64,000 nucleotides of DNA, taken from Maribacter ulvicola (GTDB lineage: Bacteria; Bacteroidota; Bacteroidia; Flavobacteriales; Flavobacteriaceae). The translations under genes were made by a program, and so were the position numbers. Positions 1 to 64,000 of the stretch are shown here, piece after piece (position 1 is the stretch's first letter; every line of letters starts with the position of its first letter). Location: positions 248,001 through 312,000 of the forward strand of contig NZ_FTMA01000002.1 of assembly GCF_900155985.1 (NCBI RefSeq), given 5' to 3'. The notes under the pieces were generated by a model. The model was not told the origin of the DNA and did no database searches. It worked only from the letters and a program-made list of their open reading frames with translations.

Positions 1-452
1 TAGAGTGCCCCATCTGTTAATTCCAAGTTTTCTTTATGTACGGCACAAAACTCTCTTATACGCTCATCAAATAAGGACTCTAAAAATACTTTTTGTTCGT
101 TCGTAAAGTTAGAGGTATTGCGAACATAGATATTATAATCTTCTAATTCTGCAAGGGTAGCTTTTATAACTTTACCAAACTCAACTTGTTGCTCATTAAT
201 TGTTTTTAATATGTGCTGTAGGGTGGTATTGGCTTTGAACATTAATTTCTTTCGAAACTTTTTGTCCAGATGCTTTATTTGGCGAAGTTGAGAGACACGT
301 ACTTTAAAGTATTCATCTAAATTAGAAGAAAAAATAGCGAGAAATTTTAATCGTTCTAGCAATGGCGTGTCGGCACTTTTGGCTTCAAGCAGCACACGTT
401 CATTGAAATAGAGCCAATTAATATCTCTATGCTTCAGGTTGTCTTTTTTCAT
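1..452 (-). CDS. ppk1: Polyphosphate kinase 1, N-terminal part (cut by window edge)
   Basis: The reverse strand reads from ATG at 452-450 without a stop to the window edge, giving about 150 residues. The start ([20 protein letters not shown]) and the following [19 protein letters not shown] stretch are the hallmark of the N-terminal domain of PPK1, which polymerises ATP gamma-phosphate into polyphosphate at the membrane or in the cytoplasm. The catalytic phospho-histidine domains lie outside the window. The ATG is chosen because the family signature starts about ten residues after it. Identification is from family knowledge; only the N-terminal helical domain can be seen. Confidence 0.93.
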
Positions 453-506
453 GATAAGATTTACGTAAAAATAAGAAGTACAATAGTAAAATATTGTAAA
501 AGTATG

Positions 507-1373
507 TTAAGCCAACCGTTTCAAGCAAAATTCTATTAAGCGGTCCACGGATGCTGTTGGAGTAACTGAAAATTCTCCGGTAGCCCTATTGGCTAAAATA
601 CAGTTTAGAGAAACTGCCTCATGGCCTAAAAGTTGAGCCAGGGCATAAATACCCGAAGTTTCCATTTCTAGATTGGTTAGTTGAAGTTCTTTAAAATTGA
701 AGGTCGATAATTTCTCCAACAATTCCATCTGGCTAGGTGTAATTCTTAATTGACGTTGTTGTGGTCCGTAAAACCCTGTGTTTGTTGCTGTAAATCCTAA
801 TCGTATACGATTATCGCTGAACAGTTCCCCAAGTTTTTCAGAGTAGGAGAGTACATAAGGTCTGGCTTTATAGGGATTCCATGAGGTATGGGCTATAAAT
901 TCATCTTCTATGTCCGGGTAGTTGATGTTATCATGCTCGTAGAAGTGTAGTAATCCGTCAAAACCTAAAGAATATTTGCTGATTAAAAAAGTATCAATAG
1001 GAATATCTGGCTGTATAGCTCCTGTTGTTCCTATTCTAATAATATCTAAAGAGGTATGCTTTTCTTTGAGTGTTCTTGTCTTAAAATCAATATTCACAAG
1101 GGCGTCTAACTCATTTATAACAATATCGATATTGTCGGTACCAATTCCTGTAGATATTACTGAAATACGTTTACCGTTTAAATGTCCGGTATGGGTGTGG
1201 AACTCACGCTTACCTTTCTTTACCTCAATAGTATCAAAATGTTGAGAAACCTGGTGTACCCTATCTGGGTCGCCAACGGTGATAATGGTGGTTGCAATAT
1301 CTTCTGGTAATAAATTGAGGTGGTAGATGCTACCATCTTCATTGATGATAAGCTCAGCAGGCTTTAGTTGCAT
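507..1373 (-). CDS. Nucleoside phosphorylase (uridine phosphorylase-like)
   Basis: A 288-residue cytoplasmic protein of the PNP/UDP phosphorylase family, which splits nucleosides with phosphate into base and ribose-1-phosphate. Visible signatures: the phosphate-binding GDPDR at residues 34-38, STGIGTDN at 74-81, RIGTTG at 113-118 and the ribose-binding Glu stretch NLEMETSGIY at 234-243. It is longer than the ~250-residue E. coli uridine phosphorylase, as is usual for Bacteroidota members. One base separates it from the DUF1835 gene upstream, so the two are probably co-transcribed. Substrate (uridine or purine nucleoside) cannot be settled from the motifs. Confidence 0.9.
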   Translation of the reverse strand: MQLKPAELIINEDGSIYHLNLLPEDIATTIITVGDPDRVHQVSQHFDTIEVKKGKREFHTHTGHLNGKRISVISTGIGTDNIDIVINELDALVNIDFKTRTLKEKHTSLDIIRIGTTGAIQPDIPIDTFLISKYSLGFDGLLHFYEHDNINYPDIEDEFIAHTSWNPYKARPYVLSYSEKLGELFSDNRIRLGFTATNTGFYGPQQRQLRITPSQMELLEKLSTFNFKELQLTNLEMETSGIYALAQLLGHEAVSLNCILANRATGEFSVTPTASVDRLIEFCLKRLA

Positions 1374-1374
1374 G

Positions 1375-2307
1375 CTATAATTTTAAGATTCGGTTCGTAC
1401 TAGTGTTGTAAAGGAAATTGTACTTTAAAGCACCGCCCAGATACACATCGTTGTCCTGAATACAAGAGTAATAACTGGTTTTTCCTTCTAAGATTTCTTT
1501 ACCTTTCTTGGAAAGGCGCACAGGATTTAAGTTTGTAATCAATGGTTTTAGCCTAGTTATGGCACGGTCATACTGTGTGTTTGAAAAACCTAAGTTTCCT
1601 TGGTTTTTAAGTAAGACATCCATGTACTGTGTTTTTGACTTGGGTTTCTTGTCAATGGCAAGTTGTAAAATGGTATTTTCCATTTCATTTAAACCGTTAT
1701 TAATACTAGGGAAACGTTTTAAATGCGTTTTTACGGCATCTCCTAGATAATCAAATTGGTAATCATTGAAATCTGTTAAGTTCTCTAAGCGAATTGGATT
1801 GTTACTACAATATAATTGCCAGACGTAATCTGCGTACTCCGTATCATCTTGTGATAAGACTTTTTTATTCTTATATAAATTTAATAATTGGTCATCAGAT
1901 AGCTCGTTTAGGCTGTATAATTTATCAGATTCATCTTCTTTTCCGCTACAGACCAAAGAAATTTGAGCATATTTTCTGTGGGTTAGCAACCAGCTAATTA
2001 CGGCCAGCATGTTTACTTGGCAAAAAAGATCATACTCGAACCAAAGCACGATATGATCTTGTTGTTTGTGGCTACATAAAGACCTATATTCTTTTAGGGT
2101 CTTTTCTATAAACCAAGATTTTGATACTTTATAATTTTTGTGAAGGAATTCAAAACGAGCTTTCCAGAAAGATTCTGTACCTACATTGGGTAGTGTTTGT
2201 CCTTCGCATAGCATTTCGCGCCATGTGATGACATCGCCATCTAAGTTTAATTTTTGAAGACGTTCGGTGAAAACATCGCCGTTGGTTATGTGCAAGAGAG
2301 AACTCAT
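1375..2307 (-). CDS. DUF1835 domain protein
   Basis: 310 residues. The N-terminus (MSSLLHITNGDVFTERL, then DVITWREMLCEGQT) is the typical start of DUF1835 proteins, and a helical C-terminal half with LRRF-like and basic segments follows. The biochemical function of the family is not established. The gene sits one base upstream of the nucleoside phosphorylase and likely shares its promoter. No signal peptide or membrane segment is seen, so it should be cytoplasmic. Confidence 0.8.
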   Translation of the reverse strand: MSSLLHITNGDVFTERLQKLNLDGDVITWREMLCEGQTLPNVGTESFWKARFEFLHKNYKVSKSWFIEKTLKEYRSLCSHKQQDHIVLWFEYDLFCQVNMLAVISWLLTHRKYAQISLVCSGKEDESDKLYSLNELSDDQLLNLYKNKKVLSQDDTEYADYVWQLYCSNNPIRLENLTDFNDYQFDYLGDAVKTHLKRFPSINNGLNEMENTILQLAIDKKPKSKTQYMDVLLKNQGNLGFSNTQYDRAITRLKPLITNLNPVRLSKKGKEILEGKTSYYSCIQDNDVYLGGALKYNFLYNTSTNRILKL

Positions 2308-2415
2308 ACCAGGTTTGATTTAGTTTGATTAGATTAAAAATAATATTAATAACAACGTTATAAAATTATTTAACAGAAAACAAATGGAACTTTCAAGGTA
2401 GCTTTTTTCACTGAA

Positions 2416-2745
2416 TTAACCGCCTACACGTTTAACGGAGAAGCCTTTATCTTTCAGGATAGCCATGATTTTGTCTCTATAATCGCCTTGTATAATTATT
2501 TTATCATCTTTAAAACTACCGCCAACGCTCAATTTTGTCTTTAATTCTTTGGCTAACTTCTTAAAATCTTCATCGGCTCCGGTGTATCCTTCTAGAATAG
2601 TTATGGGTTTGCCTTTACGCTTTTCATACTTACATATAATAGGATCGTCTTGAAGCCAAATAGGATTATCTGTTGTTTTTTCAAAGGGAGTTTCCTCAGC
2701 TTCGTGATCGGGAAATAAGTTTTTTAGTTGGTCTTTAAGGTCCAT
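2416..2745 (-). CDS. SUI1/eIF1-like translation factor (YciH family)
   Basis: 109 residues ending in VKRVGG. The C-terminal ~75 residues show the SUI1 fold signatures: KRKGKPITILEGYTG, a helix with KKLAKELKTKLSVGGS, and IIIQGDYRDKIMAILKDKGF. Bacterial YciH proteins resemble eukaryotic eIF1 and influence start-site fidelity on the 30S subunit. The N-terminal ~35 residues are acidic and unstructured-looking. The gene starts 5 bases after the stop of the oxygenase-like gene upstream, implying one transcript. Confidence 0.9.
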   Translation of the reverse strand: MDLKDQLKNLFPDHEAEETPFEKTTDNPIWLQDDPIICKYEKRKGKPITILEGYTGADEDFKKLAKELKTKLSVGGSFKDDKIIIQGDYRDKIMAILKDKGFSVKRVGG

Positions 2746-2750
2746 TGTAG

Positions 2751-3701
2751 TTACTTTTTAATTAGCCCAAGGTCAATTAATCTTTCATGTAAAAATTCAC
2801 CGGCTGTAATGTCTTCGTACAGCTTCGGGTGGTCTTCATCAATGCAATTCTCTAAACAATTTAAAGGCATTTCACTTACCGGATGCATAAAAAACGGAAC
2901 TGAATATCTAGAAGTGCCCCATAATTCTTTTGGCGGGTTTACTACTTGGTGTATGGTAGACAATAGTTTGTTGTTCGTTAAACGCGATAACATATCGCCA
3001 ACGTTGATCATCAATTGGTCTGGTCTTGCAATGGCATCAACCCATTCGCCATCATGGTTTTGTACTTGTAAGCCTTTACCGTGGGCACCCATTAATAAGG
3101 TTATAAGGTTAATATCACCATGAGCTGCAGCTCTTACGGCGTTTTTAGGTTCAGATGTAATAGGAGGATAATGTATTGGTCGAAGAATTGAGTTTCCATT
3201 TTTTATGAAATCATCAAAATAGAATTCATCTAAATTTAAGTGTAAGGCTAGTGCACGTAAAACATACTTTGCTGTTTTTTCTAACATTTTATAGGTCTCT
3301 TTACCAACCTCGTTAAATTTTGGTAGCTCTTTTACTATGACGTTTGCAGGGTATTCTTGTTCTAATGCGTCATCATCCTCCACATATTGTCCAAAATGCC
3401 AGAACTCCTTTAAATCGCCCTCTTTTTTACCTTTAGCATGTTCTTTACCAAACGAGGTATAGCCACGTTGGCCACCAATACCTTCTATTTGATATTCGTC
3501 TTTTACAGCAGCGGGTAAATTAAAGAATTGCTTGATTTCTGAGTATAAACTATCTACAAATTCTTCGGACAAGAAGTGTCCGCTTAAAGCTACGAATCCT
3601 ATATCTTCAAAAGCTTTTCCAATTTCATCAATAAACTTTTGCTTTCTTTTTGGGTCTTCCGAAAGAAAATCCGACAAATCAACACTAGGGACTAAGCTCA
3701 T
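2751..3701 (-). CDS. Isopenicillin N synthase-like 2-oxoglutarate/Fe(II) oxygenase
   Basis: 316 residues with the full jelly-roll iron site: H194-x-D196 (AAAHGDINLI), distal H251 (STIHQVVNP) and the co-substrate pair R265-x-S267 (RYSVPF). The N-terminal DIOX_N-type region covers roughly residues 5-110. Members use Fe(II), O2 and usually 2-oxoglutarate to hydroxylate or desaturate small molecules; the substrate here is unknown. The RXS motif argues for 2-oxoglutarate use. It is followed after 5 bases by the SUI1-like gene, a pairing with no obvious metabolic link. Confidence 0.88.
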   Translation of the reverse strand: MSLVPSVDLSDFLSEDPKRKQKFIDEIGKAFEDIGFVALSGHFLSEEFVDSLYSEIKQFFNLPAAVKDEYQIEGIGGQRGYTSFGKEHAKGKKEGDLKEFWHFGQYVEDDDALEQEYPANVIVKELPKFNEVGKETYKMLEKTAKYVLRALALHLNLDEFYFDDFIKNGNSILRPIHYPPITSEPKNAVRAAAHGDINLITLLMGAHGKGLQVQNHDGEWVDAIARPDQLMINVGDMLSRLTNNKLLSTIHQVVNPPKELWGTSRYSVPFFMHPVSEMPLNCLENCIDEDHPKLYEDITAGEFLHERLIDLGLIKK

Positions 3702-3823
3702 AATTTAAAAGATTTTACGTAAAATTAATAATTATTGTCCATTTATAAGTGTTGTTATGGTCGATACTTGCTAGATGCATTTTTGTTACATTTATATTTT
3801 AATAGCCAAAATTGATCTAATTA

Positions 3824-5800
3824 ATGAATTATACCGATTTTAAAGTTGCTCAAGATGATAAGTTGACACTTTATAAAGCAATGCTTAAACCTCGTATGAT
3901 AGAGGAGAAAATGTTGATTTTATTACGACAAGGTAAAATTTCTAAATGGTTTAGTGGTATTGGTCAAGAGGCAATTTCTGTTGGGGTTGCTTCTGCCTTA
4001 AGCCGTGACGAATACATATTGCCAATGCATAGAAACCTTGGGGTGTTTACTACAAGAAAAATACCGTTGTACAGGTTATTTGCGCAGTGGCAAGGTAAGG
4101 CGAGCGGATTTACCCAAGGGCGTGATCGTAGTTTTCATTTTGGAACACAAGATTTTAAGATTGTGGGGATGATCTCGCATTTGGGGCCACAATTAGGTGT
4201 GGCAGACGGAATAGCGCTTGCACATAAATTAAAAAAAGAAAAGAAGGTAACCGCTGTTTTTACAGGAGAGGGGGCTACGAGCGAAGGGGATTTTCATGAA
4301 GCGTTGAACGTTGCTTCCGTATGGGATTTACCGGTACTTTTTTGCGTAGAGAATAATGGCTATGGCTTATCTACACCTACAAACGAGCAATTTCGTTGTG
4401 AAAATATTGCGGATAAGGGTGCCGGCTATGGCATGGAGTCTCATATTATAGATGGTAATAATATTTTAGAGGTCTATTTTAAAGTCGCCCACTTGGTGAG
4501 GGATATGAGAATAAACCCTAGACCGGTGTTGTTAGAATTTAAGACCTTTCGCATGCGTGGGCACGAAGAGGCAAGCGGCACAAAATATGTACCTCAAGAA
4601 CTTTTAGACACTTGGGCGAAGAAGGATCCGTTAGCGAATTACACAAAGTATTTATTAGGCGAAAAGCTGTTGACCGAGGAAAGTATAGCGCGTTATAAGG
4701 CAAATATTCAGGCGGAAATTGATGAGCATCTAAGAAAAGCCTCTGACGAAGATGCTATAGTGCCTAATGAAAGTAAAGAATTAAATGAGGTGTATCAAAA
4801 AATTGACTTCAAGGAGGTTAAACCAATCAGTGCTGTAGCTAATATACGCTTGGTCGATGCTATATCAGAGGGATTGCGGCAATCTATGAAGAAATTCGAT
4901 AATCTTGTTATCATGGGGCAAGATGTTGCGGAATATGGTGGTGTCTTTAAAATAACAGATGGCTTTGTCAATGATTTTGGTAAAGAGCGTGTACGTAATA
5001 CACCAATTTGTGAATCGGCAATAGTAGCTGCGGCAATGGGGTTGTCCATTAACGGAATGAAGGCTGTTATGGAAATGCAATTTGCAGATTTTGCAAGTAG
5101 CGGTTTTAATCCTATTGTCAACTATTTAGCGAAGAGTTATTACAGATGGGGAGAAAAAGCAGATGTGGTAATTAGAATGCCTTGTGGTGGTGGAGTAGCC
5201 GCCGGTCCTTTTCATTCTCAGACGAATGAGGCCTGGTTTACCAAAACTCCAGGTCTAAAAGTCGTATACCCTGCCTATCCTTATGATGCAAAAGGATTGT
5301 TGGCTACCGCTATTGAAGACCCTAATCCTGTATTGTTTTTTGAACATAAAGGTTTGTATAGAAGTCTATATCAAGAAGTGCCGGTAGATTATTATACCTT
5401 ACCGCTGGGTAAGGCCAGTCTTTTAAAACAAGGAGATCAGATTACCATTGTAACGTATGGTGCCGGTGTGCATTGGGCTTTGGAAACTTTAGAAAACAAT
5501 CCAGATATACGTGCAGATCTTTTAGATTTACGAAGCTTACAGCCATTAGATACTAAAGCTATTTATGATTCCGTGGTAAGAACCGGAAAGCTAATTATAC
5601 TTCAAGAAGACAGTCTGTTTGGGGGCATTGCCAGTGACATCTCTGCCATGGTGATGGAGAATTGTTTTGAGTATTTAGATGGTCCAATTAAAAGAGTAGG
5701 TAGTTTAGAAACCCCCATTCCTTTTAATTCCAAGCTAGAGCAGCAATATCTTGCCAAGTCTAGGTTTGAATCAGATTTAAGAGAACTTATCGCCTATTAG
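3824..5800 (+). CDS. 2-oxoacid dehydrogenase E1, alpha and beta subunits fused
   Basis: 658 residues. The first ~330 form an E1-alpha domain with the thiamine-diphosphate/Mg motif (GEGATSEGDFHEALN near residue 147, then ENNGYGLST). From about residue 336 (ANIRLVDAISEGL) an E1-beta transketolase-type domain follows, ending with the C-terminal domain (LDLRSLQPLD and LIILQEDS). This is the decarboxylating subunit of a branched-chain or related 2-oxoacid dehydrogenase complex. Alpha-beta fusion is common in Bacteroidota. E2 and E3 genes are not in the window. Transcribed alone, away from the divergent oxygenase gene; the 122-base gap between them should hold both promoters. Confidence 0.93.
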   Translation: MNYTDFKVAQDDKLTLYKAMLKPRMIEEKMLILLRQGKISKWFSGIGQEAISVGVASALSRDEYILPMHRNLGVFTTRKIPLYRLFAQWQGKASGFTQGRDRSFHFGTQDFKIVGMISHLGPQLGVADGIALAHKLKKEKKVTAVFTGEGATSEGDFHEALNVASVWDLPVLFCVENNGYGLSTPTNEQFRCENIADKGAGYGMESHIIDGNNILEVYFKVAHLVRDMRINPRPVLLEFKTFRMRGHEEASGTKYVPQELLDTWAKKDPLANYTKYLLGEKLLTEESIARYKANIQAEIDEHLRKASDEDAIVPNESKELNEVYQKIDFKEVKPISAVANIRLVDAISEGLRQSMKKFDNLVIMGQDVAEYGGVFKITDGFVNDFGKERVRNTPICESAIVAAAMGLSINGMKAVMEMQFADFASSGFNPIVNYLAKSYYRWGEKADVVIRMPCGGGVAAGPFHSQTNEAWFTKTPGLKVVYPAYPYDAKGLLATAIEDPNPVLFFEHKGLYRSLYQEVPVDYYTLPLGKASLLKQGDQITIVTYGAGVHWALETLENNPDIRADLLDLRSLQPLDTKAIYDSVVRTGKLIILQEDSLFGGIASDISAMVMENCFEYLDGPIKRVGSLETPIPFNSKLEQQYLAKSRFESDLRELIAY

Positions 5801-5947
5801 GGAAATCCGTTAACAAAAATGTTAAAAGAGGTAATAGGTAAAGGTTTTTAGAAGCATCTTTGCCTTGTTATTTGGTGGAAATGTTAGGTAGCATCCATCC
5901 AAAATTTAACAATTAACGTATATAGATCAAACCTAAATAATTTACTT

Positions 5948-6427
5948 ATGAAAAAAATGATTTGGCTTTTTAGTATCGTAATTTTAATATCCTCATGTTC
6001 AGTATCTAAGGATGCAAGAGGTAAGCGAAACTTATTAAGCGGCACATGGACATTGAACAATGTTTCTTTTGAAGGTAACAATGGCAATGTTAAAGCGTTA
6101 TTATTTAATGATGTTGAAGATATTTGTCTAGAAGGCAGTCAGTGGTTCTTTCGTGATAATAATAGTACGGGTAAGTATACCATTAGCCCATCTACATTTT
6201 GTACCGGCGGAGATCGTTATATAAGATGGTCCGTAGTAGAACGTGAAGAGAACTATAACAGTCAGTTACAATTTAAATTTATCGATGAGAAATATAAAGA
6301 TATTTCTGGTGGTGTAGGCTACCGTTTAAATATCCAAAACCTTACCGAATATGCTATGACATTAAAATCTAACGTTATGGTAGAGGGTACTCCAATTAAT
6401 GTTGTTTACGAATTCACTAAAAATTAA
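5948..6427 (+). CDS. Lipocalin-like lipoprotein
   Basis: 159 residues. A signal peptide with lipobox LISSC puts the lipidated Cys near residue 17. The rest starts with LLSGTWTLNNVSFEG, the pattern of lipocalin-like/Flavobacterium lipoproteins, and ends in a run of beta strands. Ligand unknown. It is followed by the OmpA lipoprotein after 27 bases, and both are probably transcribed together up to the terminator at 7181. A CATCTTTG sequence at 5855-5862 resembles the Bacteroidota -7 box. Confidence 0.8.
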   Translation: MKKMIWLFSIVILISSCSVSKDARGKRNLLSGTWTLNNVSFEGNNGNVKALLFNDVEDICLEGSQWFFRDNNSTGKYTISPSTFCTGGDRYIRWSVVEREENYNSQLQFKFIDEKYKDISGGVGYRLNIQNLTEYAMTLKSNVMVEGTPINVVYEFTKN

Positions 6428-6454
6428 AACCTACTTAAAACTTAAAATAAGCAT

Positions 6455-7147
6455 ATGAAAACAATGATATTACGCAGAACTAGTTACATTCTTGCTCTTG
6501 CCATGGTAATGAGCTGTAGTACGGTAAAAAACGCAAATAAAACACAAAAAGGGGCGGTAATAGGTGCATCTGGTGGTGCCGTTATTGGCGGAATCTTAGG
6601 AAATAACGTCGGTAGTGGAAATAATACTGCCTTAGGTGCTATTTTAGGTGCTGCCATAGGTGGTGCTGCCGGTGGGTATATTGGTAATAGAATGGACCGT
6701 CAAGCAGAACGTATTGAAGAAGAAATTCCTGGTGCAGAGGTTAAGCGTGTTGGTGAAGGTATCAATGTAACGTTTAATGAAGATGCCGGTGTGTATTTTG
6801 ATACCAACAAATCTAATGTTCAAGGTACTTCAGCTACTACTTTAAATAAATTGGTAAATATTTTTAAAGAATATCCTAAGTCTAATGTTTTGGTAGAAGG
6901 TCATACCGATAGTGCTGGTGCGGAAGAATATAATTTAAAACTGTCTAAGCAAAGAGCAGAGTCCGTTACCAACTACCTAATTAGCAAAGGTATCGATGCT
7001 AGTCGTTTTGATACCAAATGGTATGGTGAAATGCAGCCGGTAGGTGATAATAGCACTACAGCAGGCAAAGCTAAAAATAGACGTGTAGAGTTGGCTATTG
7101 TAGCTAGTGAGTCTTTAAAACAAGAAGCACAAACACAAACCAACTAA
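6455..7147 (+). CDS. OmpA-family lipoprotein with glycine zipper
   Basis: 230 residues. A lipobox (VMSCS) lies near residue 21, a glycine-rich zipper region (GAVIGASGGAVIGGILGNN and similar) spans about 32-78, and an OmpA C-terminal peptidoglycan-binding domain covers about 105-222, with VYFDTNKSNVQ, VEGHTDSAG, LSKQRAESV and NRRVELAI. The protein should anchor the outer membrane to peptidoglycan. Followed by a strong intrinsic terminator. Confidence 0.92.
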   Translation: MKTMILRRTSYILALAMVMSCSTVKNANKTQKGAVIGASGGAVIGGILGNNVGSGNNTALGAILGAAIGGAAGGYIGNRMDRQAERIEEEIPGAEVKRVGEGINVTFNEDAGVYFDTNKSNVQGTSATTLNKLVNIFKEYPKSNVLVEGHTDSAGAEEYNLKLSKQRAESVTNYLISKGIDASRFDTKWYGEMQPVGDNSTTAGKAKNRRVELAIVASESLKQEAQTQTN

Positions 7148-7180
7148 GAGATACAAATTTTAGTATTGAGTTAAAATTAA

Positions 7181-7208
7181 AGCCCTGCAAATGCAGGGCT
7201 TTTTTTGT
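7181..7208 (+). terminator. Intrinsic terminator after the OmpA lipoprotein gene
   Basis: Perfect 9-bp stem AGCCCTGCA/TGCAGGGCT with a 2-base nominal loop, followed by seven T. It separates the OmpA gene from the polyketide operon and overlaps the first possible ATG (7191) of the next reading frame, which argues for a downstream start of that gene. Confidence 0.93.
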
Positions 7209-7229
7209 TTTTGGTGTAACTTCCATGCA

Positions 7230-8351
7230 GTGAAAGAGCATAGCATAGTAATTATTGGAGGTGGATTGGCAGGTTTGACTGCCGCCATTCATTTGTCTTT
7301 GGAAGGCTTGGATGTTGCCGTTATTGAAATGAAACCATTACCGCATCATAAAGTATGTGGTGAATATGTATCCAAGGAAATACAACCGTATTTAAAACGG
7401 TTAGGGATAGACCTTAAATTTGAGGGAGCTGTAGACATCTCAAAGTTTCAAATAAGCACTCAAGACGGCTACATAGTGGAAACCGATTTGCCATTGGGCG
7501 GATTCGGGATTAGTAGATATGCGCTTGATCATTTGCTATATCAAAGAGCACAGGAATTGGGTGTTCAGTTTTATTTTGAGAAAGTGATTGAAACAGTTTT
7601 CAAAGAAGACCTTTTTACCATTAAGACCAAGTCCGGATGCTATTCTTCTAAAATAGCCATTGGGGCTTATGGTAAACGTTCTGTTCTTGACAAAACTTTA
7701 GATAGGGATTTCAGTAAGAGAAAGCAATCTTGGTTGGCTGTAAAAGCACATTATAGCATAGCCGATTTCCCTAAGAATTTAGTGGCATTGCATAATTTTA
7801 AGGGCGGTTATGGCGGACTATCACAAACAGAATCTGGAGCTGTCAATTTCTGCTACCTGGCTCATTATGATAGTTTTAAGAAGTATAAAGATGTAGAAAG
7901 TTTTAATACGGAGGTAGTTGCCGAAAACCCGTTTTTAAAGCAGTTTTTATCAAGTGCCAAGCCCATATTTGACCAGCCTATGACCATAGCCCAAATAGCA
8001 TTCGATAAAAAAGAAAATGTTGTGGATCACATGCTTATGTGCGGAGATACTGCGGGACTCATACATCCTTTATGTGGTAATGGTATGGCAATGGCTATTC
8101 ATAGTGCAAAAATAGCTTCTGAATTTATTGTACGTTTTTTTAAAGATGCAGATTATTCCAGAAATATTTTAGAACAAGATTATAAGGGGGCCTGGGCAAA
8201 AGCTTTTAAAAAACGTCTGTGGTTCGGCAGAAAATTACAAGGTATTCTAATGAACAAAACATGGGTTTCGGTAGGAATAAAATCCGTTGGAAGGTCCAAT
8301 TCAATATTGAAGTTTATTATTTCTAAAACCCATGGGGACTTGATAGCATAA
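7230..8351 (+). CDS. FAD-dependent oxidoreductase of the polyketide operon (geranylgeranyl reductase-like)
   Basis: About 373 residues from a GTG start at 7230. The frame is open back to an ATG at 7191, but that ATG lies inside the terminator stem, so GTG (VKEHSIVIIGGG) is preferred. The Rossmann FAD motif GGGLAGLTAAIHLS is at the very N-terminus, KVCGEYVSKE is typical of the geranylgeranyl reductase/tryptophan halogenase-like group, and CGDTAGLIHPLCGNGMA is the second FAD contact. Likely role: oxidation or hydroxylation of the polyketide product, or reduction of a side chain. First gene of a seven-gene operon; its stop overlaps the next start by one base (TAATG). Confidence 0.85.
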   Translation: MKEHSIVIIGGGLAGLTAAIHLSLEGLDVAVIEMKPLPHHKVCGEYVSKEIQPYLKRLGIDLKFEGAVDISKFQISTQDGYIVETDLPLGGFGISRYALDHLLYQRAQELGVQFYFEKVIETVFKEDLFTIKTKSGCYSSKIAIGAYGKRSVLDKTLDRDFSKRKQSWLAVKAHYSIADFPKNLVALHNFKGGYGGLSQTESGAVNFCYLAHYDSFKKYKDVESFNTEVVAENPFLKQFLSSAKPIFDQPMTIAQIAFDKKENVVDHMLMCGDTAGLIHPLCGNGMAMAIHSAKIASEFIVRFFKDADYSRNILEQDYKGAWAKAFKKRLWFGRKLQGILMNKTWVSVGIKSVGRSNSILKFIISKTHGDLIA

Positions 8352-9058
8352 TGAGAGATTTTACACATAGAAGTAGTGAAGTGGAGCTTATGGATACCTT
8401 TTCTGGTCCCATAAATGAGTTGGAAACCATACTACAAGACATCAATAGGGTAAATAAATTGCTGGGTGGTTATCGTATTACTTTAAGTGCTGTTTTTGAG
8501 TTGATTAGATTGGGTTTTAAGGAATCGTATACGATTTTAGATATGGGTTGCGCGGAAGGAACCATGCTAAGAAAGTTGGCAGATGTGGCTAGAAAACGAA
8601 ATATAAAACTAAAATTGATCGGAGTAGATTTTAATGAGCAAGGCTTGCAATTGGCACGGCAATATTCCAAATATTATCCAGAGATCAGTTATGTAAAGAC
8701 CGATATTTTAAAGTCCGATTTTTCTGAATGGGATATAGATGTAGTAATGACCACATTGACCTTGCATCATTTTACGGATAAAGGAGTGCTTAAGTTTGTA
8801 AATCGGTATGTAGAAATAGCAAAATTGGGCGTAGTGATAAATGATTTGGAGCGGAGTCCCGTTGCCTATTATTTATTTAAGGCATTCAGTTTCTTCTTTA
8901 TTAAAACGGAAATTGCCAAAAAAGACGGCCTGTTATCCATCCGTAGGGCATTTAAAAAGGAAGAATTACAGCATTTTGCAGGTCAGGTAACCCAGGCATC
9001 TCATCACATCAAATGGAAATGGGCATTTAGATATGCATGGATTTTAAAAAAGAAATAG
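8351..9058 (+). CDS. SAM-dependent methyltransferase
   Basis: 235 residues, class I methyltransferase. Motif I is ILDMGCAEG at 62-70, the acidic strand GVDFN follows after a lysine-rich helix, and TTLTLHHFTDKG corresponds to motif IV/post-IV. The pattern (TLHHF) is close to UbiE-like and small-molecule methyltransferases. Translationally coupled with the flavoprotein upstream (one-base overlap). Next to a type III polyketide synthase the simplest reading is O- or C-methylation of an aromatic polyketide. Confidence 0.85.
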   Translation: MRDFTHRSSEVELMDTFSGPINELETILQDINRVNKLLGGYRITLSAVFELIRLGFKESYTILDMGCAEGTMLRKLADVARKRNIKLKLIGVDFNEQGLQLARQYSKYYPEISYVKTDILKSDFSEWDIDVVMTTLTLHHFTDKGVLKFVNRYVEIAKLGVVINDLERSPVAYYLFKAFSFFFIKTEIAKKDGLLSIRRAFKKEELQHFAGQVTQASHHIKWKWAFRYAWILKKK

Positions 9059-9082
9059 GTAGATTGAAGATTAAGAACAACT

Positions 9083-10138
9083 ATGAATCATACAAGAATT
9101 GTTAGTGTAACCAAAGAATTGCCACCGTATTCTAGAGATACTAAGGATATTATTCCCCTTGTAGAATTCTGGCTGAGCGAACAAGAGGAGCGTTTCTCTA
9201 GAAAGGTCGTTAAGATTTTTGAAGGTGCGGCGGTAGATAAACGGTATTCAATTATGCCACCAGAAGATGTATTTGTAACCACTTCTTTTGAAGATAAAAA
9301 CAAAATATATAGTAAGGAAGCCAAGCGAATGGGAGTAAATGTGTTAAAAAACGCACTAGAGAAAAGTAATTGGACCGCTACTTCTTTAGATTATATCATT
9401 ACGGTAAGTTGTACGGGTATTATGATTCCGTCTTTAGATGCATATTTGATCAATGAATTGGGTATGCGGCAAGATGTTGTAAGGCTCCCGGTAACAGAAA
9501 TGGGTTGCGCCGCTGGAGTATCCGGACTTATTTATGCCCATAACTTCTTAAAATCAAATCCAGGTAAGCGTATTGCTTTGGTTGCTGTTGAGAGTCCCAC
9601 TGCAACCTTTCAGCTAGAAGATTTTTCCATGGCAAATATGGTAAGTGCCGCTATTTTTGGAGATGGCGCAGCTTGTGTTTTACTATCATCTGAAGAAGAT
9701 GCGGTTGGTCCAAAGATCATTGGGGAAGAAATGTATCACTTTAAGGACGCTACCCAAATGATGGGGTTTGATCTAACCAATCACGGATTAAAGCTGATTC
9801 TTGATCCCGCAGTGCCAGAAACCATTTCCGATCACTTTGGGGATATCGTACATCCATTTCTAGAAAAGTATGGGAGTGATATTGAGAACGTAGACCACTT
9901 AATATTTCATCCCGGAGGAAAGAAAATAGTACAGACAGTAGAATCGCTTTTTGGTGCTTTAGGTAAGAATATAATTGATACAAGAGAGGTGTTGCGTTTG
10001 TACGGTAATATGAGTAGCGCTACTGTTTTATACGTGTTAGAGCGTTTCTTAGAAAAAGATATAGCAGCAGGTGAACAGGGATTAATATTGAGTTTTGGTC
10101 CCGGGTTCTCTGCACAACGGGTTTTAATAGAATGGTAA
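9083..10138 (+). CDS. Type III polyketide synthase (chalcone/stilbene synthase family)
   Basis: 351 residues, usual length for bacterial type III enzymes. The catalytic triad is complete: Cys142 (TEMGCAAGVSGL), His276 (HLIFHPGGKK) and Asn309 (LRLYGNMSSATV), and GFGPG-type end signature appears as LSFGPGFSAQ. These homodimers load an acyl-CoA or acyl-ACP, extend it with malonyl units on one Cys and cyclise to resorcinols, phloroglucinols or pyrones. The following fatty-acid genes suggest that the starter is a dedicated long acyl chain. Product cannot be read from the sequence. Confidence 0.94.
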   Translation: MNHTRIVSVTKELPPYSRDTKDIIPLVEFWLSEQEERFSRKVVKIFEGAAVDKRYSIMPPEDVFVTTSFEDKNKIYSKEAKRMGVNVLKNALEKSNWTATSLDYIITVSCTGIMIPSLDAYLINELGMRQDVVRLPVTEMGCAAGVSGLIYAHNFLKSNPGKRIALVAVESPTATFQLEDFSMANMVSAAIFGDGAACVLLSSEEDAVGPKIIGEEMYHFKDATQMMGFDLTNHGLKLILDPAVPETISDHFGDIVHPFLEKYGSDIENVDHLIFHPGGKKIVQTVESLFGALGKNIIDTREVLRLYGNMSSATVLYVLERFLEKDIAAGEQGLILSFGPGFSAQRVLIEW

Positions 10139-10156
10139 AACAATCAAAAAGTAATT

Positions 10157-10939
10157 ATGAAAAGTAAGCATTGGGCATTGATTTTAGGAGGAAGTAGCGG
10201 TCTAGGTCTAGCTACGGCAAAGAAATTGGCTCGTCACGGGTACCATATTTTAATCATGCACCGTGATCGCCGTGCCGCTATGGATGATATTGAAAAAGGA
10301 TTCGATGAAATTCGTGGCTTTGGTAATTCATTTTTAGCCATGAACGTAGATGTGTTGAATGCCGATAAACGCTCAGATATTATTTCTAACATTCAACAGC
10401 AACTCCCACAAGGACATCAAATAAAAGTGTTGATACATAGTGTGGCAAAAGGAACGTTGAAGCCCATGCATTCAGAAAGCGGACCAACGTTGACAGCTAC
10501 CGATTTTAGAATCACTTTTGATGCCATGGCACTGAGTTTATATGATTGGACCAAAGCATTGGCAACGGCGGGGTTGTTTGCTGAAGATACGCGCATCATA
10601 TCATTTACAAGTGAAGGGAATACGAAGGCATTACCAAATTATGGAGCTGTTTCTGTGGCTAAAGTGGCTTTAGAGGCATTGACCAGAAGTATTGCGTTAG
10701 AGTTTGCACCAATGGGTATAAAGGCGAATTGCATACAGGCAGGTATTACCATGACCAAATCCTTTTCTATGATTCCCGGATACGAAAAGATAAAGGAAAA
10801 TGCGTTAAAAAAGAATCCGCAGAACAGATTAACACTGCCCGAAGACGTTGCAAATGCAGTGTATTTGCTAACTATGGATGAAGCAAAATGGATTACCGGA
10901 ACCGTGATTAAAGTGGATGGTGGAGAAAGTTTGATGTAA
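10157..10939 (+). CDS. SDR enoyl-ACP reductase-like (FabI/FabL type)
   Basis: 260 residues. The N-terminal nucleotide site is GGSSGLGLATAKKLA. The catalytic region reads NYGAVSVAKVALEA, with Tyr162 and Lys169 spaced YX6K as in enoyl-ACP reductases of the FabI/FabL group rather than YX3K of ketoreductases, and the flanking TKALPNY matches the FabI layout. The second FabI tyrosine position is Ser152 here. VDGG near the C-terminus is typical of SDRs. Probable role: reduction of the enoyl step in making the acyl starter. Some ketoreductase activity cannot be excluded; no separate ketoreductase gene is in the operon. Confidence 0.82.
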   Translation: MKSKHWALILGGSSGLGLATAKKLARHGYHILIMHRDRRAAMDDIEKGFDEIRGFGNSFLAMNVDVLNADKRSDIISNIQQQLPQGHQIKVLIHSVAKGTLKPMHSESGPTLTATDFRITFDAMALSLYDWTKALATAGLFAEDTRIISFTSEGNTKALPNYGAVSVAKVALEALTRSIALEFAPMGIKANCIQAGITMTKSFSMIPGYEKIKENALKKNPQNRLTLPEDVANAVYLLTMDEAKWITGTVIKVDGGESLM

Positions 10940-10943
10940 TATA

Positions 10944-11399
10944 ATGGTGATGAAAGAATCTTATGATTGGATATTGAACCGCTTGCCCTACACAGAACCA
11001 TTTCTTTATGTAGAGGAGATTAGTTATGTAAATGATAAAGGTGCGGAAGGCAGTTATCGGTTTTCACCTGATGCCCATTTTTACAAAGGCCATTTTAAAA
11101 ACAATCCTGTTACTCCGGGAGTGCTATTGACCGAATGTTGTGCACAAATTGGCTTGGTATGTTTGGGAATACATCTATTAGGGAAAGAGACGAAATTAGA
11201 AAATATAACCATTGGCATGAGCAGCTCACAAATGGAATTTTTGCTACCCGTTTTTCCGGGGGAATGTGTTAGGGTGGTGTCGGAATTGGTTTACTACCGA
11301 TTTCAAAAATTAAAATGTGAAGTGAAAATGTATGATGAAGATGATAAACTGGTCTGCAAAGGAGTTTTGGCAGGCATGATAGACACAGGAAATGAATAG
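10944..11399 (+). CDS. FabZ-like 3-hydroxyacyl-ACP dehydratase
   Basis: 151 residues, hot-dog fold. Catalytic His50 lies in YKGHFKNNPVTPGVL and Glu64 fourteen residues later in LLTECCAQ, the FabZ spacing. A second in-frame ATG at 10950 is an equally possible start. It ends 8 bases inside the ketosynthase gene (ATGAATAG overlap), so the two are translationally coupled. Should dehydrate hydroxyacyl-ACP in the operon-encoded chain-building cycle. Confidence 0.87.
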   Translation: MVMKESYDWILNRLPYTEPFLYVEEISYVNDKGAEGSYRFSPDAHFYKGHFKNNPVTPGVLLTECCAQIGLVCLGIHLLGKETKLENITIGMSSSQMEFLLPVFPGECVRVVSELVYYRFQKLKCEVKMYDEDDKLVCKGVLAGMIDTGNE

Positions 11400-12669
11400 A
11401 CGTGTTGTAATTACGGGCTTGGGAGTATGTGCGCCAAATGGTGTAGGGCTTACTGATTTCACCAATGCTTTGCTGGATGGTAAAAGCGGACTACGGCATC
11501 AGCCAAATTTAGAGAAGTTGGGCTTTGGTTGTCAAGTAGCGGGAGAACCTTTAGTAAAAGATAAGCTCATAGAATATTATTTTACGCCATTAGAACGTAG
11601 GGGCTTGAATGCTACGGGAATTGTATACGGGGTCATAGCAGGTATAGATGCTTGGAAAGATGCCGGTTTAGAGAAAAATACAACAGATGAACCAAGTTGG
11701 GACCGTGGAGTTATTTTTGGAACAGGAATTTTAGGGGTCGATAAGTTTAGGGAAGCTATTCATTTAATTGATGAAGGAAATGTGCGTAGGCTTGGCAGTA
11801 CTTCGGTAATCCAGACTATGGCAAGCGGCATAAGTGCCTATTTAGGCGGATTGCTAGGTTGTGGAAATCAAGTTACTACGAACTCCGCAGCATGCACTAC
11901 GGGTACCGAGGGTATTATTATGGCCTACGACAGAATTAGTCAGGGTAAGGCTGAAATTATGCTGACAGGTAGTTGTAGCGATAGTGGACCGTATGTATGG
12001 GGTGGTTTTGATGCCATGCGTATTCTACCAAGAGGTTATAATGACAATCCCACAAAAGCAAGCAGGCCTATGAGTGCCACAGCGGGCGGATTTATACCCG
12101 GAAGTGGCGCAGGAGCTTTGGTGCTAGAGTCATTAGAAAGTGCAAAGAAACGTGGAGCACGTATATATGCAGAAGTACTTGGAGGAGAAATCAATAGCGG
12201 TGGTCAAATAGGAGAAGGATCCATGACTGCACCAAATAGTATAGCGGTGCAGCGCTGTATTCGTAATGCCATTACAAATTCGGGAATTGAAGCTTCTGAT
12301 ATTGATGTCATCAACGGACATTTAACCGCAACGTCTAAAGACGGACTGGAAATAGAAAATTGGAGTAAAGCACTGGAAAGAAAATATGATGATTTTCCGT
12401 ATATAAATTCTTTCAAAGGATCGGTGGGTCATTGTTTGGCTGCGGCAGGTAGTATAGAAAGTGTAGCCACAGTTTTACAATTTAAGGAACAGGTGGTTTT
12501 TAAAAATGTAAACTGTGATGATATCCATCCGGAGATTTTAGCAGTCATATCAGAATCTTGCATCCCAAGGGAAACCAAAAGACATCAGTCAAAAATTATC
12601 GCAAAGGCAAGCTTCGGATTCGGAGATGTAAATGCGTGTGTTATTTTTAAATCATTTTCAAAAGAATAA
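11392..12669 (+). CDS. Beta-ketoacyl-ACP synthase (FabF/KAS II-like)
   Basis: 425 residues, thiolase fold. The Cys-His-His triad is present: Cys168 (TNSAACTTGTEG), His310 (NGHLTATSKDGLE) and His347 (GSVGHCLAAAG). The His310 box NGHLTATSKD departs from the common NAHGTGT-x-ND of FabF, indicating a specialised clade rather than the housekeeping enzyme. Role: condensation with malonyl-ACP to build the acyl starter of the neighbouring type III enzyme. Overlaps the dehydratase gene by 8 bases. Confidence 0.9.
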   Translation: MNRRVVITGLGVCAPNGVGLTDFTNALLDGKSGLRHQPNLEKLGFGCQVAGEPLVKDKLIEYYFTPLERRGLNATGIVYGVIAGIDAWKDAGLEKNTTDEPSWDRGVIFGTGILGVDKFREAIHLIDEGNVRRLGSTSVIQTMASGISAYLGGLLGCGNQVTTNSAACTTGTEGIIMAYDRISQGKAEIMLTGSCSDSGPYVWGGFDAMRILPRGYNDNPTKASRPMSATAGGFIPGSGAGALVLESLESAKKRGARIYAEVLGGEINSGGQIGEGSMTAPNSIAVQRCIRNAITNSGIEASDIDVINGHLTATSKDGLEIENWSKALERKYDDFPYINSFKGSVGHCLAAAGSIESVATVLQFKEQVVFKNVNCDDIHPEILAVISESCIPRETKRHQSKIIAKASFGFGDVNACVIFKSFSKE

Positions 12670-12705
12670 ATATATACCAAAAAGTATTTTTAATAAAATT
12701 CACAT

Positions 12706-12960
12706 ATGCTTAAAGAAGAAAAGTATCAGAAATTAAAAGATATAATAAAAATCTATCTGCCGGAAGACGTAGCAGTTACTGACATTGAACAAGACAGTCA
12801 CTTCATGAACCATTTAAATATCAACTCTGCCAATCTTGTGGATATTGTTTTGGATGTTGAAGATGCTTTTGACATCCGCCTAGAAAATGAGGATATGGAA
12901 AAAATGCAAACCGTCAATGACGCCATGGCCATTATAGATACTAAATTGGCAGCAAAATAA
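12706..12960 (+). CDS. Acyl carrier protein, specialised
   Basis: 84 residues, acidic helical ACP. The phosphopantetheine site is Ser41 in LNINSANLVDIVLDVE; the usual Asp before the Ser is Asn here. The following helix VEDAFDIRLENEDMEKM matches helix III/IV of type II ACPs. Ends the polyketide operon 36 bases after the ketosynthase. It should shuttle the growing acyl chain between the ketosynthase, dehydratase and reductase, and possibly hand it to the type III enzyme. Confidence 0.88.
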   Translation: MLKEEKYQKLKDIIKIYLPEDVAVTDIEQDSHFMNHLNINSANLVDIVLDVEDAFDIRLENEDMEKMQTVNDAMAIIDTKLAAK

Positions 12961-12983
12961 ATTGCATTAGCTGTAATGGTGCA

Positions 12984-13943
12984 TTATTTTTTCTCTTTGG
13001 TTAACGTAGAAGCTAAAATGCCAGATATCAATGCTACCGAAATAACGGTCAAAGAAACCCATTCAGGTAAGTGAACATAATGGGAAAACAACATCTTTAA
13101 ACCCACAAAAGCTAAAATAACAACAAGGCTATAATTGATATATCTGAACTTTTCTAGCATTCTTGAAATTAGAAAATACATAGAACGTAATCCTAGAATA
13201 GCTAAGATGTTAGAGCTGAATACAATAAATGGGTCAGCGGTTATTGCCAAAATTGCGGGTATACTGTCTAATGCAAACAGAATATCGGTCAGTTCAATTA
13301 CGATTAAGGCTACAAATAGGGGAGTAGCAGCATTAAGGCCCATTCGTTTTACAAAGAAATCATGACCGTGCATGGTTGTGGTAACCGGGTAAATCTTTTT
13401 AATTTGCCTAAATACGAATGAATTTTTGGGGTCAAAATTATCATCATCACCCTTCAACATATTAAACGCCGTGTAAAGCAAGAATACACCGAATACATAA
13501 ATAATCCATTCAAATTTCGTGATCAGGGCTACGCCGAAAAGAATCATTAAAGCCCTAAAAACGATGGCACCTAAAATTCCCCAAAATAAAACTCGGTGTT
13601 GGTACAAAGGTGGAATTTTAAAAGAGGAGAATATTACCGCAATAACAAAAACGTTGTCTACACTTAGTGAAAGTTCAATTAGATATCCTGTAATATATTT
13701 TAATACAGCATCATTAGGTGATAGGCCCGTTGGGTTCGCAATAATTTCTTCGCTAAAAAGCCAATAGATAACGCCACTAAAAGCAAAGGCTACCGTAACA
13801 AAGATAGCCGTCCAGATACCGGCTTCTTTTGACTTTATAACATGTTCATCCTTATGAAAAACGCCTAAATCCAAGGCTAGGAATATTAGAACTAAGGTGA
13901 TAAATACAATCCAGACTATCATAAAGAAATTTTCAAGCTGCAA
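12984..13943 (-). CDS. TerC-family membrane protein
   Basis: 319 residues with about eight or nine membrane segments. The family's acidic membrane motifs are visible: ELSLSVDNVFVIAVIF near residue 90 and ELTDILFALDSIPAI near 215. TerC/Alx proteins export manganese or protect against metal stress and tellurite. Convergent with the polyketide operon (24 bases between stops); no clear terminator is seen there. Confidence 0.93.
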   Translation of the reverse strand: MQLENFFMIVWIVFITLVLIFLALDLGVFHKDEHVIKSKEAGIWTAIFVTVAFAFSGVIYWLFSEEIIANPTGLSPNDAVLKYITGYLIELSLSVDNVFVIAVIFSSFKIPPLYQHRVLFWGILGAIVFRALMILFGVALITKFEWIIYVFGVFLLYTAFNMLKGDDDNFDPKNSFVFRQIKKIYPVTTTMHGHDFFVKRMGLNAATPLFVALIVIELTDILFALDSIPAILAITADPFIVFSSNILAILGLRSMYFLISRMLEKFRYINYSLVVILAFVGLKMLFSHYVHLPEWVSLTVISVALISGILASTLTKEKK

Positions 13944-14552
13944 AGGTATTAAAAATTGATTTCATGTATTTCATTTCTTTCAAATGTTCAATGGTTGAAA
14001 ATCAACGTATTAAATTTTGCTGTGAGATTGCAAATATGAATTGGAATAATGGATATAGTTACTGTAATCCTATGAAAAATTAACCAGAAAAAATGAAGTG
14101 TCAAAATATAAGGAGAAAAAGAATATCAGTCCCGGTTAGCGCGCATTTAGATTATAATTGTTTAAAATATGCAGTTGAAAAAACAAATGTATTAGATCTT
14201 AGGTAATTTTAAATAAGGAGTTACAGAACACATTTATACTTCTGGTTAAAGTGGATTATGGATAAACCGTTCCTAAGGACATGGCATTTTTGCAGTGTGA
14301 TTTAGTGTACTGCTATGATATGAAAGAAATGTAAGGTGCTATCCAGATATATGATGCAAGAAGAAAAATATTATACGATAATTGAGATTTAAATGCTTCG
14401 CAATCTTGCGCAAATATAAACACCATATACAGCTCGGAACTTTACGAGCATGTCTTTAAATTGCTTATTTCATTAACATAAGCGAAATCCATGTGCTAAA
14501 TAGTTACCTACCGTATCTACAACTTACGCTGAATTGTAAATAGCAAAGAGTG
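13944..14552. other. Non-coding stretch, nothing identified
   Basis: About 600 bases between the terC start and the hpf terminator. No ORF longer than a 37-codon frame (14093-14206, + strand), no tRNA and no strong hairpin were found. The terC promoter should be near 13950-14050. No yybP-ykoY-type riboswitch, which controls alx in some bacteria, could be recognised by eye. Confidence 0.5.
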
Positions 14553-14583
14553 TAAAAAAAATGCAGTCTAATGAGACTGCATT
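14553..14583 (-). terminator. Terminator overlapping the hpf stop codon
   Basis: A 9-bp stem ATGCAGTCT/AGACTGCAT (14561-14569 and 14574-14582) contains the last codons and the TAG stop of the hpf gene; on the minus strand it is followed by seven T. On the plus strand five T follow as well, so it may work in both directions. Confidence 0.8.
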
Positions 14584-14870
14584 TTTGCTTTTCTTTTTTC
14601 TAATTGGCGTTGTAAATCCTCAATAGAGGAAGCAATAGCTGCTTCAAAACTACCGGAAGATGACTGTGCGAACAGGCGTGGACCTGGTGCGCTCAATCGA
14701 ATATTACATACCATTCCAGAATCAGGAGAAGAGGTATTCTCTTTTTTAAAGAAAACATCGGATCGAACAATAAAATCATATTTATCCAATAATTTCTCTA
14801 TTTTCTCAGCAGCCATAATTTCTAATCGGTTGCTAGCTTTTACATCGTCGTATTCAAAATTGATATTCAT
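14568..14870 (-). CDS. hpf: Ribosome hibernation-promoting factor (HPF/RaiA family)
   Basis: 100 residues, the short HPF form. The beta-alpha-beta-beta-beta-alpha pattern starts MNINFEYDDVKASNRLE and includes DVFFKKENTSSPDSGMVCNIRL and the C-terminal helix SIEDLQRQLEKRKAKM. Such proteins bind the 30S subunit in stationary phase and block translation. Single gene; its last codons form the terminator hairpin. Confidence 0.92.
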   Translation of the reverse strand: MNINFEYDDVKASNRLEIMAAEKIEKLLDKYDFIVRSDVFFKKENTSSPDSGMVCNIRLSAPGPRLFAQSSSGSFEAAIASSIEDLQRQLEKRKAKMQSH

Positions 14871-15104
14871 AGGCTAAAAGTTTAGTTTAAGGTACTCATT
14901 TCAGCAACGCATTACAACTAAAAAAATCTTAATATTTTTTAATGTAGGCGTTAAGAATTACTAATCGTTTTGTTTCTATACCGTTAGCTAAAATGCGTTT
15001 AATTTAAAGTAAAGTTAAACTTACACAAACATAGCTTAAATATGCGCCTCTTTTTTTATATTGAAGTATAATTCCCACAATTTTTCTTAATTAAAACAAC
15101 TGTC

Positions 15105-15419
15105 ATGGAGAACGTACAGGACAAATCTATGTGTTTAGGTAAATTGGAGCGTTGTTATCATACGATACAACAATTTAAAAAAAGGGTAGATTCTTATATG
15201 TATGAGCCTACCACTATGGCGTTGTTTGAAACCAAGTTGTATTTAAAGGGTAGGATCACAAAGCTTTCAGAAACCAATCAAAAATTGTTGGGATACTTGA
15301 AATCTTCTAATGAAATATTGCCTGAGCATTATAAACAGGTTAATTATCACATACGTGAAACATTTGAACTTGAATTCGATTTTTTAGAATATACTATGAG
15401 ATTTAGACCACCCGTTTAA
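15105..15419 (+). CDS. Conserved-looking hypothetical protein, 104 residues
   Basis: Not recognised. A soluble, mostly helical protein with an N-terminal CLGKLERCYHTIQQFKKRV segment and a C-terminal acidic-aromatic run (FELEFDFLEY). No signal peptide or membrane segment. Its ATG is preceded by a 234-base AT-rich gap after the divergent hpf gene. Codon use looks like the neighbours, so it is probably real. Confidence 0.6.
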   Translation: MENVQDKSMCLGKLERCYHTIQQFKKRVDSYMYEPTTMALFETKLYLKGRITKLSETNQKLLGYLKSSNEILPEHYKQVNYHIRETFELEFDFLEYTMRFRPPV

Positions 15420-15536
15420 ATGCCCATTTTTGGGTTCAATGGTTTTAAAATATCTAAAATGATGTAAAGTTTTAGTATTAAAGGTGTTCTAAACAAAATC
15501 ATAGTATTTTAGACCTAGAACACTTATGAATTTAAT

Positions 15537-15863
15537 ATGAAATTTTTCATGCGATCATTTATATGCTGCACATTTTTCTGTACGGCTATAATGAACTCAC
15601 AAAAGAACCATGCTGTACATACAAAAACAGGCGAAGAGAATGAAGGTCCGGTAATGTTTCAATTTGAGCCTGATTACGAAACTGCCGTACAGTTGCAAAG
15701 AGAAGCGTTGAAACAGAAAATTAGAGGATTGGATACTCTAGATATATCTGATCGAAAGCGTCGCCGTATGATCAAGGTTTTATATAAAGCATCTGGCAAG
15801 GTAAACCTTAAGAAGTCAGTTGAAGTGGATACTAAATTTGGGAAAGAAGAGTCTGAAGATTAA
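15537..15863 (+). CDS. Small exported hypothetical protein, 108 residues
   Basis: A hydrophobic N-terminus (SFICCTFFCTAIMNSQ) looks like a signal peptide with cleavage near residue 21. The mature part is charged, with two helices (YETAVQLQREALKQKI and SDRKRRRMIKVLYKAS). Function unknown. It lies 55 bases before the DUF4251 lipoprotein in the same direction. Confidence 0.6.
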   Translation: MKFFMRSFICCTFFCTAIMNSQKNHAVHTKTGEENEGPVMFQFEPDYETAVQLQREALKQKIRGLDTLDISDRKRRRMIKVLYKASGKVNLKKSVEVDTKFGKEESED

Positions 15864-15918
15864 ATTTCACCTTTTGGCATAGATTTGGTAGCTTATTAGG
15901 TGTAAAAAATTATCCGCT

Positions 15919-16461
15919 ATGAGAAAATTACTTTTATGTATAAGTGCTATAGGTATTCTGGTAAGTTGTTCGTCTTCAAATACCGTAATTAATTCAGCTC
16001 ATCCTATTCATGAGTTAATGAAAACAAAACAGATCATCTTTGAGGCACAATCTGCAAGCCCTATGGTTACTTCTAGTTTAAATGCCATTGCAGACAACGG
16101 ACTTATTCCGTCTGGTAGTACCATTTCCCGTATAGATTTAAACGGCAATACTAATTACCTGAAGATTTTTGGTGATAGTGTTTCCGCTGATTTGCCTTTT
16201 TTTGGGGAACGCCAGTTTGGTGGTGGTTATGGAACCGATACGGGAATTGAGTTCAATGGACTTCCAGAAAGTTACTCACAAGAATTTAATAGCAATAAGC
16301 AAAAGTATACCATAAGATTTCAGATTAGCGATACCTCAGATCTATATACCATTTATATGGAGGTCTTTCCTAACCAGAATGCTGTAGTATCCATAAACAT
16401 GGCCAATAGAAACCCAATCCGATTTAATGGTACTATAAAAGCTTTAAAAGAAGAGGAATAA
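15919..16461 (+). CDS. DUF4251 lipoprotein
   Basis: 180 residues with lipobox LVSCS (lipidated Cys near residue 16). The central region DSVSADLPFFGERQFGGGYG and the following beta strands match DUF4251, a Bacteroidota outer-membrane lipoprotein family of unknown function. A TAGATTTG at 15880-15887 fits the -7 promoter box of this phylum, so the gene may have its own promoter. Confidence 0.85.
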   Translation: MRKLLLCISAIGILVSCSSSNTVINSAHPIHELMKTKQIIFEAQSASPMVTSSLNAIADNGLIPSGSTISRIDLNGNTNYLKIFGDSVSADLPFFGERQFGGGYGTDTGIEFNGLPESYSQEFNSNKQKYTIRFQISDTSDLYTIYMEVFPNQNAVVSINMANRNPIRFNGTIKALKEEE

Positions 16462-16555
16462 CCTATTAAGAACGAGTTTTTTGACTTTTAATGTTAAGAA
16501 GAGGATAAAAAGTGAAGGTTTTGCCATATTTTTCGTTATTCCCTACTGAGAACGA

Positions 16556-16563
16556 TACCTTTG
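16556..16563 (+). promoter_or_regulatory. Possible -7 promoter box before the SlyD-like gene
   Basis: TACCTTTG matches the Bacteroidota -7 consensus TAnnTTTG and lies 36 bases before the ATG. A clear TTG -33 box at the right distance is not visible, so this rests on the -7 box alone. Confidence 0.4.
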
Positions 16564-16598
16564 CGCCTCAATTAAGTTAAATAGTAGAATTTAATAGT

Positions 16599-17027
16599 AT
16601 GAGTAAAGTAAAAGCAGATAGTCAAGTAAAAGTACATTACACAGGTAAATTAAGTAATGGTGAAATATTTGATAGTTCAGTAGATAGAGAGCCATTAGAT
16701 GTAAAATTAGGACAAGGTAGTTTAATACCAGGTTTTGAAAAGGGATTGCTTGACATGGAGGCAAACGATAAAAAGACCATCGTTATCGCTAAAGAAGATG
16801 CATACGGAGAAAAGCAAAAAGAGCTTTTTCAAACGGTTCAAAAATCAGATTTACCACAGGATATGGAGCCTAAAGTAGATATGGCACTTATGGCTACGAA
16901 TGCAGATGGTAGCGAAAGACAGTTACGTGTTGCGGAAGTAAACGAGAATGATATCGTTGTTGATGCAAATCACCCATTGGCAGGTGAAGACTTGACCTTT
17001 GAATTAGAATTGGTAGAAGTTAAATAA
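16599..17027 (+). CDS. FKBP-type peptidyl-prolyl isomerase (SlyD-like)
   Basis: 142 residues without a signal peptide, so cytoplasmic. The FKBP core (VKVHYTGKLSNGEIFDSS, then GQGSLIPGFEKGLL) is interrupted by a SlyD-type chaperone flap, and the final strands include DANHPLAGEDLTFELELV. The C-terminal metal-binding His/Cys tail of E. coli SlyD is absent. Acts in proline isomerisation and folding. Followed by a terminator. Confidence 0.93.
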   Translation: MSKVKADSQVKVHYTGKLSNGEIFDSSVDREPLDVKLGQGSLIPGFEKGLLDMEANDKKTIVIAKEDAYGEKQKELFQTVQKSDLPQDMEPKVDMALMATNADGSERQLRVAEVNENDIVVDANHPLAGEDLTFELELVEVK

Positions 17028-17048
17028 GACACTACATTTAGTAGATGA

Positions 17049-17077
17049 AAAACCGCCTATTTGGCGGTTTTTTTGTT
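17049..17077 (+). terminator. Intrinsic terminator after the SlyD-like gene
   Basis: Stem AACCGCC/GGCGGTT with loop TATTT, preceded by A and followed by seven T. Confidence 0.92.
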
Positions 17078-17120
17078 TCTAAGGGTACCGGTTTCATAAT
17101 GCTAAATAGTATATTTGAAC

Positions 17121-17627
17121 ATGCATTTAAGAACATTTATATACCTAATTTTTACGATGGTGATCGTAGCCTGTAAAGAGGAAAAGACCCAGAAGGCAGC
17201 ACCTGAAAGTATTGAAACCACTACTGAGAAAGTGGTGACTTCAACCTATGAAGATTTAGAAGGCAACCCAGTAGAATTAAGCGATTATAAAGGTAAGCGT
17301 GTAGTACTTAATTATTGGGCAACATGGTGCAGACCTTGCATAGAAGAAATGCCAGATATGGAGAAGGCCCAAGCCATTTTAGCTGATGAGGATTATGTAT
17401 TTCTATTTGCATCTGATCAATCTATAGATACGATAAACAAGTTTAAAGAAACGCGTGGTTTTAATTTAGATTATATAAAGTTCAACGGGGTATATGCCAA
17501 GATAAATGTAAGTGCCTTGCCGGCAACATTTGTTTATAATGCAGTAGGGGAGCAGGTGTTACGTTTTGATGGAGGTTTGAAATGGGATAGTCCTGAGATG
17601 ATTGAAAAATTAAAAGCAGTACAGTAA
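17121..17627 (+). CDS. TlpA-like thioredoxin lipoprotein
   Basis: 168 residues from ATG 17121; the frame opens 6 bases earlier at a TTG, which is less likely. The lipobox IVACK puts the lipid on Cys18. The thioredoxin domain has redox motif WCRPC with Cys70 and Cys73 (NYWATWCRPCIEEMP) and the cis-Pro region VSALPATF. It should be a membrane-anchored periplasmic thiol reductant. The stop overlaps the next ATG (TAATG), so it is coupled to the Cys-rich BNR lipoprotein, a likely partner. Confidence 0.9.
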   Translation: MHLRTFIYLIFTMVIVACKEEKTQKAAPESIETTTEKVVTSTYEDLEGNPVELSDYKGKRVVLNYWATWCRPCIEEMPDMEKAQAILADEDYVFLFASDQSIDTINKFKETRGFNLDYIKFNGVYAKINVSALPATFVYNAVGEQVLRFDGGLKWDSPEMIEKLKAVQ

Positions 17628-18868
17628 TGCGGTTATTACTCAATTCCTTTATTCTTTTTGTAGGGTTTGGTTTATTTTATGGTTGTAATGAAAAACCTAA
17701 AAAATCAGAATCGGAAGCATCGATGATTATCGTTGAAGAAATGAAATCTCCTGCTACCCCGGCGAGTGCATTGCCGCATCTAATGTCTAATAAAGATGTT
17801 GCGCTACTTTCATGGGTAGAAACTCCAAACGATTCCTTGGCAGTAATGAAATTTTCAGAATTGATCAATGGCGAATGGCAAGAAGCGCAAAATATACTGA
17901 GTGGTACAGATTGGTTCGTAAACTGGGCAGACTACCCAATGATTTCCGAAAACAATGGTAATCTGTGGTCCCATATTCTAAAGAAATCTACCACAGGTAC
18001 CTATTCATATGATGTAAAGATGAACGTAAAGCCTAAAGGTGTAACAGGTTGGAAAACTGCATTGTCTTTACATACCGATGGCACACCCACAGAACACGGT
18101 TTTATAAGTGTAGTCCCCTATAAAAATAACTTCTTTGTGAATTGGCTAGATGGTAGAAATACCGAAGAAAATGAAGCAGGTGAGCGCGGAGCAATGACCT
18201 TGCGTGGCGGTGTAGTTTCTGTTACGGGACAGCTATTGAAAGAGTATGAGCTGGATACTAAAACGTGCGATTGTTGCCAGACTACCTCTGCGATAACCGA
18301 TAACGGACCAATAGTAGTCTATAGAGATCGCTCAGACAATGAAATACGAGATATCAGTATTGTACGTCAGGTGAAAGGGGAGTGGACAACACCACAAGTA
18401 CTACATAAAGATGATTGGCAGATCAAAGGGTGTCCGGTAAACGGACCAAAAGTAGATGCCTTGGGTAACAACTTGGTAGTAGCTTGGTTTACAGGTGCAT
18501 CAAAAAAACAAAAAGTACAAATCGCTTTTTCTTCGGATGGCGGAGCAGAATTTAGTCTACCGGTTACGGTTGCCGAAGGTATGATTATGGGTCGTGTAGA
18601 TGTACTTTGGATGGACGAAGATTACGCAGTGGTAAGTTGGATGGAAGCCGATGACAAAACCGCCTTGTTCAAAACTATGCGGGTAGGTACAGATGGTACA
18701 ACTTCTAAAAGTCAATTGATTACTGAAATGGCCGATTCTAGAAAGTCGGGATTTCCACAAATGGAAATCATCGAAGAAATCCTATATTTTGCATGGACCG
18801 AGCAAGTTGGGGCAGTAACAAACATACGGACAGCAAAGTTGTCCATAGATGCGTTTAAACCTAATTGA
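17627..18868 (+). CDS. BNR/sialidase-fold lipoprotein with Cys cluster
   Basis: 413 residues. Lipobox FYGCN gives lipidated Cys20. Beta-propeller features include an Asp-box like SSDGGAEFSLPV and several WVE/WLDGR/WFTG/WME/WTE blade motifs. A Cys cluster TCDCCQT (Cys214, 216, 217) plus GCP (Cys269) is conserved-looking and could bind metal or be redox active. The catalytic residues of true sialidases are not evident, so glycosidase activity should not be assumed. Co-translated with the TlpA-like protein; its 3' end overlaps the convergent FKBP gene by 8 bases. Confidence 0.78.
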   Translation: MRLLLNSFILFVGFGLFYGCNEKPKKSESEASMIIVEEMKSPATPASALPHLMSNKDVALLSWVETPNDSLAVMKFSELINGEWQEAQNILSGTDWFVNWADYPMISENNGNLWSHILKKSTTGTYSYDVKMNVKPKGVTGWKTALSLHTDGTPTEHGFISVVPYKNNFFVNWLDGRNTEENEAGERGAMTLRGGVVSVTGQLLKEYELDTKTCDCCQTTSAITDNGPIVVYRDRSDNEIRDISIVRQVKGEWTTPQVLHKDDWQIKGCPVNGPKVDALGNNLVVAWFTGASKKQKVQIAFSSDGGAEFSLPVTVAEGMIMGRVDVLWMDEDYAVVSWMEADDKTALFKTMRVGTDGTTSKSQLITEMADSRKSGFPQMEIIEEILYFAWTEQVGAVTNIRTAKLSIDAFKPN

Positions 18869-19331
18869 CCGACTTCAATTCTATATCAAAAATCAATACA
18901 GAACCACCAGGTATGCCGTTATAGTTAAAGCTGCCGTACGCTAGGTGAGACGGAACAAGTAAAATTCCTTTGCCACCTTCATTGAACAATTGAATTCCTT
19001 CTGTCCAGCCTTTAATAACTTGATTAAGACCAATGGCCAAACCCGCTGTATTTTGATCAAAAACAGTACCGTCTAGAAAATATCCTTTATATATTACGGT
19101 TACATTAGAAGAAGCGGACGGTTTTACGCCGTCTCCTTGGTTTTCAATGATGTAGTGCAATCCAGAAGCAGTGGTTTGTGATTCTAGATCGTTAGCGGTT
19201 AAATAGGTTTTTATCTCTTCTTCATTGATAGTAGTATAATCAATAGGGTCTACATTGATAGGGTCTTTGTCATCTGATGATAAACAAGAAACCATAGTAG
19301 TGGTAATAAAAAGGAGTATAAGGTATTTCAT
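18861..19331 (-). CDS. FKBP-type peptidyl-prolyl isomerase lipoprotein
   Basis: 156 residues with lipobox MVSCL (Cys16), so exported and lipidated. The FKBP core is complete: GLHYIIENQGDG, VTVIYKGYFLDGTVFDQN, VIKGWTEGIQL and the C-terminal PGGSVLIFDIELKSV. Assists folding of envelope proteins. Overlaps the BNR gene tail to tail by 8 bases. Confidence 0.93.
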   Translation of the reverse strand: MKYLILLFITTTMVSCLSSDDKDPINVDPIDYTTINEEEIKTYLTANDLESQTTASGLHYIIENQGDGVKPSASSNVTVIYKGYFLDGTVFDQNTAGLAIGLNQVIKGWTEGIQLFNEGGKGILLVPSHLAYGSFNYNGIPGGSVLIFDIELKSVN

Positions 19332-19421
19332 TATCTGAGTATTTGGGATATTGGTTTTTATTTAAATTAAATGCTTTCTTATATAGTGAGAGGAATGTAC
19401 GGTAAAGTAGATAAGTTCCGT

Positions 19422-19619
19422 TTAGGCAATAAAAGTATTTACGGAAAAACGGATACTACAATTTTTATAGAGGTATTTTTGAAATTTTATAGCCTGGGAT
19501 TGCGATTCAAAAATAACGGCTTCTGTAATGCTGTTCGCTAAAACAAGATGCCCAATAAGATACTCTACGTAGTAGGTATTGTTTTCAGAAAGAAGAACAA
19601 AATTTGGCTTATTCGTCAC
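19422..19619 (-). CDS. Small hypothetical protein, 65 residues
   Basis: Not recognised. ATG at 19619, no signal peptide; the sequence has a beta-rich start (FVLLSENNTYYVEYL) and a helix (SQSQAIKFQKYLYKN). It marks the last gene before the repeat-rich accessory region. Could be a chance frame, though length and composition are plausible for a gene. Confidence 0.45.
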   Translation of the reverse strand: MTNKPNFVLLSENNTYYVEYLIGHLVLANSITEAVIFESQSQAIKFQKYLYKNCSIRFSVNTFIA

Positions 19620-19944
19620 GCTATTTATTTTATGATACTAAAATAATGCATTTATTTATGTGATTCTAATTTTTTTAGATTTCCTTGTGAAATGTATATT
19701 TTATTAGGGTTGTTATTATTTTGTTTTCCATTTTTCATGCCATTTGCATACCAATGAAAATGACGGTTTTAAAGATGAAATGGATGCCTCATAATTTAAA
19801 CAGTAATAGCGAATTGCCTTAGAAGTATTGCGATGGAAAAAATACATTACATGCCTGAAATTGTACAGGGTAGCTATAGAATAGGGTTAGCATATTATAA
19901 TTTCTATGACATAGAATTAAGGGAAATTACAGTGGTAGTAAAAC

Positions 19945-19962
19945 ATTCTATTTTACATAATA
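19945..19962 (+). repeat. 18-bp direct repeat, copy 1
   Basis: ATTCTATTTTACATAATA, identical to 20656-20673. The first 17 bases recur inverted at 30113-30129. The TTTACATAA core is also the tail of the other dispersed repeats of this region. Confidence 0.85.
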
Positions 19963-20207
19963 TAAATTATAGTACAAAGCATAGCATTTGAACCAGACAA
20001 CAGAATTTCCGTTTGTAAGCTATAATTCTATATTATATAAAATAGCCCTCAAGCGCTGAGAATCGATTAAAACTTACAACAGGGTCATTAAACTTTTTTA
20101 AGCGGTGTCTGCGACGCATATTTTCATTTGTTCCATAATTTGTCGTTATGTAAAATAGCCGCTACCAAACGCTCGATTGTTTTATAAAATCAAATTGCTC
20201 TGGCAAT

Positions 20208-20642
20208 TTATTTTAAACACAATTATCCATCGCTTGCCAACGCCAAAATAAAAGCTAACCTTTTTGCTATAATTAAAAATTGCGTATTTGATATAATGTA
20301 CGTAATAAAAAATTTAGGCGATTCTCGTGGATAGCCACAAGAGCATAAATTTTAAGAAAAATAAAATTCTATGCACTTGTTATATTTAGAACTTCAATTA
20401 ATCTTCTTTTTAATATTTCATTATCTTTTGTCTTGAAACAAAAGAAACAAAAATTCAAGGCTGCATATAATTTTGGAAACAATTAACGGCTCATTCGCTA
20501 TATTTTAGGAAACATTGTAACTCGTTAAGATTGCTTTGAAATCCCTTGTATAATTGAAACTCTTTAGAAACTGTATTACTAAACCCCTAAAATATGGACG
20601 CTCATTTCTTCTATTGTTTTAACCAAAATTTTATAAGGCCGA
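20208..20642 (+). repeat. Long intergenic repeat R2, copy A
   Basis: Aligns along its length with 29893-30353. Shared blocks include TTTAAACACAATT, CGCTTG then CGCCAAAA, GATTCTCGT, TTAAGATTGCTTTGAAAT and CTATTGTTTT with CCAAAATTTTAT. It contains no ORF; an internal TTTTGTCTTGAAACAAAAG forms a hairpin-like inverted repeat. Divergence between copies is appreciable, so it is an old repeat family. Confidence 0.82.
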
Positions 20643-20655
20643 GAGAAACATCGAG

Positions 20656-20673
20656 ATTCTATTTTACATAATA
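20656..20673 (+). repeat. 18-bp direct repeat, copy 2
   Basis: Identical to 19945-19962; the two bracket about 730 bases that include the R2 repeat. Confidence 0.85.
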
Positions 20674-20705
20674 CTATGAAATAAGAATTAATGGTTAATC
20701 TAAAT

Positions 20706-21560
20706 TTACAAGCTATTTAATATCTTCTTTTCTATCTCATTGAACCCTTTATTACTAGGTACGTGTTTAGATTCCTTAAGTAAAACTACTTCCTTTAAAG
20801 TTGGAAAAATTCTTTTCGATCTTTTTATCATTTTCCCTCCAGGAAACATAAGATCTTTTTCTGCTGCAAAAATTGTAATTGGTGTATTTAAATTTTGAGC
20901 GTTCTTTTTGGATATTGTTGGTAATGGCGAAAAGTCCATATTACAATGTTGAAAAGTAGTTGACATAAATGCTAATGCAAAATCATCATATTCGGTAAAA
21001 AGCACATTCATTACTTTTTTAATGTATTGCTGATTATTTGTTTTTATAAATTTTTTTAAAGGCAAAAACATTTTAAATAAGCCTAAAAGAGGATTTCCGT
21101 TTACTATATAAACAGGCGCAATTAGGAATACTTCTTTTATATGTACTTGACTATACTCAAGAGCTTTTAAACTTATGAGTCCACCAAAAGAAAATCCTAC
21201 TAAAGTTACATTGGTAAGGCCTAATTTAATAACCACCTCTAATAACCATTGTCCGTAGTCAAGAGATTTCATATCTAACCTATCTTCATCACTTTTGTTA
21301 GGTTGCGCAAGTACATCTATTGTATAAACACAAAATTTAGAGGAGAGTTTCGGAAATGATTCTAAAATTAATGGTGCACAGCCTCCAGTGCCATGAATAA
21401 GTAATAAAGGTGGTTGTTTAACATCTCCAGTTATGATGATATTTGTGTTACCAAAACTTGTCTCTATCCTTTTTTCGGAATATTCAATATTGAGCTCATT
21501 TAATTTTTGATTATAAAGGTTTAGAATTTTTTCTTTTCCTTCTTGTGATTTGAAAAACAT
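20706..21560 (-). CDS. Alpha/beta hydrolase
   Basis: 284 residues. Oxyanion-hole HGTGG lies near residue 56, nucleophile elbow GFSFGG near 122, an acid in AAEKDLMFPGG and the catalytic His in ESKHVPS near the C-terminus, giving a complete triad. No signal peptide, so cytoplasmic. Substrate unknown. Last gene of a minus-strand accessory block; 29 bases downstream of the SDR gene. Confidence 0.87.
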   Translation of the reverse strand: MFFKSQEGKEKILNLYNQKLNELNIEYSEKRIETSFGNTNIIITGDVKQPPLLLIHGTGGCAPLILESFPKLSSKFCVYTIDVLAQPNKSDEDRLDMKSLDYGQWLLEVVIKLGLTNVTLVGFSFGGLISLKALEYSQVHIKEVFLIAPVYIVNGNPLLGLFKMFLPLKKFIKTNNQQYIKKVMNVLFTEYDDFALAFMSTTFQHCNMDFSPLPTISKKNAQNLNTPITIFAAEKDLMFPGGKMIKRSKRIFPTLKEVVLLKESKHVPSNKGFNEIEKKILNSL

Positions 21561-21589
21561 ATACTGTTCTTATTTTGATTGATGATTTA

Positions 21590-22315
21590 TTAATGTGAGG
21601 TACTATATATTACAGGCATTTGCCCTTTCCATTTTGCCCATAAGTCATTATCGTATATTAAACTAGCCATAAAATGGCCAACATTTATTCGGCTCACTTT
21701 ACCTGCATTAAAAATAGCGCTTCTGGTTGGTGAAGGATGTATTTCGTAATCGGTTACCTCTTCCTCATTAATTAAGCCATCTGGTCTTACTGCAGCCCAT
21801 TCAATAACATTATTATTTTGACCAATTTGAGTTCGTAAGTAATCTGCCGCTTTTTCATTATCTACATGAGGTGGTAATAACAAACGAAGCAATCCAATGA
21901 CACATTTTTGTGCAAAAGATATTGGCTCGTTTAAATCGCGATTACGATTGCCAGTGGTGTTCATTAAGACAAACTTTGTAGGATTTTGTGGATTATTTGA
22001 TTTTACAGCATTGCATAATCGCCTTGTAGCATCTGTAACTAATCTTCTAGGTTTTCCATAAATTCCTTTAAAGGTTAAATTATGCCCAAGGCAAGAAGCA
22101 ACTGCATGACAATCGCTTACAATAGCACGCATTTCTGCATCACTTAAGTCTAATACACTTGCAGTGATAATTTGTAAGTTCTTATTGATTTTCCAGGATT
22201 CTGGCAATTTATCTTGAGATCTTACAATTACTTTTACTTTATGTTTTTCATTTAGTAGATGTTCTACTAATTTGCTTCCTGTGGCACCACTTGCCCCTAC
22301 TACTAAAACTGTCAT
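21590..22315 (-). CDS. NAD(P)-binding SDR-like protein, copy 1
   Basis: 241 residues, atypical/extended short-chain dehydrogenase with the N-terminal VGASGATGSKLVEHLL nucleotide site and an NmrA-like layout (VMNTTGN, VRPDGLI, SRINVGHFMAS). It is a close paralogue of the gene at 41318-42049: by eye roughly three quarters of residues are identical along the whole length, and the bases before the ATG are similar too. Substrate unknown. Confidence 0.86.
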   Translation of the reverse strand: MTVLVVGASGATGSKLVEHLLNEKHKVKVIVRSQDKLPESWKINKNLQIITASVLDLSDAEMRAIVSDCHAVASCLGHNLTFKGIYGKPRRLVTDATRRLCNAVKSNNPQNPTKFVLMNTTGNRNRDLNEPISFAQKCVIGLLRLLLPPHVDNEKAADYLRTQIGQNNNVIEWAAVRPDGLINEEEVTDYEIHPSPTRSAIFNAGKVSRINVGHFMASLIYDNDLWAKWKGQMPVIYSTSH

Positions 22316-22398
22316 ATTGATTATATTTTGATTGATTGATGTACTTTAAAGACGATGAGCCACTATAATTGTTTCACTTACTAATGCTTTTATTTATT

Positions 22399-23190
22399 CT
22401 ATGTGAATGGCGTACCTATAACATGGAAAACCAAATCGAATACTATATGAGCCATAATAGCTACCAAAAGACCTCTTTTCCAAAATATCCATCCAAAGGT
22501 TGAACCGGTTATTAAGTTTCCAACCATAGTCACACCAATTGAAAAAGGAGTTAACTCAACAAAATTCTTTGATAATGGAAGGTGTATTAATCCGAAAAAC
22601 AATGCAGAAATAATAATACCTGTCCAAATCATTTTGTTAGTTGGGTTATCTACTTTTCTGAAGAATTGAAGAATTGCAATTATTAGTGACATTAATCCTA
22701 ATCGAAACATTATCTCTTCACTAATACCTGCAGAGAAAGCAACAAGTGCATAAAAAGGTTTGGATGGTCGCGATATTTTACCAACAACTGGATACAATTC
22801 TTTCTGTAATTCAAATAATCCTAATAGAATTAAAGCAACCACTGTAGCCAAAATAACACTAGAAAAAATAGCTTTCCAGTCTATTAATTTTGCAACAGGT
22901 AGTTTTGAAAAAAATCTAGTTATAAGAGGTGCTCCCAGATTAGTCTTAGCCGAAAACCATAATCCAATAAACACCAAAATAGTACCTAAAACTAAGCTAC
23001 TAATCCCAATAGTTATGACGTCATCTAAAACAGATTCATTTAAACGAACGTTAGACATTCCTGCTTCTATATTTAATCTTTTTACCTCTCTGCTAAATGG
23101 AATGTTTATTAATGATCCTATTAAAAAAAGTAATAACACACTAATAGCAGTTTGCCAACGATGATTTTTCTTTTCTTCTTTATTTTTCAT
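22399..23190 (-). CDS. CPBP-family intramembrane protease, copy 1
   Basis: 263 residues from ATG 23190; the frame could start at 23217, inside the upstream gene. About seven membrane segments. The CPBP signature is present: SEEIMFR (EExxxR) near residue 160 and the metal His in FFGLIHLPLS. These are Rce1/AbiG-like membrane proteases, sometimes acting in bacteriocin maturation or immunity. Directly follows another CPBP gene. Confidence 0.86.
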   Translation of the reverse strand: MKNKEEKKNHRWQTAISVLLLFLIGSLINIPFSREVKRLNIEAGMSNVRLNESVLDDVITIGISSLVLGTILVFIGLWFSAKTNLGAPLITRFFSKLPVAKLIDWKAIFSSVILATVVALILLGLFELQKELYPVVGKISRPSKPFYALVAFSAGISEEIMFRLGLMSLIIAILQFFRKVDNPTNKMIWTGIIISALFFGLIHLPLSKNFVELTPFSIGVTMVGNLITGSTFGWIFWKRGLLVAIMAHIVFDLVFHVIGTPFT

Positions 23191-23209
23191 GATTGATAAA
23201 GTAAATAAA

Positions 23210-23944
23210 CTATTCAATTACTTGTAGAATACCAACCATTGCCGATAAGATAACCAGCCAGTGGATTATTATGTTAATGTATAATTTTTTAGAAAAAAGA
23301 AAAATAATTCCAAATATAATGCCCCAGGCAAAATACCATCCAAACCAAATTCCATTTCCAGTAATTGAGTCTATTGCTCTCATTCCGTGTTGAAAAATAA
23401 AAGGTATTGAAGCTATTAGTACAGCTAGCCATTTGTTTACTTTACGACTCATTAAAGACTTTATTGCAAAGCCTCGGTATACAATTTCTTCTACGATACC
23501 AGCAACCAATGCTAAAAAGACAAAAATCACTCTAGCTGTTGTTGTTTTGGGGCTAAATGAAGGGATTGAGTTTAATTTTTCAACGTTTATAGTTGATTTA
23601 GCCAATGCCATTTCTATAAAAATGAGTAATCCAAATGCAATAATTAAATATCCCATAATAGAATAAATCATTTTCTTTTTAGATAACGCAATTCCAATAT
23701 CACTCCATGACCAATTAGAATCTTTTAAAATTCTTGATATGATGTACAATTGAAGTAAATACCAAGAAATGATGAGTATATAATTTAAATAATAGGCATC
23801 TAAAAATGAATTTAACGATTTAAGGTCAATACCTGATATAACAGGTTGACTTGAAAGTAATATTGAAATAAGTGTCGCAATAATTGGAAACCCAATTAAT
23901 ACTCCAAGTATTTTTGATAGTTGTATGGACGTTTTAGTTTTCAT
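23210..23944 (-). CDS. CPBP-family intramembrane protease, copy 2
   Basis: 244 residues, about seven membrane segments. Signature VEEIVYRGFA (EExxYR) near residue 150, and His in IFQHGMRA. First gene of a run that continues with the other CPBP, the SDR and the hydrolase. A 23-base element shared with two other promoters of the locus lies about 65-85 bases before its start. Confidence 0.86.
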   Translation of the reverse strand: MKTKTSIQLSKILGVLIGFPIIATLISILLSSQPVISGIDLKSLNSFLDAYYLNYILIISWYLLQLYIISRILKDSNWSWSDIGIALSKKKMIYSIMGYLIIAFGLLIFIEMALAKSTINVEKLNSIPSFSPKTTTARVIFVFLALVAGIVEEIVYRGFAIKSLMSRKVNKWLAVLIASIPFIFQHGMRAIDSITGNGIWFGWYFAWGIIFGIIFLFSKKLYINIIIHWLVILSAMVGILQVIE

Positions 23945-24007
23945 CTTTTTTGTATTTCTGCTATTATTGATTTTTAGTCAAAGTAATGGAATACATTAAT
24001 AAAGGGA

Positions 24008-24030
24008 AAGGAAAAGTACAGGGACGTAAG
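24008..24030 (-). promoter_or_regulatory. Shared promoter element before the CPBP genes (LytTR-site candidate)
   Basis: On the minus strand CTTACGTCCCTGTACTTTTC, matching elements at 29481-29501 and 27583-27602. The homology extends upstream (CTTAAACCT) and downstream to a TACTTTG that resembles a -7 box. Position before three separate transcription starts suggests an operator. Confidence 0.5.
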
Positions 24031-24061
24031 ATTTGAGGTTTAAGCGTTTTATATTAAGATT

Positions 24062-24619
24062 CTATATCTTTCTCGTATTATTTTTTCGTTGTAGGTTAGT
24101 TTTTTCTTTTTCTATAATATCGTCAATAAAGACATTGACATTTAATTCTTTCAATTCTGCGTACAGCTTTTTATTTTGGTTTGCTTTTTCTGCTAATTTG
24201 TATTTCATTTCCTGGTATTTCAATCTAGCCCAATCATTTTTACGCAAAAAATTACGCATCAAAATGTGTCTTTCTAATGGTTTACTATTCGTTAAACAAA
24301 CATAAAGATGATGAGTAATTGTGTCTAAAACACAATGAGAAGATTCTCTGTTTCTTTTAAAAACCTCTCGTTTTTCAAGCCCTTGATTTCCGTTATGATA
24401 ATACCCGATTTTAATTAGTCCAGATTTTATTTTTTCAAATTCTGATTCGTTTTTGTAAATAATATCAATGTCAATTATTAGTTTTGAATCCAAATTTGGG
24501 ACAGAAGTACTGCCAACGTGTTCAATGTGATATTCAATTCCATTTAAACCAATTTCAATTTCACGTTTTAGTTCTGCGAAATTTGTAATCCAGTCGGTTG
24601 TATATTTTTTTATTAACAT
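24062..24619 (-). CDS. GrpB family protein
   Basis: 185 residues. HIEHVGSTSVPNLDSKLIIDI near residue 35 is the GrpB signature, which places it in the nucleotidyltransferase-like superfamily (UPF0157). A basic C-terminal tail follows. Biochemical role unknown. Stands alone between the CPBP run and the S15 peptidase gene. Confidence 0.9.
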   Translation of the reverse strand: MLIKKYTTDWITNFAELKREIEIGLNGIEYHIEHVGSTSVPNLDSKLIIDIDIIYKNESEFEKIKSGLIKIGYYHNGNQGLEKREVFKRNRESSHCVLDTITHHLYVCLTNSKPLERHILMRNFLRKNDWARLKYQEMKYKLAEKANQNKKLYAELKELNVNVFIDDIIEKEKTNLQRKNNTRKI

Positions 24620-24681
24620 AGGATTTTGGTATATGACACAAAATTGTTCGTTAAAGTTTTAAAATAGAGGTTTACTTTCTT

Positions 24682-26904
24682 TTATTTTCTAGAATTCCAA
24701 ATAGGTAATGAAATACTACTGTTACCAGTGAAATTTATTTGTAAAGGAATTACAGCATCTTTAATATTTTCTTCATTGACATCTTTTCCAGTACCATAAT
24801 TTATTTGCGCGTTGTTGTTTTTATTTACATTTACAACAACTACAATACGACTTCCTTTTTCTAATTTTTTACTGATTAATTTAGAATTATTAAAAGAGAT
24901 TTCTGTGAATTCATTTGGTGTTAATAAAACACGTTTTTCTCTATCTTTTGCAAAACTTGCTCTACCAATATAATAGCTTAAATGAAAATATTTGTTTTCT
25001 GGTGTTAGTTGATATACAATTACAGAATAATCAACGTCTTTTTTATTAATTGAAAATTCAAGATTCCCAAAAAATGATCCGTTAATAAGAACATCTTCTT
25101 TTAAAGCTTCAGATTTAAAAACCAATCCATCTTTTAAGTTGATTTGTTCACGTTCTAGAGGCCAAGGGTAATATTCGGTATTAGTAATGCTTTCTCTATC
25201 TTTAAAATCGACTGTCATTTCAATTTCAGAAGCATTAACATCTGATATTAAGGTATAAAAATCATCAACTTTAGTTGCACTTAGATGAAAAGTTAAGGTG
25301 TCACTTGTCATAGCATTTAAACTTGATTTATGCATCCAAGTATCAGTATCCATTACTTGGAAGTTTACTTTATCTTTTAAAATAATTGGCTTTTCTTTTC
25401 CTTTTAAAATGTAATCAAACCATTGATAAATAATGTCCTCTTCAATGTTTATTAAAGCAGTTTTGTCTAGTTTATAATTTCTTAAACTTTCCTCTGGTTT
25501 CGTTTGTGCAGTCCAATGATCATAAGGTCCAACTAATAAATAATGGTTTGGATTTTTCGCATATTTATGATGCTCATTAAAATAATACATTGCTCCTCTT
25601 TGTGAGTCATCATAATAACCAGTAATTGTTAAAATTGGAATGTCAATCTTTGCAAATTCTTGTTTATATGGAATCATTTTTTTCCAAAAGTCATCATAAC
25701 TAGGATGTTGCATGTAGGTATTCCATAATTTATTTACTTGTCCATCTAAACTATCTAACTTATTAAAAGCAACTCCAGTTTTGTACCACGTATTTTTTAA
25801 GGTATTCCAACGATTAAAATCATTTGAAGCTTTAAAGTCTAAAAACTTGTTGTTGGTTACATAAAAATTCCAAGAATATGAATAATTATGTAGCACATTA
25901 TTTTCCATTGGATAATCAATTCCAGGTGCAATTGCTACCATTGGAACTATTGTTTTTAACGATGGATGCACTTTGTGTTTCATTGAAGCCCATTGTGTAA
26001 AGCCATTATAACTTCCACCAACCATTGCAACTTTTTGATTAGACCAAGACTGTTTGCTAATCCAATCAATGACTTCATACACATCTGTGTTTTCATATTC
26101 AAGAGGTTTTATGTCGCTTTTACTCCGTCTTTTTCCTCTTGTATTGGCAATGACTCCAACATATCCTTTGGATGCAGCTAACGTTGTTGAAGCCACATTT
26201 GTTCCTGTATAAATTGAAGAAACTAATATTGCAGATTTTTTAGTAGTTGAATTTCCTTTTCGTTTTACGACTACAACTGAAACTTCTGCACCATCTTTCA
26301 TCGGAATTACGATACTATCATTTACAGCATATCTGCGTTTATGATCTTGCTTTATTTCTTCAAAATAAATAGCTCTAGTTGATGAAAACACAGTGCTTAA
26401 AAAATATTTTTTTACTAAATCTATAGCTGTAGCTTGTGCTATTTTTTCTGATTTAATATTGCTATACGTATTCTTAAAATTGCTCACGTAATAATCTGTA
26501 GGATCTCTAATTATTAATGCTTTATCTAAATTAATAACTTGTATATCATCAGATTTCTTTACGTATTTTCTGTAAGATTTTTTAAAGGCACCTTTAAAGT
26601 TCTTAGAAAGCTTTGCCTCTACATAATGCATGTATATATCTAAATAATGTCTTTGATCTATTGGTGTTTCTTTAATTCTTTTTTTGAAAGTAACTAAAGC
26701 CTCTTTATAATTACCTCTAATTAACTGGAACTTAAATACATCTAATTTTGATAAGTTTTGAGTATCACATAATACTGCTAATTGCTGCATTTGATTTGCA
26801 AGCGCTACAGAATCTGATAGTTCCACCTTCTTAAATGCCACTTCTTGCGCAAAAGAAGTCATACTAATTGTGCTTAAAAATAATATCAGGACTGATTTTT
26901 TCAT
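24682..26904 (-). CDS. Secreted CocE/X-Pro dipeptidyl-peptidase (S15) hydrolase
   Basis: 740 residues with a signal peptide (LSTISMTSFAQ, cleavage near residue 19). An N-terminal helical extension of ~170 residues precedes the alpha/beta hydrolase domain. Nucleophile Ser lies in VGGSYNGF (around residue 295), Asp in TGYYDDSQRG and His in GPYDHWTAQ; a C-terminal jelly-roll (X-Pro_C) completes the family layout. Cleaves esters or N-terminal peptides in the periplasm or outside. Two bases after the lipoprotein gene upstream, so co-transcribed. Confidence 0.9.
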   Translation of the reverse strand: MKKSVLILFLSTISMTSFAQEVAFKKVELSDSVALANQMQQLAVLCDTQNLSKLDVFKFQLIRGNYKEALVTFKKRIKETPIDQRHYLDIYMHYVEAKLSKNFKGAFKKSYRKYVKKSDDIQVINLDKALIIRDPTDYYVSNFKNTYSNIKSEKIAQATAIDLVKKYFLSTVFSSTRAIYFEEIKQDHKRRYAVNDSIVIPMKDGAEVSVVVVKRKGNSTTKKSAILVSSIYTGTNVASTTLAASKGYVGVIANTRGKRRSKSDIKPLEYENTDVYEVIDWISKQSWSNQKVAMVGGSYNGFTQWASMKHKVHPSLKTIVPMVAIAPGIDYPMENNVLHNYSYSWNFYVTNNKFLDFKASNDFNRWNTLKNTWYKTGVAFNKLDSLDGQVNKLWNTYMQHPSYDDFWKKMIPYKQEFAKIDIPILTITGYYDDSQRGAMYYFNEHHKYAKNPNHYLLVGPYDHWTAQTKPEESLRNYKLDKTALINIEEDIIYQWFDYILKGKEKPIILKDKVNFQVMDTDTWMHKSSLNAMTSDTLTFHLSATKVDDFYTLISDVNASEIEMTVDFKDRESITNTEYYPWPLEREQINLKDGLVFKSEALKEDVLINGSFFGNLEFSINKKDVDYSVIVYQLTPENKYFHLSYYIGRASFAKDREKRVLLTPNEFTEISFNNSKLISKKLEKGSRIVVVVNVNKNNNAQINYGTGKDVNEENIKDAVIPLQINFTGNSSISLPIWNSRK

Positions 26905-26906
26905 TG

Positions 26907-27500
26907 TTACTTTTTATTTGGGTTCGAGTAACGAATTAACTCTTCACTGTACAAAAAACCGTCTTGTGTTTGCGTCATTTTAATAAAGTTTTTTATTCCT
27001 GGTGCGTATAACCAAACTTCATCCGTTTGTGCGTTGTATCCTCTGGAATTTGAAACGGTTCCTTTGTATTCTATGGTATAAGCCATAAATGTTCCTGCTC
27101 CTACTCTTTCTTCTTTAAAAGACAAAACTTCTGCATCTTGACTTTGTTTTCCTGTGGTACCATCTTGACTTGTCCAGTTTTTTTCATATTTCCATTTTTT
27201 CCCTACTTCTAATGGCCACTTATATTTTGGTGTTTTGCTTGTTTCTGGTTTTACTATATCTGATACTGGAATAGTGTCTTTTCCAATGATCATGCCTAAA
27301 GCACCATCTATATTAATTATTTTTCTTGTGTCTTCTCCATCTGAACGTACTTCTCCTTCAGTTGTTACACCTTTATATTTCCAAGTCCATGTTTCTCCAA
27401 CTGCATAATCGGTTAATGTTGGCTGTTTTACTACTAAAGTGTTGTCTTCACAGCAATAAAATAACAGAGAAATGATAATTAGAAAAATGATTTTTACTAT
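26907..27500 (-). pseudogene. Lipoprotein gene lacking a normal start codon
   Basis: An ATG exists at 27293, but the frame stays open upstream to a stop at 27543-27545 and encodes a clear lipoprotein signal (VKIIFLIIISLLFYCCEDN) followed by a repeated-looking module (GETWTWKYKG and later GKKWKYEKNW). No ATG, GTG or TTG is available in frame before the signal; an ATA at 27500-27498 sits exactly where ATG is expected. Either the start codon has mutated, a rare ATA/ATT start is used, or only the shorter 128-residue form is made. Coding continues intact to 26907, next to the S15 peptidase gene. Confidence 0.6.
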
Positions 27501-27582
27501 TTGAAATACTTCTTTTAAATAACTAATAATATGGCTTTTAAATTAATTATAGTACAAAGTAAAGGTGTATTTTTCTATCAAA

Positions 27583-27602
27583 AAAGGAAAAGTACATGAG
27601 CG
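27583..27602 (-). promoter_or_regulatory. Shared promoter element before the lipoprotein/peptidase unit
   Basis: Minus-strand core GCTCATGTACTTTTCCTTTT, the third copy of the element at 24008-24030 and 29481-29501. Upstream on the same strand AACGTTCAT (27608-27618 region) fits the published LytTR/AlgR half-site pattern, and a TACTTTG follows downstream. Confidence 0.45.
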
Positions 27603-27646
27603 CAAATAAATGCAAATGAACGTTAGATAACGGAACGATTACTTCT

Positions 27647-28369
27647 TTATAAACTATTCCAGTTTTTAAACTTGACGGATTGCCTGCTAGATACTTCTAC
27701 TTTTTCTCCAGTAGTTAATATAATTTGTAATTTATTATTGAAGTATGGATGAATCTCTTTAATGTAGTTTATGTTAATGATTTGACTTCGATTAACTCGA
27801 AAAAAGACTTTAGGATCTAATTTTTCTGCTAATAAATTTAAAGAACGCTTAATCATCGCTTTATCAGAACCAAAATAAAGACGTGCATAGTTTTCTAAAG
27901 ATTCAATAAAGTAAATATCTGTTAGCGGAATAAAATGACATTTTTCACCATCTTTAATAAATATCTTTTGATGCATTGGTAAGGCAGTAGGCTCTAATTT
28001 TACTCTTTTAGATAATTCCAACTTTACCTTTTCAATAGTTTTAGAAAAACGTTCATCTCTCAATGGCTTTACTAAATAATCTAACGCATTCATCTCAAAA
28101 GCTTTTACAGCATATTGGTCATAAGCAGTAGTAAAAACAACATCTGGTACATTTGTTAATTCTTCCAATAAATCAAATCCAGATTTACCAGGCATGTGAA
28201 TATCCAAAAATAAAATATCTGGTTGTAATTCTTCAATTAAAGATATGGCCTCATCTACATGACTTGCTTCACCAATAATTTCAAACTCTTGATGTTTTTC
28301 TAATGCACGTTTTACTTCTTCTCTCGCTAAACGTTCATCATCAATAATTATGGTTTTATATCTTTTCAT
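27647..28369 (-). CDS. LytTR response regulator
   Basis: 240 residues: receiver domain (residues 1-120) with acidic pocket IIIDDE and phospho-acceptor Asp56 in LFLDIHMP, Thr in FTTAYD and Lys in YLVKP, then a LytTR DNA-binding domain (about 140-238; FIKDGEKCHFIPL, FFRVNRSQIININYI, VSSRQSVKF). Controls transcription in response to the adjacent kinase, with which it overlaps by 14 bases. Confidence 0.95.
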   Translation of the reverse strand: MKRYKTIIIDDERLAREEVKRALEKHQEFEIIGEASHVDEAISLIEELQPDILFLDIHMPGKSGFDLLEELTNVPDVVFTTAYDQYAVKAFEMNALDYLVKPLRDERFSKTIEKVKLELSKRVKLEPTALPMHQKIFIKDGEKCHFIPLTDIYFIESLENYARLYFGSDKAMIKRSLNLLAEKLDPKVFFRVNRSQIININYIKEIHPYFNNKLQIILTTGEKVEVSSRQSVKFKNWNSL

Positions 28370-29444
28370 CTTCTATATGCATTGGAATTATTATTTCTGC
28401 AACTACACAGTCATTATCTTTAGCTGTTAAACAAAAACTAGCGTTTTTTTTATATTGAATTTCTAGGCGTTTTTTTAAATTTTTTAAACCTAATCCAACA
28501 TTTTTATGTTGATTAATTACTCCAGGATTCTCAACCGTAATATGAATATTGTTATCCTTCTTTTTAATTTTCAAGAAAATAATGCCACCACCAATTTTTA
28601 AGTCGATTCCATGTTTAATTGCATTTTCAATTAACAACTGTATACTTAGCGTAGGAATCTTATAATTAATGAGGTCGTCATCAATATTGGTTTTTAATTG
28701 AAGACGTTCTTCAAAACGCATTTTTTCTAATTCGATATAATCTTTTACCAAAGACAATTCTTCTTTTATAGGTATTAAATCTTTGTCTTTTTCATATAAT
28801 GATGAACGCAACAAATCTGATAATAAATCAATAGCTCTTCTAGCAACGTTAGGGTTTTCAATTACTAATGACTTTATTGAATTTAGCGAGTTGAATAAGA
28901 AATGTGGATTTAATTGCGCTGATAAATTATCTAATTGTGCTTGTTTAGCTATGATAGATAATTGAGCATTTTCTTTTGCTGTAACAACTTCTTTCTGATA
29001 ATAATGATACAAATGATACGCCAATAACCAAATGGACATTAATCTTAGCCCAGTAAGTAATATCGGATCCCAGTAAATAATAGATTCTAATAAATTTTTA
29101 TTCTCACCAGCAATCAAGGTCCAGTAAGCATACCATTTTAAATTGTTTATTAACACATATAAAACGGCTAATAAAAGTATTGTAGGCACTAAACGGATTA
29201 GTAATTGCCTCATGGGCAAACTACTCCATTTTGCTTTTAAAGCAAATAATCTGTACATATGTGTTAAAAATATTCCTATAGAAATATCTAATACATAATT
29301 TAAAAACGTGTAGAAAATACTATAATTATCTCTTGTATATACTGTATATGCCCAATAAATAGAAACAATGCTCCATCCTATTAATTGGCATTTCCAATAA
29401 AGAGAAATCGTAGTATTACTTGTATTTGTTTTTTTGAGATTCAT
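28356..29444 (-). CDS. LytS-like sensor histidine kinase
   Basis: 362 residues from ATG 29444; the frame opens at TTG 29459. Four hydrophobic segments in the first ~155 residues, then a coiled segment and the His_kinase domain with phospho-acceptor His181 in QLNPHFLFNSLNSI and an ATPase domain (IENAIKHGI, VGLGLKNLKKRL). No extracellular sensing domain, so the membrane bundle itself probably senses the signal. Pairs with the LytTR regulator. Confidence 0.93.
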   Translation of the reverse strand: MNLKKTNTSNTTISLYWKCQLIGWSIVSIYWAYTVYTRDNYSIFYTFLNYVLDISIGIFLTHMYRLFALKAKWSSLPMRQLLIRLVPTILLLAVLYVLINNLKWYAYWTLIAGENKNLLESIIYWDPILLTGLRLMSIWLLAYHLYHYYQKEVVTAKENAQLSIIAKQAQLDNLSAQLNPHFLFNSLNSIKSLVIENPNVARRAIDLLSDLLRSSLYEKDKDLIPIKEELSLVKDYIELEKMRFEERLQLKTNIDDDLINYKIPTLSIQLLIENAIKHGIDLKIGGGIIFLKIKKKDNNIHITVENPGVINQHKNVGLGLKNLKKRLEIQYKKNASFCLTAKDNDCVVAEIIIPMHIEDEKI

Positions 29445-29480
29445 TCTTAGACAAAGCAACGAAATACTTTTAAATAGTGA

Positions 29481-29501
29481 AAGGAAAAGTACAGGAACGT
29501 A
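29481..29501 (-). promoter_or_regulatory. Shared promoter element before the kinase-regulator operon
   Basis: Minus-strand TTACGTTCCTGTACTTTTCC, about 40 bases before the kinase ATG; nearly the same sequence occurs at 24008-24030 and a shorter match at 27583-27602. TACGTTCCT agrees with the LytTR half-site pattern at most positions. Suggests autoregulation. Confidence 0.5.
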
Positions 29502-29534
29502 AAATAATAGGTTTAAGTGTTATATATAAAATCT

Positions 29535-29710
29535 ATTCCATTCCACACACATTATGCTTCCCTCCTACGTCGTCGCATAAAAAGTGTTCCATTAACATTG
29601 TAGAAGAAGCTTTTTAGAATAAATTTTTTCAAGAAACTGTAGTAAAAACTTTCACTTTTAACCAAAGCTCAAGTTACATAACGCAGAACATTATAGTACA
29701 ATTGTAGTAG
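29535..29710 (+). repeat. Dispersed intergenic repeat R1, copy 1
   Basis: Block order CCATTCCACACACATTA, CTTCCCTCCT, CTTTTTAGAATAAATT, CAAGAAACTGTAGTA, then GTTACATAACGCAGAACAT. The same order is found at 34278 and 36941 and, decayed, at 39031 and 39711. Copies 1 to 3 lead straight into a palindrome. Confidence 0.85.
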
Positions 29711-29757
29711 TTTCGTGTATAGCGCGTATTCCGCGCTATTTGACATAGTTGCGTTAT
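29678..29757 (+). repeat. Nested palindrome following R1 copy 1
   Basis: Outer arms ATAACGCA (29678-29685) and TGCGTTAT (29750-29757) enclose a second inverted repeat ATAGCGCG/CGCGCTAT with a 5-base loop (29719-29739). The whole is 80 bases long. Confidence 0.75.
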
Positions 29758-29892
29758 AAGCCCTGCAAGTGGATTATAACAAAGCAATTATGACAAAACG
29801 AAACTACGGTAAGTTCAACTGTATTCTATTTAAGGCAGCCACATCAACCCGCAGATTCTTAAAAGTCATCCGCAGGATAAATTTTATTCACT

Positions 29893-30353
29893 CGTAAATT
29901 TAAACACAATTTTCCAACGCTTGTCCAGCGCCAAAAAAAGCAAGACTTTTAGAATATTTTGAAATACACGATTTATATGAAACTATCCGTTAGTAAATTT
30001 TTCAGGAGATTCTCGTCAGCTTGCCGCAACAGCTCAAAATTTCGAAAATAAAATTTCTGAGCACTTGCTACCTCTTGTCTTTGATTGAAGCTTTTCTTTT
30101 AGCTTTTTTAACATTATGTAAAATAGAATTTTAGTTACTTAAACTCGTTTAACTTAAATCCATTTTTAGCGTTTCTACTTTTACCGTAATAATTAATTGG
30201 GACTTTGAATAGCTTTGACAATTTGGAAATCTTATCGTTAAGATTGCTTTGAAATTCGTTGTGTATTTTTAACTATTAAGAGAGCTTATTGCTAAACTCC
30301 TAAAATATGTACGCTTCACTCACCTATTGTTTTACCAAAATTTTATGAGGTCG
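29893..30353 (+). repeat. Long intergenic repeat R2, copy B
   Basis: Second copy of the repeat at 20208-20642, same orientation. It contains an inverted copy of the ATTCTATTTTACATAAT word (30113-30129) that copy A carries at its borders. No ORF in it. The rest of 29445-30431 also holds no gene. Confidence 0.82.
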
Positions 30354-30431
30354 TTTTTTCTCCGATTATGTTATAGCTCATTCATTGTAAAAAATGCTAT
30401 TATAAAATCATCTTGAAATTGTTTTTATGAT

Positions 30432-33400
30432 TTAGAAATTATTTAAAAATTTCCTTCTCTTTTCACGTTCAGCGTATTCAAGTTCATTATCTCTGCGAGT
30501 TTTAATATGATTACGAATAGCTCTTGTTTTAGTATTCAACTTCATGTTTTCTACCAACCTTAATAGTTTTTCCCATTTTGCAGCTCTTATTGCACCAATT
30601 ATAGCATTACCATGATATACAACTTGATTGTCTGTCCATTCAACTTTTTTAAAACATTCCAAATCTTGATTTTTTAATACATAAAATTGAAATGCTTGTT
30701 CAAATAAAGATTTCCTGTTAGTATGAATAATATCGAACACAATTCGAATCATTTGTGCTTGTTCACTATTCCTAGCAATTAAGCTTAGAAGGTATTTGTC
30801 TGCTCTTTCGCTATTACTATTAAGTGATTGGAAAAAAGCATTCGCAAAGTGTTCTGAAATAAAGTAATAATCTAAATTATTAGCCATATACTCCATTACT
30901 TCATCTAATATTTCTTCAGCATTAGATAATTCCCAAACTATTGAGAATTCTTTGTGGTCTCTGGCTCTTTTAAGAGTATCTTTTTCAATAATAACTTTTA
31001 AAAACTCTAGGAAGAACCTGTTATCTTTTTGAAGTACTGCTAAAAAACATTTACCTCCATAATCAAAGTGATGGTCGAGTTCATCTTGCTGAATGTAAGC
31101 TTTCTTTAATAATTCGGTATCCTCAACTAAAGAGACGACTTTAATAAAAAATTCTTCACGTAACCAAATTTTCATATTATCATCATCAATTCTTCTTACA
31201 ACAATCTGGAATACTTTAATGAGGACTTCAGCATCAAGTTTTTCATATTTTTTTAGTCGCTGAAACTGAATTCCAAAGTTTGCATTAATAGTGTTTAAGG
31301 CTTTATAAAGTCGAGTAATATGCTTCTTTATAATTGATGCTTCGGGAAGACTCGTAAGTACCTCTAGCTTCCATCTTTCATGCAGTTTTCTTGTTTTAAT
31401 TACTTTCCAAAATCGTTCTGCTAATTCTGGATTAGCTGTCAGGTTATCTATTACATTATAGGGTATGGATAAATCTGAATTAAACCTTCCATCATCCTGA
31501 AGTTTTACAAATGCTATAAAAGTTGTAAACCCAATTTCACTATCATTTTTTAAATTAGCCTTAATAATAGCTTCACAGACGTTGAATTGAGAATATATTT
31601 TAATCTGATTCCACTCTAAAATCTCGCGATACTTTGAGATAAATTGGTTGACGTCTCTTTTTCTTTTAAACTTTAATTTCTTTGCAATATCAGATTTTTT
31701 TAGTTCATCAAATTCTCGATAATTTTCAAAATCGTATTCTTCTTTACCTCTACGTCTATCCCAGTTTACTAGCTCAAATAAAGAATACGTTGGATGTCTA
31801 AAAGTTGATTTCAATCTTTTTAAATCAGGAAAACTATATTTTACTTTTCTTGAAGAACGTATCATTTCTAGAACATAATAACAATGATGAAAAGATTTGT
31901 TGTTTAGGTTTGAATCTATCCAGGGAATTAAATAGTCTAAATCAAAAGCAAAAGTATATTTACTATCTTTTTCATGTGTCATTGAAAAGTTTAGCATTAC
32001 CTCAAAAACCTCATTTGGATATTCATTATAGAGATTACAAAGTGCATATAGTATTTTACCACGAGATAGTTTAACTGAAGCAATATTAGAATCATCTTTT
32101 TTAGATTCTTTTTTACTCATATAGCTCCATCTCAATCTCTTTAGCAATTGGTTTGAGATAGCAAAAAAAGAAAGCGCTTCTTGTCTTCCTTGTCCAGATT
32201 CCTCAATTAAATAATCTATTAGAATAGCATATCTTTCGAAATGGTTGATGTAATCCTCATCAAGAAAATAAATATTTTGGTCTATGTGGTAAATTAACTG
32301 TGATAGATGTTTTTGTTTCTTTTTGACAAATTGAAATGACAATTCGAGTGCATCCAAGAAAAACATAGGGTTTTTAAAAAAGTTTGATAGTAAGACTAAA
32401 TGTTTTTCTCGTTTATTTGTACTAGCAAAATCATTAGTTTCATATTCCGTTTTTAATTTATCTGTTGTTTCAGTATCTAATAAGCTAATCCGTTCTTCTA
32501 AATATATTATACATTCATCAGGCAAAAATTCCCACGAGAAATTATAAAAGCGAAATGCTTTTTCTTCATCTGATTTAATAGTAGACCAATAAGAAGTAAG
32601 TGTAGGCTTAATTTCTTTGATTATAACTTCTTTTCCAAAATTTTGATACATAGGATAAACTGTATCCTTAAACCTATATTCTAGTTGTTCGAAGTAATTG
32701 TTCCAAAGCTGTGCAAAAGACAATAATTTGTCTTTGATGAAAACTTTGCAGAAAAAGTAAGTAGAGAGATTTTGTTCGCCAATTCTAACGTGCTCATAAT
32801 TCAGCTCAACCAAATCCAAGCTGTGCAATTTATCAAAAGCTTCTCTTAATTCATCACTAGAAATTGAAAAAGAACTCACAACCGAATTTAGTAACTCATT
32901 ATCATCATAAGGTAGCGTATAAAAAAAGGAAATAATACCTAATGCTTTTAATATACGTTTATCCTTAAAAGCATCTTCATCACTCACGAACGTTTCGAAG
33001 TATTTCTCGAACAAATCTGCAACGTTATTAAGTGATTCAAGCTTATTTGTTTCTCTGGCAATTATAGCCATCATTACAGCTAAACGTGCATTTCCTTTTG
33101 CAATATCATAAATTTTAAGTTGATATTTTCCATGTCGAACTTCAAAAGGTTTTTGTTCTATAATGGCTTTGATTTCCTCAAAATTAAAACCTGAAATTTC
33201 GACGATTGAATTTTTATATTCACTCATCCATTCACGAACATTATCTAAAGCATAATCACGAACAGTTAAAACAAGTTTAAGTTTACCATTATCTAAACTT
33301 CTATAAAAACCTAATATTTGCTCAAATTTATCAACTCTATTCACATCATCAACCAGTAAAATATTGTTGTCGTCTCCTTCAAAATAAGCTCCTAAATCTC

Positions 33401-34163
33401 CAATTAGGTCTGCTCCCTTAGGTGAAATAGCGAAACCATTATAATCTAAATAAGATTCAATGAACTTGTTAATTGATTTTAAAGCTAGCTTTGTTTTACC
33501 TACACCAGCTGGACCAGAAATAATAAGAATATCATTATCTGCTAGTTTAGATTTAATGTCCTTAAGTTCTTCATTTCTATGTAGAAATATACCAGCTAAT
33601 GGTGTTGCTAGTTTTTGTTTACCTTTGTCATATTCTTCTACGAATTTTTCTAATGAAACAATTTGACCTGTATCAAGTGGAATTCCTAAATAGTCTTTAG
33701 CTAGGTTTTTATGATGAAAAAAGATTTCTGTTGCTAATGTATCAAGACTGTAATGCATTGGTACTGTACCCAAAATTTCGACAGCTTCTTTGTTGACTTC
33801 TTCAATTTCGACAACTTTTAGGTTTGAATTATAACATAAAATAATCTCCTGAATTTTATTAATAGGAATCCCTGTTTTGTCTACGTCCAAACAACCAGAA
33901 ATATCTTTTTTTAGCTTATTTAATAGACTTCTTCCTTTATGCTCTGTTGTCGTGGATTCTACAAATAAATAAAGTCCGTTGGGCATTTGAATAAAAGAAT
34001 CTGGTGTACCTCGTGTAGTCTTTTGCTTAATGTCATGAGCACCTGTACGCGAATATGCTTTATAACCACGATTCCTTAAACTTAAAAAGCAATCACAAAG
34101 CTCTTGAAATTCAGTTTCATTAAAATTTTTAAGCCTTTCTTTTATGGTAGATAGTTGATTCAT
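30432..34163 (-). CDS. Nuclease-STAND NTPase, candidate anti-phage protein
   Basis: 1243 residues, cytoplasmic. Residues 10-130 look like a PD-(D/E)xK nuclease domain: RTGAHD at 39-44, Asp55 in GTPDSF and Glu69 in FVESTT. Residues 185-340 hold a STAND-type P-loop NTPase: Walker A GPAGVGKT at 217-224 and Walker B ILLVDD at 268-273 with the following VNR, then VRDYA. The remaining ~850 residues are helical, TPR- or HEAT-like, the usual sensor part. This layout (effector-NTPase-repeat sensor) is known from Avs-like defence proteins. It stands alone between two repeat-rich gaps, which supports an accessory origin. Antiviral action is inferred. Confidence 0.82.
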   Translation of the reverse strand: MNQLSTIKERLKNFNETEFQELCDCFLSLRNRGYKAYSRTGAHDIKQKTTRGTPDSFIQMPNGLYLFVESTTTEHKGRSLLNKLKKDISGCLDVDKTGIPINKIQEIILCYNSNLKVVEIEEVNKEAVEILGTVPMHYSLDTLATEIFFHHKNLAKDYLGIPLDTGQIVSLEKFVEEYDKGKQKLATPLAGIFLHRNEELKDIKSKLADNDILIISGPAGVGKTKLALKSINKFIESYLDYNGFAISPKGADLIGDLGAYFEGDDNNILLVDDVNRVDKFEQILGFYRSLDNGKLKLVLTVRDYALDNVREWMSEYKNSIVEISGFNFEEIKAIIEQKPFEVRHGKYQLKIYDIAKGNARLAVMMAIIARETNKLESLNNVADLFEKYFETFVSDEDAFKDKRILKALGIISFFYTLPYDDNELLNSVVSSFSISSDELREAFDKLHSLDLVELNYEHVRIGEQNLSTYFFCKVFIKDKLLSFAQLWNNYFEQLEYRFKDTVYPMYQNFGKEVIIKEIKPTLTSYWSTIKSDEEKAFRFYNFSWEFLPDECIIYLEERISLLDTETTDKLKTEYETNDFASTNKREKHLVLLSNFFKNPMFFLDALELSFQFVKKKQKHLSQLIYHIDQNIYFLDEDYINHFERYAILIDYLIEESGQGRQEALSFFAISNQLLKRLRWSYMSKKESKKDDSNIASVKLSRGKILYALCNLYNEYPNEVFEVMLNFSMTHEKDSKYTFAFDLDYLIPWIDSNLNNKSFHHCYYVLEMIRSSRKVKYSFPDLKRLKSTFRHPTYSLFELVNWDRRRGKEEYDFENYREFDELKKSDIAKKLKFKRKRDVNQFISKYREILEWNQIKIYSQFNVCEAIIKANLKNDSEIGFTTFIAFVKLQDDGRFNSDLSIPYNVIDNLTANPELAERFWKVIKTRKLHERWKLEVLTSLPEASIIKKHITRLYKALNTINANFGIQFQRLKKYEKLDAEVLIKVFQIVVRRIDDDNMKIWLREEFFIKVVSLVEDTELLKKAYIQQDELDHHFDYGGKCFLAVLQKDNRFFLEFLKVIIEKDTLKRARDHKEFSIVWELSNAEEILDEVMEYMANNLDYYFISEHFANAFFQSLNSNSERADKYLLSLIARNSEQAQMIRIVFDIIHTNRKSLFEQAFQFYVLKNQDLECFKKVEWTDNQVVYHGNAIIGAIRAAKWEKLLRLVENMKLNTKTRAIRNHIKTRRDNELEYAEREKRRKFLNNF

Positions 34164-34277
34164 TTACTATTTAAGAGCTGATCATTATTATAACTAAAGT
34201 AGAATTTGAATATAATAAATTTTGTAGGAATTATTTTGTTGGAAAGCCGTAAAGTAAACAAAGTTTTTAACACAGAT

Positions 34278-34487
34278 TTCCATTCCACACACATTGCCTT
34301 CCCTCCTTTCAATAAGTGTTTATTCATTGCTAGTTATTTATTAGAATAGGTATTCATGAACCTCGTACCTCGGTTTCATTACCTTTTCAGGGAAAGTTTA
34401 GAAGAAAAAATTTAAAGAAAGTGTAGTAACAACTTTCGCTTTTACCAAAGCAAAGTTATATAACGCAGAACATTTTAGAACAAAGTA
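34278..34487 (+). repeat. Dispersed intergenic repeat R1, copy 2
   Basis: CCATTCCACACACATTG, CCTTCCCTCC, GTACCTCGGTTTCATTACC, AAAGAAAGTGTAGTAACAAC, CAAAGTTATATAACGCAGAA in the same order as copies 1 and 3. Most complete copy together with 36941-37167. Confidence 0.85.
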
Positions 34488-34496
34488 GCTAGTTGT

Positions 34497-34585
34497 GTAA
34501 AACGGCGCATGCGTGCATTTGATATAATATTAGATATGACGCCTTTAGGTTCATATCGTCAGATATTATGTAAAAGCCGTTTTAC
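34497..34585 (+). repeat. Triple nested palindrome following R1 copy 2
   Basis: Three arm pairs share nearly one centre: GTAAAACGGC/GCCGTTTTAC (34497-34506, 34576-34585), ATAATAT/ATATTAT (34524-34530, 34563-34569) and GATATGA/TCATATC (34533-34539, 34551-34557). The architecture resembles integron attC sites in size and nesting, but the GTTRRRY/RYYYAAC core is not present. Confidence 0.8.
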
Positions 34586-34728
34586 TGGAATGTTTATTGA
34601 TTTCTCTAAATAGGAGTTTGAGAGATGTTTACTTAAAGATGCTATGTCAGCCGAAAACATTTTTTCTCTTTTGAGGAAAACCATTTAACCATCATATGGC
34701 AATGACCTATTTCACTTTCGGACAAAAG

Positions 34729-34762
34729 GAAATGCCTTATGAATAATTTCATAAGGCATTTT
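34729..34762 (-). terminator. Terminator after the spondin lipoprotein gene
   Basis: Stem AAATGCCTTATGAA (34730-34743) pairs with TTCATAAGGCATTT, loop of about three bases; on the minus strand a T-rich stretch follows. Confidence 0.75.
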
Positions 34763-34791
34763 CAGATAATAAAACAAACAATAGAATGTTT

Positions 34792-36687
34792 CTAGTTGGC
34801 AGATATAGTTACTTTAACAAGATTATAACCTCCTCTTGGATCTCCGTATCCCACTACTCCTGCGGGTGAACTTATGATTCCTTTACCGAACTGAAGATCT
34901 TCAATCTCTGACACTCTACGAATAGCGGTGTTTTCGTCCGCAGCTCCGGAATTGGGACCTGATTGTCTCATAGGTTGATCGGCTCCAAATCCTACTGCTT
35001 GGTCTACCTCTGTTCCTGCGTCGTATAAATAGGATTTTTCAGTAGCATCTGGTCCACTTTTTGGGGTTCCATTTTCATCAAATAAAGGATATCCCTCATT
35101 GTTATACGCCATGAACCAATCATTGGAACTTACTAGCATGGTGTTATAACCAAATTTATATCCTGCGGGAACATCCTCTAAAGTAAAGGTAAAACTTTGC
35201 CCAGGCGCAATTGGCATGGCTTCATTGCTCTTTGCAACAGGAATACCCAAAGTAGTATTGATATAATCAAAAATGATTTGATTGTTTCCGTCTTCAGCGC
35301 TTTCCTCAATTCCGCTTCCCACAACTGCGGCCTGTCCTTGAGTGAATACGGGATCGCTTTCCGACTCAAATGCGTAAGCGACTGCCGGAGCAAATACACC
35401 ATAAGAAGAGGATAGTCGTAAAGGAGCTCCGGTGCTTCCTGTTTCTGTAAACCATTCATATAGGTTTGATGGGTTTCCTTGAACGGCAATTTTAGCCAAT
35501 CCTAGTTCCCTATCGGGTTCTCCTGTAGTAAATAATGCATTGTCCAAGGCATGAATAACCGCAATACCAGGGGCTAAGATTACGGGCACATTAGCATCCA
35601 TGGCACCTTTTAAGTTGGTAATCAACAAACGGAAGGTTCTGGTACTTTCATCATAGTCCAAGGTCACTTTCACCATTGAGGTAACATCTGTTGTTACAAT
35701 ACGTACGGTATTGTCATCATCAGGCTCACCTGCTACATCCCCGCCTGGAACCGATGTAAACGTTTCAGGATTTTCCGCTTCGGTACCAGAATCCCATAGA
35801 TATATTTTATTGGTTACATCTCCCGTAACAGGATTGCCATTTTCAAACAGTTCTAGACCAGTTGCTACTGGAGCATAAAACCAGTCATTTGAAACAACTT
35901 GCATTGTAGCAAAGCTAAGTTTGGAGCCAGGCACGGCTTGAAAATCAAAATAATAAGATCCATCTTTATTTGTAACTGGACCTGGAGCGTCTGCCCCATT
36001 AGGAGTATTGAACACTTGTACGGCCAAATAATTAATAATGTTGGTTATCGTAATATTAAAGCTACTGGTTATAGGTTCTGTTATTACATTGACCTCACCG
36101 AAGGTCAAGGTTGTAGTTTCGTTCCAGTCGGTAGCAACATCTCCTTCACCATCATAGGCGATAGCATTGTTCGCATTTGTTACTACAGGAACAAAATCAC
36201 CGGCAACCCATTGACCAGCGGCAATAGCAACATTTTCTCTTGCACTGCCGGTTGCACCCCATTGTACAAAATCGACAAGGGCGTTTGAATTGGTAAATTC
36301 ATTAGTATTGTAAAGACCTAATCCACCTTCATTATCAGGTAGGTCATAACTTACTACTAGATATTCTGAAGAAGCCAAGTCAATGCTTCCGCGTATAGGA
36401 GTAAGCGTTCCTATTTCTACATATTGACCTGGTCCTAGGCATAACCAATAGTTAGTTAGATCTACACTTTCGGTACCGTTGTTTAAGATTTCAATGGTAT
36501 CCTCCCCTTGATATCTGACCTCGTTAAGCACTACTGATGTTAACTCATCGGTCATAGGTTGTTCGGGAGTTTGTTCCTCTTGTTGTTCTTCAGCAATTTG
36601 GGCCGAAGTATCATCATTCTCACATGACGCTAAACCTAATACCAGCATAGCGGCCAGTGTACTTTTTAAAATGTTGTTTTTTTTCAT
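34792..36687 (-). CDS. Lipoprotein with lamin-tail and two spondin domains
   Basis: 631 residues. Lipobox LASC gives lipidated Cys22, followed by a Glu/Gln-rich linker. Residues ~48-190 resemble a lamin-tail (LTD) domain (VVLNEVRYQGEDTIEILNNG). Two spondin-N-like domains follow: one near 208-370 with MQVVSNDWFYAP and LWDSGTE, another near 372-625 with TMLVSSNDWFMAY, LYDAGTE and MRQSGPNSG. Acidic throughout. Likely a cell-surface adhesion or matrix protein; partners unknown. Flanked on both sides by R1 repeats. Confidence 0.82.
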   Translation of the reverse strand: MKKNNILKSTLAAMLVLGLASCENDDTSAQIAEEQQEEQTPEQPMTDELTSVVLNEVRYQGEDTIEILNNGTESVDLTNYWLCLGPGQYVEIGTLTPIRGSIDLASSEYLVVSYDLPDNEGGLGLYNTNEFTNSNALVDFVQWGATGSARENVAIAAGQWVAGDFVPVVTNANNAIAYDGEGDVATDWNETTTLTFGEVNVITEPITSSFNITITNIINYLAVQVFNTPNGADAPGPVTNKDGSYYFDFQAVPGSKLSFATMQVVSNDWFYAPVATGLELFENGNPVTGDVTNKIYLWDSGTEAENPETFTSVPGGDVAGEPDDDNTVRIVTTDVTSMVKVTLDYDESTRTFRLLITNLKGAMDANVPVILAPGIAVIHALDNALFTTGEPDRELGLAKIAVQGNPSNLYEWFTETGSTGAPLRLSSSYGVFAPAVAYAFESESDPVFTQGQAAVVGSGIEESAEDGNNQIIFDYINTTLGIPVAKSNEAMPIAPGQSFTFTLEDVPAGYKFGYNTMLVSSNDWFMAYNNEGYPLFDENGTPKSGPDATEKSYLYDAGTEVDQAVGFGADQPMRQSGPNSGAADENTAIRRVSEIEDLQFGKGIISSPAGVVGYGDPRGGYNLVKVTISAN

Positions 36688-36940
36688 AATAGTTATATTG
36701 TTTTATTGTAGCGTTACAAAATAAAGACCATGAGATAACAGGTGAATCACAAGAGAATAAACATATTGTGATAGGTTGTATATAATTTTGTTAGAAGTAT
36801 TAAGATTTTATTAAGATTTGGAGATGAGTACACCTTAATGTCAAGCGTGTTTTCAATAGTAACTGTTAGAGGAATTATATAATAGCCGGAAATCTATGGT
36901 TTATAAGTTTTGATCGGCAATTAAAAATTGTAGTAAAATA

Positions 36941-37167
36941 CCATTGCACACACATTACACTTCCCTCCTGCCATCGGGACAGTTAATAAGTGTGTATTCA
37001 TGGATGGTTTATTGTTTTTGAGGAAATTCATGAACCGCATACTACGGTTTCATTACCTTTTTAAAGAAAGTTTTTAAAAGATAAATTTAAAGAAGGTGTG
37101 TTGCCAATTAGGTTGCTTTACCCAGGTAAAGTTACATAACGCGAAATATTAGAGTATATTTTGTAGG
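36941..37167 (+). repeat. Dispersed intergenic repeat R1, copy 3
   Basis: CCATTGCACACACATTACAC, TTCCCTCC, TGAACCGCATACTACGGTTT, CATTACCTTTTTAAAG, AAGAAGGTGTGTTG and GTTACATAACGCGAAATATT, in the order of copies 1 and 2. Lies in an 850-base gap without genes (36688-37538). Confidence 0.85.
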
Positions 37168-37178
37168 GTTGGTGTAAC

Positions 37179-37230
37179 CAGTGGCGGAAGCAATAAGCAA
37201 GAAAGCTGGTGCGTTGGCGGAATGCCACTG
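37179..37230 (+). repeat. Palindrome following R1 copy 3
   Basis: Arms CAGTGGC (37179-37185) and GCCACTG (37224-37230), 52 bases overall, directly after the R1 tail. Downstream TTTAAAATAGCCGCTACCAAA (about 37256) repeats a word seen at 20153-20170. Confidence 0.7.
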
Positions 37231-37486
37231 AAGATTAATCTATAATTAGTCATTATTTAAAATAGCCGCTACCAAATACTAGATTGCTTTTTAAATTATA
37301 AAATGGACTTTTATGTGATGTATAATACCCAAACTTGATTTGTTCCGGTAACGTAAAAGTTCCGGTTCAATATATGGGGAGCAATCGCATAGTTGCACTC
37401 ACTGTGGGCGGCTGTTTACCCATTAGTTTTTTGTAAATCTAAAAAGCACTTAACTGCCAATAGAACAAATAGATAGCAATAACTAA

Positions 37487-37517
37487 AACGGCAAAAGACC
37501 ATAAGACTTTTGCCGTT
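37487..37517 (-). terminator. Terminator after the 123-residue secreted protein gene
   Basis: Arms AACGGCAAAAG and CTTTTGCCGTT around a 9-base loop; a T-rich stretch follows on the minus strand. Confidence 0.75.
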
Positions 37518-37538
37518 GGGTATTCTAGAAAATAAAAT

Positions 37539-37910
37539 TTAAACCACTTTCTTTAAATCAAGTGAAATTTTCTGCCCGTCAACTAATACATATCCTTTTA
37601 GTTGATTATTCTCCAATGTTAACACCACCTTTACTTCACTCTGGTAATCTACTTGTACGTAAAAACTAACGGTGTCCTTTGAAACAGATACATTGGTGCC
37701 TTTAAAACTACTATTGTTTACCGTTACTTCTACATCCAATGCCTCATCTTCCATATAAAACCGAAGGTTTCCTTTTTGGTATTCATAAGGCAGATCATAA
37801 CTATTATACGCCCAATCCCCTACAAAATCGTTGGCTTTTGTTGGTGCCACAAAAGCGAGATTAAGTCCAATAGTGCCCATTACTAAGGTCAATAAGATAA
37901 TTTTTTTCAT
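37539..37910 (-). CDS. Small secreted protein, 123 residues, unknown function
   Basis: Signal peptide MKKIILLTLVMGTIGLNLAF, cleavage probably near residue 26. The mature ~95 residues are beta-rich (GDWAYNSYDLPYEYQKGNLRF, then alternating strands up to ISLDLKK), like small lipocalin- or META-type barrels. Not recognised as a named family. Followed by its own terminator; lies 74 bases after the membrane LytTR gene. Confidence 0.75.
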   Translation of the reverse strand: MKKIILLTLVMGTIGLNLAFVAPTKANDFVGDWAYNSYDLPYEYQKGNLRFYMEDEALDVEVTVNNSSFKGTNVSVSKDTVSFYVQVDYQSEVKVVLTLENNQLKGYVLVDGQKISLDLKKVV

Positions 37911-37984
37911 ATTATTAAAGATTTATTTGAACCCAAATGTATACTTAGATTTTCGGTATATATGCGGTCTGGGACGAAATAGAC

Positions 37985-38824
37985 CTATTTGGGATAGATA
38001 GTTTTATGGGCTTTAAACTGCTTGGTAAGGTTAGCCTCGTAAGATTTGGAAACCGGTATGGAAACCGCTGCGCCATTTAAATATACTACGGTTTTTCTAC
38101 CTTGTTTTTTTATACAATTTACCGCTGGCAATCGTATTATAAAAGACCGATGGCATTGTACCATTTCCATATCCTGGAATTGCTCCGATATATTTTTTAA
38201 ACTAATGCGGATACTTTTACTTTCTACCCCAGACGCTCCTAGATAGTATAGCTGCACATAATTACTCTTAGCTTCTAAGTACAGAATGGTACTTTTTTTA
38301 AGTATAAGCCGTACTGCTCCATTTTCGTCTTTTACATGCTTCATGTTATGGATATGGCTTAAACCATCATGCGGTGGTTGTCCATACTTTTTAACATATA
38401 CCTGGGCACACAGTAATGCCAAGCCATAGGGTAAAAGAATGGCCTTTAAAAAATATTTAGCGGTTAACAACCATTCCGTCATATATGGATTGTTTGACGC
38501 TCCATAAAAATAAGTAAGCAACGAGATTATCACCAACCACTCCGTAATACTGGTTAGTAAAACATGGTATATAGTATACACCTTTAAGTTACATAGTTTA
38601 TACCATAACCACTGGTCAACCATGACTACAAAACAACTCATAAGTACTAAGGACAATAGGTGACCGCTATAAGAAGATCTGCTTCCTAGCAACCAAGACT
38701 CTATATTGAAAGGATTAAGGACCCATAGCAAAAAGATACCACTCAGCATTAAGGTGACCATAAATACCAAACGACCTTTTAAGGTATTAAAACCCGCATA
38801 CTTTATGTTAAAAATGTATTGCAT
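37985..38824 (-). CDS. Membrane LytTR-family transcription regulator
   Basis: 279 residues. Four hydrophobic segments within residues 15-145, no receiver domain, then a LytTR DNA-binding domain at about 165-270 (LILKKSTILYLEAKSNYVQLYY, CHRSFIIRLPAVNCI, IPVSKSYEANL). Such one-component membrane regulators bind DNA while anchored. Probably controls the next gene (37539) and itself; this is inference from adjacency. Confidence 0.88.
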   Translation of the reverse strand: MQYIFNIKYAGFNTLKGRLVFMVTLMLSGIFLLWVLNPFNIESWLLGSRSSYSGHLLSLVLMSCFVVMVDQWLWYKLCNLKVYTIYHVLLTSITEWLVIISLLTYFYGASNNPYMTEWLLTAKYFLKAILLPYGLALLCAQVYVKKYGQPPHDGLSHIHNMKHVKDENGAVRLILKKSTILYLEAKSNYVQLYYLGASGVESKSIRISLKNISEQFQDMEMVQCHRSFIIRLPAVNCIKKQGRKTVVYLNGAAVSIPVSKSYEANLTKQFKAHKTIYPK

Positions 38825-39030
38825 TCGTTGGTCATCTGTGGTTCCGTAATACCTAATACCCTATGTGAAAGGAGTGTAACAAAAATAGCATTTAACAGCG
38901 TTAGGTCATACCCCAATATTGTATAAAAAATAGATATAGATATACAAAAATTTAAAGTCTACGGTAGACTTAGCCATTGTATAAGCTTCACTGTACAAAA
39001 ACAATCGTTCTCAGTACCATTTCAAACAGC

Positions 39031-39170
39031 TTTTTAGAAATATAATTAAAGAAAGAGAAGTGTCAATTATACCAGCATGTGGACTGACGAAAAAAACAAA
39101 AGGTCTCCTGGACCTTTTGTTTTTGTGCAGTAACAAAGTAATGTGCCATAATGCTAAGCATTATAGTACA
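39031..39170 (+). repeat. Dispersed intergenic repeat R1, degenerate copy 4
   Basis: Only parts remain: CAGCTTTTTAGAAATATAAT, TAAAGAAAGAGAAGTGTCAA and, after an inserted terminator, GCATTATAGTACAAAT. Confidence 0.5.
39091..39126 (-). terminator. Terminator after the CDGSH gene
   Basis: Arms AAAACAAAAGGTC and GACCTTTTGTTTT (13 bp) around loop TCCTG, with T runs on both strands, so it can end transcription in either direction. It lies within the remains of an R1 repeat. Confidence 0.85.
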
Positions 39171-39227
39171 AATATGATTATGGCTTTTTTATGAGAGGAA
39201 TCCATAGAAAGCTATAATTCAGATGAT

Positions 39228-39455
39228 TTATTTCTTTTTCATTGGAGGTAAATCGAAAGCTGTTGCTTCGTGTTCAAAATGATTTCTGTGAGAACCATCG
39301 CAAAAAGGTTTGTTATTAGAACGTCCACAACGACATATACCTAACACTGTTCTACCTTGTAAGTTATACGAATTACCTTGGCTATCAACAATTTCAAAAT
39401 CTCCTTCTACTTTTACAGAACCATTGTTATTTATGGTTAGTTTCGTCTTGCTCAT
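39228..39455 (-). CDS. CDGSH iron-sulfur domain protein
   Basis: 75 residues. Ligands of the [2Fe-2S] cluster are visible: Cys41, Cys43, Cys52 and His56 in CRCGRSNNKPFCDGSH. No membrane segment, unlike mitoNEET. Probably electron or cluster transfer in the cytoplasm. Isolated gene with a terminator about 100 bases downstream. Confidence 0.95.
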   Translation of the reverse strand: MSKTKLTINNNGSVKVEGDFEIVDSQGNSYNLQGRTVLGICRCGRSNNKPFCDGSHRNHFEHEATAFDLPPMKKK

Positions 39456-39991
39456 ACTATTAAATTCCTTTATTTGATTTTGGTAAAAATAGGAATATAG
39501 ATTTAATTATTAGTGCGAATAATTAAGAGTTATTAATTTAAAAAAACATGTGAAAGCTCCTTATTTGTATACGCATCACTATCCAAAGTATATAGAAAAA
39601 ACACCGCTTATGAAATAGTGAATTTGCTTTTAACGGAAATATAAAACGTATAAAAAATAATGATATTACTATTTAAAAATGAATAGATACGTTTAAAAAC
39701 CGATTACTGATACCACACACATAATACGCTGTTTCATTACCTTTCTAGAAGATAGTATTTAGAAGGTAAAATTAAATTAGATGGTAACAATTTTGACTGC
39801 AAATCATCTGTTTAGAAAATAGAGATTTTCATCTCTATGCTTAGATTGTAACCAAAGCTTACTTTACATAACGTAAACTCGTTTTTTTCATATCATTTAT
39901 TTCTTCTTCGTTGATGTACTTGGTATTAATGAAGGCTTATTGCTTGGCGTATTTTTGTTTTATTTATAAAGTGGCTAATTCACGGCTAAAC
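39456..39991. other. Non-coding gap with a degenerate R1 copy
   Basis: No gene seen. Contains the degenerate R1 copy at 39711-39880. The CDGSH promoter must lie near 39460-39540. Confidence 0.6.
39711..39880 (+). repeat. Dispersed intergenic repeat R1, degenerate copy 5
   Basis: TACCACACACATAATACGCT, GTTTCATTACCTTTCTAGAA, GTATTTAGAAGGTAAAATT, GTAACAATTTTGACT, TAACCAAAGCTT and TTTACATAACG keep the R1 order, with an unrelated insertion around 39810-39845. Confidence 0.6.
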
Positions 39992-40591
39992 TTAATAATA
40001 CAATCTAAAATCAAGCAACTTACACACATTGTAATGTCTTTGGTGCAGCTCTTCAACCACCTCAAACATATCATCATCTTCTTTAAATAAGTTGAAGAAG
40101 GCTTTGTCTAAATTTGCACTGCTGACCCCGTTAAACGCATTTCCATAGCCAGAAACTGCTTTGGCATTGGTAATATCTAAAAAGTATTGCGCTTCCTCTT
40201 CGTCCAGGTCAAGAATTTTGGCGTTTGAAAAGTGCAGGATTTTCCCTCGTAACCGACCCTCAAAAATTTCGGCAATCTCCTGTAGCGTATAATAATAGTC
40301 GTTTAGGCAGATACTATTTGCTTCGCCATGCATGACTAAATAAATGATTTCATAATCTTTAAAATTATGGTCATCTAGCACCAGTGCATTTAGGCTATCT
40401 TCTAGACCTTCAATAGTATCGCATGTTTTGTAAATACTTGCTATGCCATATTTCATGGCTAGTTGCTCTAGACTTTGTTGCGCTTCGGTAAGGGCTTCGT
40501 TTTCTATATCATCGACACCTTCTAAACAGTAAATGAAATGGTCTTCATCTGTTAATTGGGTTTGGGGTAATTGTCGTCTTTTCTCTAACAA
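39992..40591 (-). CDS. DUF6642-like protein (caspase-like fold, Cys missing)
   Basis: 199 residues, soluble and acidic. YEIIYLVMHGEANSICLND (His88-Gly89) and the later GKILHFSNAKILDLD followed by KAVSGYG resemble the His and Cys strands of DUF6642/CHAT-like proteins, where the second strand usually ends HFGSC. Here that position is HFSNA (120-124), so the expected catalytic Cys is absent. It may be an inactive relative with a binding role. Assignment is by remembered motif only. Confidence 0.55.
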   Translation of the reverse strand: MLEKRRQLPQTQLTDEDHFIYCLEGVDDIENEALTEAQQSLEQLAMKYGIASIYKTCDTIEGLEDSLNALVLDDHNFKDYEIIYLVMHGEANSICLNDYYYTLQEIAEIFEGRLRGKILHFSNAKILDLDEEEAQYFLDITNAKAVSGYGNAFNGVSSANLDKAFFNLFKEDDDMFEVVEELHQRHYNVCKLLDFRLYY

Positions 40592-40721
40592 GATTTTGTA
40601 TTATTTGGGGTATATGGAATACAAAATTACTGTAACTGTTCTATTCTTAATAACGTTTTTGGGGTAAATATGAGTTGTAATAGGTAATGTTATCCTCCTA
40701 TAGCTAATTGCTGGGGTTGTG

Positions 40722-41297
40722 CTATTGCTGCAAATTTTTGCCTCTAGGTTTCAACCTACGAACCCCAAGTCCAATCAAAACGACTATTAAGGCCATAAAA
40801 TACATACTGGTAGTACTACTTTTAATAACCGAAAATATACTGGTGATAGTTACCGTAGTTTCTGTAAGAGTTGGGTAGGTATTCAGCATAGAAATAATAC
40901 CCATGTTTTCCAAATAATCTGCTAGACCTGCAATTACGGGCAATAGACACAGGTATAGGTATTTCGGGTTTAGTTTAGGTAGTTTTAAAAGGAAATACGC
41001 CAGTACTGCTGCATAGGAAATACCAAAGAGTAATGGATAGATCATATCTACAGGAATTTGTTTGGTGAGATACATTTGGCGACCGGTATCCCCTAGCGTT
41101 TGAAAAAGGGTATTTACATACGCTAAATCATATCCTGCGGGCATCATATCTAATAATTGCAATCCGTTCGAAAATTCCATCGTAGCCGGAATGGTAACTA
41201 ACAGCATATACGCATATACGATGTTGGTGAGTAAGAAAAGCACTAGAACCTTCTTACCGGAATGTTGTTTATTTACCTGTTTTATGAATCTTTCCAT
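40722..41297 (-). CDS. Hypothetical membrane protein, 191 residues
   Basis: Five hydrophobic segments: about 18-36, 84-104, 111-128, 145-160 and 164-180, ending with a basic tail (RRLKPRGKNLQQ). No family recognised. ATG at 41297 lies 20 bases after the stop of the SDR paralogue, so the two are probably co-transcribed, with the serine hydrolase upstream of them. Confidence 0.7.
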   Translation of the reverse strand: MERFIKQVNKQHSGKKVLVLFLLTNIVYAYMLLVTIPATMEFSNGLQLLDMMPAGYDLAYVNTLFQTLGDTGRQMYLTKQIPVDMIYPLLFGISYAAVLAYFLLKLPKLNPKYLYLCLLPVIAGLADYLENMGIISMLNTYPTLTETTVTITSIFSVIKSSTTSMYFMALIVVLIGLGVRRLKPRGKNLQQ

Positions 41298-41317
41298 TTT
41301 TCTACTGAGCTATTTAA

Positions 41318-42049
41318 TTAATTTTCTTGCGATGAACTATAGATAACCGGCATCTGCCCTTTCCAGGTACTCCATAAGTTTTTGTCATTGATAAGGCTGG
41401 CCATAAAATGAGCAACATTGATACGACTTACCTTACCGGCATTGAATATGGCGCTACGTGTGGGCGAAGGGAAAATCTCGTATGCACTTACTTGGTCTTC
41501 GTTAATTAATCCGTCTGGTCTTACGGTAACCCATTCTACGGCCCTGTTGTTCTGTCCAATTTGGGTACGCAAGTAATCCGCAGCTTTTCCATTATCAACA
41601 TGAGGAGGCAATAGCAACCTCAAAAGAACAATGACACATTTTTGTGCAAGTGAAATGGGTTCATGAATATCACGGTTACTATTACCGGTTGTATTCATTA
41701 AAACAAACTTGGTAGGTTTTTGCAGTCGGCTTGCTTTAATGGCATTGCATAGACGTTTGGTGGCATCTGTAACCAGTTTTCTAGGTTGTCCGTACATTCC
41801 TTTAAAAGTTAGGTTGTGACCAAGACAGGAAGCCACGGCATGGCAATTGCTTACCAAATTTTGCAGTTCAGAATCGGTCAGGTCCAAAATACTTGCGGTA
41901 ATAATATGAAGGTTGTCCTTGTTTTTCCAAGATTCAGGGAGCTTATGGGGAGAACGTACCACTACTTTAACGGAATGTTGTTGCAAAAGAAGTTGTGCTA
42001 CCAATTGCCTACCTGTAGCGCCACTTGCGCCTACTACTAAAACTGTCAT
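41318..42049 (-). CDS. NAD(P)-binding SDR-like protein, copy 2
   Basis: 243 residues from ATG 42049. The frame opens 186 bases earlier at 42235, but that would overlap the serine hydrolase gene, and the homologue at 21590-22315 starts at the equivalent MTVLVVGASGATG. Nucleotide-binding VGASGATGRQLV at the N-terminus, then the same VMNTTGN and VRPDGLI motifs. The bases before both starts share TTGATTGATTGATG. Duplicate genes 19 kb apart suggest a segmental duplication or capture. Confidence 0.88.
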   Translation of the reverse strand: MTVLVVGASGATGRQLVAQLLLQQHSVKVVVRSPHKLPESWKNKDNLHIITASILDLTDSELQNLVSNCHAVASCLGHNLTFKGMYGQPRKLVTDATKRLCNAIKASRLQKPTKFVLMNTTGNSNRDIHEPISLAQKCVIVLLRLLLPPHVDNGKAADYLRTQIGQNNRAVEWVTVRPDGLINEDQVSAYEIFPSPTRSAIFNAGKVSRINVAHFMASLINDKNLWSTWKGQMPVIYSSSQEN

Positions 42050-42161
42050 ACTGATTTGATTTGATTGATTGATGATTTGAATGTAAGACGATGAAAACCT
42101 AAAATTGTTACATATTAAAGAGTGTAAGTATTTAATTTTAAGTATGTTATGAGGTTGTTGG

Positions 42162-43211
42162 CTATTCTGATTTACGTAGTATTTTAACCACTCTGCTATG
42201 GGTAATCTGTAGTAAATTCCATTGATAGCCTTCAAAATCTGTCGTGTTCATAAACTGCACCACTACGGCGTCTATATCTTTATGGTATTCTGCCAAACAT
42301 TGATAGCCGGCAGCCAACCCACCATGATTAAAATCATAAAGGGAGGTGTAGATTTCCATTTCTTCTTCGCTAAGTAAAGAACCGTCGTTTAATGCCCTTA
42401 CGAATTTGCCAACATCTTCAGCAGTAGCTAGCATCATGCCGTTATTCTCATTTTTAAAATCTTTATCGATTCCTACATAATAACCACTCATAACATCGTC
42501 TAAGTTTACATCATCAATTGAGCCATACGTATTGTTAAGTCCGAGCGGAATTAAAATTTCTTTTTTGAAGTAGTCATATCGACTACCGCCAGTTACTTGC
42601 TCTATAATTCTGGAAAGCAGTAAATAATTGGTGTTAGAATAGCCATAATCTTCATCTGGTTTAAAATGGGCTGGCAAATCGGTTGCATAGGTTAATACAT
42701 CTATACCGGTATTTGGTTGGTTTTTCCAATAATCGGGATTATCGGTGAAATTGGGAATGCCACTTCTGTGCTTTACCATCATTTTTAATGTAATCTTATC
42801 TGCATGTTCAATGCTACCTAAAAGTTCTGGAAAATAATCGGTAAGCGGTTCATCTAGGTTGATACGATTTTCATTGGCTAATCTTGTAATGGCAACCGCC
42901 ACATATAGCTTGCTTATACTGGCAATTTTGAACAAAGCATTTGGCTTAACGGGTATTTTCTTTTCCGTGTTATGATATCCGGCACCATATAATGCCGATG
43001 GTTTACCGGCTTGGTCTACGTAAACAATGACTCCATCAAATCCGTAACCTGCCGTTTGGTCTACTTGCTCTTGTACCGTATTCGGTAAAGGTAGTATCCA
43101 TGCTTTTACAAGGATCCACGGTACAAACCATAAGGAAATGAATGTACTTGTAAATAATATGATTCTAAAAATCTGTTTTTTCTTATTGACTTTTGGTTGA
43201 GCATGTTCCAT
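42162..43211 (-). CDS. Class C beta-lactamase-like serine hydrolase
   Basis: 349 residues from ATG 43211 (the frame opens at TTG 43244). One N-terminal membrane segment near residues 15-40 anchors it with the domain outside. Motifs: SISK at 98-101 (SxxK), YSN in YGYSNTNYLLL (YxN) and HGG near the C-terminus in place of KTG. Such proteins are D-aminopeptidases, esterases or carboxypeptidases. Substrate unknown. Confidence 0.88.
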   Translation of the reverse strand: MEHAQPKVNKKKQIFRIILFTSTFISLWFVPWILVKAWILPLPNTVQEQVDQTAGYGFDGVIVYVDQAGKPSALYGAGYHNTEKKIPVKPNALFKIASISKLYVAVAITRLANENRINLDEPLTDYFPELLGSIEHADKITLKMMVKHRSGIPNFTDNPDYWKNQPNTGIDVLTYATDLPAHFKPDEDYGYSNTNYLLLSRIIEQVTGGSRYDYFKKEILIPLGLNNTYGSIDDVNLDDVMSGYYVGIDKDFKNENNGMMLATAEDVGKFVRALNDGSLLSEEEMEIYTSLYDFNHGGLAAGYQCLAEYHKDIDAVVVQFMNTTDFEGYQWNLLQITHSRVVKILRKSE

Positions 43212-43717
43212 TTTTCTGTCCCGTTGGTGTGATTGATATGACAAACATATATGGAATCAAGATAACATTAAATTGAGAATTACTGAATTGTAATATTTTG
43301 GGGATGAGTTGGTTGTTTGATTGTATTTTTTGAATAACCGGGGTGGTTCTGCTATTTGAAAACTATCTTGAGCTAATACGTGTAAAATATGATTTTCTTG
43401 TTTTTAATCAGCAAATTCTTTTTTTCTTTATATCATAGTGTATAAAGACCTTGTCATCCTATAAGGAATCGTGATGTAGTAAGTTACGATCCACTAGCGT
43501 TAAACAGCCCAACAAAATCACCATCAATTTCTTTACAGTTATCAAAAAATGTATTAAGAGTAACCATACTTAGGTCCATTCTATATTTTTAAAAAATTGT
43601 CAAGCGTAAATTTTAACTAGCATCATCCGTTTAGTTGATTACTATAGTTAGCTGTTTGTTAATAGTTTAAAGTGGTATTAGTTACCGCTACCCCTTTATA
43701 CAACTAACCATTATGTT
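43212..43717. other. Non-coding gap before the FNT channel gene
   Basis: Divergent promoter region of the serine hydrolase and the FNT channel. One 31-codon frame (43484-43579, minus strand) with a plausible ATG is the only open frame noticed; it is too short to call. No structured RNA recognised. Confidence 0.5.
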
Positions 43718-44569
43718 ATGGAGAATAAAGAAATAGAACAGAAAGATCATCAGAAAGAACTGGAAAAGAAATCTTCAGATATTAAAGATGACAATGAATA
43801 CAGTGTAATTCTTAGTAGGGTTATTCATGAAGGAGAAGAAATTTTCAAGATAAAGAATAAAGCCATGTTTTTAAGTGCGGTAATTGCCGGTTTAGAAATT
43901 GGGTTTAGCTATTTTCTTATTTGTACGCTGTATTATTTAATGAACGGTATTATAGATACCACTATTATATTCAAACTATTTGCAGTGGTTTACCCTGTTG
44001 GGTTTATACTTGTTATCCTTGGTAAATCTGCTCTGTTTACTGAGCAAACCTCGGTATTGGCTTTGCCCATGTTGAATGGGCAGCGTAGCATTTGGGAGTT
44101 ATTTCGGGTATGGGGCGTAGTTATTTTAGGCAATATTATAGGCGGCAATATTTTTGCTGGTTTTATAGGGGTACTTGCGCCGCATCTAAACCTTTTTACG
44201 GAAGAGACCATGATAGAAATTGGAGCTCATGTTTTAAAGGAGACCTCTTGGGTATTATTAGCGAGTGCCATTGTTGCCGGATGGTTAATGGGGCTACTTA
44301 CTTGGTTACTGAACAGTACCATGAATTCTCTTACCCATGTTGTTCTTATAATCATGATAACCGGTGTTATTGGCTTTGGAGGGTTTCACCATAGTATTGT
44401 GGGCAATATAGAGGTGTTCGGCGCCTTTTTACATACTAGTGAAATTAGCGCTCTAGATTACCTATGGTTTCTGTTTTTGGCTTTATTAGGAAATAGTATT
44501 GGAGGCGCAGTAGTTGTGGGTCTTTTTAAATACCGAATTTTTGAATCGAACTTTAAAGAGGAGCTTTAA
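43718..44569 (+). CDS. Formate/nitrite transporter family channel
   Basis: 283 residues with a charged cytoplasmic N-terminus of about 45 residues and six membrane segments. FNT features: VILGKSALFTEQTSVLALP near residue 100, GNIIGGNIFAG near 145, and GVIGFGGFHHSIVGN with conserved His near 228. Carries formate, nitrite or similar monovalent acids. With PoxB-like and flavodoxin genes nearby it may belong to an acid or redox response. Confidence 0.9.
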   Translation: MENKEIEQKDHQKELEKKSSDIKDDNEYSVILSRVIHEGEEIFKIKNKAMFLSAVIAGLEIGFSYFLICTLYYLMNGIIDTTIIFKLFAVVYPVGFILVILGKSALFTEQTSVLALPMLNGQRSIWELFRVWGVVILGNIIGGNIFAGFIGVLAPHLNLFTEETMIEIGAHVLKETSWVLLASAIVAGWLMGLLTWLLNSTMNSLTHVVLIIMITGVIGFGGFHHSIVGNIEVFGAFLHTSEISALDYLWFLFLALLGNSIGGAVVVGLFKYRIFESNFKEEL

Positions 44570-44580
44570 CTATTTTAGAT

Positions 44581-44709
44581 ATACCACCGAGTATTAAGGG
44601 TTTTTCAGGGTTGGTTGATGTAAATACCAATAGCAATACATTCCTGTTTTATGGTACGACCAATAAAGCAATGTCGTTACAAATTAGCAACGCTATAGAA
44701 GGTAAATAA
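44581..44709 (+). pseudogene. Possible 3' fragment of a lost gene
   Basis: An open frame of 42 codons ending in TAA at 44707, beginning within IPPSIKGFSGLVDVNTN and containing FLFYGTTNKAMSLQISN, has protein-like composition but no start codon. It runs directly on from the stop of the FNT gene. Could be the tail of a deleted gene; family not recognised, and chance cannot be excluded. The rest of 44570-44965 holds nothing recognisable. Confidence 0.25.
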
Positions 44710-44965
44710 GCATTCCCATGAGTATTGTAAAAGGAAATTGAGTTTATAGGACATAAAAAGAAACCTCGTCAACAAATTTTATACTACAGTAACAAAGATG
44801 TATTCTTCGTCTTCACGTCAATAAAATAATGGTATGCACTAAAGATTTTATAGTACTTAAAATAGCTTGCAAACTGATAATCAGTATTTTATTGGAAAAA
44901 AGAATAATGTATATGATATTACATTGATATTCCTCAAATATTTTTAACGCAAAAAGGATTAATAA

Positions 44966-45382
44966 ATGAAAAGTGAATTGACCCAATTTATATTGGCAGG
45001 TATTTTAGGAACGGTGGTAATGACCATAATAATGTTGGTAGCACCGCACATGGGTATGCCCGAAATGGCACCCTGGAAATTATTAGCAGGTACCCTAAAT
45101 GTACCCATAGCAGTAGGATGGATTTTGCATTTTATTATGGGTATCCTATTTGCTTTGTTTTACGAATATGTATTTGCTCCAAAAGTCAACATTTCTAATC
45201 TTTTCTTGAAAGGAATTGCTTTTGGTATCGTAGCACTCATACTAGCACAAATTGGTATGGAGGTATTAGGAATGTTATTTGAAATGCCACCTATGGATGG
45301 GTCTATGCCAATGCGCTTACTAGCGATGCTCATAGGTCATGTAGTATTTGGTGTGGTCACCGTAAAAGTAATTGGTAAATAA
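44966..45382 (+). CDS. Small membrane protein, four helices (DUF6789-like)
   Basis: 138 residues, four membrane segments near 7-27, 47-70, 80-102 and 112-135. Methionine-rich loops (GMPEMAPW, MPPMDGSMPMR) could bind a soft metal. Resembles small YagU/DUF6789-like inner-membrane proteins; function unknown. Precedes the flavodoxin-fold gene by 7 bases, so they form one unit. Confidence 0.65.
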   Translation: MKSELTQFILAGILGTVVMTIIMLVAPHMGMPEMAPWKLLAGTLNVPIAVGWILHFIMGILFALFYEYVFAPKVNISNLFLKGIAFGIVALILAQIGMEVLGMLFEMPPMDGSMPMRLLAMLIGHVVFGVVTVKVIGK

Positions 45383-45389
45383 GAAAACT

Positions 45390-46124
45390 ATGAAAAATAC
45401 AGATTTTAGTACGTTAAAAGCAATTTTTATCAACTGTACCTTAAAGAAATCACCCTCTAAAAGTCACACACGCAATTTAATTGACGTGTCTGCTAAGATT
45501 ATGAAATCTGAAGGAGTTGATGTAGAGATTCTAAGATTAGCAGATTATGATATACCGGTTGGTGTACAGCCAGACATGACCGAAGCAGGATATGACAAGG
45601 ATGATTGGCCAAAAATTTATGATAAGGTAATGGCGGCAGATATATTGGTGATTGGTACCCCTATTTGGCTAGGAGAGCGTTCATCGGTAGCCACAAAACT
45701 TATTGAGCGCTTATATGCCATGAGCGGTTATCAAAATGATAAAGGACAATACGTGTATTATGGTAAAGCCGGTGGTTGTATAATTACTGGTAATGAAGAT
45801 GGTGTTAAACATTGTTCTATGGGGCTATTATATGCACTACAACATATTGGTTATAGTATACCGCCACAGGCAGATGCAGGTTGGATTGGTAAGGTTGGTC
45901 CCGGACCCAGTTATGGAGATACCGAATGGGATGGCGAAAAAATTGACCCACCGGTAGGTTTTGATTCGGAATTTACAAATCGTAACACAACCTTTATGTC
46001 CTATAATCTCATGCATTTAGCTAAAATGCTGAAGGATAATGGGGGATATCCGCCTTACGGAAACTCAAGAAAAGATTGGGATGATGGTACAAGATGGAAT
46101 TTTGAAAATCCGGAGTATAGATAA
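45390..46124 (+). CDS. Flavodoxin-fold NAD(P)H-dependent reductase
   Basis: 244 residues from ATG 45390 (the frame opens at TTG 45372). The beta-alpha pattern ALKAIFINCTLKKSPSKSHT with the phosphate loop, then GTPIWLGERSSVATKLIERL and GGCIITGNEDGVKHC, fits the NADPH-dependent FMN reductase/iron-sulfur flavoprotein group. Probable quinone or flavin reduction. Sits 49 bases before the PoxB-like gene. Confidence 0.85.
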   Translation: MKNTDFSTLKAIFINCTLKKSPSKSHTRNLIDVSAKIMKSEGVDVEILRLADYDIPVGVQPDMTEAGYDKDDWPKIYDKVMAADILVIGTPIWLGERSSVATKLIERLYAMSGYQNDKGQYVYYGKAGGCIITGNEDGVKHCSMGLLYALQHIGYSIPPQADAGWIGKVGPGPSYGDTEWDGEKIDPPVGFDSEFTNRNTTFMSYNLMHLAKMLKDNGGYPPYGNSRKDWDDGTRWNFENPEYR

Positions 46125-46173
46125 ATAACGGATGATTTTTTCATCCAAATTATAAAATATAAAGAACACTATT

Positions 46174-47919
46174 ATGAGTAAGAATGTATCAGAACAACTA
46201 CTCGATATTTTGCAAAGTGTCGGGGTAGATAAAATATACGGAGTAACGGGCGATGCCTTAAATTTTTTCGTTAAAGCAATTGAAGGGCGAGACACTGTAG
46301 ACTGGATTGGCATGAAACACGAGGGCAATGCATCTTTTGCTGCCTTTGGTCATAGTCAAACAAGTAATAATTTAGCCGTATGTGCAGGTACTGTTGGTCC
46401 CGGTGCTTTACACTTGATTAATGGATTGTACAATGCTAAAAAAGAACGTACACCAGTAATTGCAATTACCGGTCAAATTGATCAGAAACAACAGGGAACC
46501 AACTTTTTTCAAGAAGTAGATTTAAAAAAGGTATTTGATGATGTTTGTGATTATCAAGCCGTGATAGAAACACCAGAACAGGCACCTATGGTTGTACAAC
46601 GCGCCATTAAAATAGCCATGGCCAATAATGCTGTTTGTAGAATAGAGTTAGCGGCAAATGTTGCTGAAATGAAGGCGGCAAACGAAGAATTTATACACCC
46701 TATTAAAAAGTATTCTTCTCGTTTAATACCCGATGAGAATAGCATTATTGAGGCTGCTAAGCTTTTAAATGGCGCAACTAAAGTAGGTATTTTAGCAGGA
46801 GATGGTTGTCGTGAGAGTCGTGCTGCAGTACTAGAATTGGCTAAAAAATTACAAGCGCCGATTACGCATAGTTTACGTGCTAGCGATATTTTTGATCATG
46901 ATACGGACAATGTAGTAGGGCTAACCGGGTTAATTGGAAACCCTTCAGGTTATAATGCCGTAATGAAATGTGACTTATTGCTAATGTTAGGAACCGATTT
47001 TCCCTATATAGATTTTCTTCCGCATCAAACAAAAACGATACAGGTAGATATTCGACAAGAAAATATAGGAAACAGAACGTCGGTATCACTTGGGGTCTGG
47101 AGTGATATATCATCATTCTTAGAATTATTAAATCCGAGAATTGAGCAAAAAAGTGATTCCGACTTCTTAGATAAATTAAGAGGTAATTTTAAAGATTGGA
47201 GAGCTAATATGAAAGAGCAAGCCTCCCCTACCCGTGACCATGAACCGTTACACCCACAAATATTTGCAGATTTGGTAAATGAGCACGCAGCCAATGATGC
47301 CATTTTCACGGTTGAAACCGGTACTTCGGCTATTTGGGCGGCACATCATATGTCTTTTCACAATCAAAGACGACTTACAGGTTCATTTAATCATGGTTCT
47401 ATGGCAGTAGGGTTGCCTTCGGCCATTGGTGCGCAGTTTGCAAATAAAAATAAAGAAATATGGGCTTTTTGTGGAGACGGAGCATTTAATATGTCTATGC
47501 AAGATTTCATAACCGCCGTTAAGTATGAATTACCGATTAAAGTGTTGGTATTCAATAATTCAGAATTAAGTTTTGTGAAACTGGAAATGGAAGAAGCAGG
47601 CTTGGCAGCGAGTTTAGATGCCTTACATGAAACCAATGTCAATTTTGCCGAATATGCTAAGCTTTGTGGTGGTGATGGTGTAAGAGTAGAGCATGCTGAA
47701 GATATTGATGCGGCTATTATGCAAGCGAAAGCAAGTAAAAAACCATTTATAATCGATGCTGTAGTGAGCAGCGGTGCATTGTCTTTACCGCCACATATTG
47801 GCTTAAAAGAAGCTATAGGTTTCGGTACCTCTAAAGTGAAAGAAGTAGGTCAAGTAATTAGCGGAGATAAAGGGCAATGGGATAACCTGAAAAAAGAGTT
47901 GTATTCATATTTTGATTGA
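46174..47919 (+). CDS. poxB: Pyruvate oxidase-like ThDP enzyme
   Basis: 581 residues, three-domain thiamine-diphosphate enzyme. Domain I: GVDKIYGVTGDALN, KHEGNASFAAFGHSQ (catalytic Glu near residue 49) and GTVGPGALHLINGLYNAK. Middle FAD-type domain about 190-340. Domain III: GDGAFNMSMQDFITAVKYELP with the ThDP-Mg motif GDG then N. Closest in layout to pyruvate:quinone oxidoreductase, which makes acetate and CO2; acetolactate synthase-type activity is less likely because of the lack of its usual operon partners. Confidence 0.88.
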   Translation: MSKNVSEQLLDILQSVGVDKIYGVTGDALNFFVKAIEGRDTVDWIGMKHEGNASFAAFGHSQTSNNLAVCAGTVGPGALHLINGLYNAKKERTPVIAITGQIDQKQQGTNFFQEVDLKKVFDDVCDYQAVIETPEQAPMVVQRAIKIAMANNAVCRIELAANVAEMKAANEEFIHPIKKYSSRLIPDENSIIEAAKLLNGATKVGILAGDGCRESRAAVLELAKKLQAPITHSLRASDIFDHDTDNVVGLTGLIGNPSGYNAVMKCDLLLMLGTDFPYIDFLPHQTKTIQVDIRQENIGNRTSVSLGVWSDISSFLELLNPRIEQKSDSDFLDKLRGNFKDWRANMKEQASPTRDHEPLHPQIFADLVNEHAANDAIFTVETGTSAIWAAHHMSFHNQRRLTGSFNHGSMAVGLPSAIGAQFANKNKEIWAFCGDGAFNMSMQDFITAVKYELPIKVLVFNNSELSFVKLEMEEAGLAASLDALHETNVNFAEYAKLCGGDGVRVEHAEDIDAAIMQAKASKKPFIIDAVVSSGALSLPPHIGLKEAIGFGTSKVKEVGQVISGDKGQWDNLKKELYSYFD

Positions 47920-47957
47920 TATTTGTGAGTTTGTAGTATAAAAGCTGTTGTATATTT

Positions 47958-48006
47958 AAAAGCGATTCTTAACATCTAATTTTTAGATATTAAGAATCGC
48001 TTTTTA
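47958..48006. terminator. Bidirectional terminator between poxB-like and prs genes
   Basis: Long stem AAAAGCGATTCTTAA with TCTA/TAGA continuation, mismatched at two bases, mirrored by TTAAGAATCGCTTTTT; T runs on both sides of the convergent genes. Confidence 0.88.
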
Positions 48007-48018
48007 TTTAATCGAACT

Positions 48019-48783
48019 CTACAAACCCATCAACTTAAACTGAGTAACGAAATCATCATCAATATCTTTATAGCTATTGGTGCAATAGACATGGTCAATG
48101 GTTTCTTTGAGTTCCTCAAATCCATAGTTGAATTGTGCGTGGGTAACATATAGATACACCTTTGCGGCACCTTGCTTTTTCAACGCTTCCGCCAAGAATT
48201 TAAATGTTCTGCCTCCATCGGCAAGATCATCAACAATTAAGCATTGCTTATCTTTTACGTCACCTTGTATACTAATCACCGGAGCACCATCTACTCGCAC
48301 TTTGTTGGACGGTACCAAATCTGCATTCAGTTTTTCGGCAATTTCATGGGTGGTTTTATACGCACCAGCATCGGGACTCACCAATACTGGATTTCCAATT
48401 TCATTAAAAGCTTTTTCAACATAATCTACATGCGATATTTTTTCTGCATTATCAATTAACGCCAATGAAATAGGACTATGTGGGTGTAAAATGGCAACGG
48501 AGTCGAATTTCATGTCGTTGATGAACTTACAGATGACTTTTAAATCAAAAGATTCTCCTTTATGGAAACGCCTATCTGAACGTTGCCCAATTAGACAAAA
48601 GATAGTGAGTTTGGCAATGGCTGTTTTGTTGGTTACATTTTCAGCATCCCAAGCTTCTTTTATGGCAGCAGCACTGAACAAATCTTCATAACTGTTTCCT
48701 CTTATTTTAATATGAATATCTCCGCTTTCCGTGATTTTGGCGGCAACTTGTCCGTCTTTAAATTTTTTAATTTCGTATTTCAT
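48019..48783 (-). CDS. prs: Ribose-phosphate pyrophosphokinase-like protein
   Basis: 254 residues, shorter than the ~310 of housekeeping Prs. The PRPP site is complete: CLIVDDLADGGRTF near residue 178-191, and the phosphate loop region VSPDAGAYK near 135. Probably supplies PRPP to the NadV reaction. Last gene of the NrtR-regulated operon, 3 bases after the macro-like gene. Confidence 0.9.
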   Translation of the reverse strand: MKYEIKKFKDGQVAAKITESGDIHIKIRGNSYEDLFSAAAIKEAWDAENVTNKTAIAKLTIFCLIGQRSDRRFHKGESFDLKVICKFINDMKFDSVAILHPHSPISLALIDNAEKISHVDYVEKAFNEIGNPVLVSPDAGAYKTTHEIAEKLNADLVPSNKVRVDGAPVISIQGDVKDKQCLIVDDLADGGRTFKFLAEALKKQGAAKVYLYVTHAQFNYGFEELKETIDHVYCTNSYKDIDDDFVTQFKLMGL

Positions 48784-48786
48784 ATC

Positions 48787-49788
48787 CTAATTCTTATTGT
48801 TGAAATTATCTATTTCTTGTTTCAATATATGATTTGAGTTTCCGTAACTGACAATACGCACATCTAATGGCGTTTTTCTGAATTTCTCTAGTGCTTTGAA
48901 CAATGATTCTACTATCCAATCTAGATCATTACCAAAAGCCCCACCTCCTACCAAGGTTAAAAATACCTTGTTTGATTTGTTGTTTTTTAGATTTATCAGT
49001 GCCGTGTGTAACGTAGCTTCATAGGTGGCTTCTAAAATTATTCTGGCAAAATTCTCCCAGTAATACCATTCGATATGCGAATATGCTACCGGCAAAGCAG
49101 AGCAATATATTTGAGATACTATCTGTTTTTTATCCGTTAGGGTAACTTCAGTATTCCATTGCGTACCTACTTTTAGTTTACCCTTTAGAAACGCTCTTTG
49201 GGCATCTGTAAAACCTCCTAATTGCTTATTAATGTTGAGTAAGCCTTTTTGACCTAAAACAGCATAACCGTTGGTCATTTTCCATAATTGGAGCTCTTGA
49301 TTATGAAGCTCTTTACCGATCCCATCTAAACAATCAATCTGATGCCCATCCGTTTGCCCAATTTGACCATTAACCGGAGCAAAATAGTTTCTGTAAATCG
49401 TTCCTGCACCGCAAGCGATGGCACAAGCGGGACCTTGGGTGAAGTCATTTTCGTAAATACCAACTCCCGCGCTAGGCGACACTTCAGGACCGACCATTTC
49501 TAATAAATTGAACTGCGATGCAGCTTGAAATAACGCGTGCTCATTTCTAGGGTCGGCATGTAAGTCTTGAATATCGGCAACCATTTCAGAAACCTTTATT
49601 TTAACAGTACTGTCATTGTTGGTTTGCTGATTTCTTAATTGTTCTAAGGAAACAACTTCTAGAGAGCCAAATTGATAGGATTTGTTATTGATTTTAGAAA
49701 TTAAATACTGTCCGTCAATAGTGATATGATCACGCACATTTTCGGGTGATACTTCATCAAATCCTGTCAATTCTTTAAACCACATCAT
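48787..49788 (-). CDS. Macro-domain-like protein in the NAD salvage operon
   Basis: 333 residues. A central to C-terminal region shows macro-domain-like features: HALFQAASQFNLLEM, ACAIACGAGTIYRNYF and the late VFLTLVGGGAFGNDLDWI, where macro domains have their ADP-ribose phosphate loop. The N-terminal ~60 residues (SLEVVSLEQLR) and the middle are unlike standard macro domains. Location between nadV and prs argues for ADP-ribose or NAD-derivative handling. Function not known; family recognition is tentative. Confidence 0.65.
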   Translation of the reverse strand: MMWFKELTGFDEVSPENVRDHITIDGQYLISKINNKSYQFGSLEVVSLEQLRNQQTNNDSTVKIKVSEMVADIQDLHADPRNEHALFQAASQFNLLEMVGPEVSPSAGVGIYENDFTQGPACAIACGAGTIYRNYFAPVNGQIGQTDGHQIDCLDGIGKELHNQELQLWKMTNGYAVLGQKGLLNINKQLGGFTDAQRAFLKGKLKVGTQWNTEVTLTDKKQIVSQIYCSALPVAYSHIEWYYWENFARIILEATYEATLHTALINLKNNKSNKVFLTLVGGGAFGNDLDWIVESLFKALEKFRKTPLDVRIVSYGNSNHILKQEIDNFNNKN

Positions 49789-49797
49789 CAGTAATTC

Positions 49798-51252
49798 TTA
49801 AAGATTGGTATTAATACGGTCTCTTATTTCTTGTATGTTCGTTTGGTTTACAAACTTTCCGTCTTTATAGATTACTTGTAGCTCGCCCGTGCTTTCTTCT
49901 TCTGGCGTTACTTGATCGATCAATGCATATGCTCCGTTTTGCAATTCCACCTTTACCAATCCTTTAGCAGATTTTTTAATTCCGTCATCGGTAATAGGAT
50001 CTTTGAAAATTTCTCTACGTTCGCCGTTTACTACAACAGAAGTTGCTTTCATGGCAAAACCAAAAGTATCTCTGGTATTAAATTGGTAGGTAAAAGAACC
50101 AATACCCAATACTACATTGGTCGTAGCAAAACCTTTATCGCTTAAGCGTTGACAGATAGCCTCTGCTCTTTCTGTGGTAATACTATCACCATAGATAGCA
50201 CCAATGTGACTATCCAATACTTTAAAACCTTGTTCGTTTACGGTACCTCCAAAAATATCCCAAAGAAGTTCCACTACCCCTTTATCTTTTGGTGTGTTGC
50301 TACCAAGCTCACGAGACTCGCCACAAATGATGTCAACAGGATCTCCGCTGTCTGGTCTAATGACCAATTTACCATCTCTAGAAAGAACTTCTTCTTTGAG
50401 CTTTGGAAGGTATTCGGTCAATACCTTCCATAGATCCCATGTATCACTTACAACCGATAAAATTCCCGCAGGGTAGGTATTCATTAAAGCCCTGAACGTA
50501 CCAATTTCATCATCTTTTGTACCGGCACACATCACGGAGTGTTCGGTAGCATTTACAGAACCGACTACAAAACCTTCAGCCTTATAATAGTGACGTAAGC
50601 TACTAATGACCGGCAAGGTATCTGACCCTAAGAATACAGATGCATGACCCATACCAGATGAAATAGCACTTTGCAGTCCGCCCATACCTCGCATAGAAAA
50701 ATCGTGACCTTGAAAATCGATGAAAGCCATATTGTCTTTATCAGTTTCTAATGTCCATTTTTTGAAAATTCGTTTGTAACATAAAGCAATAGAAGCTGAT
50801 GTCATTGGTTGCCATAGCATAGTAGATAAAATGGTTTCTAGGAAATTAGTGATCCAGTAGAATTTTTTATCCGTATTTACCACAGTAACCATAGGCACTC
50901 TAATAGGAACCTCTACCCCTTCCACAATGGATTTCACCTTAATAGGCAAGTATTGAAGGTCGTGCAATTCCTCATAATGCGTAACATCATAGTCGGTACC
51001 TAAATACAGGGATAACTCTTCTTTCAATTCATTACAAACCTGTGCTTTTGGCTTAGAAAAGAAGTTATCCTGAAAATAATCATGCAACCATTGGAACACA
51101 TATTGTTGGCCAAAAGAAACTACTTTATCACAACCCTGAGGTGCATATTTATTACTTCTTGGTGTCCAGTTAGAATATACCTCTTCTGTTCCTTTAGGGT
51201 ATTGCTGGTGGTGTCCTGTTTTGTATCCGTCTGTTAATAGTAATCCGTTCAT
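49798..51252 (-). CDS. nadV: Nicotinamide phosphoribosyltransferase
   Basis: 484 residues, the NAMPT/NadV family. Start MNGLLLTDGYKTGHHQQYP with the first substrate loop, FIDFQGHDFSMRGMGG, active-site His/Asp strand GTKDDEIGTFRAL, VVRPDSGDP and GGTVNEQGFKVL. Converts nicotinamide and PRPP to nicotinamide mononucleotide, a one-step salvage route. Operon order: deoxyribosyltransferase-like, nadV, macro-like, prs. Confidence 0.94.
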   Translation of the reverse strand: MNGLLLTDGYKTGHHQQYPKGTEEVYSNWTPRSNKYAPQGCDKVVSFGQQYVFQWLHDYFQDNFFSKPKAQVCNELKEELSLYLGTDYDVTHYEELHDLQYLPIKVKSIVEGVEVPIRVPMVTVVNTDKKFYWITNFLETILSTMLWQPMTSASIALCYKRIFKKWTLETDKDNMAFIDFQGHDFSMRGMGGLQSAISSGMGHASVFLGSDTLPVISSLRHYYKAEGFVVGSVNATEHSVMCAGTKDDEIGTFRALMNTYPAGILSVVSDTWDLWKVLTEYLPKLKEEVLSRDGKLVIRPDSGDPVDIICGESRELGSNTPKDKGVVELLWDIFGGTVNEQGFKVLDSHIGAIYGDSITTERAEAICQRLSDKGFATTNVVLGIGSFTYQFNTRDTFGFAMKATSVVVNGERREIFKDPITDDGIKKSAKGLVKVELQNGAYALIDQVTPEEESTGELQVIYKDGKFVNQTNIQEIRDRINTNL

Positions 51253-51285
51253 AATGTGTATTTATAGGCTGTTTTTCAACAGTGT

Positions 51286-51699
51286 TTAAGCTTCTTTTAT
51301 ATTACTGAATATGGGTGTGTTGTATTGTTTGCAATGGGTATGTACATCACTACTTATGTAAATTTCTTTCGGACAGATAATCATGGGGCTGTTCCACTTT
51401 ATGCACTTCCTTAATGCTACAAAAGAAATGGGTGATTTAGAATTTTTAAGAAAATTCAATAGTATAAAATCCGATTGCTGTAAAGCAGCTAACTGCCACT
51501 TAATGTGTTGCTTCATTTGCGCAGCGTTCAGTTCATGGTAATGGGTATGTGTTGGGTCAAAAATATCATGTGTACCAAACTCGGCAATTACTTTTGCGCT
51601 CCAACTCCCCTTCTGTTTATGATCCATATTACCTGCTAGAAAAATAGAACGCCGGTTGCGTTTATTTATTGGTAGTATGTCGTTAGATGTGTACATCAT
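51286..51699 (-). CDS. Nucleoside 2-deoxyribosyltransferase-like protein
   Basis: 137 residues from ATG 51699 (or the next ATG at 51696). The frame continues to 51759, but that longer start would place the operator at 51709-51729 inside the gene, so it is rejected. RRSIFLAGNM at the start, SWSAKVIAEF, FDPTH and WQLAALQQSDFILLNFLK fit the Nuc_deoxyrib_tr_2 group, which cleaves or transfers N-glycosidic bonds. First gene of the NAD operon; role may be release of nicotinamide or NMN processing (inference). Confidence 0.78.
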   Translation of the reverse strand: MMYTSNDILPINKRNRRSIFLAGNMDHKQKGSWSAKVIAEFGTHDIFDPTHTHYHELNAAQMKQHIKWQLAALQQSDFILLNFLKNSKSPISFVALRKCIKWNSPMIICPKEIYISSDVHTHCKQYNTPIFSNIKEA

Positions 51700-51708
51700 G
51701 AAAATCAA

Positions 51709-51729
51709 TTTGCGTAATAATAACGCAAA
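51709..51729. promoter_or_regulatory. NrtR-type operator O1
   Basis: Perfect palindrome TTTGCGT-N7-ACGCAAA, 10 bases upstream of the start of the NAD salvage operon. Same arm and spacing as O2 and O3, next to a nudix-type regulator gene. Confidence 0.85.
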
Positions 51730-51761
51730 TGTAAAATATAATTTGAGTTCATAAAGCATTA

Positions 51762-51782
51762 TTTGTGTTTATTTTACGCAAA
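51762..51782. promoter_or_regulatory. NrtR-type operator O2
   Basis: TTTGTGT-N7-ACGCAAA, one mismatch from O1, placed 53 bases upstream of it (same-phase on the helix), between the nrtR stop and the NAD operon. Confidence 0.8.
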
Positions 51783-51797
51783 TTAAAAAGGAGTAGC

Positions 51798-52472
51798 TTA
51801 GATTTCGAAGATAATACCCTCCTTCTTTAGTTTGAAGTACCTGTTTTTATTGAACATAAAGAGGTTTGCAGGTCTACCGGAGCCCTTGGAAACCTTTTCA
51901 TCCAATTCATCCAAGATATTTAGACCAAGCATTTTTTTTCTAAAATTACGTCTGTCAATGTCCCTACCTAAAACGGAACTATACAGTTTTTCAAGGTCGG
52001 AAAAAGGGAATTTGGTATCCAACAATTCAAACCCAATGGGTTCATAGGTAATTTTAGCCTGTAAGCGTGTAATGGCAAGTTTTAGAATTTCGGCATGGTC
52101 AAAAGATAGTTCGGGTAAATTGGTAATGGAGAACCACTGTGCCTCTTCCGCATCGGTTGAAGCGGCAAGTTTAAAAGCACTAGGTTTTATCAACCCGAAA
52201 TAGGCAACGGATACTACTCTTTTTCTAGGATCTCTATCGGGTTTTCCAAAGGTGTATAATTGTTCTAAGTAATTAATCTTGATTCCCGTTTCTTCCTTCA
52301 GCTCCCGCGCTACCGCTTCTTCTAAAGATTCCGAGTCTAAAACGAATCCGCCAGGAATAGCCCATTTTCCTTTAAAAGGTTCATATTTTCGTTTGATGAG
52401 CAGTACCGAAATAGTTTCAGATTCATACCCAAAAACCACGGCGTCAACAGAAAGCTTAATTGATTGTTGCAT
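51798..52472 (-). CDS. nrtR: NrtR, nudix-type transcription regulator of NAD genes
   Basis: 224 residues. N-terminal nudix-fold domain (residues 5-150; GGFVLDSESLEEAVARELKE and ETGI match the nudix box) and a C-terminal winged helix (about 155-220; FPFSDLEKLYSSVLGRDIDR, NFRKKML, GSGRPANLF). In this family the nudix domain senses ADP-ribose rather than hydrolysing, and the protein represses NAD genes. Autoregulation is likely because operator O3 touches its start codon. Confidence 0.92.
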   Translation of the reverse strand: MQQSIKLSVDAVVFGYESETISVLLIKRKYEPFKGKWAIPGGFVLDSESLEEAVARELKEETGIKINYLEQLYTFGKPDRDPRKRVVSVAYFGLIKPSAFKLAASTDAEEAQWFSITNLPELSFDHAEILKLAITRLQAKITYEPIGFELLDTKFPFSDLEKLYSSVLGRDIDRRNFRKKMLGLNILDELDEKVSKGSGRPANLFMFNKNRYFKLKKEGIIFEI

Positions 52473-52474
52473 AC

Positions 52475-52495
52475 TATGCGTATATTTTACGCTAA
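52475..52495. promoter_or_regulatory. NrtR-type operator O3
   Basis: TATGCGT-N7-ACGCTAA, three bases before the nrtR start codon. Keeps the GCGT-N7-ACGC core of O1 and O2; two outer mismatches in the arms. Confidence 0.65.
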
Positions 52496-52675
52496 TATAT
52501 GAAAGAATACATAGAGAAGAAACGTTTACCTTCTACATTAGCGACTTACCATGGTGACTGTTCTAATGAATACATATCGATTTTAAATCAAAAGAAACTT
52601 TTAAAAGGGACAATCAAAAAACAAAACATTTTTTATGAATCATATCTGCCGTCTTATTCCTAAATTTGCTTTGTA

Positions 52676-52755
52676 AACTTTAGGAGTAGCTATTTCATAG
52701 TTTGAGAAATATCCTTAGAACCTGATTTGATTAATATCAACGTAGGAAAAAGTTA
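52676..52755 (+). ncRNA. TPP riboswitch (THI element)
   Basis: P1 arms AACTTT (52676-52681) and AAAGTT (52749-52754). Conserved parts of the class: TTTGAGAAAT in place of CTGAGA region, AACCTGATTTGATTAATATC and AACGTAGGAAA. A short hairpin ACAGGAG/CTCCTGT (52756-52773) follows directly and may be the expression platform. Located ~110 bases before thiS, so it controls the thiamine operon. Confidence 0.92.
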
Positions 52756-52866
52756 ACAGGAGCAAACTCCTGTCCTTTCCATTTTTCAATTCATTTTTTA
52801 TTTCTATCCGTTTACACTGTAATCAACATCATTGTAGCGTTATGCGCTTTAATAATTAATAAACAG

Positions 52867-53070
52867 ATGATAAACGTAAAAGTCAATAACACCCCTCGCC
52901 TATTCAAGGCCAATACTACTTTAGAAGCTATCATTACTGAACTAGGTATTTCTGTTAAGGGTATTGCCGTAGCCGTAAATGAAACTATAGTTCCAAAATC
53001 AGACTGGTCTTCTGCCACACTGAACGAAAGTGATGTGGTGTTGGTCATTAGAGCTACTCAAGGGGGTTAG
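52867..53070 (+). CDS. thiS: ThiS sulfur carrier protein
   Basis: 67 residues, beta-grasp fold: MINVKVNNTPRLFKANTTLE at the start and the essential C-terminal Gly-Gly (RATQGG), which is adenylated and thiocarboxylated to supply sulfur for the thiazole. First gene of the thiamine operon, 68 bases before thiC. Confidence 0.95.
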   Translation: MINVKVNNTPRLFKANTTLEAIITELGISVKGIAVAVNETIVPKSDWSSATLNESDVVLVIRATQGG

Positions 53071-53117
53071 ATATTACTTTTTAAGCACTCTAACAGCACA
53101 GCGAAATTGAAATTTAG

Positions 53118-54998
<1,881 letters not shown>

Positions 54999-55013
54999 GG
55001 GTAGTAGGAAGTT

Positions 55014-55033
55014 CCCACGCTAAATAGCGTGGG
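55014..55033 (+). other. Hairpin after thiC
   Basis: Perfect 8-bp stem CCCACGCT/AGCGTGGG with loop AAAT. No T run, so more likely RNA stability or REP-like than termination. Confidence 0.6.
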
Positions 55034-55048
55034 CAGGCTTTCCATTTC

Positions 55049-55080
55049 AATCTTTTGCAGAAAAAGCAAAAGGATTTTTA
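55049..55080 (+). terminator. Possible partial terminator between thiC and the thiE-like gene
   Basis: Stem AATCTTTTGC/GCAAAAGGATT with one bulge, loop AGAAAAA, followed by TTTTTA. May tune expression of the downstream thiamine genes. Confidence 0.5.
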
Positions 55081-55108
55081 TTGCAATCCTTAACTCAAAA
55101 AAATAAAA

Positions 55109-55744
55109 ATGATCGTAGTCATAGCACCAGAAAAAGACATTCCCCATGAAATTGAAATACTTCATCAGTTATTTCAAGAAGGTTTGGTGTATTATCATTT
55201 AAGAAAGCCATTTAAAAACTACCAAGAACATTGCAATTACTTAGATGCGATCGATAAAAAATACCATAACAGAATCGTGGTACATTTATATCATGAATTG
55301 GTCAATACATATGACCTAAAGGGCGTCCATTTTCAGGAGCAAAAAAGAATAGATTACATAGACAATCCTGGTCAGTATTTTAAAAAGTTGGATATGTACG
55401 GTAAAACCATTAGTTCTTCTTTTCATGACCCAAAGGTATTGGAACAGTGCGGTTTTGAATTCGATTATCATTTACTGAGTCCCGTTTTTTCTTCTATTTC
55501 TAAAAAGGGATATGAAGGCAAAGGCTTTGATGTCAACCACATTGATAAATTGATTGTAGGTATGGGCGGTATTAGCGATAAAACAGTAGCAGCAACACTG
55601 AAGCTGGGTTTTAAGGGAATTGGCGTGTTAGGCGGAGTTTGGAATATGGAAAACCCTTTAGAAAGCTTCCTGGCATTGAAAACCCAATATGAAACTGTTG
55701 TTCAAGAGCAGCGGAAAGCATCCATCAGAAATAGGAATTTATAA
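55109..55744 (+). CDS. ThiE-like thiamine phosphate synthase paralogue (TenI-like)
   Basis: 211 residues. Barrel features are visible: FQEGLVYYHLRKP, GVHFQEQ, SSSFHDPKVLEQCGFEFDYHLLSPVFSS and GMGGISDKT, GIGVLGGVW. Compared with the real ThiE next door it lacks the clear NDSY and DGVHLGK-type substrate stretch, which favours the TenI group (thiazole tautomerase). Distance of 11 bases to thiE indicates one operon. Confidence 0.8.
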   Translation: MIVVIAPEKDIPHEIEILHQLFQEGLVYYHLRKPFKNYQEHCNYLDAIDKKYHNRIVVHLYHELVNTYDLKGVHFQEQKRIDYIDNPGQYFKKLDMYGKTISSSFHDPKVLEQCGFEFDYHLLSPVFSSISKKGYEGKGFDVNHIDKLIVGMGGISDKTVAATLKLGFKGIGVLGGVWNMENPLESFLALKTQYETVVQEQRKASIRNRNL

Positions 55745-55755
55745 TAAGAAAGAAT

Positions 55756-56409
55756 ATGATACCCACATTACATTATATATCGCAAGGCAGTACACCAAAA
55801 GAACATTTAGAGAACATACAAAAAGCCTGTACCTCTGGTGTAGAATTGGTACAGTTGCGCTTAAAAAATCAGTCGGAAAAAGTGGTATTGGAGACTGCAA
55901 AAAAAGCAAGGGAAATAACGGCGAATTATCAAACCCGATTGATCATTAACGATTCCTACAAAATAGCAGCTGAGGTAAAAGCGGACGGAGTGCATTTAGG
56001 TAAAACCGACACCTCCCCTACTGTGGCCAGAAAAGAAATGGCGTCTTGGCAAATTATTGGTGGTACCGCCAATACGCTAGAGGACTGTGAGGCCCTAATA
56101 GCTCAAAAAGTAGATTATATAGGCATGGGACCATTTCGATTCACGGAAACCAAGGAGAACCTGAGTCCCGTTTTAGGCTTGAACGGTTATCTGACCATAC
56201 TTGAAGAATTGAAGACAAGTGTACCCATTATTGCCATAGGCGGTATTGTTGCCGATGATATTACCGGCATTATGAAAACCGGTGTATACGGCATTGCAGT
56301 ATCGGGAGAAATTACCCGGAACTTCAACGGCATACCTACATTGAAGAAATTAATCAACGGAGGTCCATTACAGGAAGAGCGTTGGATATCAGAAGAAAAA
56401 AGAAAATAA
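55756..56409 (+). CDS. thiE: ThiE, thiamine phosphate synthase
   Basis: 217 residues with the family signature: [69 protein letters not shown] and GIAVSGEI. Couples HMP-PP with HET-P. One base separates its stop from thiG. Confidence 0.95.
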
Positions 56410-56410
56410 T

Positions 56411-57175
56411 ATGTTACAAATAGCGGATAAAAAATTTACCTCAAGATTGTTTACGGGAACGGGAAAATTCAGTTCGTCACAAGTAATGAGAGAGGCTTTA
56501 TTAGCCTCTGACAGCGAATTGGTGACCGTAGCCTTAAAACGTGTGGATATTGAAGATGCCCAAGATGATATCTTACAGCATTTAAACCATGCGCACATCA
56601 ATCTATTGCCCAACACCTCTGGCGTACGTACAGCTAAAGAGGCGGTTTTTGCGGCCCAATTATCTCGGGAAGCCCTGGAAACCAACTGGGTGAAATTAGA
56701 AATACACCCTGATCCAAAATATTTGTTGCCCGATCCCATAGAGACCTTAAAAGCAGCCGAAGAATTGGTGAAATTAGGATTTGTAGTGATGCCCTATATA
56801 CATGCCGATCCTGTATTGTGCAAACGATTGGAAGAAGTGGGCGTGCAATGCGTAATGCCTTTAGGTGCACCCATAGGAAGTAACAAAGGCTTAAAGACCC
56901 AAGATTTTCTAGAGATTATAATAGACCAAAGCAATGTGCCGGTAATTGTAGATGCCGGTATTGGGGCACCTTCGCATGCTGCTTATGCCATGGAATTAGG
57001 TGCAGATGCCGTGTTGGTAAATACGGCGATAGCCGTTTCTCAAAATCCTGTAGCAATGGCAAAAGCATTTAAAATGGCCGTAACAGCGGGCAGAATGGCT
57101 TTTGAAGCAAAATTGGCACCCGTAGTTCATAAAAAAGCAGCAGCCAGTAGTCCGTTAACCAGTTTCTTGAATTAG
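56411..57175 (+). CDS. thiG: ThiG, thiazole synthase
   Basis: 254 residues. [14 protein letters not shown] at the start, catalytic Lys in [46 protein letters not shown] and [10 protein letters not shown]. Builds the thiazole ring with ThiH and ThiS. Three bases before thiH. Confidence 0.97.
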
Positions 57176-57178
57176 AAT

Positions 57179-58291
57179 ATGAGCAGTTTTAAAAACATAT
57201 TGGATACCTATAATTGGGATGACACCTTACAGAGCATATTTTCTAAAACAGAGAACGATGTGTTATGTGCATTGCGTAACACCAAACGGGATTTAGAGGA
57301 TTTTAAATCATTGATTTCTCCTGCCGCCAAGCCCTATTTAGAAGAGATGGCACAGTTGAGCAGGCAGTTGACGAAAAAGCGTTTTGGGAATACCATACAG
57401 ATGTATTCGCCCATGTATTTGAGTAACGAATGTCAGAACATTTGTACCTATTGCGGGTTTAGTATGACCAATAAGATTCCACGACGTACCTTGACCGATG
57501 CTGAGGTATTAAAGGAAGTTGCCTATATAAAATCGAAGGGATATGACCATATATTACTAGTAACGGGTGAAGCCAATAAATTGGTTGGTGTAGATTATAT
57601 CAATAACGCTTTGCAATTGATTCGTTCCCAATTTTCTAATATCACTATAGAAGTACAACCTTTACTGCAACATGAATATGAGCAATTGATAGAGAGCGGA
57701 CTCTATGCAGTATTGGTATATCAAGAAACCTATCATAGGGAAGAGTATAAAAAACACCATCCGAAAGGTAAAAAATCCAACTTTGACTTTAGGTTGGATA
57801 CGCCCGATCGCCTGGGCAAAGCTGGAATTCACAAAATTGGTTTAGGCGCTTTATTCGGATTGGAAGATTGGCGTGCGGATAGCTTTTTTACCGCCTTGCA
57901 TTTAAAGTATTTACAGAAGACCTATTGGAAAACAAAGTACTCCATTTCTTTTCCACGATTACGACCGCATTCTGGCGGATTGGAGCCTAAAGTAGAAATG
58001 ACCGATCCAGATTTGGTACAATTAATTTGTGCATTTCGGTTATTGGATGAAGATGTAGAGTTATCCATGTCTACCCGAGAAAGTGAGGTGTTTAGAAATA
58101 ATATTGTCAATTTAGGAATCACTTCGATAAGTGCCGAGTCTAAAACCAATCCTGGCGGTTATGCCGTAGCACCCGAATCTTTAGAGCAATTTGAAATCTC
58201 TGATGAAAGACCAACAGAGGTAATTACAGAAATGCTGAAAAGTAACGGATTGGATGTGGTATGGAAAGACTGGACCAATAATTGGGAGTAA
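57179..58291 (+). CDS. thiH: ThiH, tyrosine lyase (radical SAM)
   Basis: 370 residues. Cluster motif Cys85-x3-Cys89-x2-Cys92 (NECQNICTYCGFSM). Splits tyrosine to dehydroglycine for the thiazole. Presence of ThiH rather than ThiO suggests the anaerobic-type route. Closes the operon; no ThiD or ThiF gene is in the window. Confidence 0.96.
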   Translation: MSSFKNILDTYNWDDTLQSIFSKTENDVLCALRNTKRDLEDFKSLISPAAKPYLEEMAQLSRQLTKKRFGNTIQMYSPMYLSNECQNICTYCGFSMTNKIPRRTLTDAEVLKEVAYIKSKGYDHILLVTGEANKLVGVDYINNALQLIRSQFSNITIEVQPLLQHEYEQLIESGLYAVLVYQETYHREEYKKHHPKGKKSNFDFRLDTPDRLGKAGIHKIGLGALFGLEDWRADSFFTALHLKYLQKTYWKTKYSISFPRLRPHSGGLEPKVEMTDPDLVQLICAFRLLDEDVELSMSTRESEVFRNNIVNLGITSISAESKTNPGGYAVAPESLEQFEISDERPTEVITEMLKSNGLDVVWKDWTNNWE

Positions 58292-58293
58292 TT

Positions 58294-59547
58294 TTATTTA
58301 AACAAACCCTGCAGATTTTCTAAAACACCAAGGGCAGCTTTTTCACCAGCGATCATGGCTGCATTTAATGAGCCATTTAATTGCACGTCGCCAGATAAAA
58401 ATATAGTCTCTGTCAAGCGGGTTTCCGATGGTGATATTTCGTAGTGCAGTTCACTCAACTTTGGTAGCGACTTAGGTATGCTGTAGTGTTTTATAAATGT
58501 ACTAGAAGTGATTCCGCAAAGTTCAGTTAACTCTTTTTGAACTTGAGCTTTTAATTCTTCTCCAGATAAACCTTTATTATCGACAACAGTAACAGATAGC
58601 AATTGTTTACCGTCGTTTACAGATGTTTGCAGACTAGTGTGATAAAAGATGTTGTTGATAATAGCATTTGGTTCAGGAATAAGTCCGATCAATGGTTTTT
58701 TAATAGCTCTGCTTTCCGTTTCAAAATATAAAGTATCGCAATGCTGCCATTCAATAGCCTGATTTTTCAAATTATGAATTAAGCTACTCGCCTCTGTCGC
58801 GATAATTATAAATTCACTCTCCAGTTCTTGACCATTTGCAAGAAGTATTTTTCTGTCTGTAATTGAAGATACGGCTGTATTATATAATATAGTAGTGTTT
58901 TTCAGTTTTTTTAGAAGTTGTTTCGGAATCTCCTTAATACCTCCTTTGGGTAAAGCAGCACTGCCTTCACCAAACATTTTATAAACAAATTCGAACATTC
59001 TACTAGAAGTATCTAATTTGTTTTCAAGAAATATTCCACCAAAAAATGGGGTAAAGAAATCGTTTATCATATTAGTAGAGAAATTTAATTCTTTCAAATA
59101 TGAAAGTGTAGATTGTTCTTTGTCAGAGAAAATCTCCTCAACGGTTTTATTTTTAAGTCGGGTATTTAATTTTAGAATTTTTAATTTATCCGCAACAGTA
59201 CCAATATTGGCAAATAGTGTAGAAAATAATAAAGATGCATCTCTAAGGGGATCGCCTATTATTTCTTGTTTTCCATTTTTGAAAATGGATGCACCAGGTA
59301 AAAACTCTTGCAGTTCTAATGATTTGTAATCAAGATATTTTTGAGCCGCCGGGTATGCGGTTAACAAAACTTGAAATCCGTGATCTAATTGATAACCGTT
59401 GTTAATATCTGTTTTGACTTTACCGCCTACCTTATCGCTAGCTTCAATGACCACAGGTGAATAGCCATGTTGTTCTAATACAGTTGCGGCTACTAATCCG
59501 CTAATCCCTGCACCTATGATGTGTATTTTATAATCCTGTTTATTCAT
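58294..59547 (-). CDS. FAD-dependent amine oxidase/phytoene desaturase-like protein
   Basis: 417 residues. Dinucleotide motif IIGAGISGLVAATVLEQHG at the N-terminus, followed by VVIEASDKVGGKVKTD and YQLDHGFQVLLTAYP, as in carotenoid desaturase-like and protoporphyrinogen-oxidase-like flavoproteins; C-terminal FAD contact LSGDVQLNGSLNAAMIAGEKAA. Isoprenoid or pigment substrate is possible but unproven. Convergent with thiH, two bases apart. Confidence 0.87.
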   Translation of the reverse strand: MNKQDYKIHIIGAGISGLVAATVLEQHGYSPVVIEASDKVGGKVKTDINNGYQLDHGFQVLLTAYPAAQKYLDYKSLELQEFLPGASIFKNGKQEIIGDPLRDASLLFSTLFANIGTVADKLKILKLNTRLKNKTVEEIFSDKEQSTLSYLKELNFSTNMINDFFTPFFGGIFLENKLDTSSRMFEFVYKMFGEGSAALPKGGIKEIPKQLLKKLKNTTILYNTAVSSITDRKILLANGQELESEFIIIATEASSLIHNLKNQAIEWQHCDTLYFETESRAIKKPLIGLIPEPNAIINNIFYHTSLQTSVNDGKQLLSVTVVDNKGLSGEELKAQVQKELTELCGITSSTFIKHYSIPKSLPKLSELHYEISPSETRLTETIFLSGDVQLNGSLNAAMIAGEKAALGVLENLQGLFK

Positions 59548-59570
59548 TTAATAATTTTGTTTAACTAAAA

Positions 59571-59602
59571 TTGCTTAAAGATAAACAAAATTAGTATTTT
59601 TG
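59571..59602 (+). promoter_or_regulatory. Promoter of the DoxX-like gene at 59645
   Basis: TTG at 59571-59573 and TATTTTTG at 59595-59602, spaced 21 bases, fit the Bacteroidota -33/-7 pattern TTG-N19-21-TAnnTTTG. 42 bases before the ATG. Confidence 0.6.
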
Positions 59603-59644
59603 AATTGAGGTTAATAATGACCTTTACTACAAAACTACTTTAAA

Positions 59645-60007
59645 ATGAATTATTTAATAATCGCATTTCAAATAATTGTTGGCATCAGTATTTTAAATGT
59701 TTGGCTTGTACAAAATAAAAAGTCCACTATGTGGCGCGGAGGAAATGCCCAGACTATAATGGAAGAATTTAAAGTTTACGGTCTTTCGGAAACGATGTGT
59801 TTTATAGTCGGATTTTTAAAGGTTATTCTTGCCATTTTTCTTCTTGCCGCTATTTGGATTCCTGTATTAAAGCAACCTGCAGCTATAGGTTTAGCAGCTT
59901 TTTTATTAGGATCTATAGTTATGCATTTTAAAATAAAAGATCCTTTATTTAAATCTTTTCCTGCCGCTTTGTTTTTAACGTTGTGTTTGCTAATTGCCTT
60001 TTTATAA
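59645..60007 (+). CDS. DoxX-like membrane protein
   Basis: 120 residues, four membrane segments. FQIIVGISILNVWLV at the start and LKVILAIFLLAAIW, AFLLGSIVMHFKIKDP match DoxX/DoxD-like small proteins. Function of most members is unknown. Faces another DoxX-like gene, three bases apart. Confidence 0.78.
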   Translation: MNYLIIAFQIIVGISILNVWLVQNKKSTMWRGGNAQTIMEEFKVYGLSETMCFIVGFLKVILAIFLLAAIWIPVLKQPAAIGLAAFLLGSIVMHFKIKDPLFKSFPAALFLTLCLLIAFL

Positions 60008-60010
60008 AGC

Positions 60011-60364
60011 TTACGAAACAAGCAGATTATAATAGCTTACCGCAATAAATAGATTAATGAGACCAAGAATCAGTGATGGTAAAGATTCTGCTATGCTATC
60101 TTTGATTTTAATTCTAACACCAAAGCCTAAAAACATTAGAAGCGCTAGTCCTGCTGCAGAAATTAGAATTAATATTGGAGCCAAGAAAAATCCAAAGATT
60201 ACACCTAATGCACCTGAAATTTGAAGGTATGCCGTTAACACTCTTTGCTTCTTTAATCCAAACCTGATAAATTCATCTTTCATCTTTTTTGACCATAAGC
60301 ATTCCACTCCGTAGTATAAGAAAGCACTACTGGATAATAAAACAGCGATGTTTAAGAAGCTCAT
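60011..60364 (-). CDS. DoxX family membrane protein
   Basis: 117 residues, four membrane segments. FYGVECLWSKKMKDEFIRFG followed by LQISGALGVIFGFFL and FGVRIKIKDS shows the DoxX/DUF417-like pattern. Probably independent of the DoxX-like gene opposite to it, but the two products are similar in length and layout and could act together. Confidence 0.78.
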   Translation of the reverse strand: MSFLNIAVLLSSSAFLYYGVECLWSKKMKDEFIRFGLKKQRVLTAYLQISGALGVIFGFFLAPILILISAAGLALLMFLGFGVRIKIKDSIAESLPSLILGLINLFIAVSYYNLLVS

Positions 60365-60398
60365 GATAAATGGAGTAATGTTGATAAAGTAACAACAG

Positions 60399-60566
60399 TT
60401 ATGAATTAAGCTGCTCTATTTTTTTCATAACTTCTTCAGCTTCAAAAGTTTTTTGATCACTCATTTTTCTATTTGTCGTAGACAATGTATGGGCTTCTTT
60501 CAACAGCTTTTCATATTGCACTTGCAATTTTTCCTTTTCCGACTTCTTTTTAAATATTCCGAACAT
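60399..60566 (-). CDS. Lacal_2735 family small protein
   Basis: 55 residues: MFGIFKKKSEKEKLQ at the start, then YEKLLKEAHTLSTTNRK and a helix ending EEVMKKIEQLNS. Matches the small flavobacterial Lacal_2735 proteins by signature (short Lys-rich helices, AHTLSTTNR). Function unknown. Below the usual ORF length, but start, stop and family pattern agree. Confidence 0.88.
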   Translation of the reverse strand: MFGIFKKKSEKEKLQVQYEKLLKEAHTLSTTNRKMSDQKTFEAEEVMKKIEQLNS

Positions 60567-60735
60567 ACTTTTTAAGATAATAGTAAGTTATACTGAATTT
60601 AGATTTAAAGATACGTAATGTTTAGATATTTTTAATTAAAACTCAACAAAATTGTATTACAGAATAGTTGTAAATACGAAAAGGGTGCTAATGATGTCAG
60701 CGAGGTATTGGTAGCGCAAACTATCTAGTTAAAGT

Positions 60736-61323
60736 TTAATTGGATTTTACCATTCTTACTTCTGCTAATTTTTCTTTTAGCAGTTCTACGTCCAAAGATG
60801 CTAATAAAGTTATAAGGTTAGGAAATCGTGTTCTATGGTAGCCAAAGCGTTTATCTGTAAATTCCGCAATAGCTTTTTCTTTGCTCCAATTATCAAATAC
60901 CATTCTAGATGCGGCTACAATAACTCCTGTTCTATCAGAACCATGCCAACAATGAACAAGAACAGGTTTTTTTGCCTGTTGTATGCTGTTCAAGGCATTA
61001 AAGACATCATCAAAATCTATGGTTGATGCTTTCAATGGAATACGTTCTAAATTGATATGTAAACCCTTTATTTTTTTTTCATCTGTTGCTTGGCGTCTAA
61101 GATTAACGATAGATTGTATTCCCATAGCTTGTAGCTCACGCATTCCCTTTTTAGAGGGTTGCTCGGAGCGATATAAGCTATCATTCAGTTTATACAGGTT
61201 ATGAAAATTATCTGTCGGTATTTTCTTAAAATTAGACTCTTGATATTTATCTAAAGGCACAGAAAAAGAAAAGGATAAAAAGGAAAACAACGTAATGTAA
61301 TAGTATTTTTTTGTGATGAGCAT
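60736..61323 (-). CDS. Exported protein tyrosine phosphatase
   Basis: 195 residues. Hydrophobic N-terminus (YITLFSFLSFSFSVP) is a likely signal peptide. DSP/tyrosine phosphatase site HCWHGSDRTG (Cys-x5-Arg) near residue 125, with YRSEQPSKKGMRELQAMGI upstream as in the plant/fungal-like DSP group (Siw14/Y_phosphatase2-type). May act on phospholipid or phosphotyrosine in the periplasm; direction of action is inferred. Confidence 0.87.
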   Translation of the reverse strand: MLITKKYYYITLFSFLSFSFSVPLDKYQESNFKKIPTDNFHNLYKLNDSLYRSEQPSKKGMRELQAMGIQSIVNLRRQATDEKKIKGLHINLERIPLKASTIDFDDVFNALNSIQQAKKPVLVHCWHGSDRTGVIVAASRMVFDNWSKEKAIAEFTDKRFGYHRTRFPNLITLLASLDVELLKEKLAEVRMVKSN

Positions 61324-61387
61324 AGTTTGAATTTCCTATATTTTTCTACTTCAAATTATACAAACAAGGATTTTTGCATGAGTTATT

Positions 61388-62155
61388 TTAAATAACTGTA
61401 CCATTTTCCAACCAGCGTTGTAACAACCCATCATTATGAGAGATCGCTACAAGATGAAATTTAGTGAAACGTTTAAAAACTCGTGATTCTTTAAGGGTTT
61501 CCATACAAACTGAAACCGGATTAAGATAATTGGAATGAATTAAGAACAACTCCCCTTCCCGTTTTAAAAGATAGCCTACATGTCCTTCGTCAAATCCTAT
61601 AAAATAAAGTCCTTCTTGGGTTAGTGTATCAATTTCGTCAAAAGCTTTTTCATGGGAGTCGTGTTCAACTTGGCTAATTACTGAGCCACAACTAATCATT
61701 TTAGCTTCATCAATTGGTGATTTTTGAGCCAATTTATATCGGTTGATATTTACGCCCATATCCCGCAATGTAGTAGAAATAAAATAACCGCATGCAATTT
61801 TACCTTCATTGGGCGTAGCGGTATGCCCGCCAAAACTCCAAGGAGTACCGTACCAATGTGGTATAATTTTATCAACTAACTGATTGGCAAATTCCGTTTT
61901 AACGTGGTCTAGTGAAATGGTACCTAATCTAAGGTCTTCTTTTAATCGTAGACGCAGTTGATCGGTATTTTCTTTAGTATTGGCATATGAGTCAACAATA
62001 GAATCTGATGACGTATGAAGCAAAAGTGTTTCTTCACTAAAATTATTTGATGTTTTAAATCTATGATTAGAAATACTATAATCCTTTACCTTGTCATTTT
62101 TAGGTGATATATCATTAGAAAACCCTAAAGAAAGTAAAAGTGAAAAAAGAAACAT
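61388..62155 (-). CDS. Exported hypothetical protein, possibly a Cys peptidase
   Basis: 255 residues. MFLFSLLLSLGFSND is a signal peptide. IACGYFISTTLRDMGV could supply a catalytic Cys and DEGHVGYLLKREG a His, the order of NlpC/P60-type enzymes, but DCSGF-like context is absent. Family not recognised; treat the enzymatic guess as weak. Confidence 0.6.
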   Translation of the reverse strand: MFLFSLLLSLGFSNDISPKNDKVKDYSISNHRFKTSNNFSEETLLLHTSSDSIVDSYANTKENTDQLRLRLKEDLRLGTISLDHVKTEFANQLVDKIIPHWYGTPWSFGGHTATPNEGKIACGYFISTTLRDMGVNINRYKLAQKSPIDEAKMISCGSVISQVEHDSHEKAFDEIDTLTQEGLYFIGFDEGHVGYLLKREGELFLIHSNYLNPVSVCMETLKESRVFKRFTKFHLVAISHNDGLLQRWLENGTVI

Positions 62156-62258
62156 AGGCTAGTATAGATTTTAGGATAGGCCACTATTATTAGAACGTGT
62201 TAGTTATGAGTAAATTACATATGTAAATTTAAAATTTTATGAAGGTCGTTGATCGTGT

Positions 62259-63155
62259 TTATACGCTTAAGTTAACCGCCCACCACACGTCATAGTCTCT
62301 AGGTACAAGGGGTCTATAGCTTTGAAACCCTTGATCAGCAATTTTTAATCCTTTAATCTTTCCTTTTTCATCGCGTACATAGCTGATGAAAATGAAGGAA
62401 TGTCCGTATGGATCTAGTTTTTTAACGTTTGCCCCTTTAACAACCTCTATGTAATCCTCTTTATATCGCCATACTTGCATAAGCGCGCCCGGTTTTAATT
62501 GACCGGACCAAATTCCTGTAGCGTCTACCAACGTACCCATACCGGCATATACAATAGCACCAGCATTACCTTTTCCTCTATACCTTTCCGGTAAACTTTG
62601 CCAACTTTTATCTGGTTTTGAAGCGGTAACATACAGCAGATTGAACACTTGTTTTGGTGTATATATGTTGGTAGCCATGCTATCAGGTAAATCTTGGTAC
62701 GGTAAATGACCATGGACCTCTTTATAGGCCTTTACAAAACGATCTTTACTAACGGCTAAACAATGTCCCCCAGGTTCTTTAACTTCACTGGTAAGGTAAT
62801 TTTGAACAATCTTATTGGCTACGGGACTAATATGCTTAAGATATGACGCTTTGGATATGCCGTTTTCTTCACTATTAATTTCTTCTTGTTTGAATAAATC
62901 TGTGACAATGATTTCTTTAGTTATACTATCTGGGTGTATACCAATATATGAATGGTCATCAAAACCATAAGGTAGAATATTAGCAATATTTTTGGCTGAA
63001 TTACCTTGTACTTGGGCGGTACTATTATCAACATTTAACGTTTCTACATGCTGCTTGTCATTTTTAGTGGTAGCACAGCCCCAGACAATTAAACCAATAA
63101 AGGCGTAATAAAAAATTAAGTTTTTTGATCGTTTTTCTGCACTCAAGTGTCTCAT
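62259..63155 (-). CDS. Lipoprotein of unknown function
   Basis: 298 residues from ATG 63155 (a frame opening at 63203 is rejected because the signal sequence begins later). Membrane segment LIFYYAFIGLIVWGC with Cys as lipobox near residue 28. The folded part contains GGHCLAVSKDRFVKAY, AGAIVYAGMGTLVD, MQVWRYKED and DPYGHSFIFISYVRDEKG, a Cys/His pattern reminiscent of NlpC/CHAP-like enzymes (Cys in HCLA, His in GHSFIF). Function not assigned. Confidence 0.7.
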   Translation of the reverse strand: MRHLSAEKRSKNLIFYYAFIGLIVWGCATTKNDKQHVETLNVDNSTAQVQGNSAKNIANILPYGFDDHSYIGIHPDSITKEIIVTDLFKQEEINSEENGISKASYLKHISPVANKIVQNYLTSEVKEPGGHCLAVSKDRFVKAYKEVHGHLPYQDLPDSMATNIYTPKQVFNLLYVTASKPDKSWQSLPERYRGKGNAGAIVYAGMGTLVDATGIWSGQLKPGALMQVWRYKEDYIEVVKGANVKKLDPYGHSFIFISYVRDEKGKIKGLKIADQGFQSYRPLVPRDYDVWWAVNLSV

Positions 63156-63352
63156 CTTACAAATTTGTAAACACCTTATTTTAAATAGGATGGATATACA
63201 CAATAGTTGTTTGCCTCCTATTATTAAATAGCATTATTGCTATACGTATAAAGTTAAGTAAATTGTACGCTATATATAAGTTAAGTGATTGATAAAAAAT
63301 GATCAATATAGATTTTGAGAACATCTATATTTCCATCCAATACTATGATTAG

Positions 63353-64000
63353 CTAATCTTCCCGTAACCGAGAAATTACGGTACCTACGTTTTTTTCTTC
63401 AAACTTGCCTAAAAACTGAAGAGCATAGGTGACTATTTTTGATTTTGGACTTTTTATAAACTCGCCAATTTTTAACACGGTGATATCCATTTGCTGGATA
63501 GCAGTATCTTGGTGACCGGACCCTAATCCCCAGAGCAGATTGGCATTAATCCATGATAGCTCACGAGCTTTACCTAAACTAAAGTTGATAATTTCTTCAT
63601 CAGTATTCTTTCCGACAATATCCAATAGAAATAGTAATGGAGAAACCCGACTTAGGCGATCTTGCATTTCATTAACGATATTGCCCAGAATATGATTTAC
63701 TTTATTAAAGTCATTTTCTATAGCTGATATTTCTTGACCTTTCATAACAGCGCTTGCGGCTAAGCCCAAATCAAGATTGATGTGGGTGTTGATACCTAGC
63801 ATAATGTGCTGTAATATAGTTAAAGGTTCGTTTTTGGAACTAAAGGCAAATTGCCAAGATGCACTAATTGGTTGGTTTGTAGTATAACCGTTATATGCGT
63901 CTATGTAGTAATTGGCAAAGGCGACATCAAAGGTTTCCATACGGGGGTTATCTTCAAAATTGCCTAATTGTACTTCTTTCAGAATTTCAGCGGTAACCCT
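63353..64000 (-). CDS. DUF5995 family protein (cut by window edge)
   Basis: An internal ATG lies at 63940, but the frame continues to the window edge with RVTAEILKEVQLGNFEDNPR before it, which fits the family, so the gene starts beyond the window. LQHIMLGINTHINLDLGLAA near the middle is the DUF5995 core with conserved His residues, and SWINANLLWGLG follows. Function of the family is unknown. Confidence 0.85.
   Translation of the reverse strand, partial: RVTAEILKEVQLGNFEDNPRMETFDVAFANYYIDAYNGYTTNQPISASWQFAFSSKNEPLTILQHIMLGINTHINLDLGLAASAVMKGQEISAIENDFNKVNHILGNIVNEMQDRLSRVSPLLFLLDIVGKNTDEEIINFSLGKARELSWINANLLWGLGSGHQDTAIQQMDITVLKIGEFIKSPKSKIVTYALQFLGKFEEKNVGTVISRLRED

Follow-up and report, generated by a model that had tools for sequence, protein, structure and literature searches.

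The window analyzed here, a stretch of 64,000 nucleotides from Maribacter ulvicola, carries seven same-strand genes packed into positions 7230–12960 (ORF listing), which comprise a tailoring trio of a type III polyketide synthase (T3PKS), a methyltransferase (MT), and an FAD-dependent oxidoreductase, and a partial type II fatty acid synthesis (FAS-II) cassette. We consider it probable that this operon makes a phenolic lipid primed from an acyl carrier protein (ACP); the product would be of the alkylresorcinol or alkylpyrone type, then methylated and oxidized. Since the gene order is kept in relatives, the seven-gene arrangement is not due to chance. No description of the operon was found in the literature searched, which covered few subscription journals, nor was metabolite evidence for it found there.

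Gene content and active sites

The initial annotation had described seven tightly packed genes beginning at 7230 and lacking a ketoreductase (KR), and the ORF list and Pfam bear this out: all seven lie on the + strand, their domain families agree, neighboring genes overlap by at most 8 bp and are separated by no more than 36 bp, and no ketoreductase gene is present among them. The first gene encodes an FAD-dependent oxidoreductase of the geranylgeranyl-reductase/UbiH-like superfamily (7230–8351, +; ORF list, Pfam FAD families, NCBIfam). As listed, its ORF spans 7191–8351, but an intrinsic-terminator-like hairpin (7179–7202, +; 10 pairs, six of them G-C, then a T run) lies between the upstream OmpA gene and the operon, and a GTG at 7230 agrees with the start given in the initial annotation. 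It is followed by a UbiE-like SAM-dependent MT (8351–9058, +; Pfam Methyltransf_25, with PRK06202 as best NCBIfam model, below cut-off) and by the T3PKS (9083–10138, +). The cassette consists of a FabL-like short-chain dehydrogenase/reductase (SDR, 10157–10939, +; adh_short_C2), a FabZ-like 3-hydroxyacyl-ACP dehydratase (DH, 10944–11399, +; FabA-like domain, NCBIfam), a FabF-like ketosynthase (KS) of a cassette-specific clade (11392–12669, +; ketoacyl-synt N and C), and an ACP (12706–12960, +; PP-binding). The flanks, an OmpA-family protein as conserved left neighbor (6455–7147, +) and a TerC-family membrane protein on the right (12984–13943, −), were assigned by Pfam and locus maps and lie outside the pathway. 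A scan for sigma-70-type promoters returned 19 against 19.7 expected, and 11 terminator-like sites were found against 4.8 expected.

The active sites are intact throughout the motif alignments, which include the window, were built at identity cut-offs of 30–50%, and contain a few genes twice. The T3PKS triad Cys142/His276/Asn309 and the Y-x6-K motif of the reductase, both read in the initial annotation, recur in 64/64 rows and, as Tyr162-x6-Lys169, in 58/58 rows, respectively; KS Cys168/His310/His347 is kept in 71/71 rows, DH His50/Glu64 in 74/74, and ACP Ser41 in 66/66. The FAD enzyme is likely a ring hydroxylase or oxidase; for this protein and the MT, matches in the PDB were weak. For the SDR, the nearest solved structure is FabL, the enoyl-ACP reductase III of Bacillus subtilis (3oic, E 3.3e-26), with which it shares Y-x6-K, whereas it misses the NCBIfam FabL cut-off (159.4 versus 328 bits) and sits on a separate deep branch in a tree with long branches. 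By its sequence, the SDR is probably an enoyl-ACP reductase (ENR) that is dispensable in relatives; a role as ketoreductase is less likely in view of the Y-x6-K motif and the closeness to the FabL structure, although the deep SDR branch, which joins a long-branch area, tempers this. In the KS pocket, the residue at FabF position F133 (Met counted) is replaced by Thr, Arg, Ser, or Asn in 36/36 T3PKS-linked KSs, and that at F134 by Val, Ser, Thr, or Ala in at least 35 of the 36. We take these two positions to have a role in acyl-chain length, and the changes are suggestive of such a tie.

The T3PKS carries the N- and C-terminal chalcone/stilbene synthase domains together with the Cys-His-Asn triad, which places it among the type III enzymes, and its AF2 model has a pLDDT of 92.2. 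Its best solved match is only 30% identical, so that the ring type is not readable from structure. The same pathway could, although this is somewhat unlikely, end in an alkyl-α-pyrone or an acylphloroglucinol instead of a resorcinol, which would be a version of the explanation favored here and not an alternative to it. The best solved neighbor by both sequence and fold, Mycobacterium tuberculosis PKS11, is named an α-pyrone synthase, and among NCBIfam models DpgA scores best, though far under its cut-off; against this, CylI, solved with a resorcinol product, comes next by fold, and passages of two reports link the trio with MT and oxidoreductase to resorcinols (PMC10896814, PMC8086630).

Relation to known systems and acyl supply

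A T3PKS adjoining an MT and an FAD oxidoreductase is present in all 54 eligible loci (54/54 for each partner), a likeness to the hierridin and srs types by gene content. In Streptomyces griseus, srsABC joins a T3PKS, a methyltransferase, and a flavin hydroxylase and yields methylated phenolic lipids or quinones; we know of no starter cassette in srsABC. In arsABCD of Azotobacter vinelandii the T3PKS is fed by FAS genes of the same operon, but these encode a large type I FAS, whereas the seven window genes include no type I FAS and encode single-domain enzymes only (ORF list, Pfam), unlike an ars-type operon. Outside this contig, a KS domain also occurs in a frame of 2222 aa.

The same trio forms hidABC of hierridin-producing cyanobacteria and the MT-oxidoreductase-T3PKS operon of Planctomycetota, for which long-chain alkylresorcinols are proposed or shown: in passages of the respective reports, expression of planctomycete genes ties such trios to alkylresorcinols (PMC10896814), and others are tied to hierridins with acyl-ACP as the proposed starter (PMC8086630). 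These passages name no dedicated KS/DH/ENR/ACP set for either operon (PMC8086630, PMC10896814), whereas a cassette is joined downstream of the trio here. On this comparison of genes, the Maribacter operon may be described as a hierridin/srs-type trio plus a starter cassette. In the cylindrocyclophane pathway, the starter of CylI comes from type I PKS modules. CylI is nonetheless a T3PKS taking a pathway-specific acyl-ACP, as proposed here, and its use of ACP-bound substrates is mentioned in a passage of PMC8086630.

Relatives of the cassette are found beside other acceptors. A sister SDR-DH-KS-ACP-PPTase cassette adjoins DarB, DarG, and DarH in one flexirubin/dialkylresorcinol-type cluster (L154) and DarB in another (L155); others lie beside a FeeM-family gene and beside GNAT/GT2 genes. 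For the GNAT protein GNAT378, no related solved structure was found at E 0.01. DarB and the FeeM-family protein presumably take acyl-ACP. The cassette is therefore not specific to type III PKSs, and the kit looks like a reusable acyl-supply cassette for making phenolic lipids. Flexirubin ring formation is attributed to DarB/DarA and not to a type III PKS in a passage of PMC3992019, and no DarB model of NCBIfam matches among the seven window genes (best 25 matches for the FAD and SDR proteins). We tentatively envisage, at a little below even confidence, a portable Bacteroidota cassette plugged into T3PKS, DarB, FeeM-type N-acyl amino acid synthase, and GNAT/GT2 lipid loci, with the ACP docking directly on the T3PKS and setting the lipid tail, and host FabG reducing the β-keto group.

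The T3PKS might instead draw its starters from ordinary acyl-CoA or from AcpP. The cassette would then make either a second acyl group, attached to the phenol as, for instance, an ester or a C-acyl branch, or a distinct lipid produced concurrently. Type III PKSs often occur without the cassette, as 136/174 genomes with any T3PKS match (E 1e-20) have no cassette KS (E 1e-75); T3PKS-MT-FAD trios without an adjoining cassette are seen in L160, L169, L170, and L173, whose genomes were picked for holding a sister cassette elsewhere; two Psychroflexus have an unlinked DH-KS pair, elsewhere in the genome with no ACP adjoining; and planctomycete T3PKSs have been suggested to draw on CoA-activated fatty acids of the host (passage of PMC10896814). 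Yet Pfam detects no acyltransferase gene among the seven, and the sister cassettes adjoin DarB and the FeeM-family protein, so we judge ordinary starters improbable.

Conservation as a unit and separation from housekeeping enzymes

Gene order across relatives, a check proposed in the initial annotation, reveals a block conserved as a unit: all six partners accompany the T3PKS in 45/54 testable loci. Two loci (L167 and L168) were left out of the neighborhood counts because the ORF maps did not show their T3PKS. A close KS lies on the same strand, 447–1529 bp from a close T3PKS, in all 33 genomes having the latter, and 11 genomes of the same family without a T3PKS match were also without a KS match at the cut-offs used. 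In a wider set, no ACP is labeled in 4/11 PKS-linked loci (L227, L230, L235, L237). A PPTase gene follows the ACP in 8/8 operon loci of one fetched set and in 6/59 loci of another; none lies beside the ACP in the window, and none of operon type was found in genome G000.

A plain neighbor effect of a conserved chromosome region was rejected: in L192, OmpA and TerC are adjacent and the operon is absent; in L202–L208 the operon lies among other genes; and DH and KS stay paired even where they have moved (L171, L172). A BCKDH-like gene, considered as supplier of branched starters, occurs at the site lacking the operon as well. Among plasmids, all 198 matching records stayed under 60% identity (34–36% for the 40 that were listed), and a PF00195 control yielded no named T3PKS loci.

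DH and KS are found in 52/54 loci and SDR in 46/54, the latter being absent from 19/58 tree rows in several lineages. This pattern would also suit a DH-KS-ACP core making an unsaturated starter, an enoyl or polyene chain that the SDR, where present, saturates partly. We regard this as quite improbable, given that chain reduction could fall to a host ENR: 5/6 genomes tested have a FabI-like gene, the one without a match being the SDR-less G068. That genome leans neither way on the question.

The initial annotation had also spoken of a discrete FAS-II set. Its distinctness from housekeeping copies stands: the operon KS, DH, SDR, and ACP do not group with these in any of four trees, all with long-branch warnings, the supports being 100/100 both for KS against FabF and for DH against FabZ, 100/99 for SDR, and 95/83 for ACP. 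The curated NCBIfam cut-offs for FabF, FabZ, FabL, and ACP are missed, and FabF, AcpP, FabG, FabZ-like domain, and FabI-like genes are located elsewhere in the genome. A spare or backup housekeeping set merely adjoining the T3PKS, although its enzyme families would be those of ordinary fatty acid synthesis, is thus very unlikely, disfavored by the trees, the missed cut-offs, and the occurrence of T3PKS and KS in the same 33 genomes. The two outcomes named beforehand as counting against the annotation, grouping with housekeeping genes and a block not conserved, were looked for and neither was found. Completeness did not hold: with no KR in the operon and the SDR often missing, the cassette amounts to a partial FAS-II. 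The BLAST-mapped operons likewise showed no second SDR-type (KR) gene, so host FabG presumably helps, and sharing it would explain the missing KR most simply.

Proposed pathway and significance

In the pathway that we propose, the dedicated ACP would be phosphopantetheinylated and then primed, and the chain extended by the cassette KS. Host FabG would reduce the β-keto group, the cassette DH would dehydrate, and the enoyl group would be reduced by the SDR or, where this is lost, by a host ENR. The finished acyl-ACP would be handed over to the T3PKS, which would add malonyl units and cyclize the chain into a 5-alkylresorcinol or an alkylpyrone, and the MT and FAD enzyme would methylate and oxidize the ring product. 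The gene content, the intact active sites, the co-inheritance, and the divergence from housekeeping copies are observed, whereas we infer the acyl hand-off, the use of FabG, the chain length, the ring type, and the order of tailoring.

In two surveys of Flavobacteriaceae, type III PKS clusters account for about 9% and 10.7% of the counted gene clusters, and passages of these surveys name no product for them (PMC7440613, PMC10734526). If the proposed pathway is true, the product of many such clusters would be a phenolic lipid with its tail determined by a dedicated acyl-ACP, not by general metabolism. The cassette could then serve as an existing module with which to steer the choice of starter in type III PKSs, and the fact that it is also paired with other acceptors would offer a natural experiment on ACP recognition by unrelated acyl-consuming enzymes.

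Composition and conservation of the operon

The operon (window 7230-12960) is composed of seven genes, all on the + strand and separated by anything from an 8-bp overlap to a 36-bp gap, and the ORF map places them exactly where the initial annotation had. Pfam and NCBIfam assign them, in order, to an FAD oxidoreductase of the geranylgeranyl-reductase/UbiH superfamily, a UbiE-like methyltransferase (MT) and a type III polyketide synthase (PKS), hereafter the trio, followed by a FabL-like SDR, a FabZ-like dehydratase (DH), a FabF-like ketosynthase (KS) and an ACP, hereafter the cassette. As listed, the FAD ORF starts at 7191, but this position falls within a strong terminator-like hairpin with a T-run (7179-7202) that separates the operon from the OmpA gene 5' of it. 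A GTG at 7230 agrees with the start first proposed, and the space between the hairpin and this GTG is scant for a separate promoter.

The catalytic residues are invariant in alignments that include the window and a few genes twice (identity cut-offs of 50% for PKS, 40% for KS, 38% for SDR and 30% for DH and ACP): KS C168/H310/H347 in 71/71 rows, SDR Y162/K169 in 58/58, DH H50/E64 in 74/74 and ACP S41 in 66/66. The intact Cys142/His276/Asn309 initially read in the window PKS is likewise kept in 64/64 rows.

The closest loci are from Maribacter, with PKS identity up to 95%. Among 59 PKS loci from named genomes, 54 extended 2 kb or more 5' of the PKS and 3.2 kb or more 3' of it, and five with shorter flanks were left out. 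Partner matches were found for FAD and MT in all 54, DH and KS in 52, ACP in 51 and SDR in 46; the complete set of six is present in 45/54, and the gene order in mapped relatives is that of the window. We searched 395 Bacteroidota genomes separately with the PKS (E 1e-20) and the KS (E 1e-75). The 33 genomes with a PKS of at least 65% identity are identical to those with a KS of at least 60%, and in all 33 the two genes lie on one contig and one strand, 447-1529 bp apart, the KS of one genome (G084) being interrupted by an internal TAA. The block is thus conserved as a unit. At the same thresholds, any type III PKS match occurs in 174/395 genomes and a KS match in 38, all within the 174, so that 136 PKS-bearing genomes are without a cassette KS; the 11 same-family genomes listed with no PKS match gave no KS match either. 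The OmpA locus was mapped in ten PKS-less genomes, an eleventh giving no OmpA match; in one of the ten (L192, G134), OmpA directly adjoins TerC, the gene on the other flank of the window operon, with no operon between them. The operon has other surroundings in Flavobacterium-like and other genomes (L202-L208). The operon is a discrete unit, well established in its gene content as well as in its conservation and phylogeny.

Exceptions are found in two Psychroflexus loci (L059, L061), where other genes come after the trio and a KS is kept elsewhere in the genome, adjoining a DH but no ACP (L171, L172), and in a Saprospiraceae MAG locus (L062), where no ACP was found. Two observations concern individual genes. 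By eye, window 3824-5800 holds a candidate fused E1 alpha/beta branched-chain 2-oxoacid dehydrogenase gene, which is present in 48/54 loci, yet also at the operon-less site L192. The operon of G677 carries two methyltransferase genes (L239:3111-4598), which suggests an extra methylation.

The cassette and the host enzymes

Phylogenetic trees separate the cassette from housekeeping fatty-acid genes, with which it might have grouped. Operon and sister sequences (from related cassettes beside other enzymes) split from the rest at 100/100 for KS (25 operon, 5 sister, 14 FabF/FabB-type) and DH (21, 5 and 7 others), 100/99 for SDR (16, 3, 20 FabG/FabI/other SDR and 1 FabL) and 95/83 for ACP (19, 5 and 11 others); the KS and SDR trees carry a tool warning of long branches meeting, and in the ACP and SDR trees sister sequences nest among operon members, so that the operon alone is not always separate. 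The window's genome also encodes a separate FabF and AcpP, together with a 476-aa frame containing a FabZ-like domain, a FabG (46.7% identical to that of E. coli) and a gene resembling FabI (29% identical to the E. coli protein). Elsewhere it has a KS domain within a 2222-aa open frame (C10:177744-178523), possibly a type I PKS.

The mapped operons showed no second SDR-type gene, in agreement with the ketoreductase gap remarked on at the outset; since FabG is present elsewhere in the genome, its sharing by the operon would most simply explain this gap. The SDR itself is missing beside the PKS in 18/29 mapped loci from the 395-genome search. In the PKS tree, whose 58 rows are the window plus 37 of the 59 loci and 20 of these 29, it is missing from 19; these include L059 and L061, where adjacency alone was checked. 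Its absence requires seven changes on this tree, five of them forced by strongly supported branches. In G068, which has an SDR-less operon, a whole-genome search gave no close SDR (best E 9.5e-14, 28%), and a FabI search of six genomes gave no match in it at E 1e-20. L203 has a gene of the SDR family (26% identity) close by on the opposite strand. The initial annotation holds in outline, though its FAS-II set is incomplete and probably draws on enzymes of the host.

Beyond the Maribacter group, many operons have an eighth gene 3' of the ACP, a 4'-phosphopantetheinyl transferase (PPTase). It is present in 8/8 operon loci of one fetched set, with Pfam ACPS above cut-off in the five scanned. A profile built from these eight, which match it by construction, also matches 6/59 loci and two sister loci, L154 and L155, the L154 gene being marginally below the Pfam cut-off (24.9 vs 25 bits). 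The window has no PPTase 3' of its ACP, and no similar gene was found in its genome at E 0.01. In 22/59 loci (L027 and 21 others of L008-L066), a small protein family of ~145 aa takes the PPTase's place; its member at L027:11262-11699 has no Pfam match, and the family is absent from the window.

The type III PKS

The AF2 model of the PKS, from a 21-sequence alignment, has a mean pLDDT of 92.2 and a pTM of 0.92, and its best PDB folds are, in order, M. tuberculosis PKS11, CylI and THNS. In a quick-search tree with long branches, the 58 rows of operon PKSs cluster together and are set apart from PKS11 and a further 11 Bacteroidota type III PKSs (SH-aLRT 99). More distant PKSs adjoin an MT and a flavoprotein with no cassette in four loci (L160, L169, L170, L173), whose genomes were chosen for holding a sister KS elsewhere; other distant loci carry a small ICMT-like protein, confirmed as ICMT for L161 and L162 only.

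Excerpts of published work link an MT-oxidoreductase-type III PKS trio, expressed in C. glutamicum, to pentadecyl- and heptadecylresorcinols (PMC10896814). They also connect hidABC with hierridins, for which a C14 acyl-ACP starter is proposed (PMC8086630), and describe the flexirubin genes darAB (PMC3992019). An Aequorivita type III PKS is 69% identical to one from Zobellia, in a cluster named T3pks-arylpolyene (PMC6139392). The excerpts of two Flavobacteriaceae surveys count type III PKS clusters (PMC7440613, PMC10734526), and that on Fulvivirga kasyanovii reports one such PKS (PMC12565237), in each case with no product given. Search listings of open-licence papers contained no description of the seven-gene operon.

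Sister cassettes beside other acyl-using enzymes

The 395-genome KS search also turned up, in five genomes, relatives with 46-52% identity, none of them adjoining the PKS of its genome. L154 and L155 repeat the order SDR-DH-KS-ACP-PPTase next to DarB (634.8 and 614.7 bits vs a cut-off of 550); DarG and DarH are confirmed in L154, and no model matched the gene at the DarA position. L156-L158 combine DH-KS-ACP with GNAT-like and GT2-like genes, calls based on a scan of L157 alone, which is also the only one with an SDR.

A broader search of 345 genomes, using the L154 KS, gave matches in 27, and all 16 new places were mapped. Eleven adjoin a PKS and an MT, and ten of these also show the FAD gene (L235 begins inside the operon); an SDR is present in 10/11, a labelled ACP in 7/11 and a PPTase in 5/11; they belong to family groups f3, f56, f59 and f80, the window being f1. 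The other five have no adjoining PKS, with Pfam assignments for L225, L226 and L228 only. L226:1-5930, a short contig, holds SDR-KS-KSIII-DH-ACP-PPTase beside a FeeM-family gene (PF21926, 5.1e-30), whose nearest solved structure is FeeM (2g0b, E 0.0017). FeeM uses acyl-ACP. L226 may be a Bacteroidota locus for N-acyl amino acids. In L225 and L229, the cassette KS, DH, SDR, ACP and PPTase adjoin polyphosphate kinase, Ppx/GppA and histidine phosphatase genes, and no acyl acceptor is apparent. L228 and L231 associate KS-ACP-PPTase with PhyH-like oxygenase, glycosyltransferase-like and asparagine-synthase-like genes (a DH is present in L228; L231 begins at the KS), and are perhaps acylated polysaccharide or lipid loci. 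A 52-row KS tree splits cassette KS from FabF at 100/100 and needs six context changes for seven contexts, the minimum possible, being silent on which context came first.

From the enzymes present, their co-inheritance and the sister cassettes, we infer that acyl-ACP made by the cassette would prime the type III PKS, leading to an alkylresorcinol or alkylpyrone lipid that is then methylated and oxidised. The initial annotation took the FAS-II genes as belonging with the PKS; they do lie beside it, but the cassette is common to other acyl-consuming systems, with DarB and FeeM-family proteins among its neighbors. This sharing of a cassette among acyl-consuming systems is the more interesting result.
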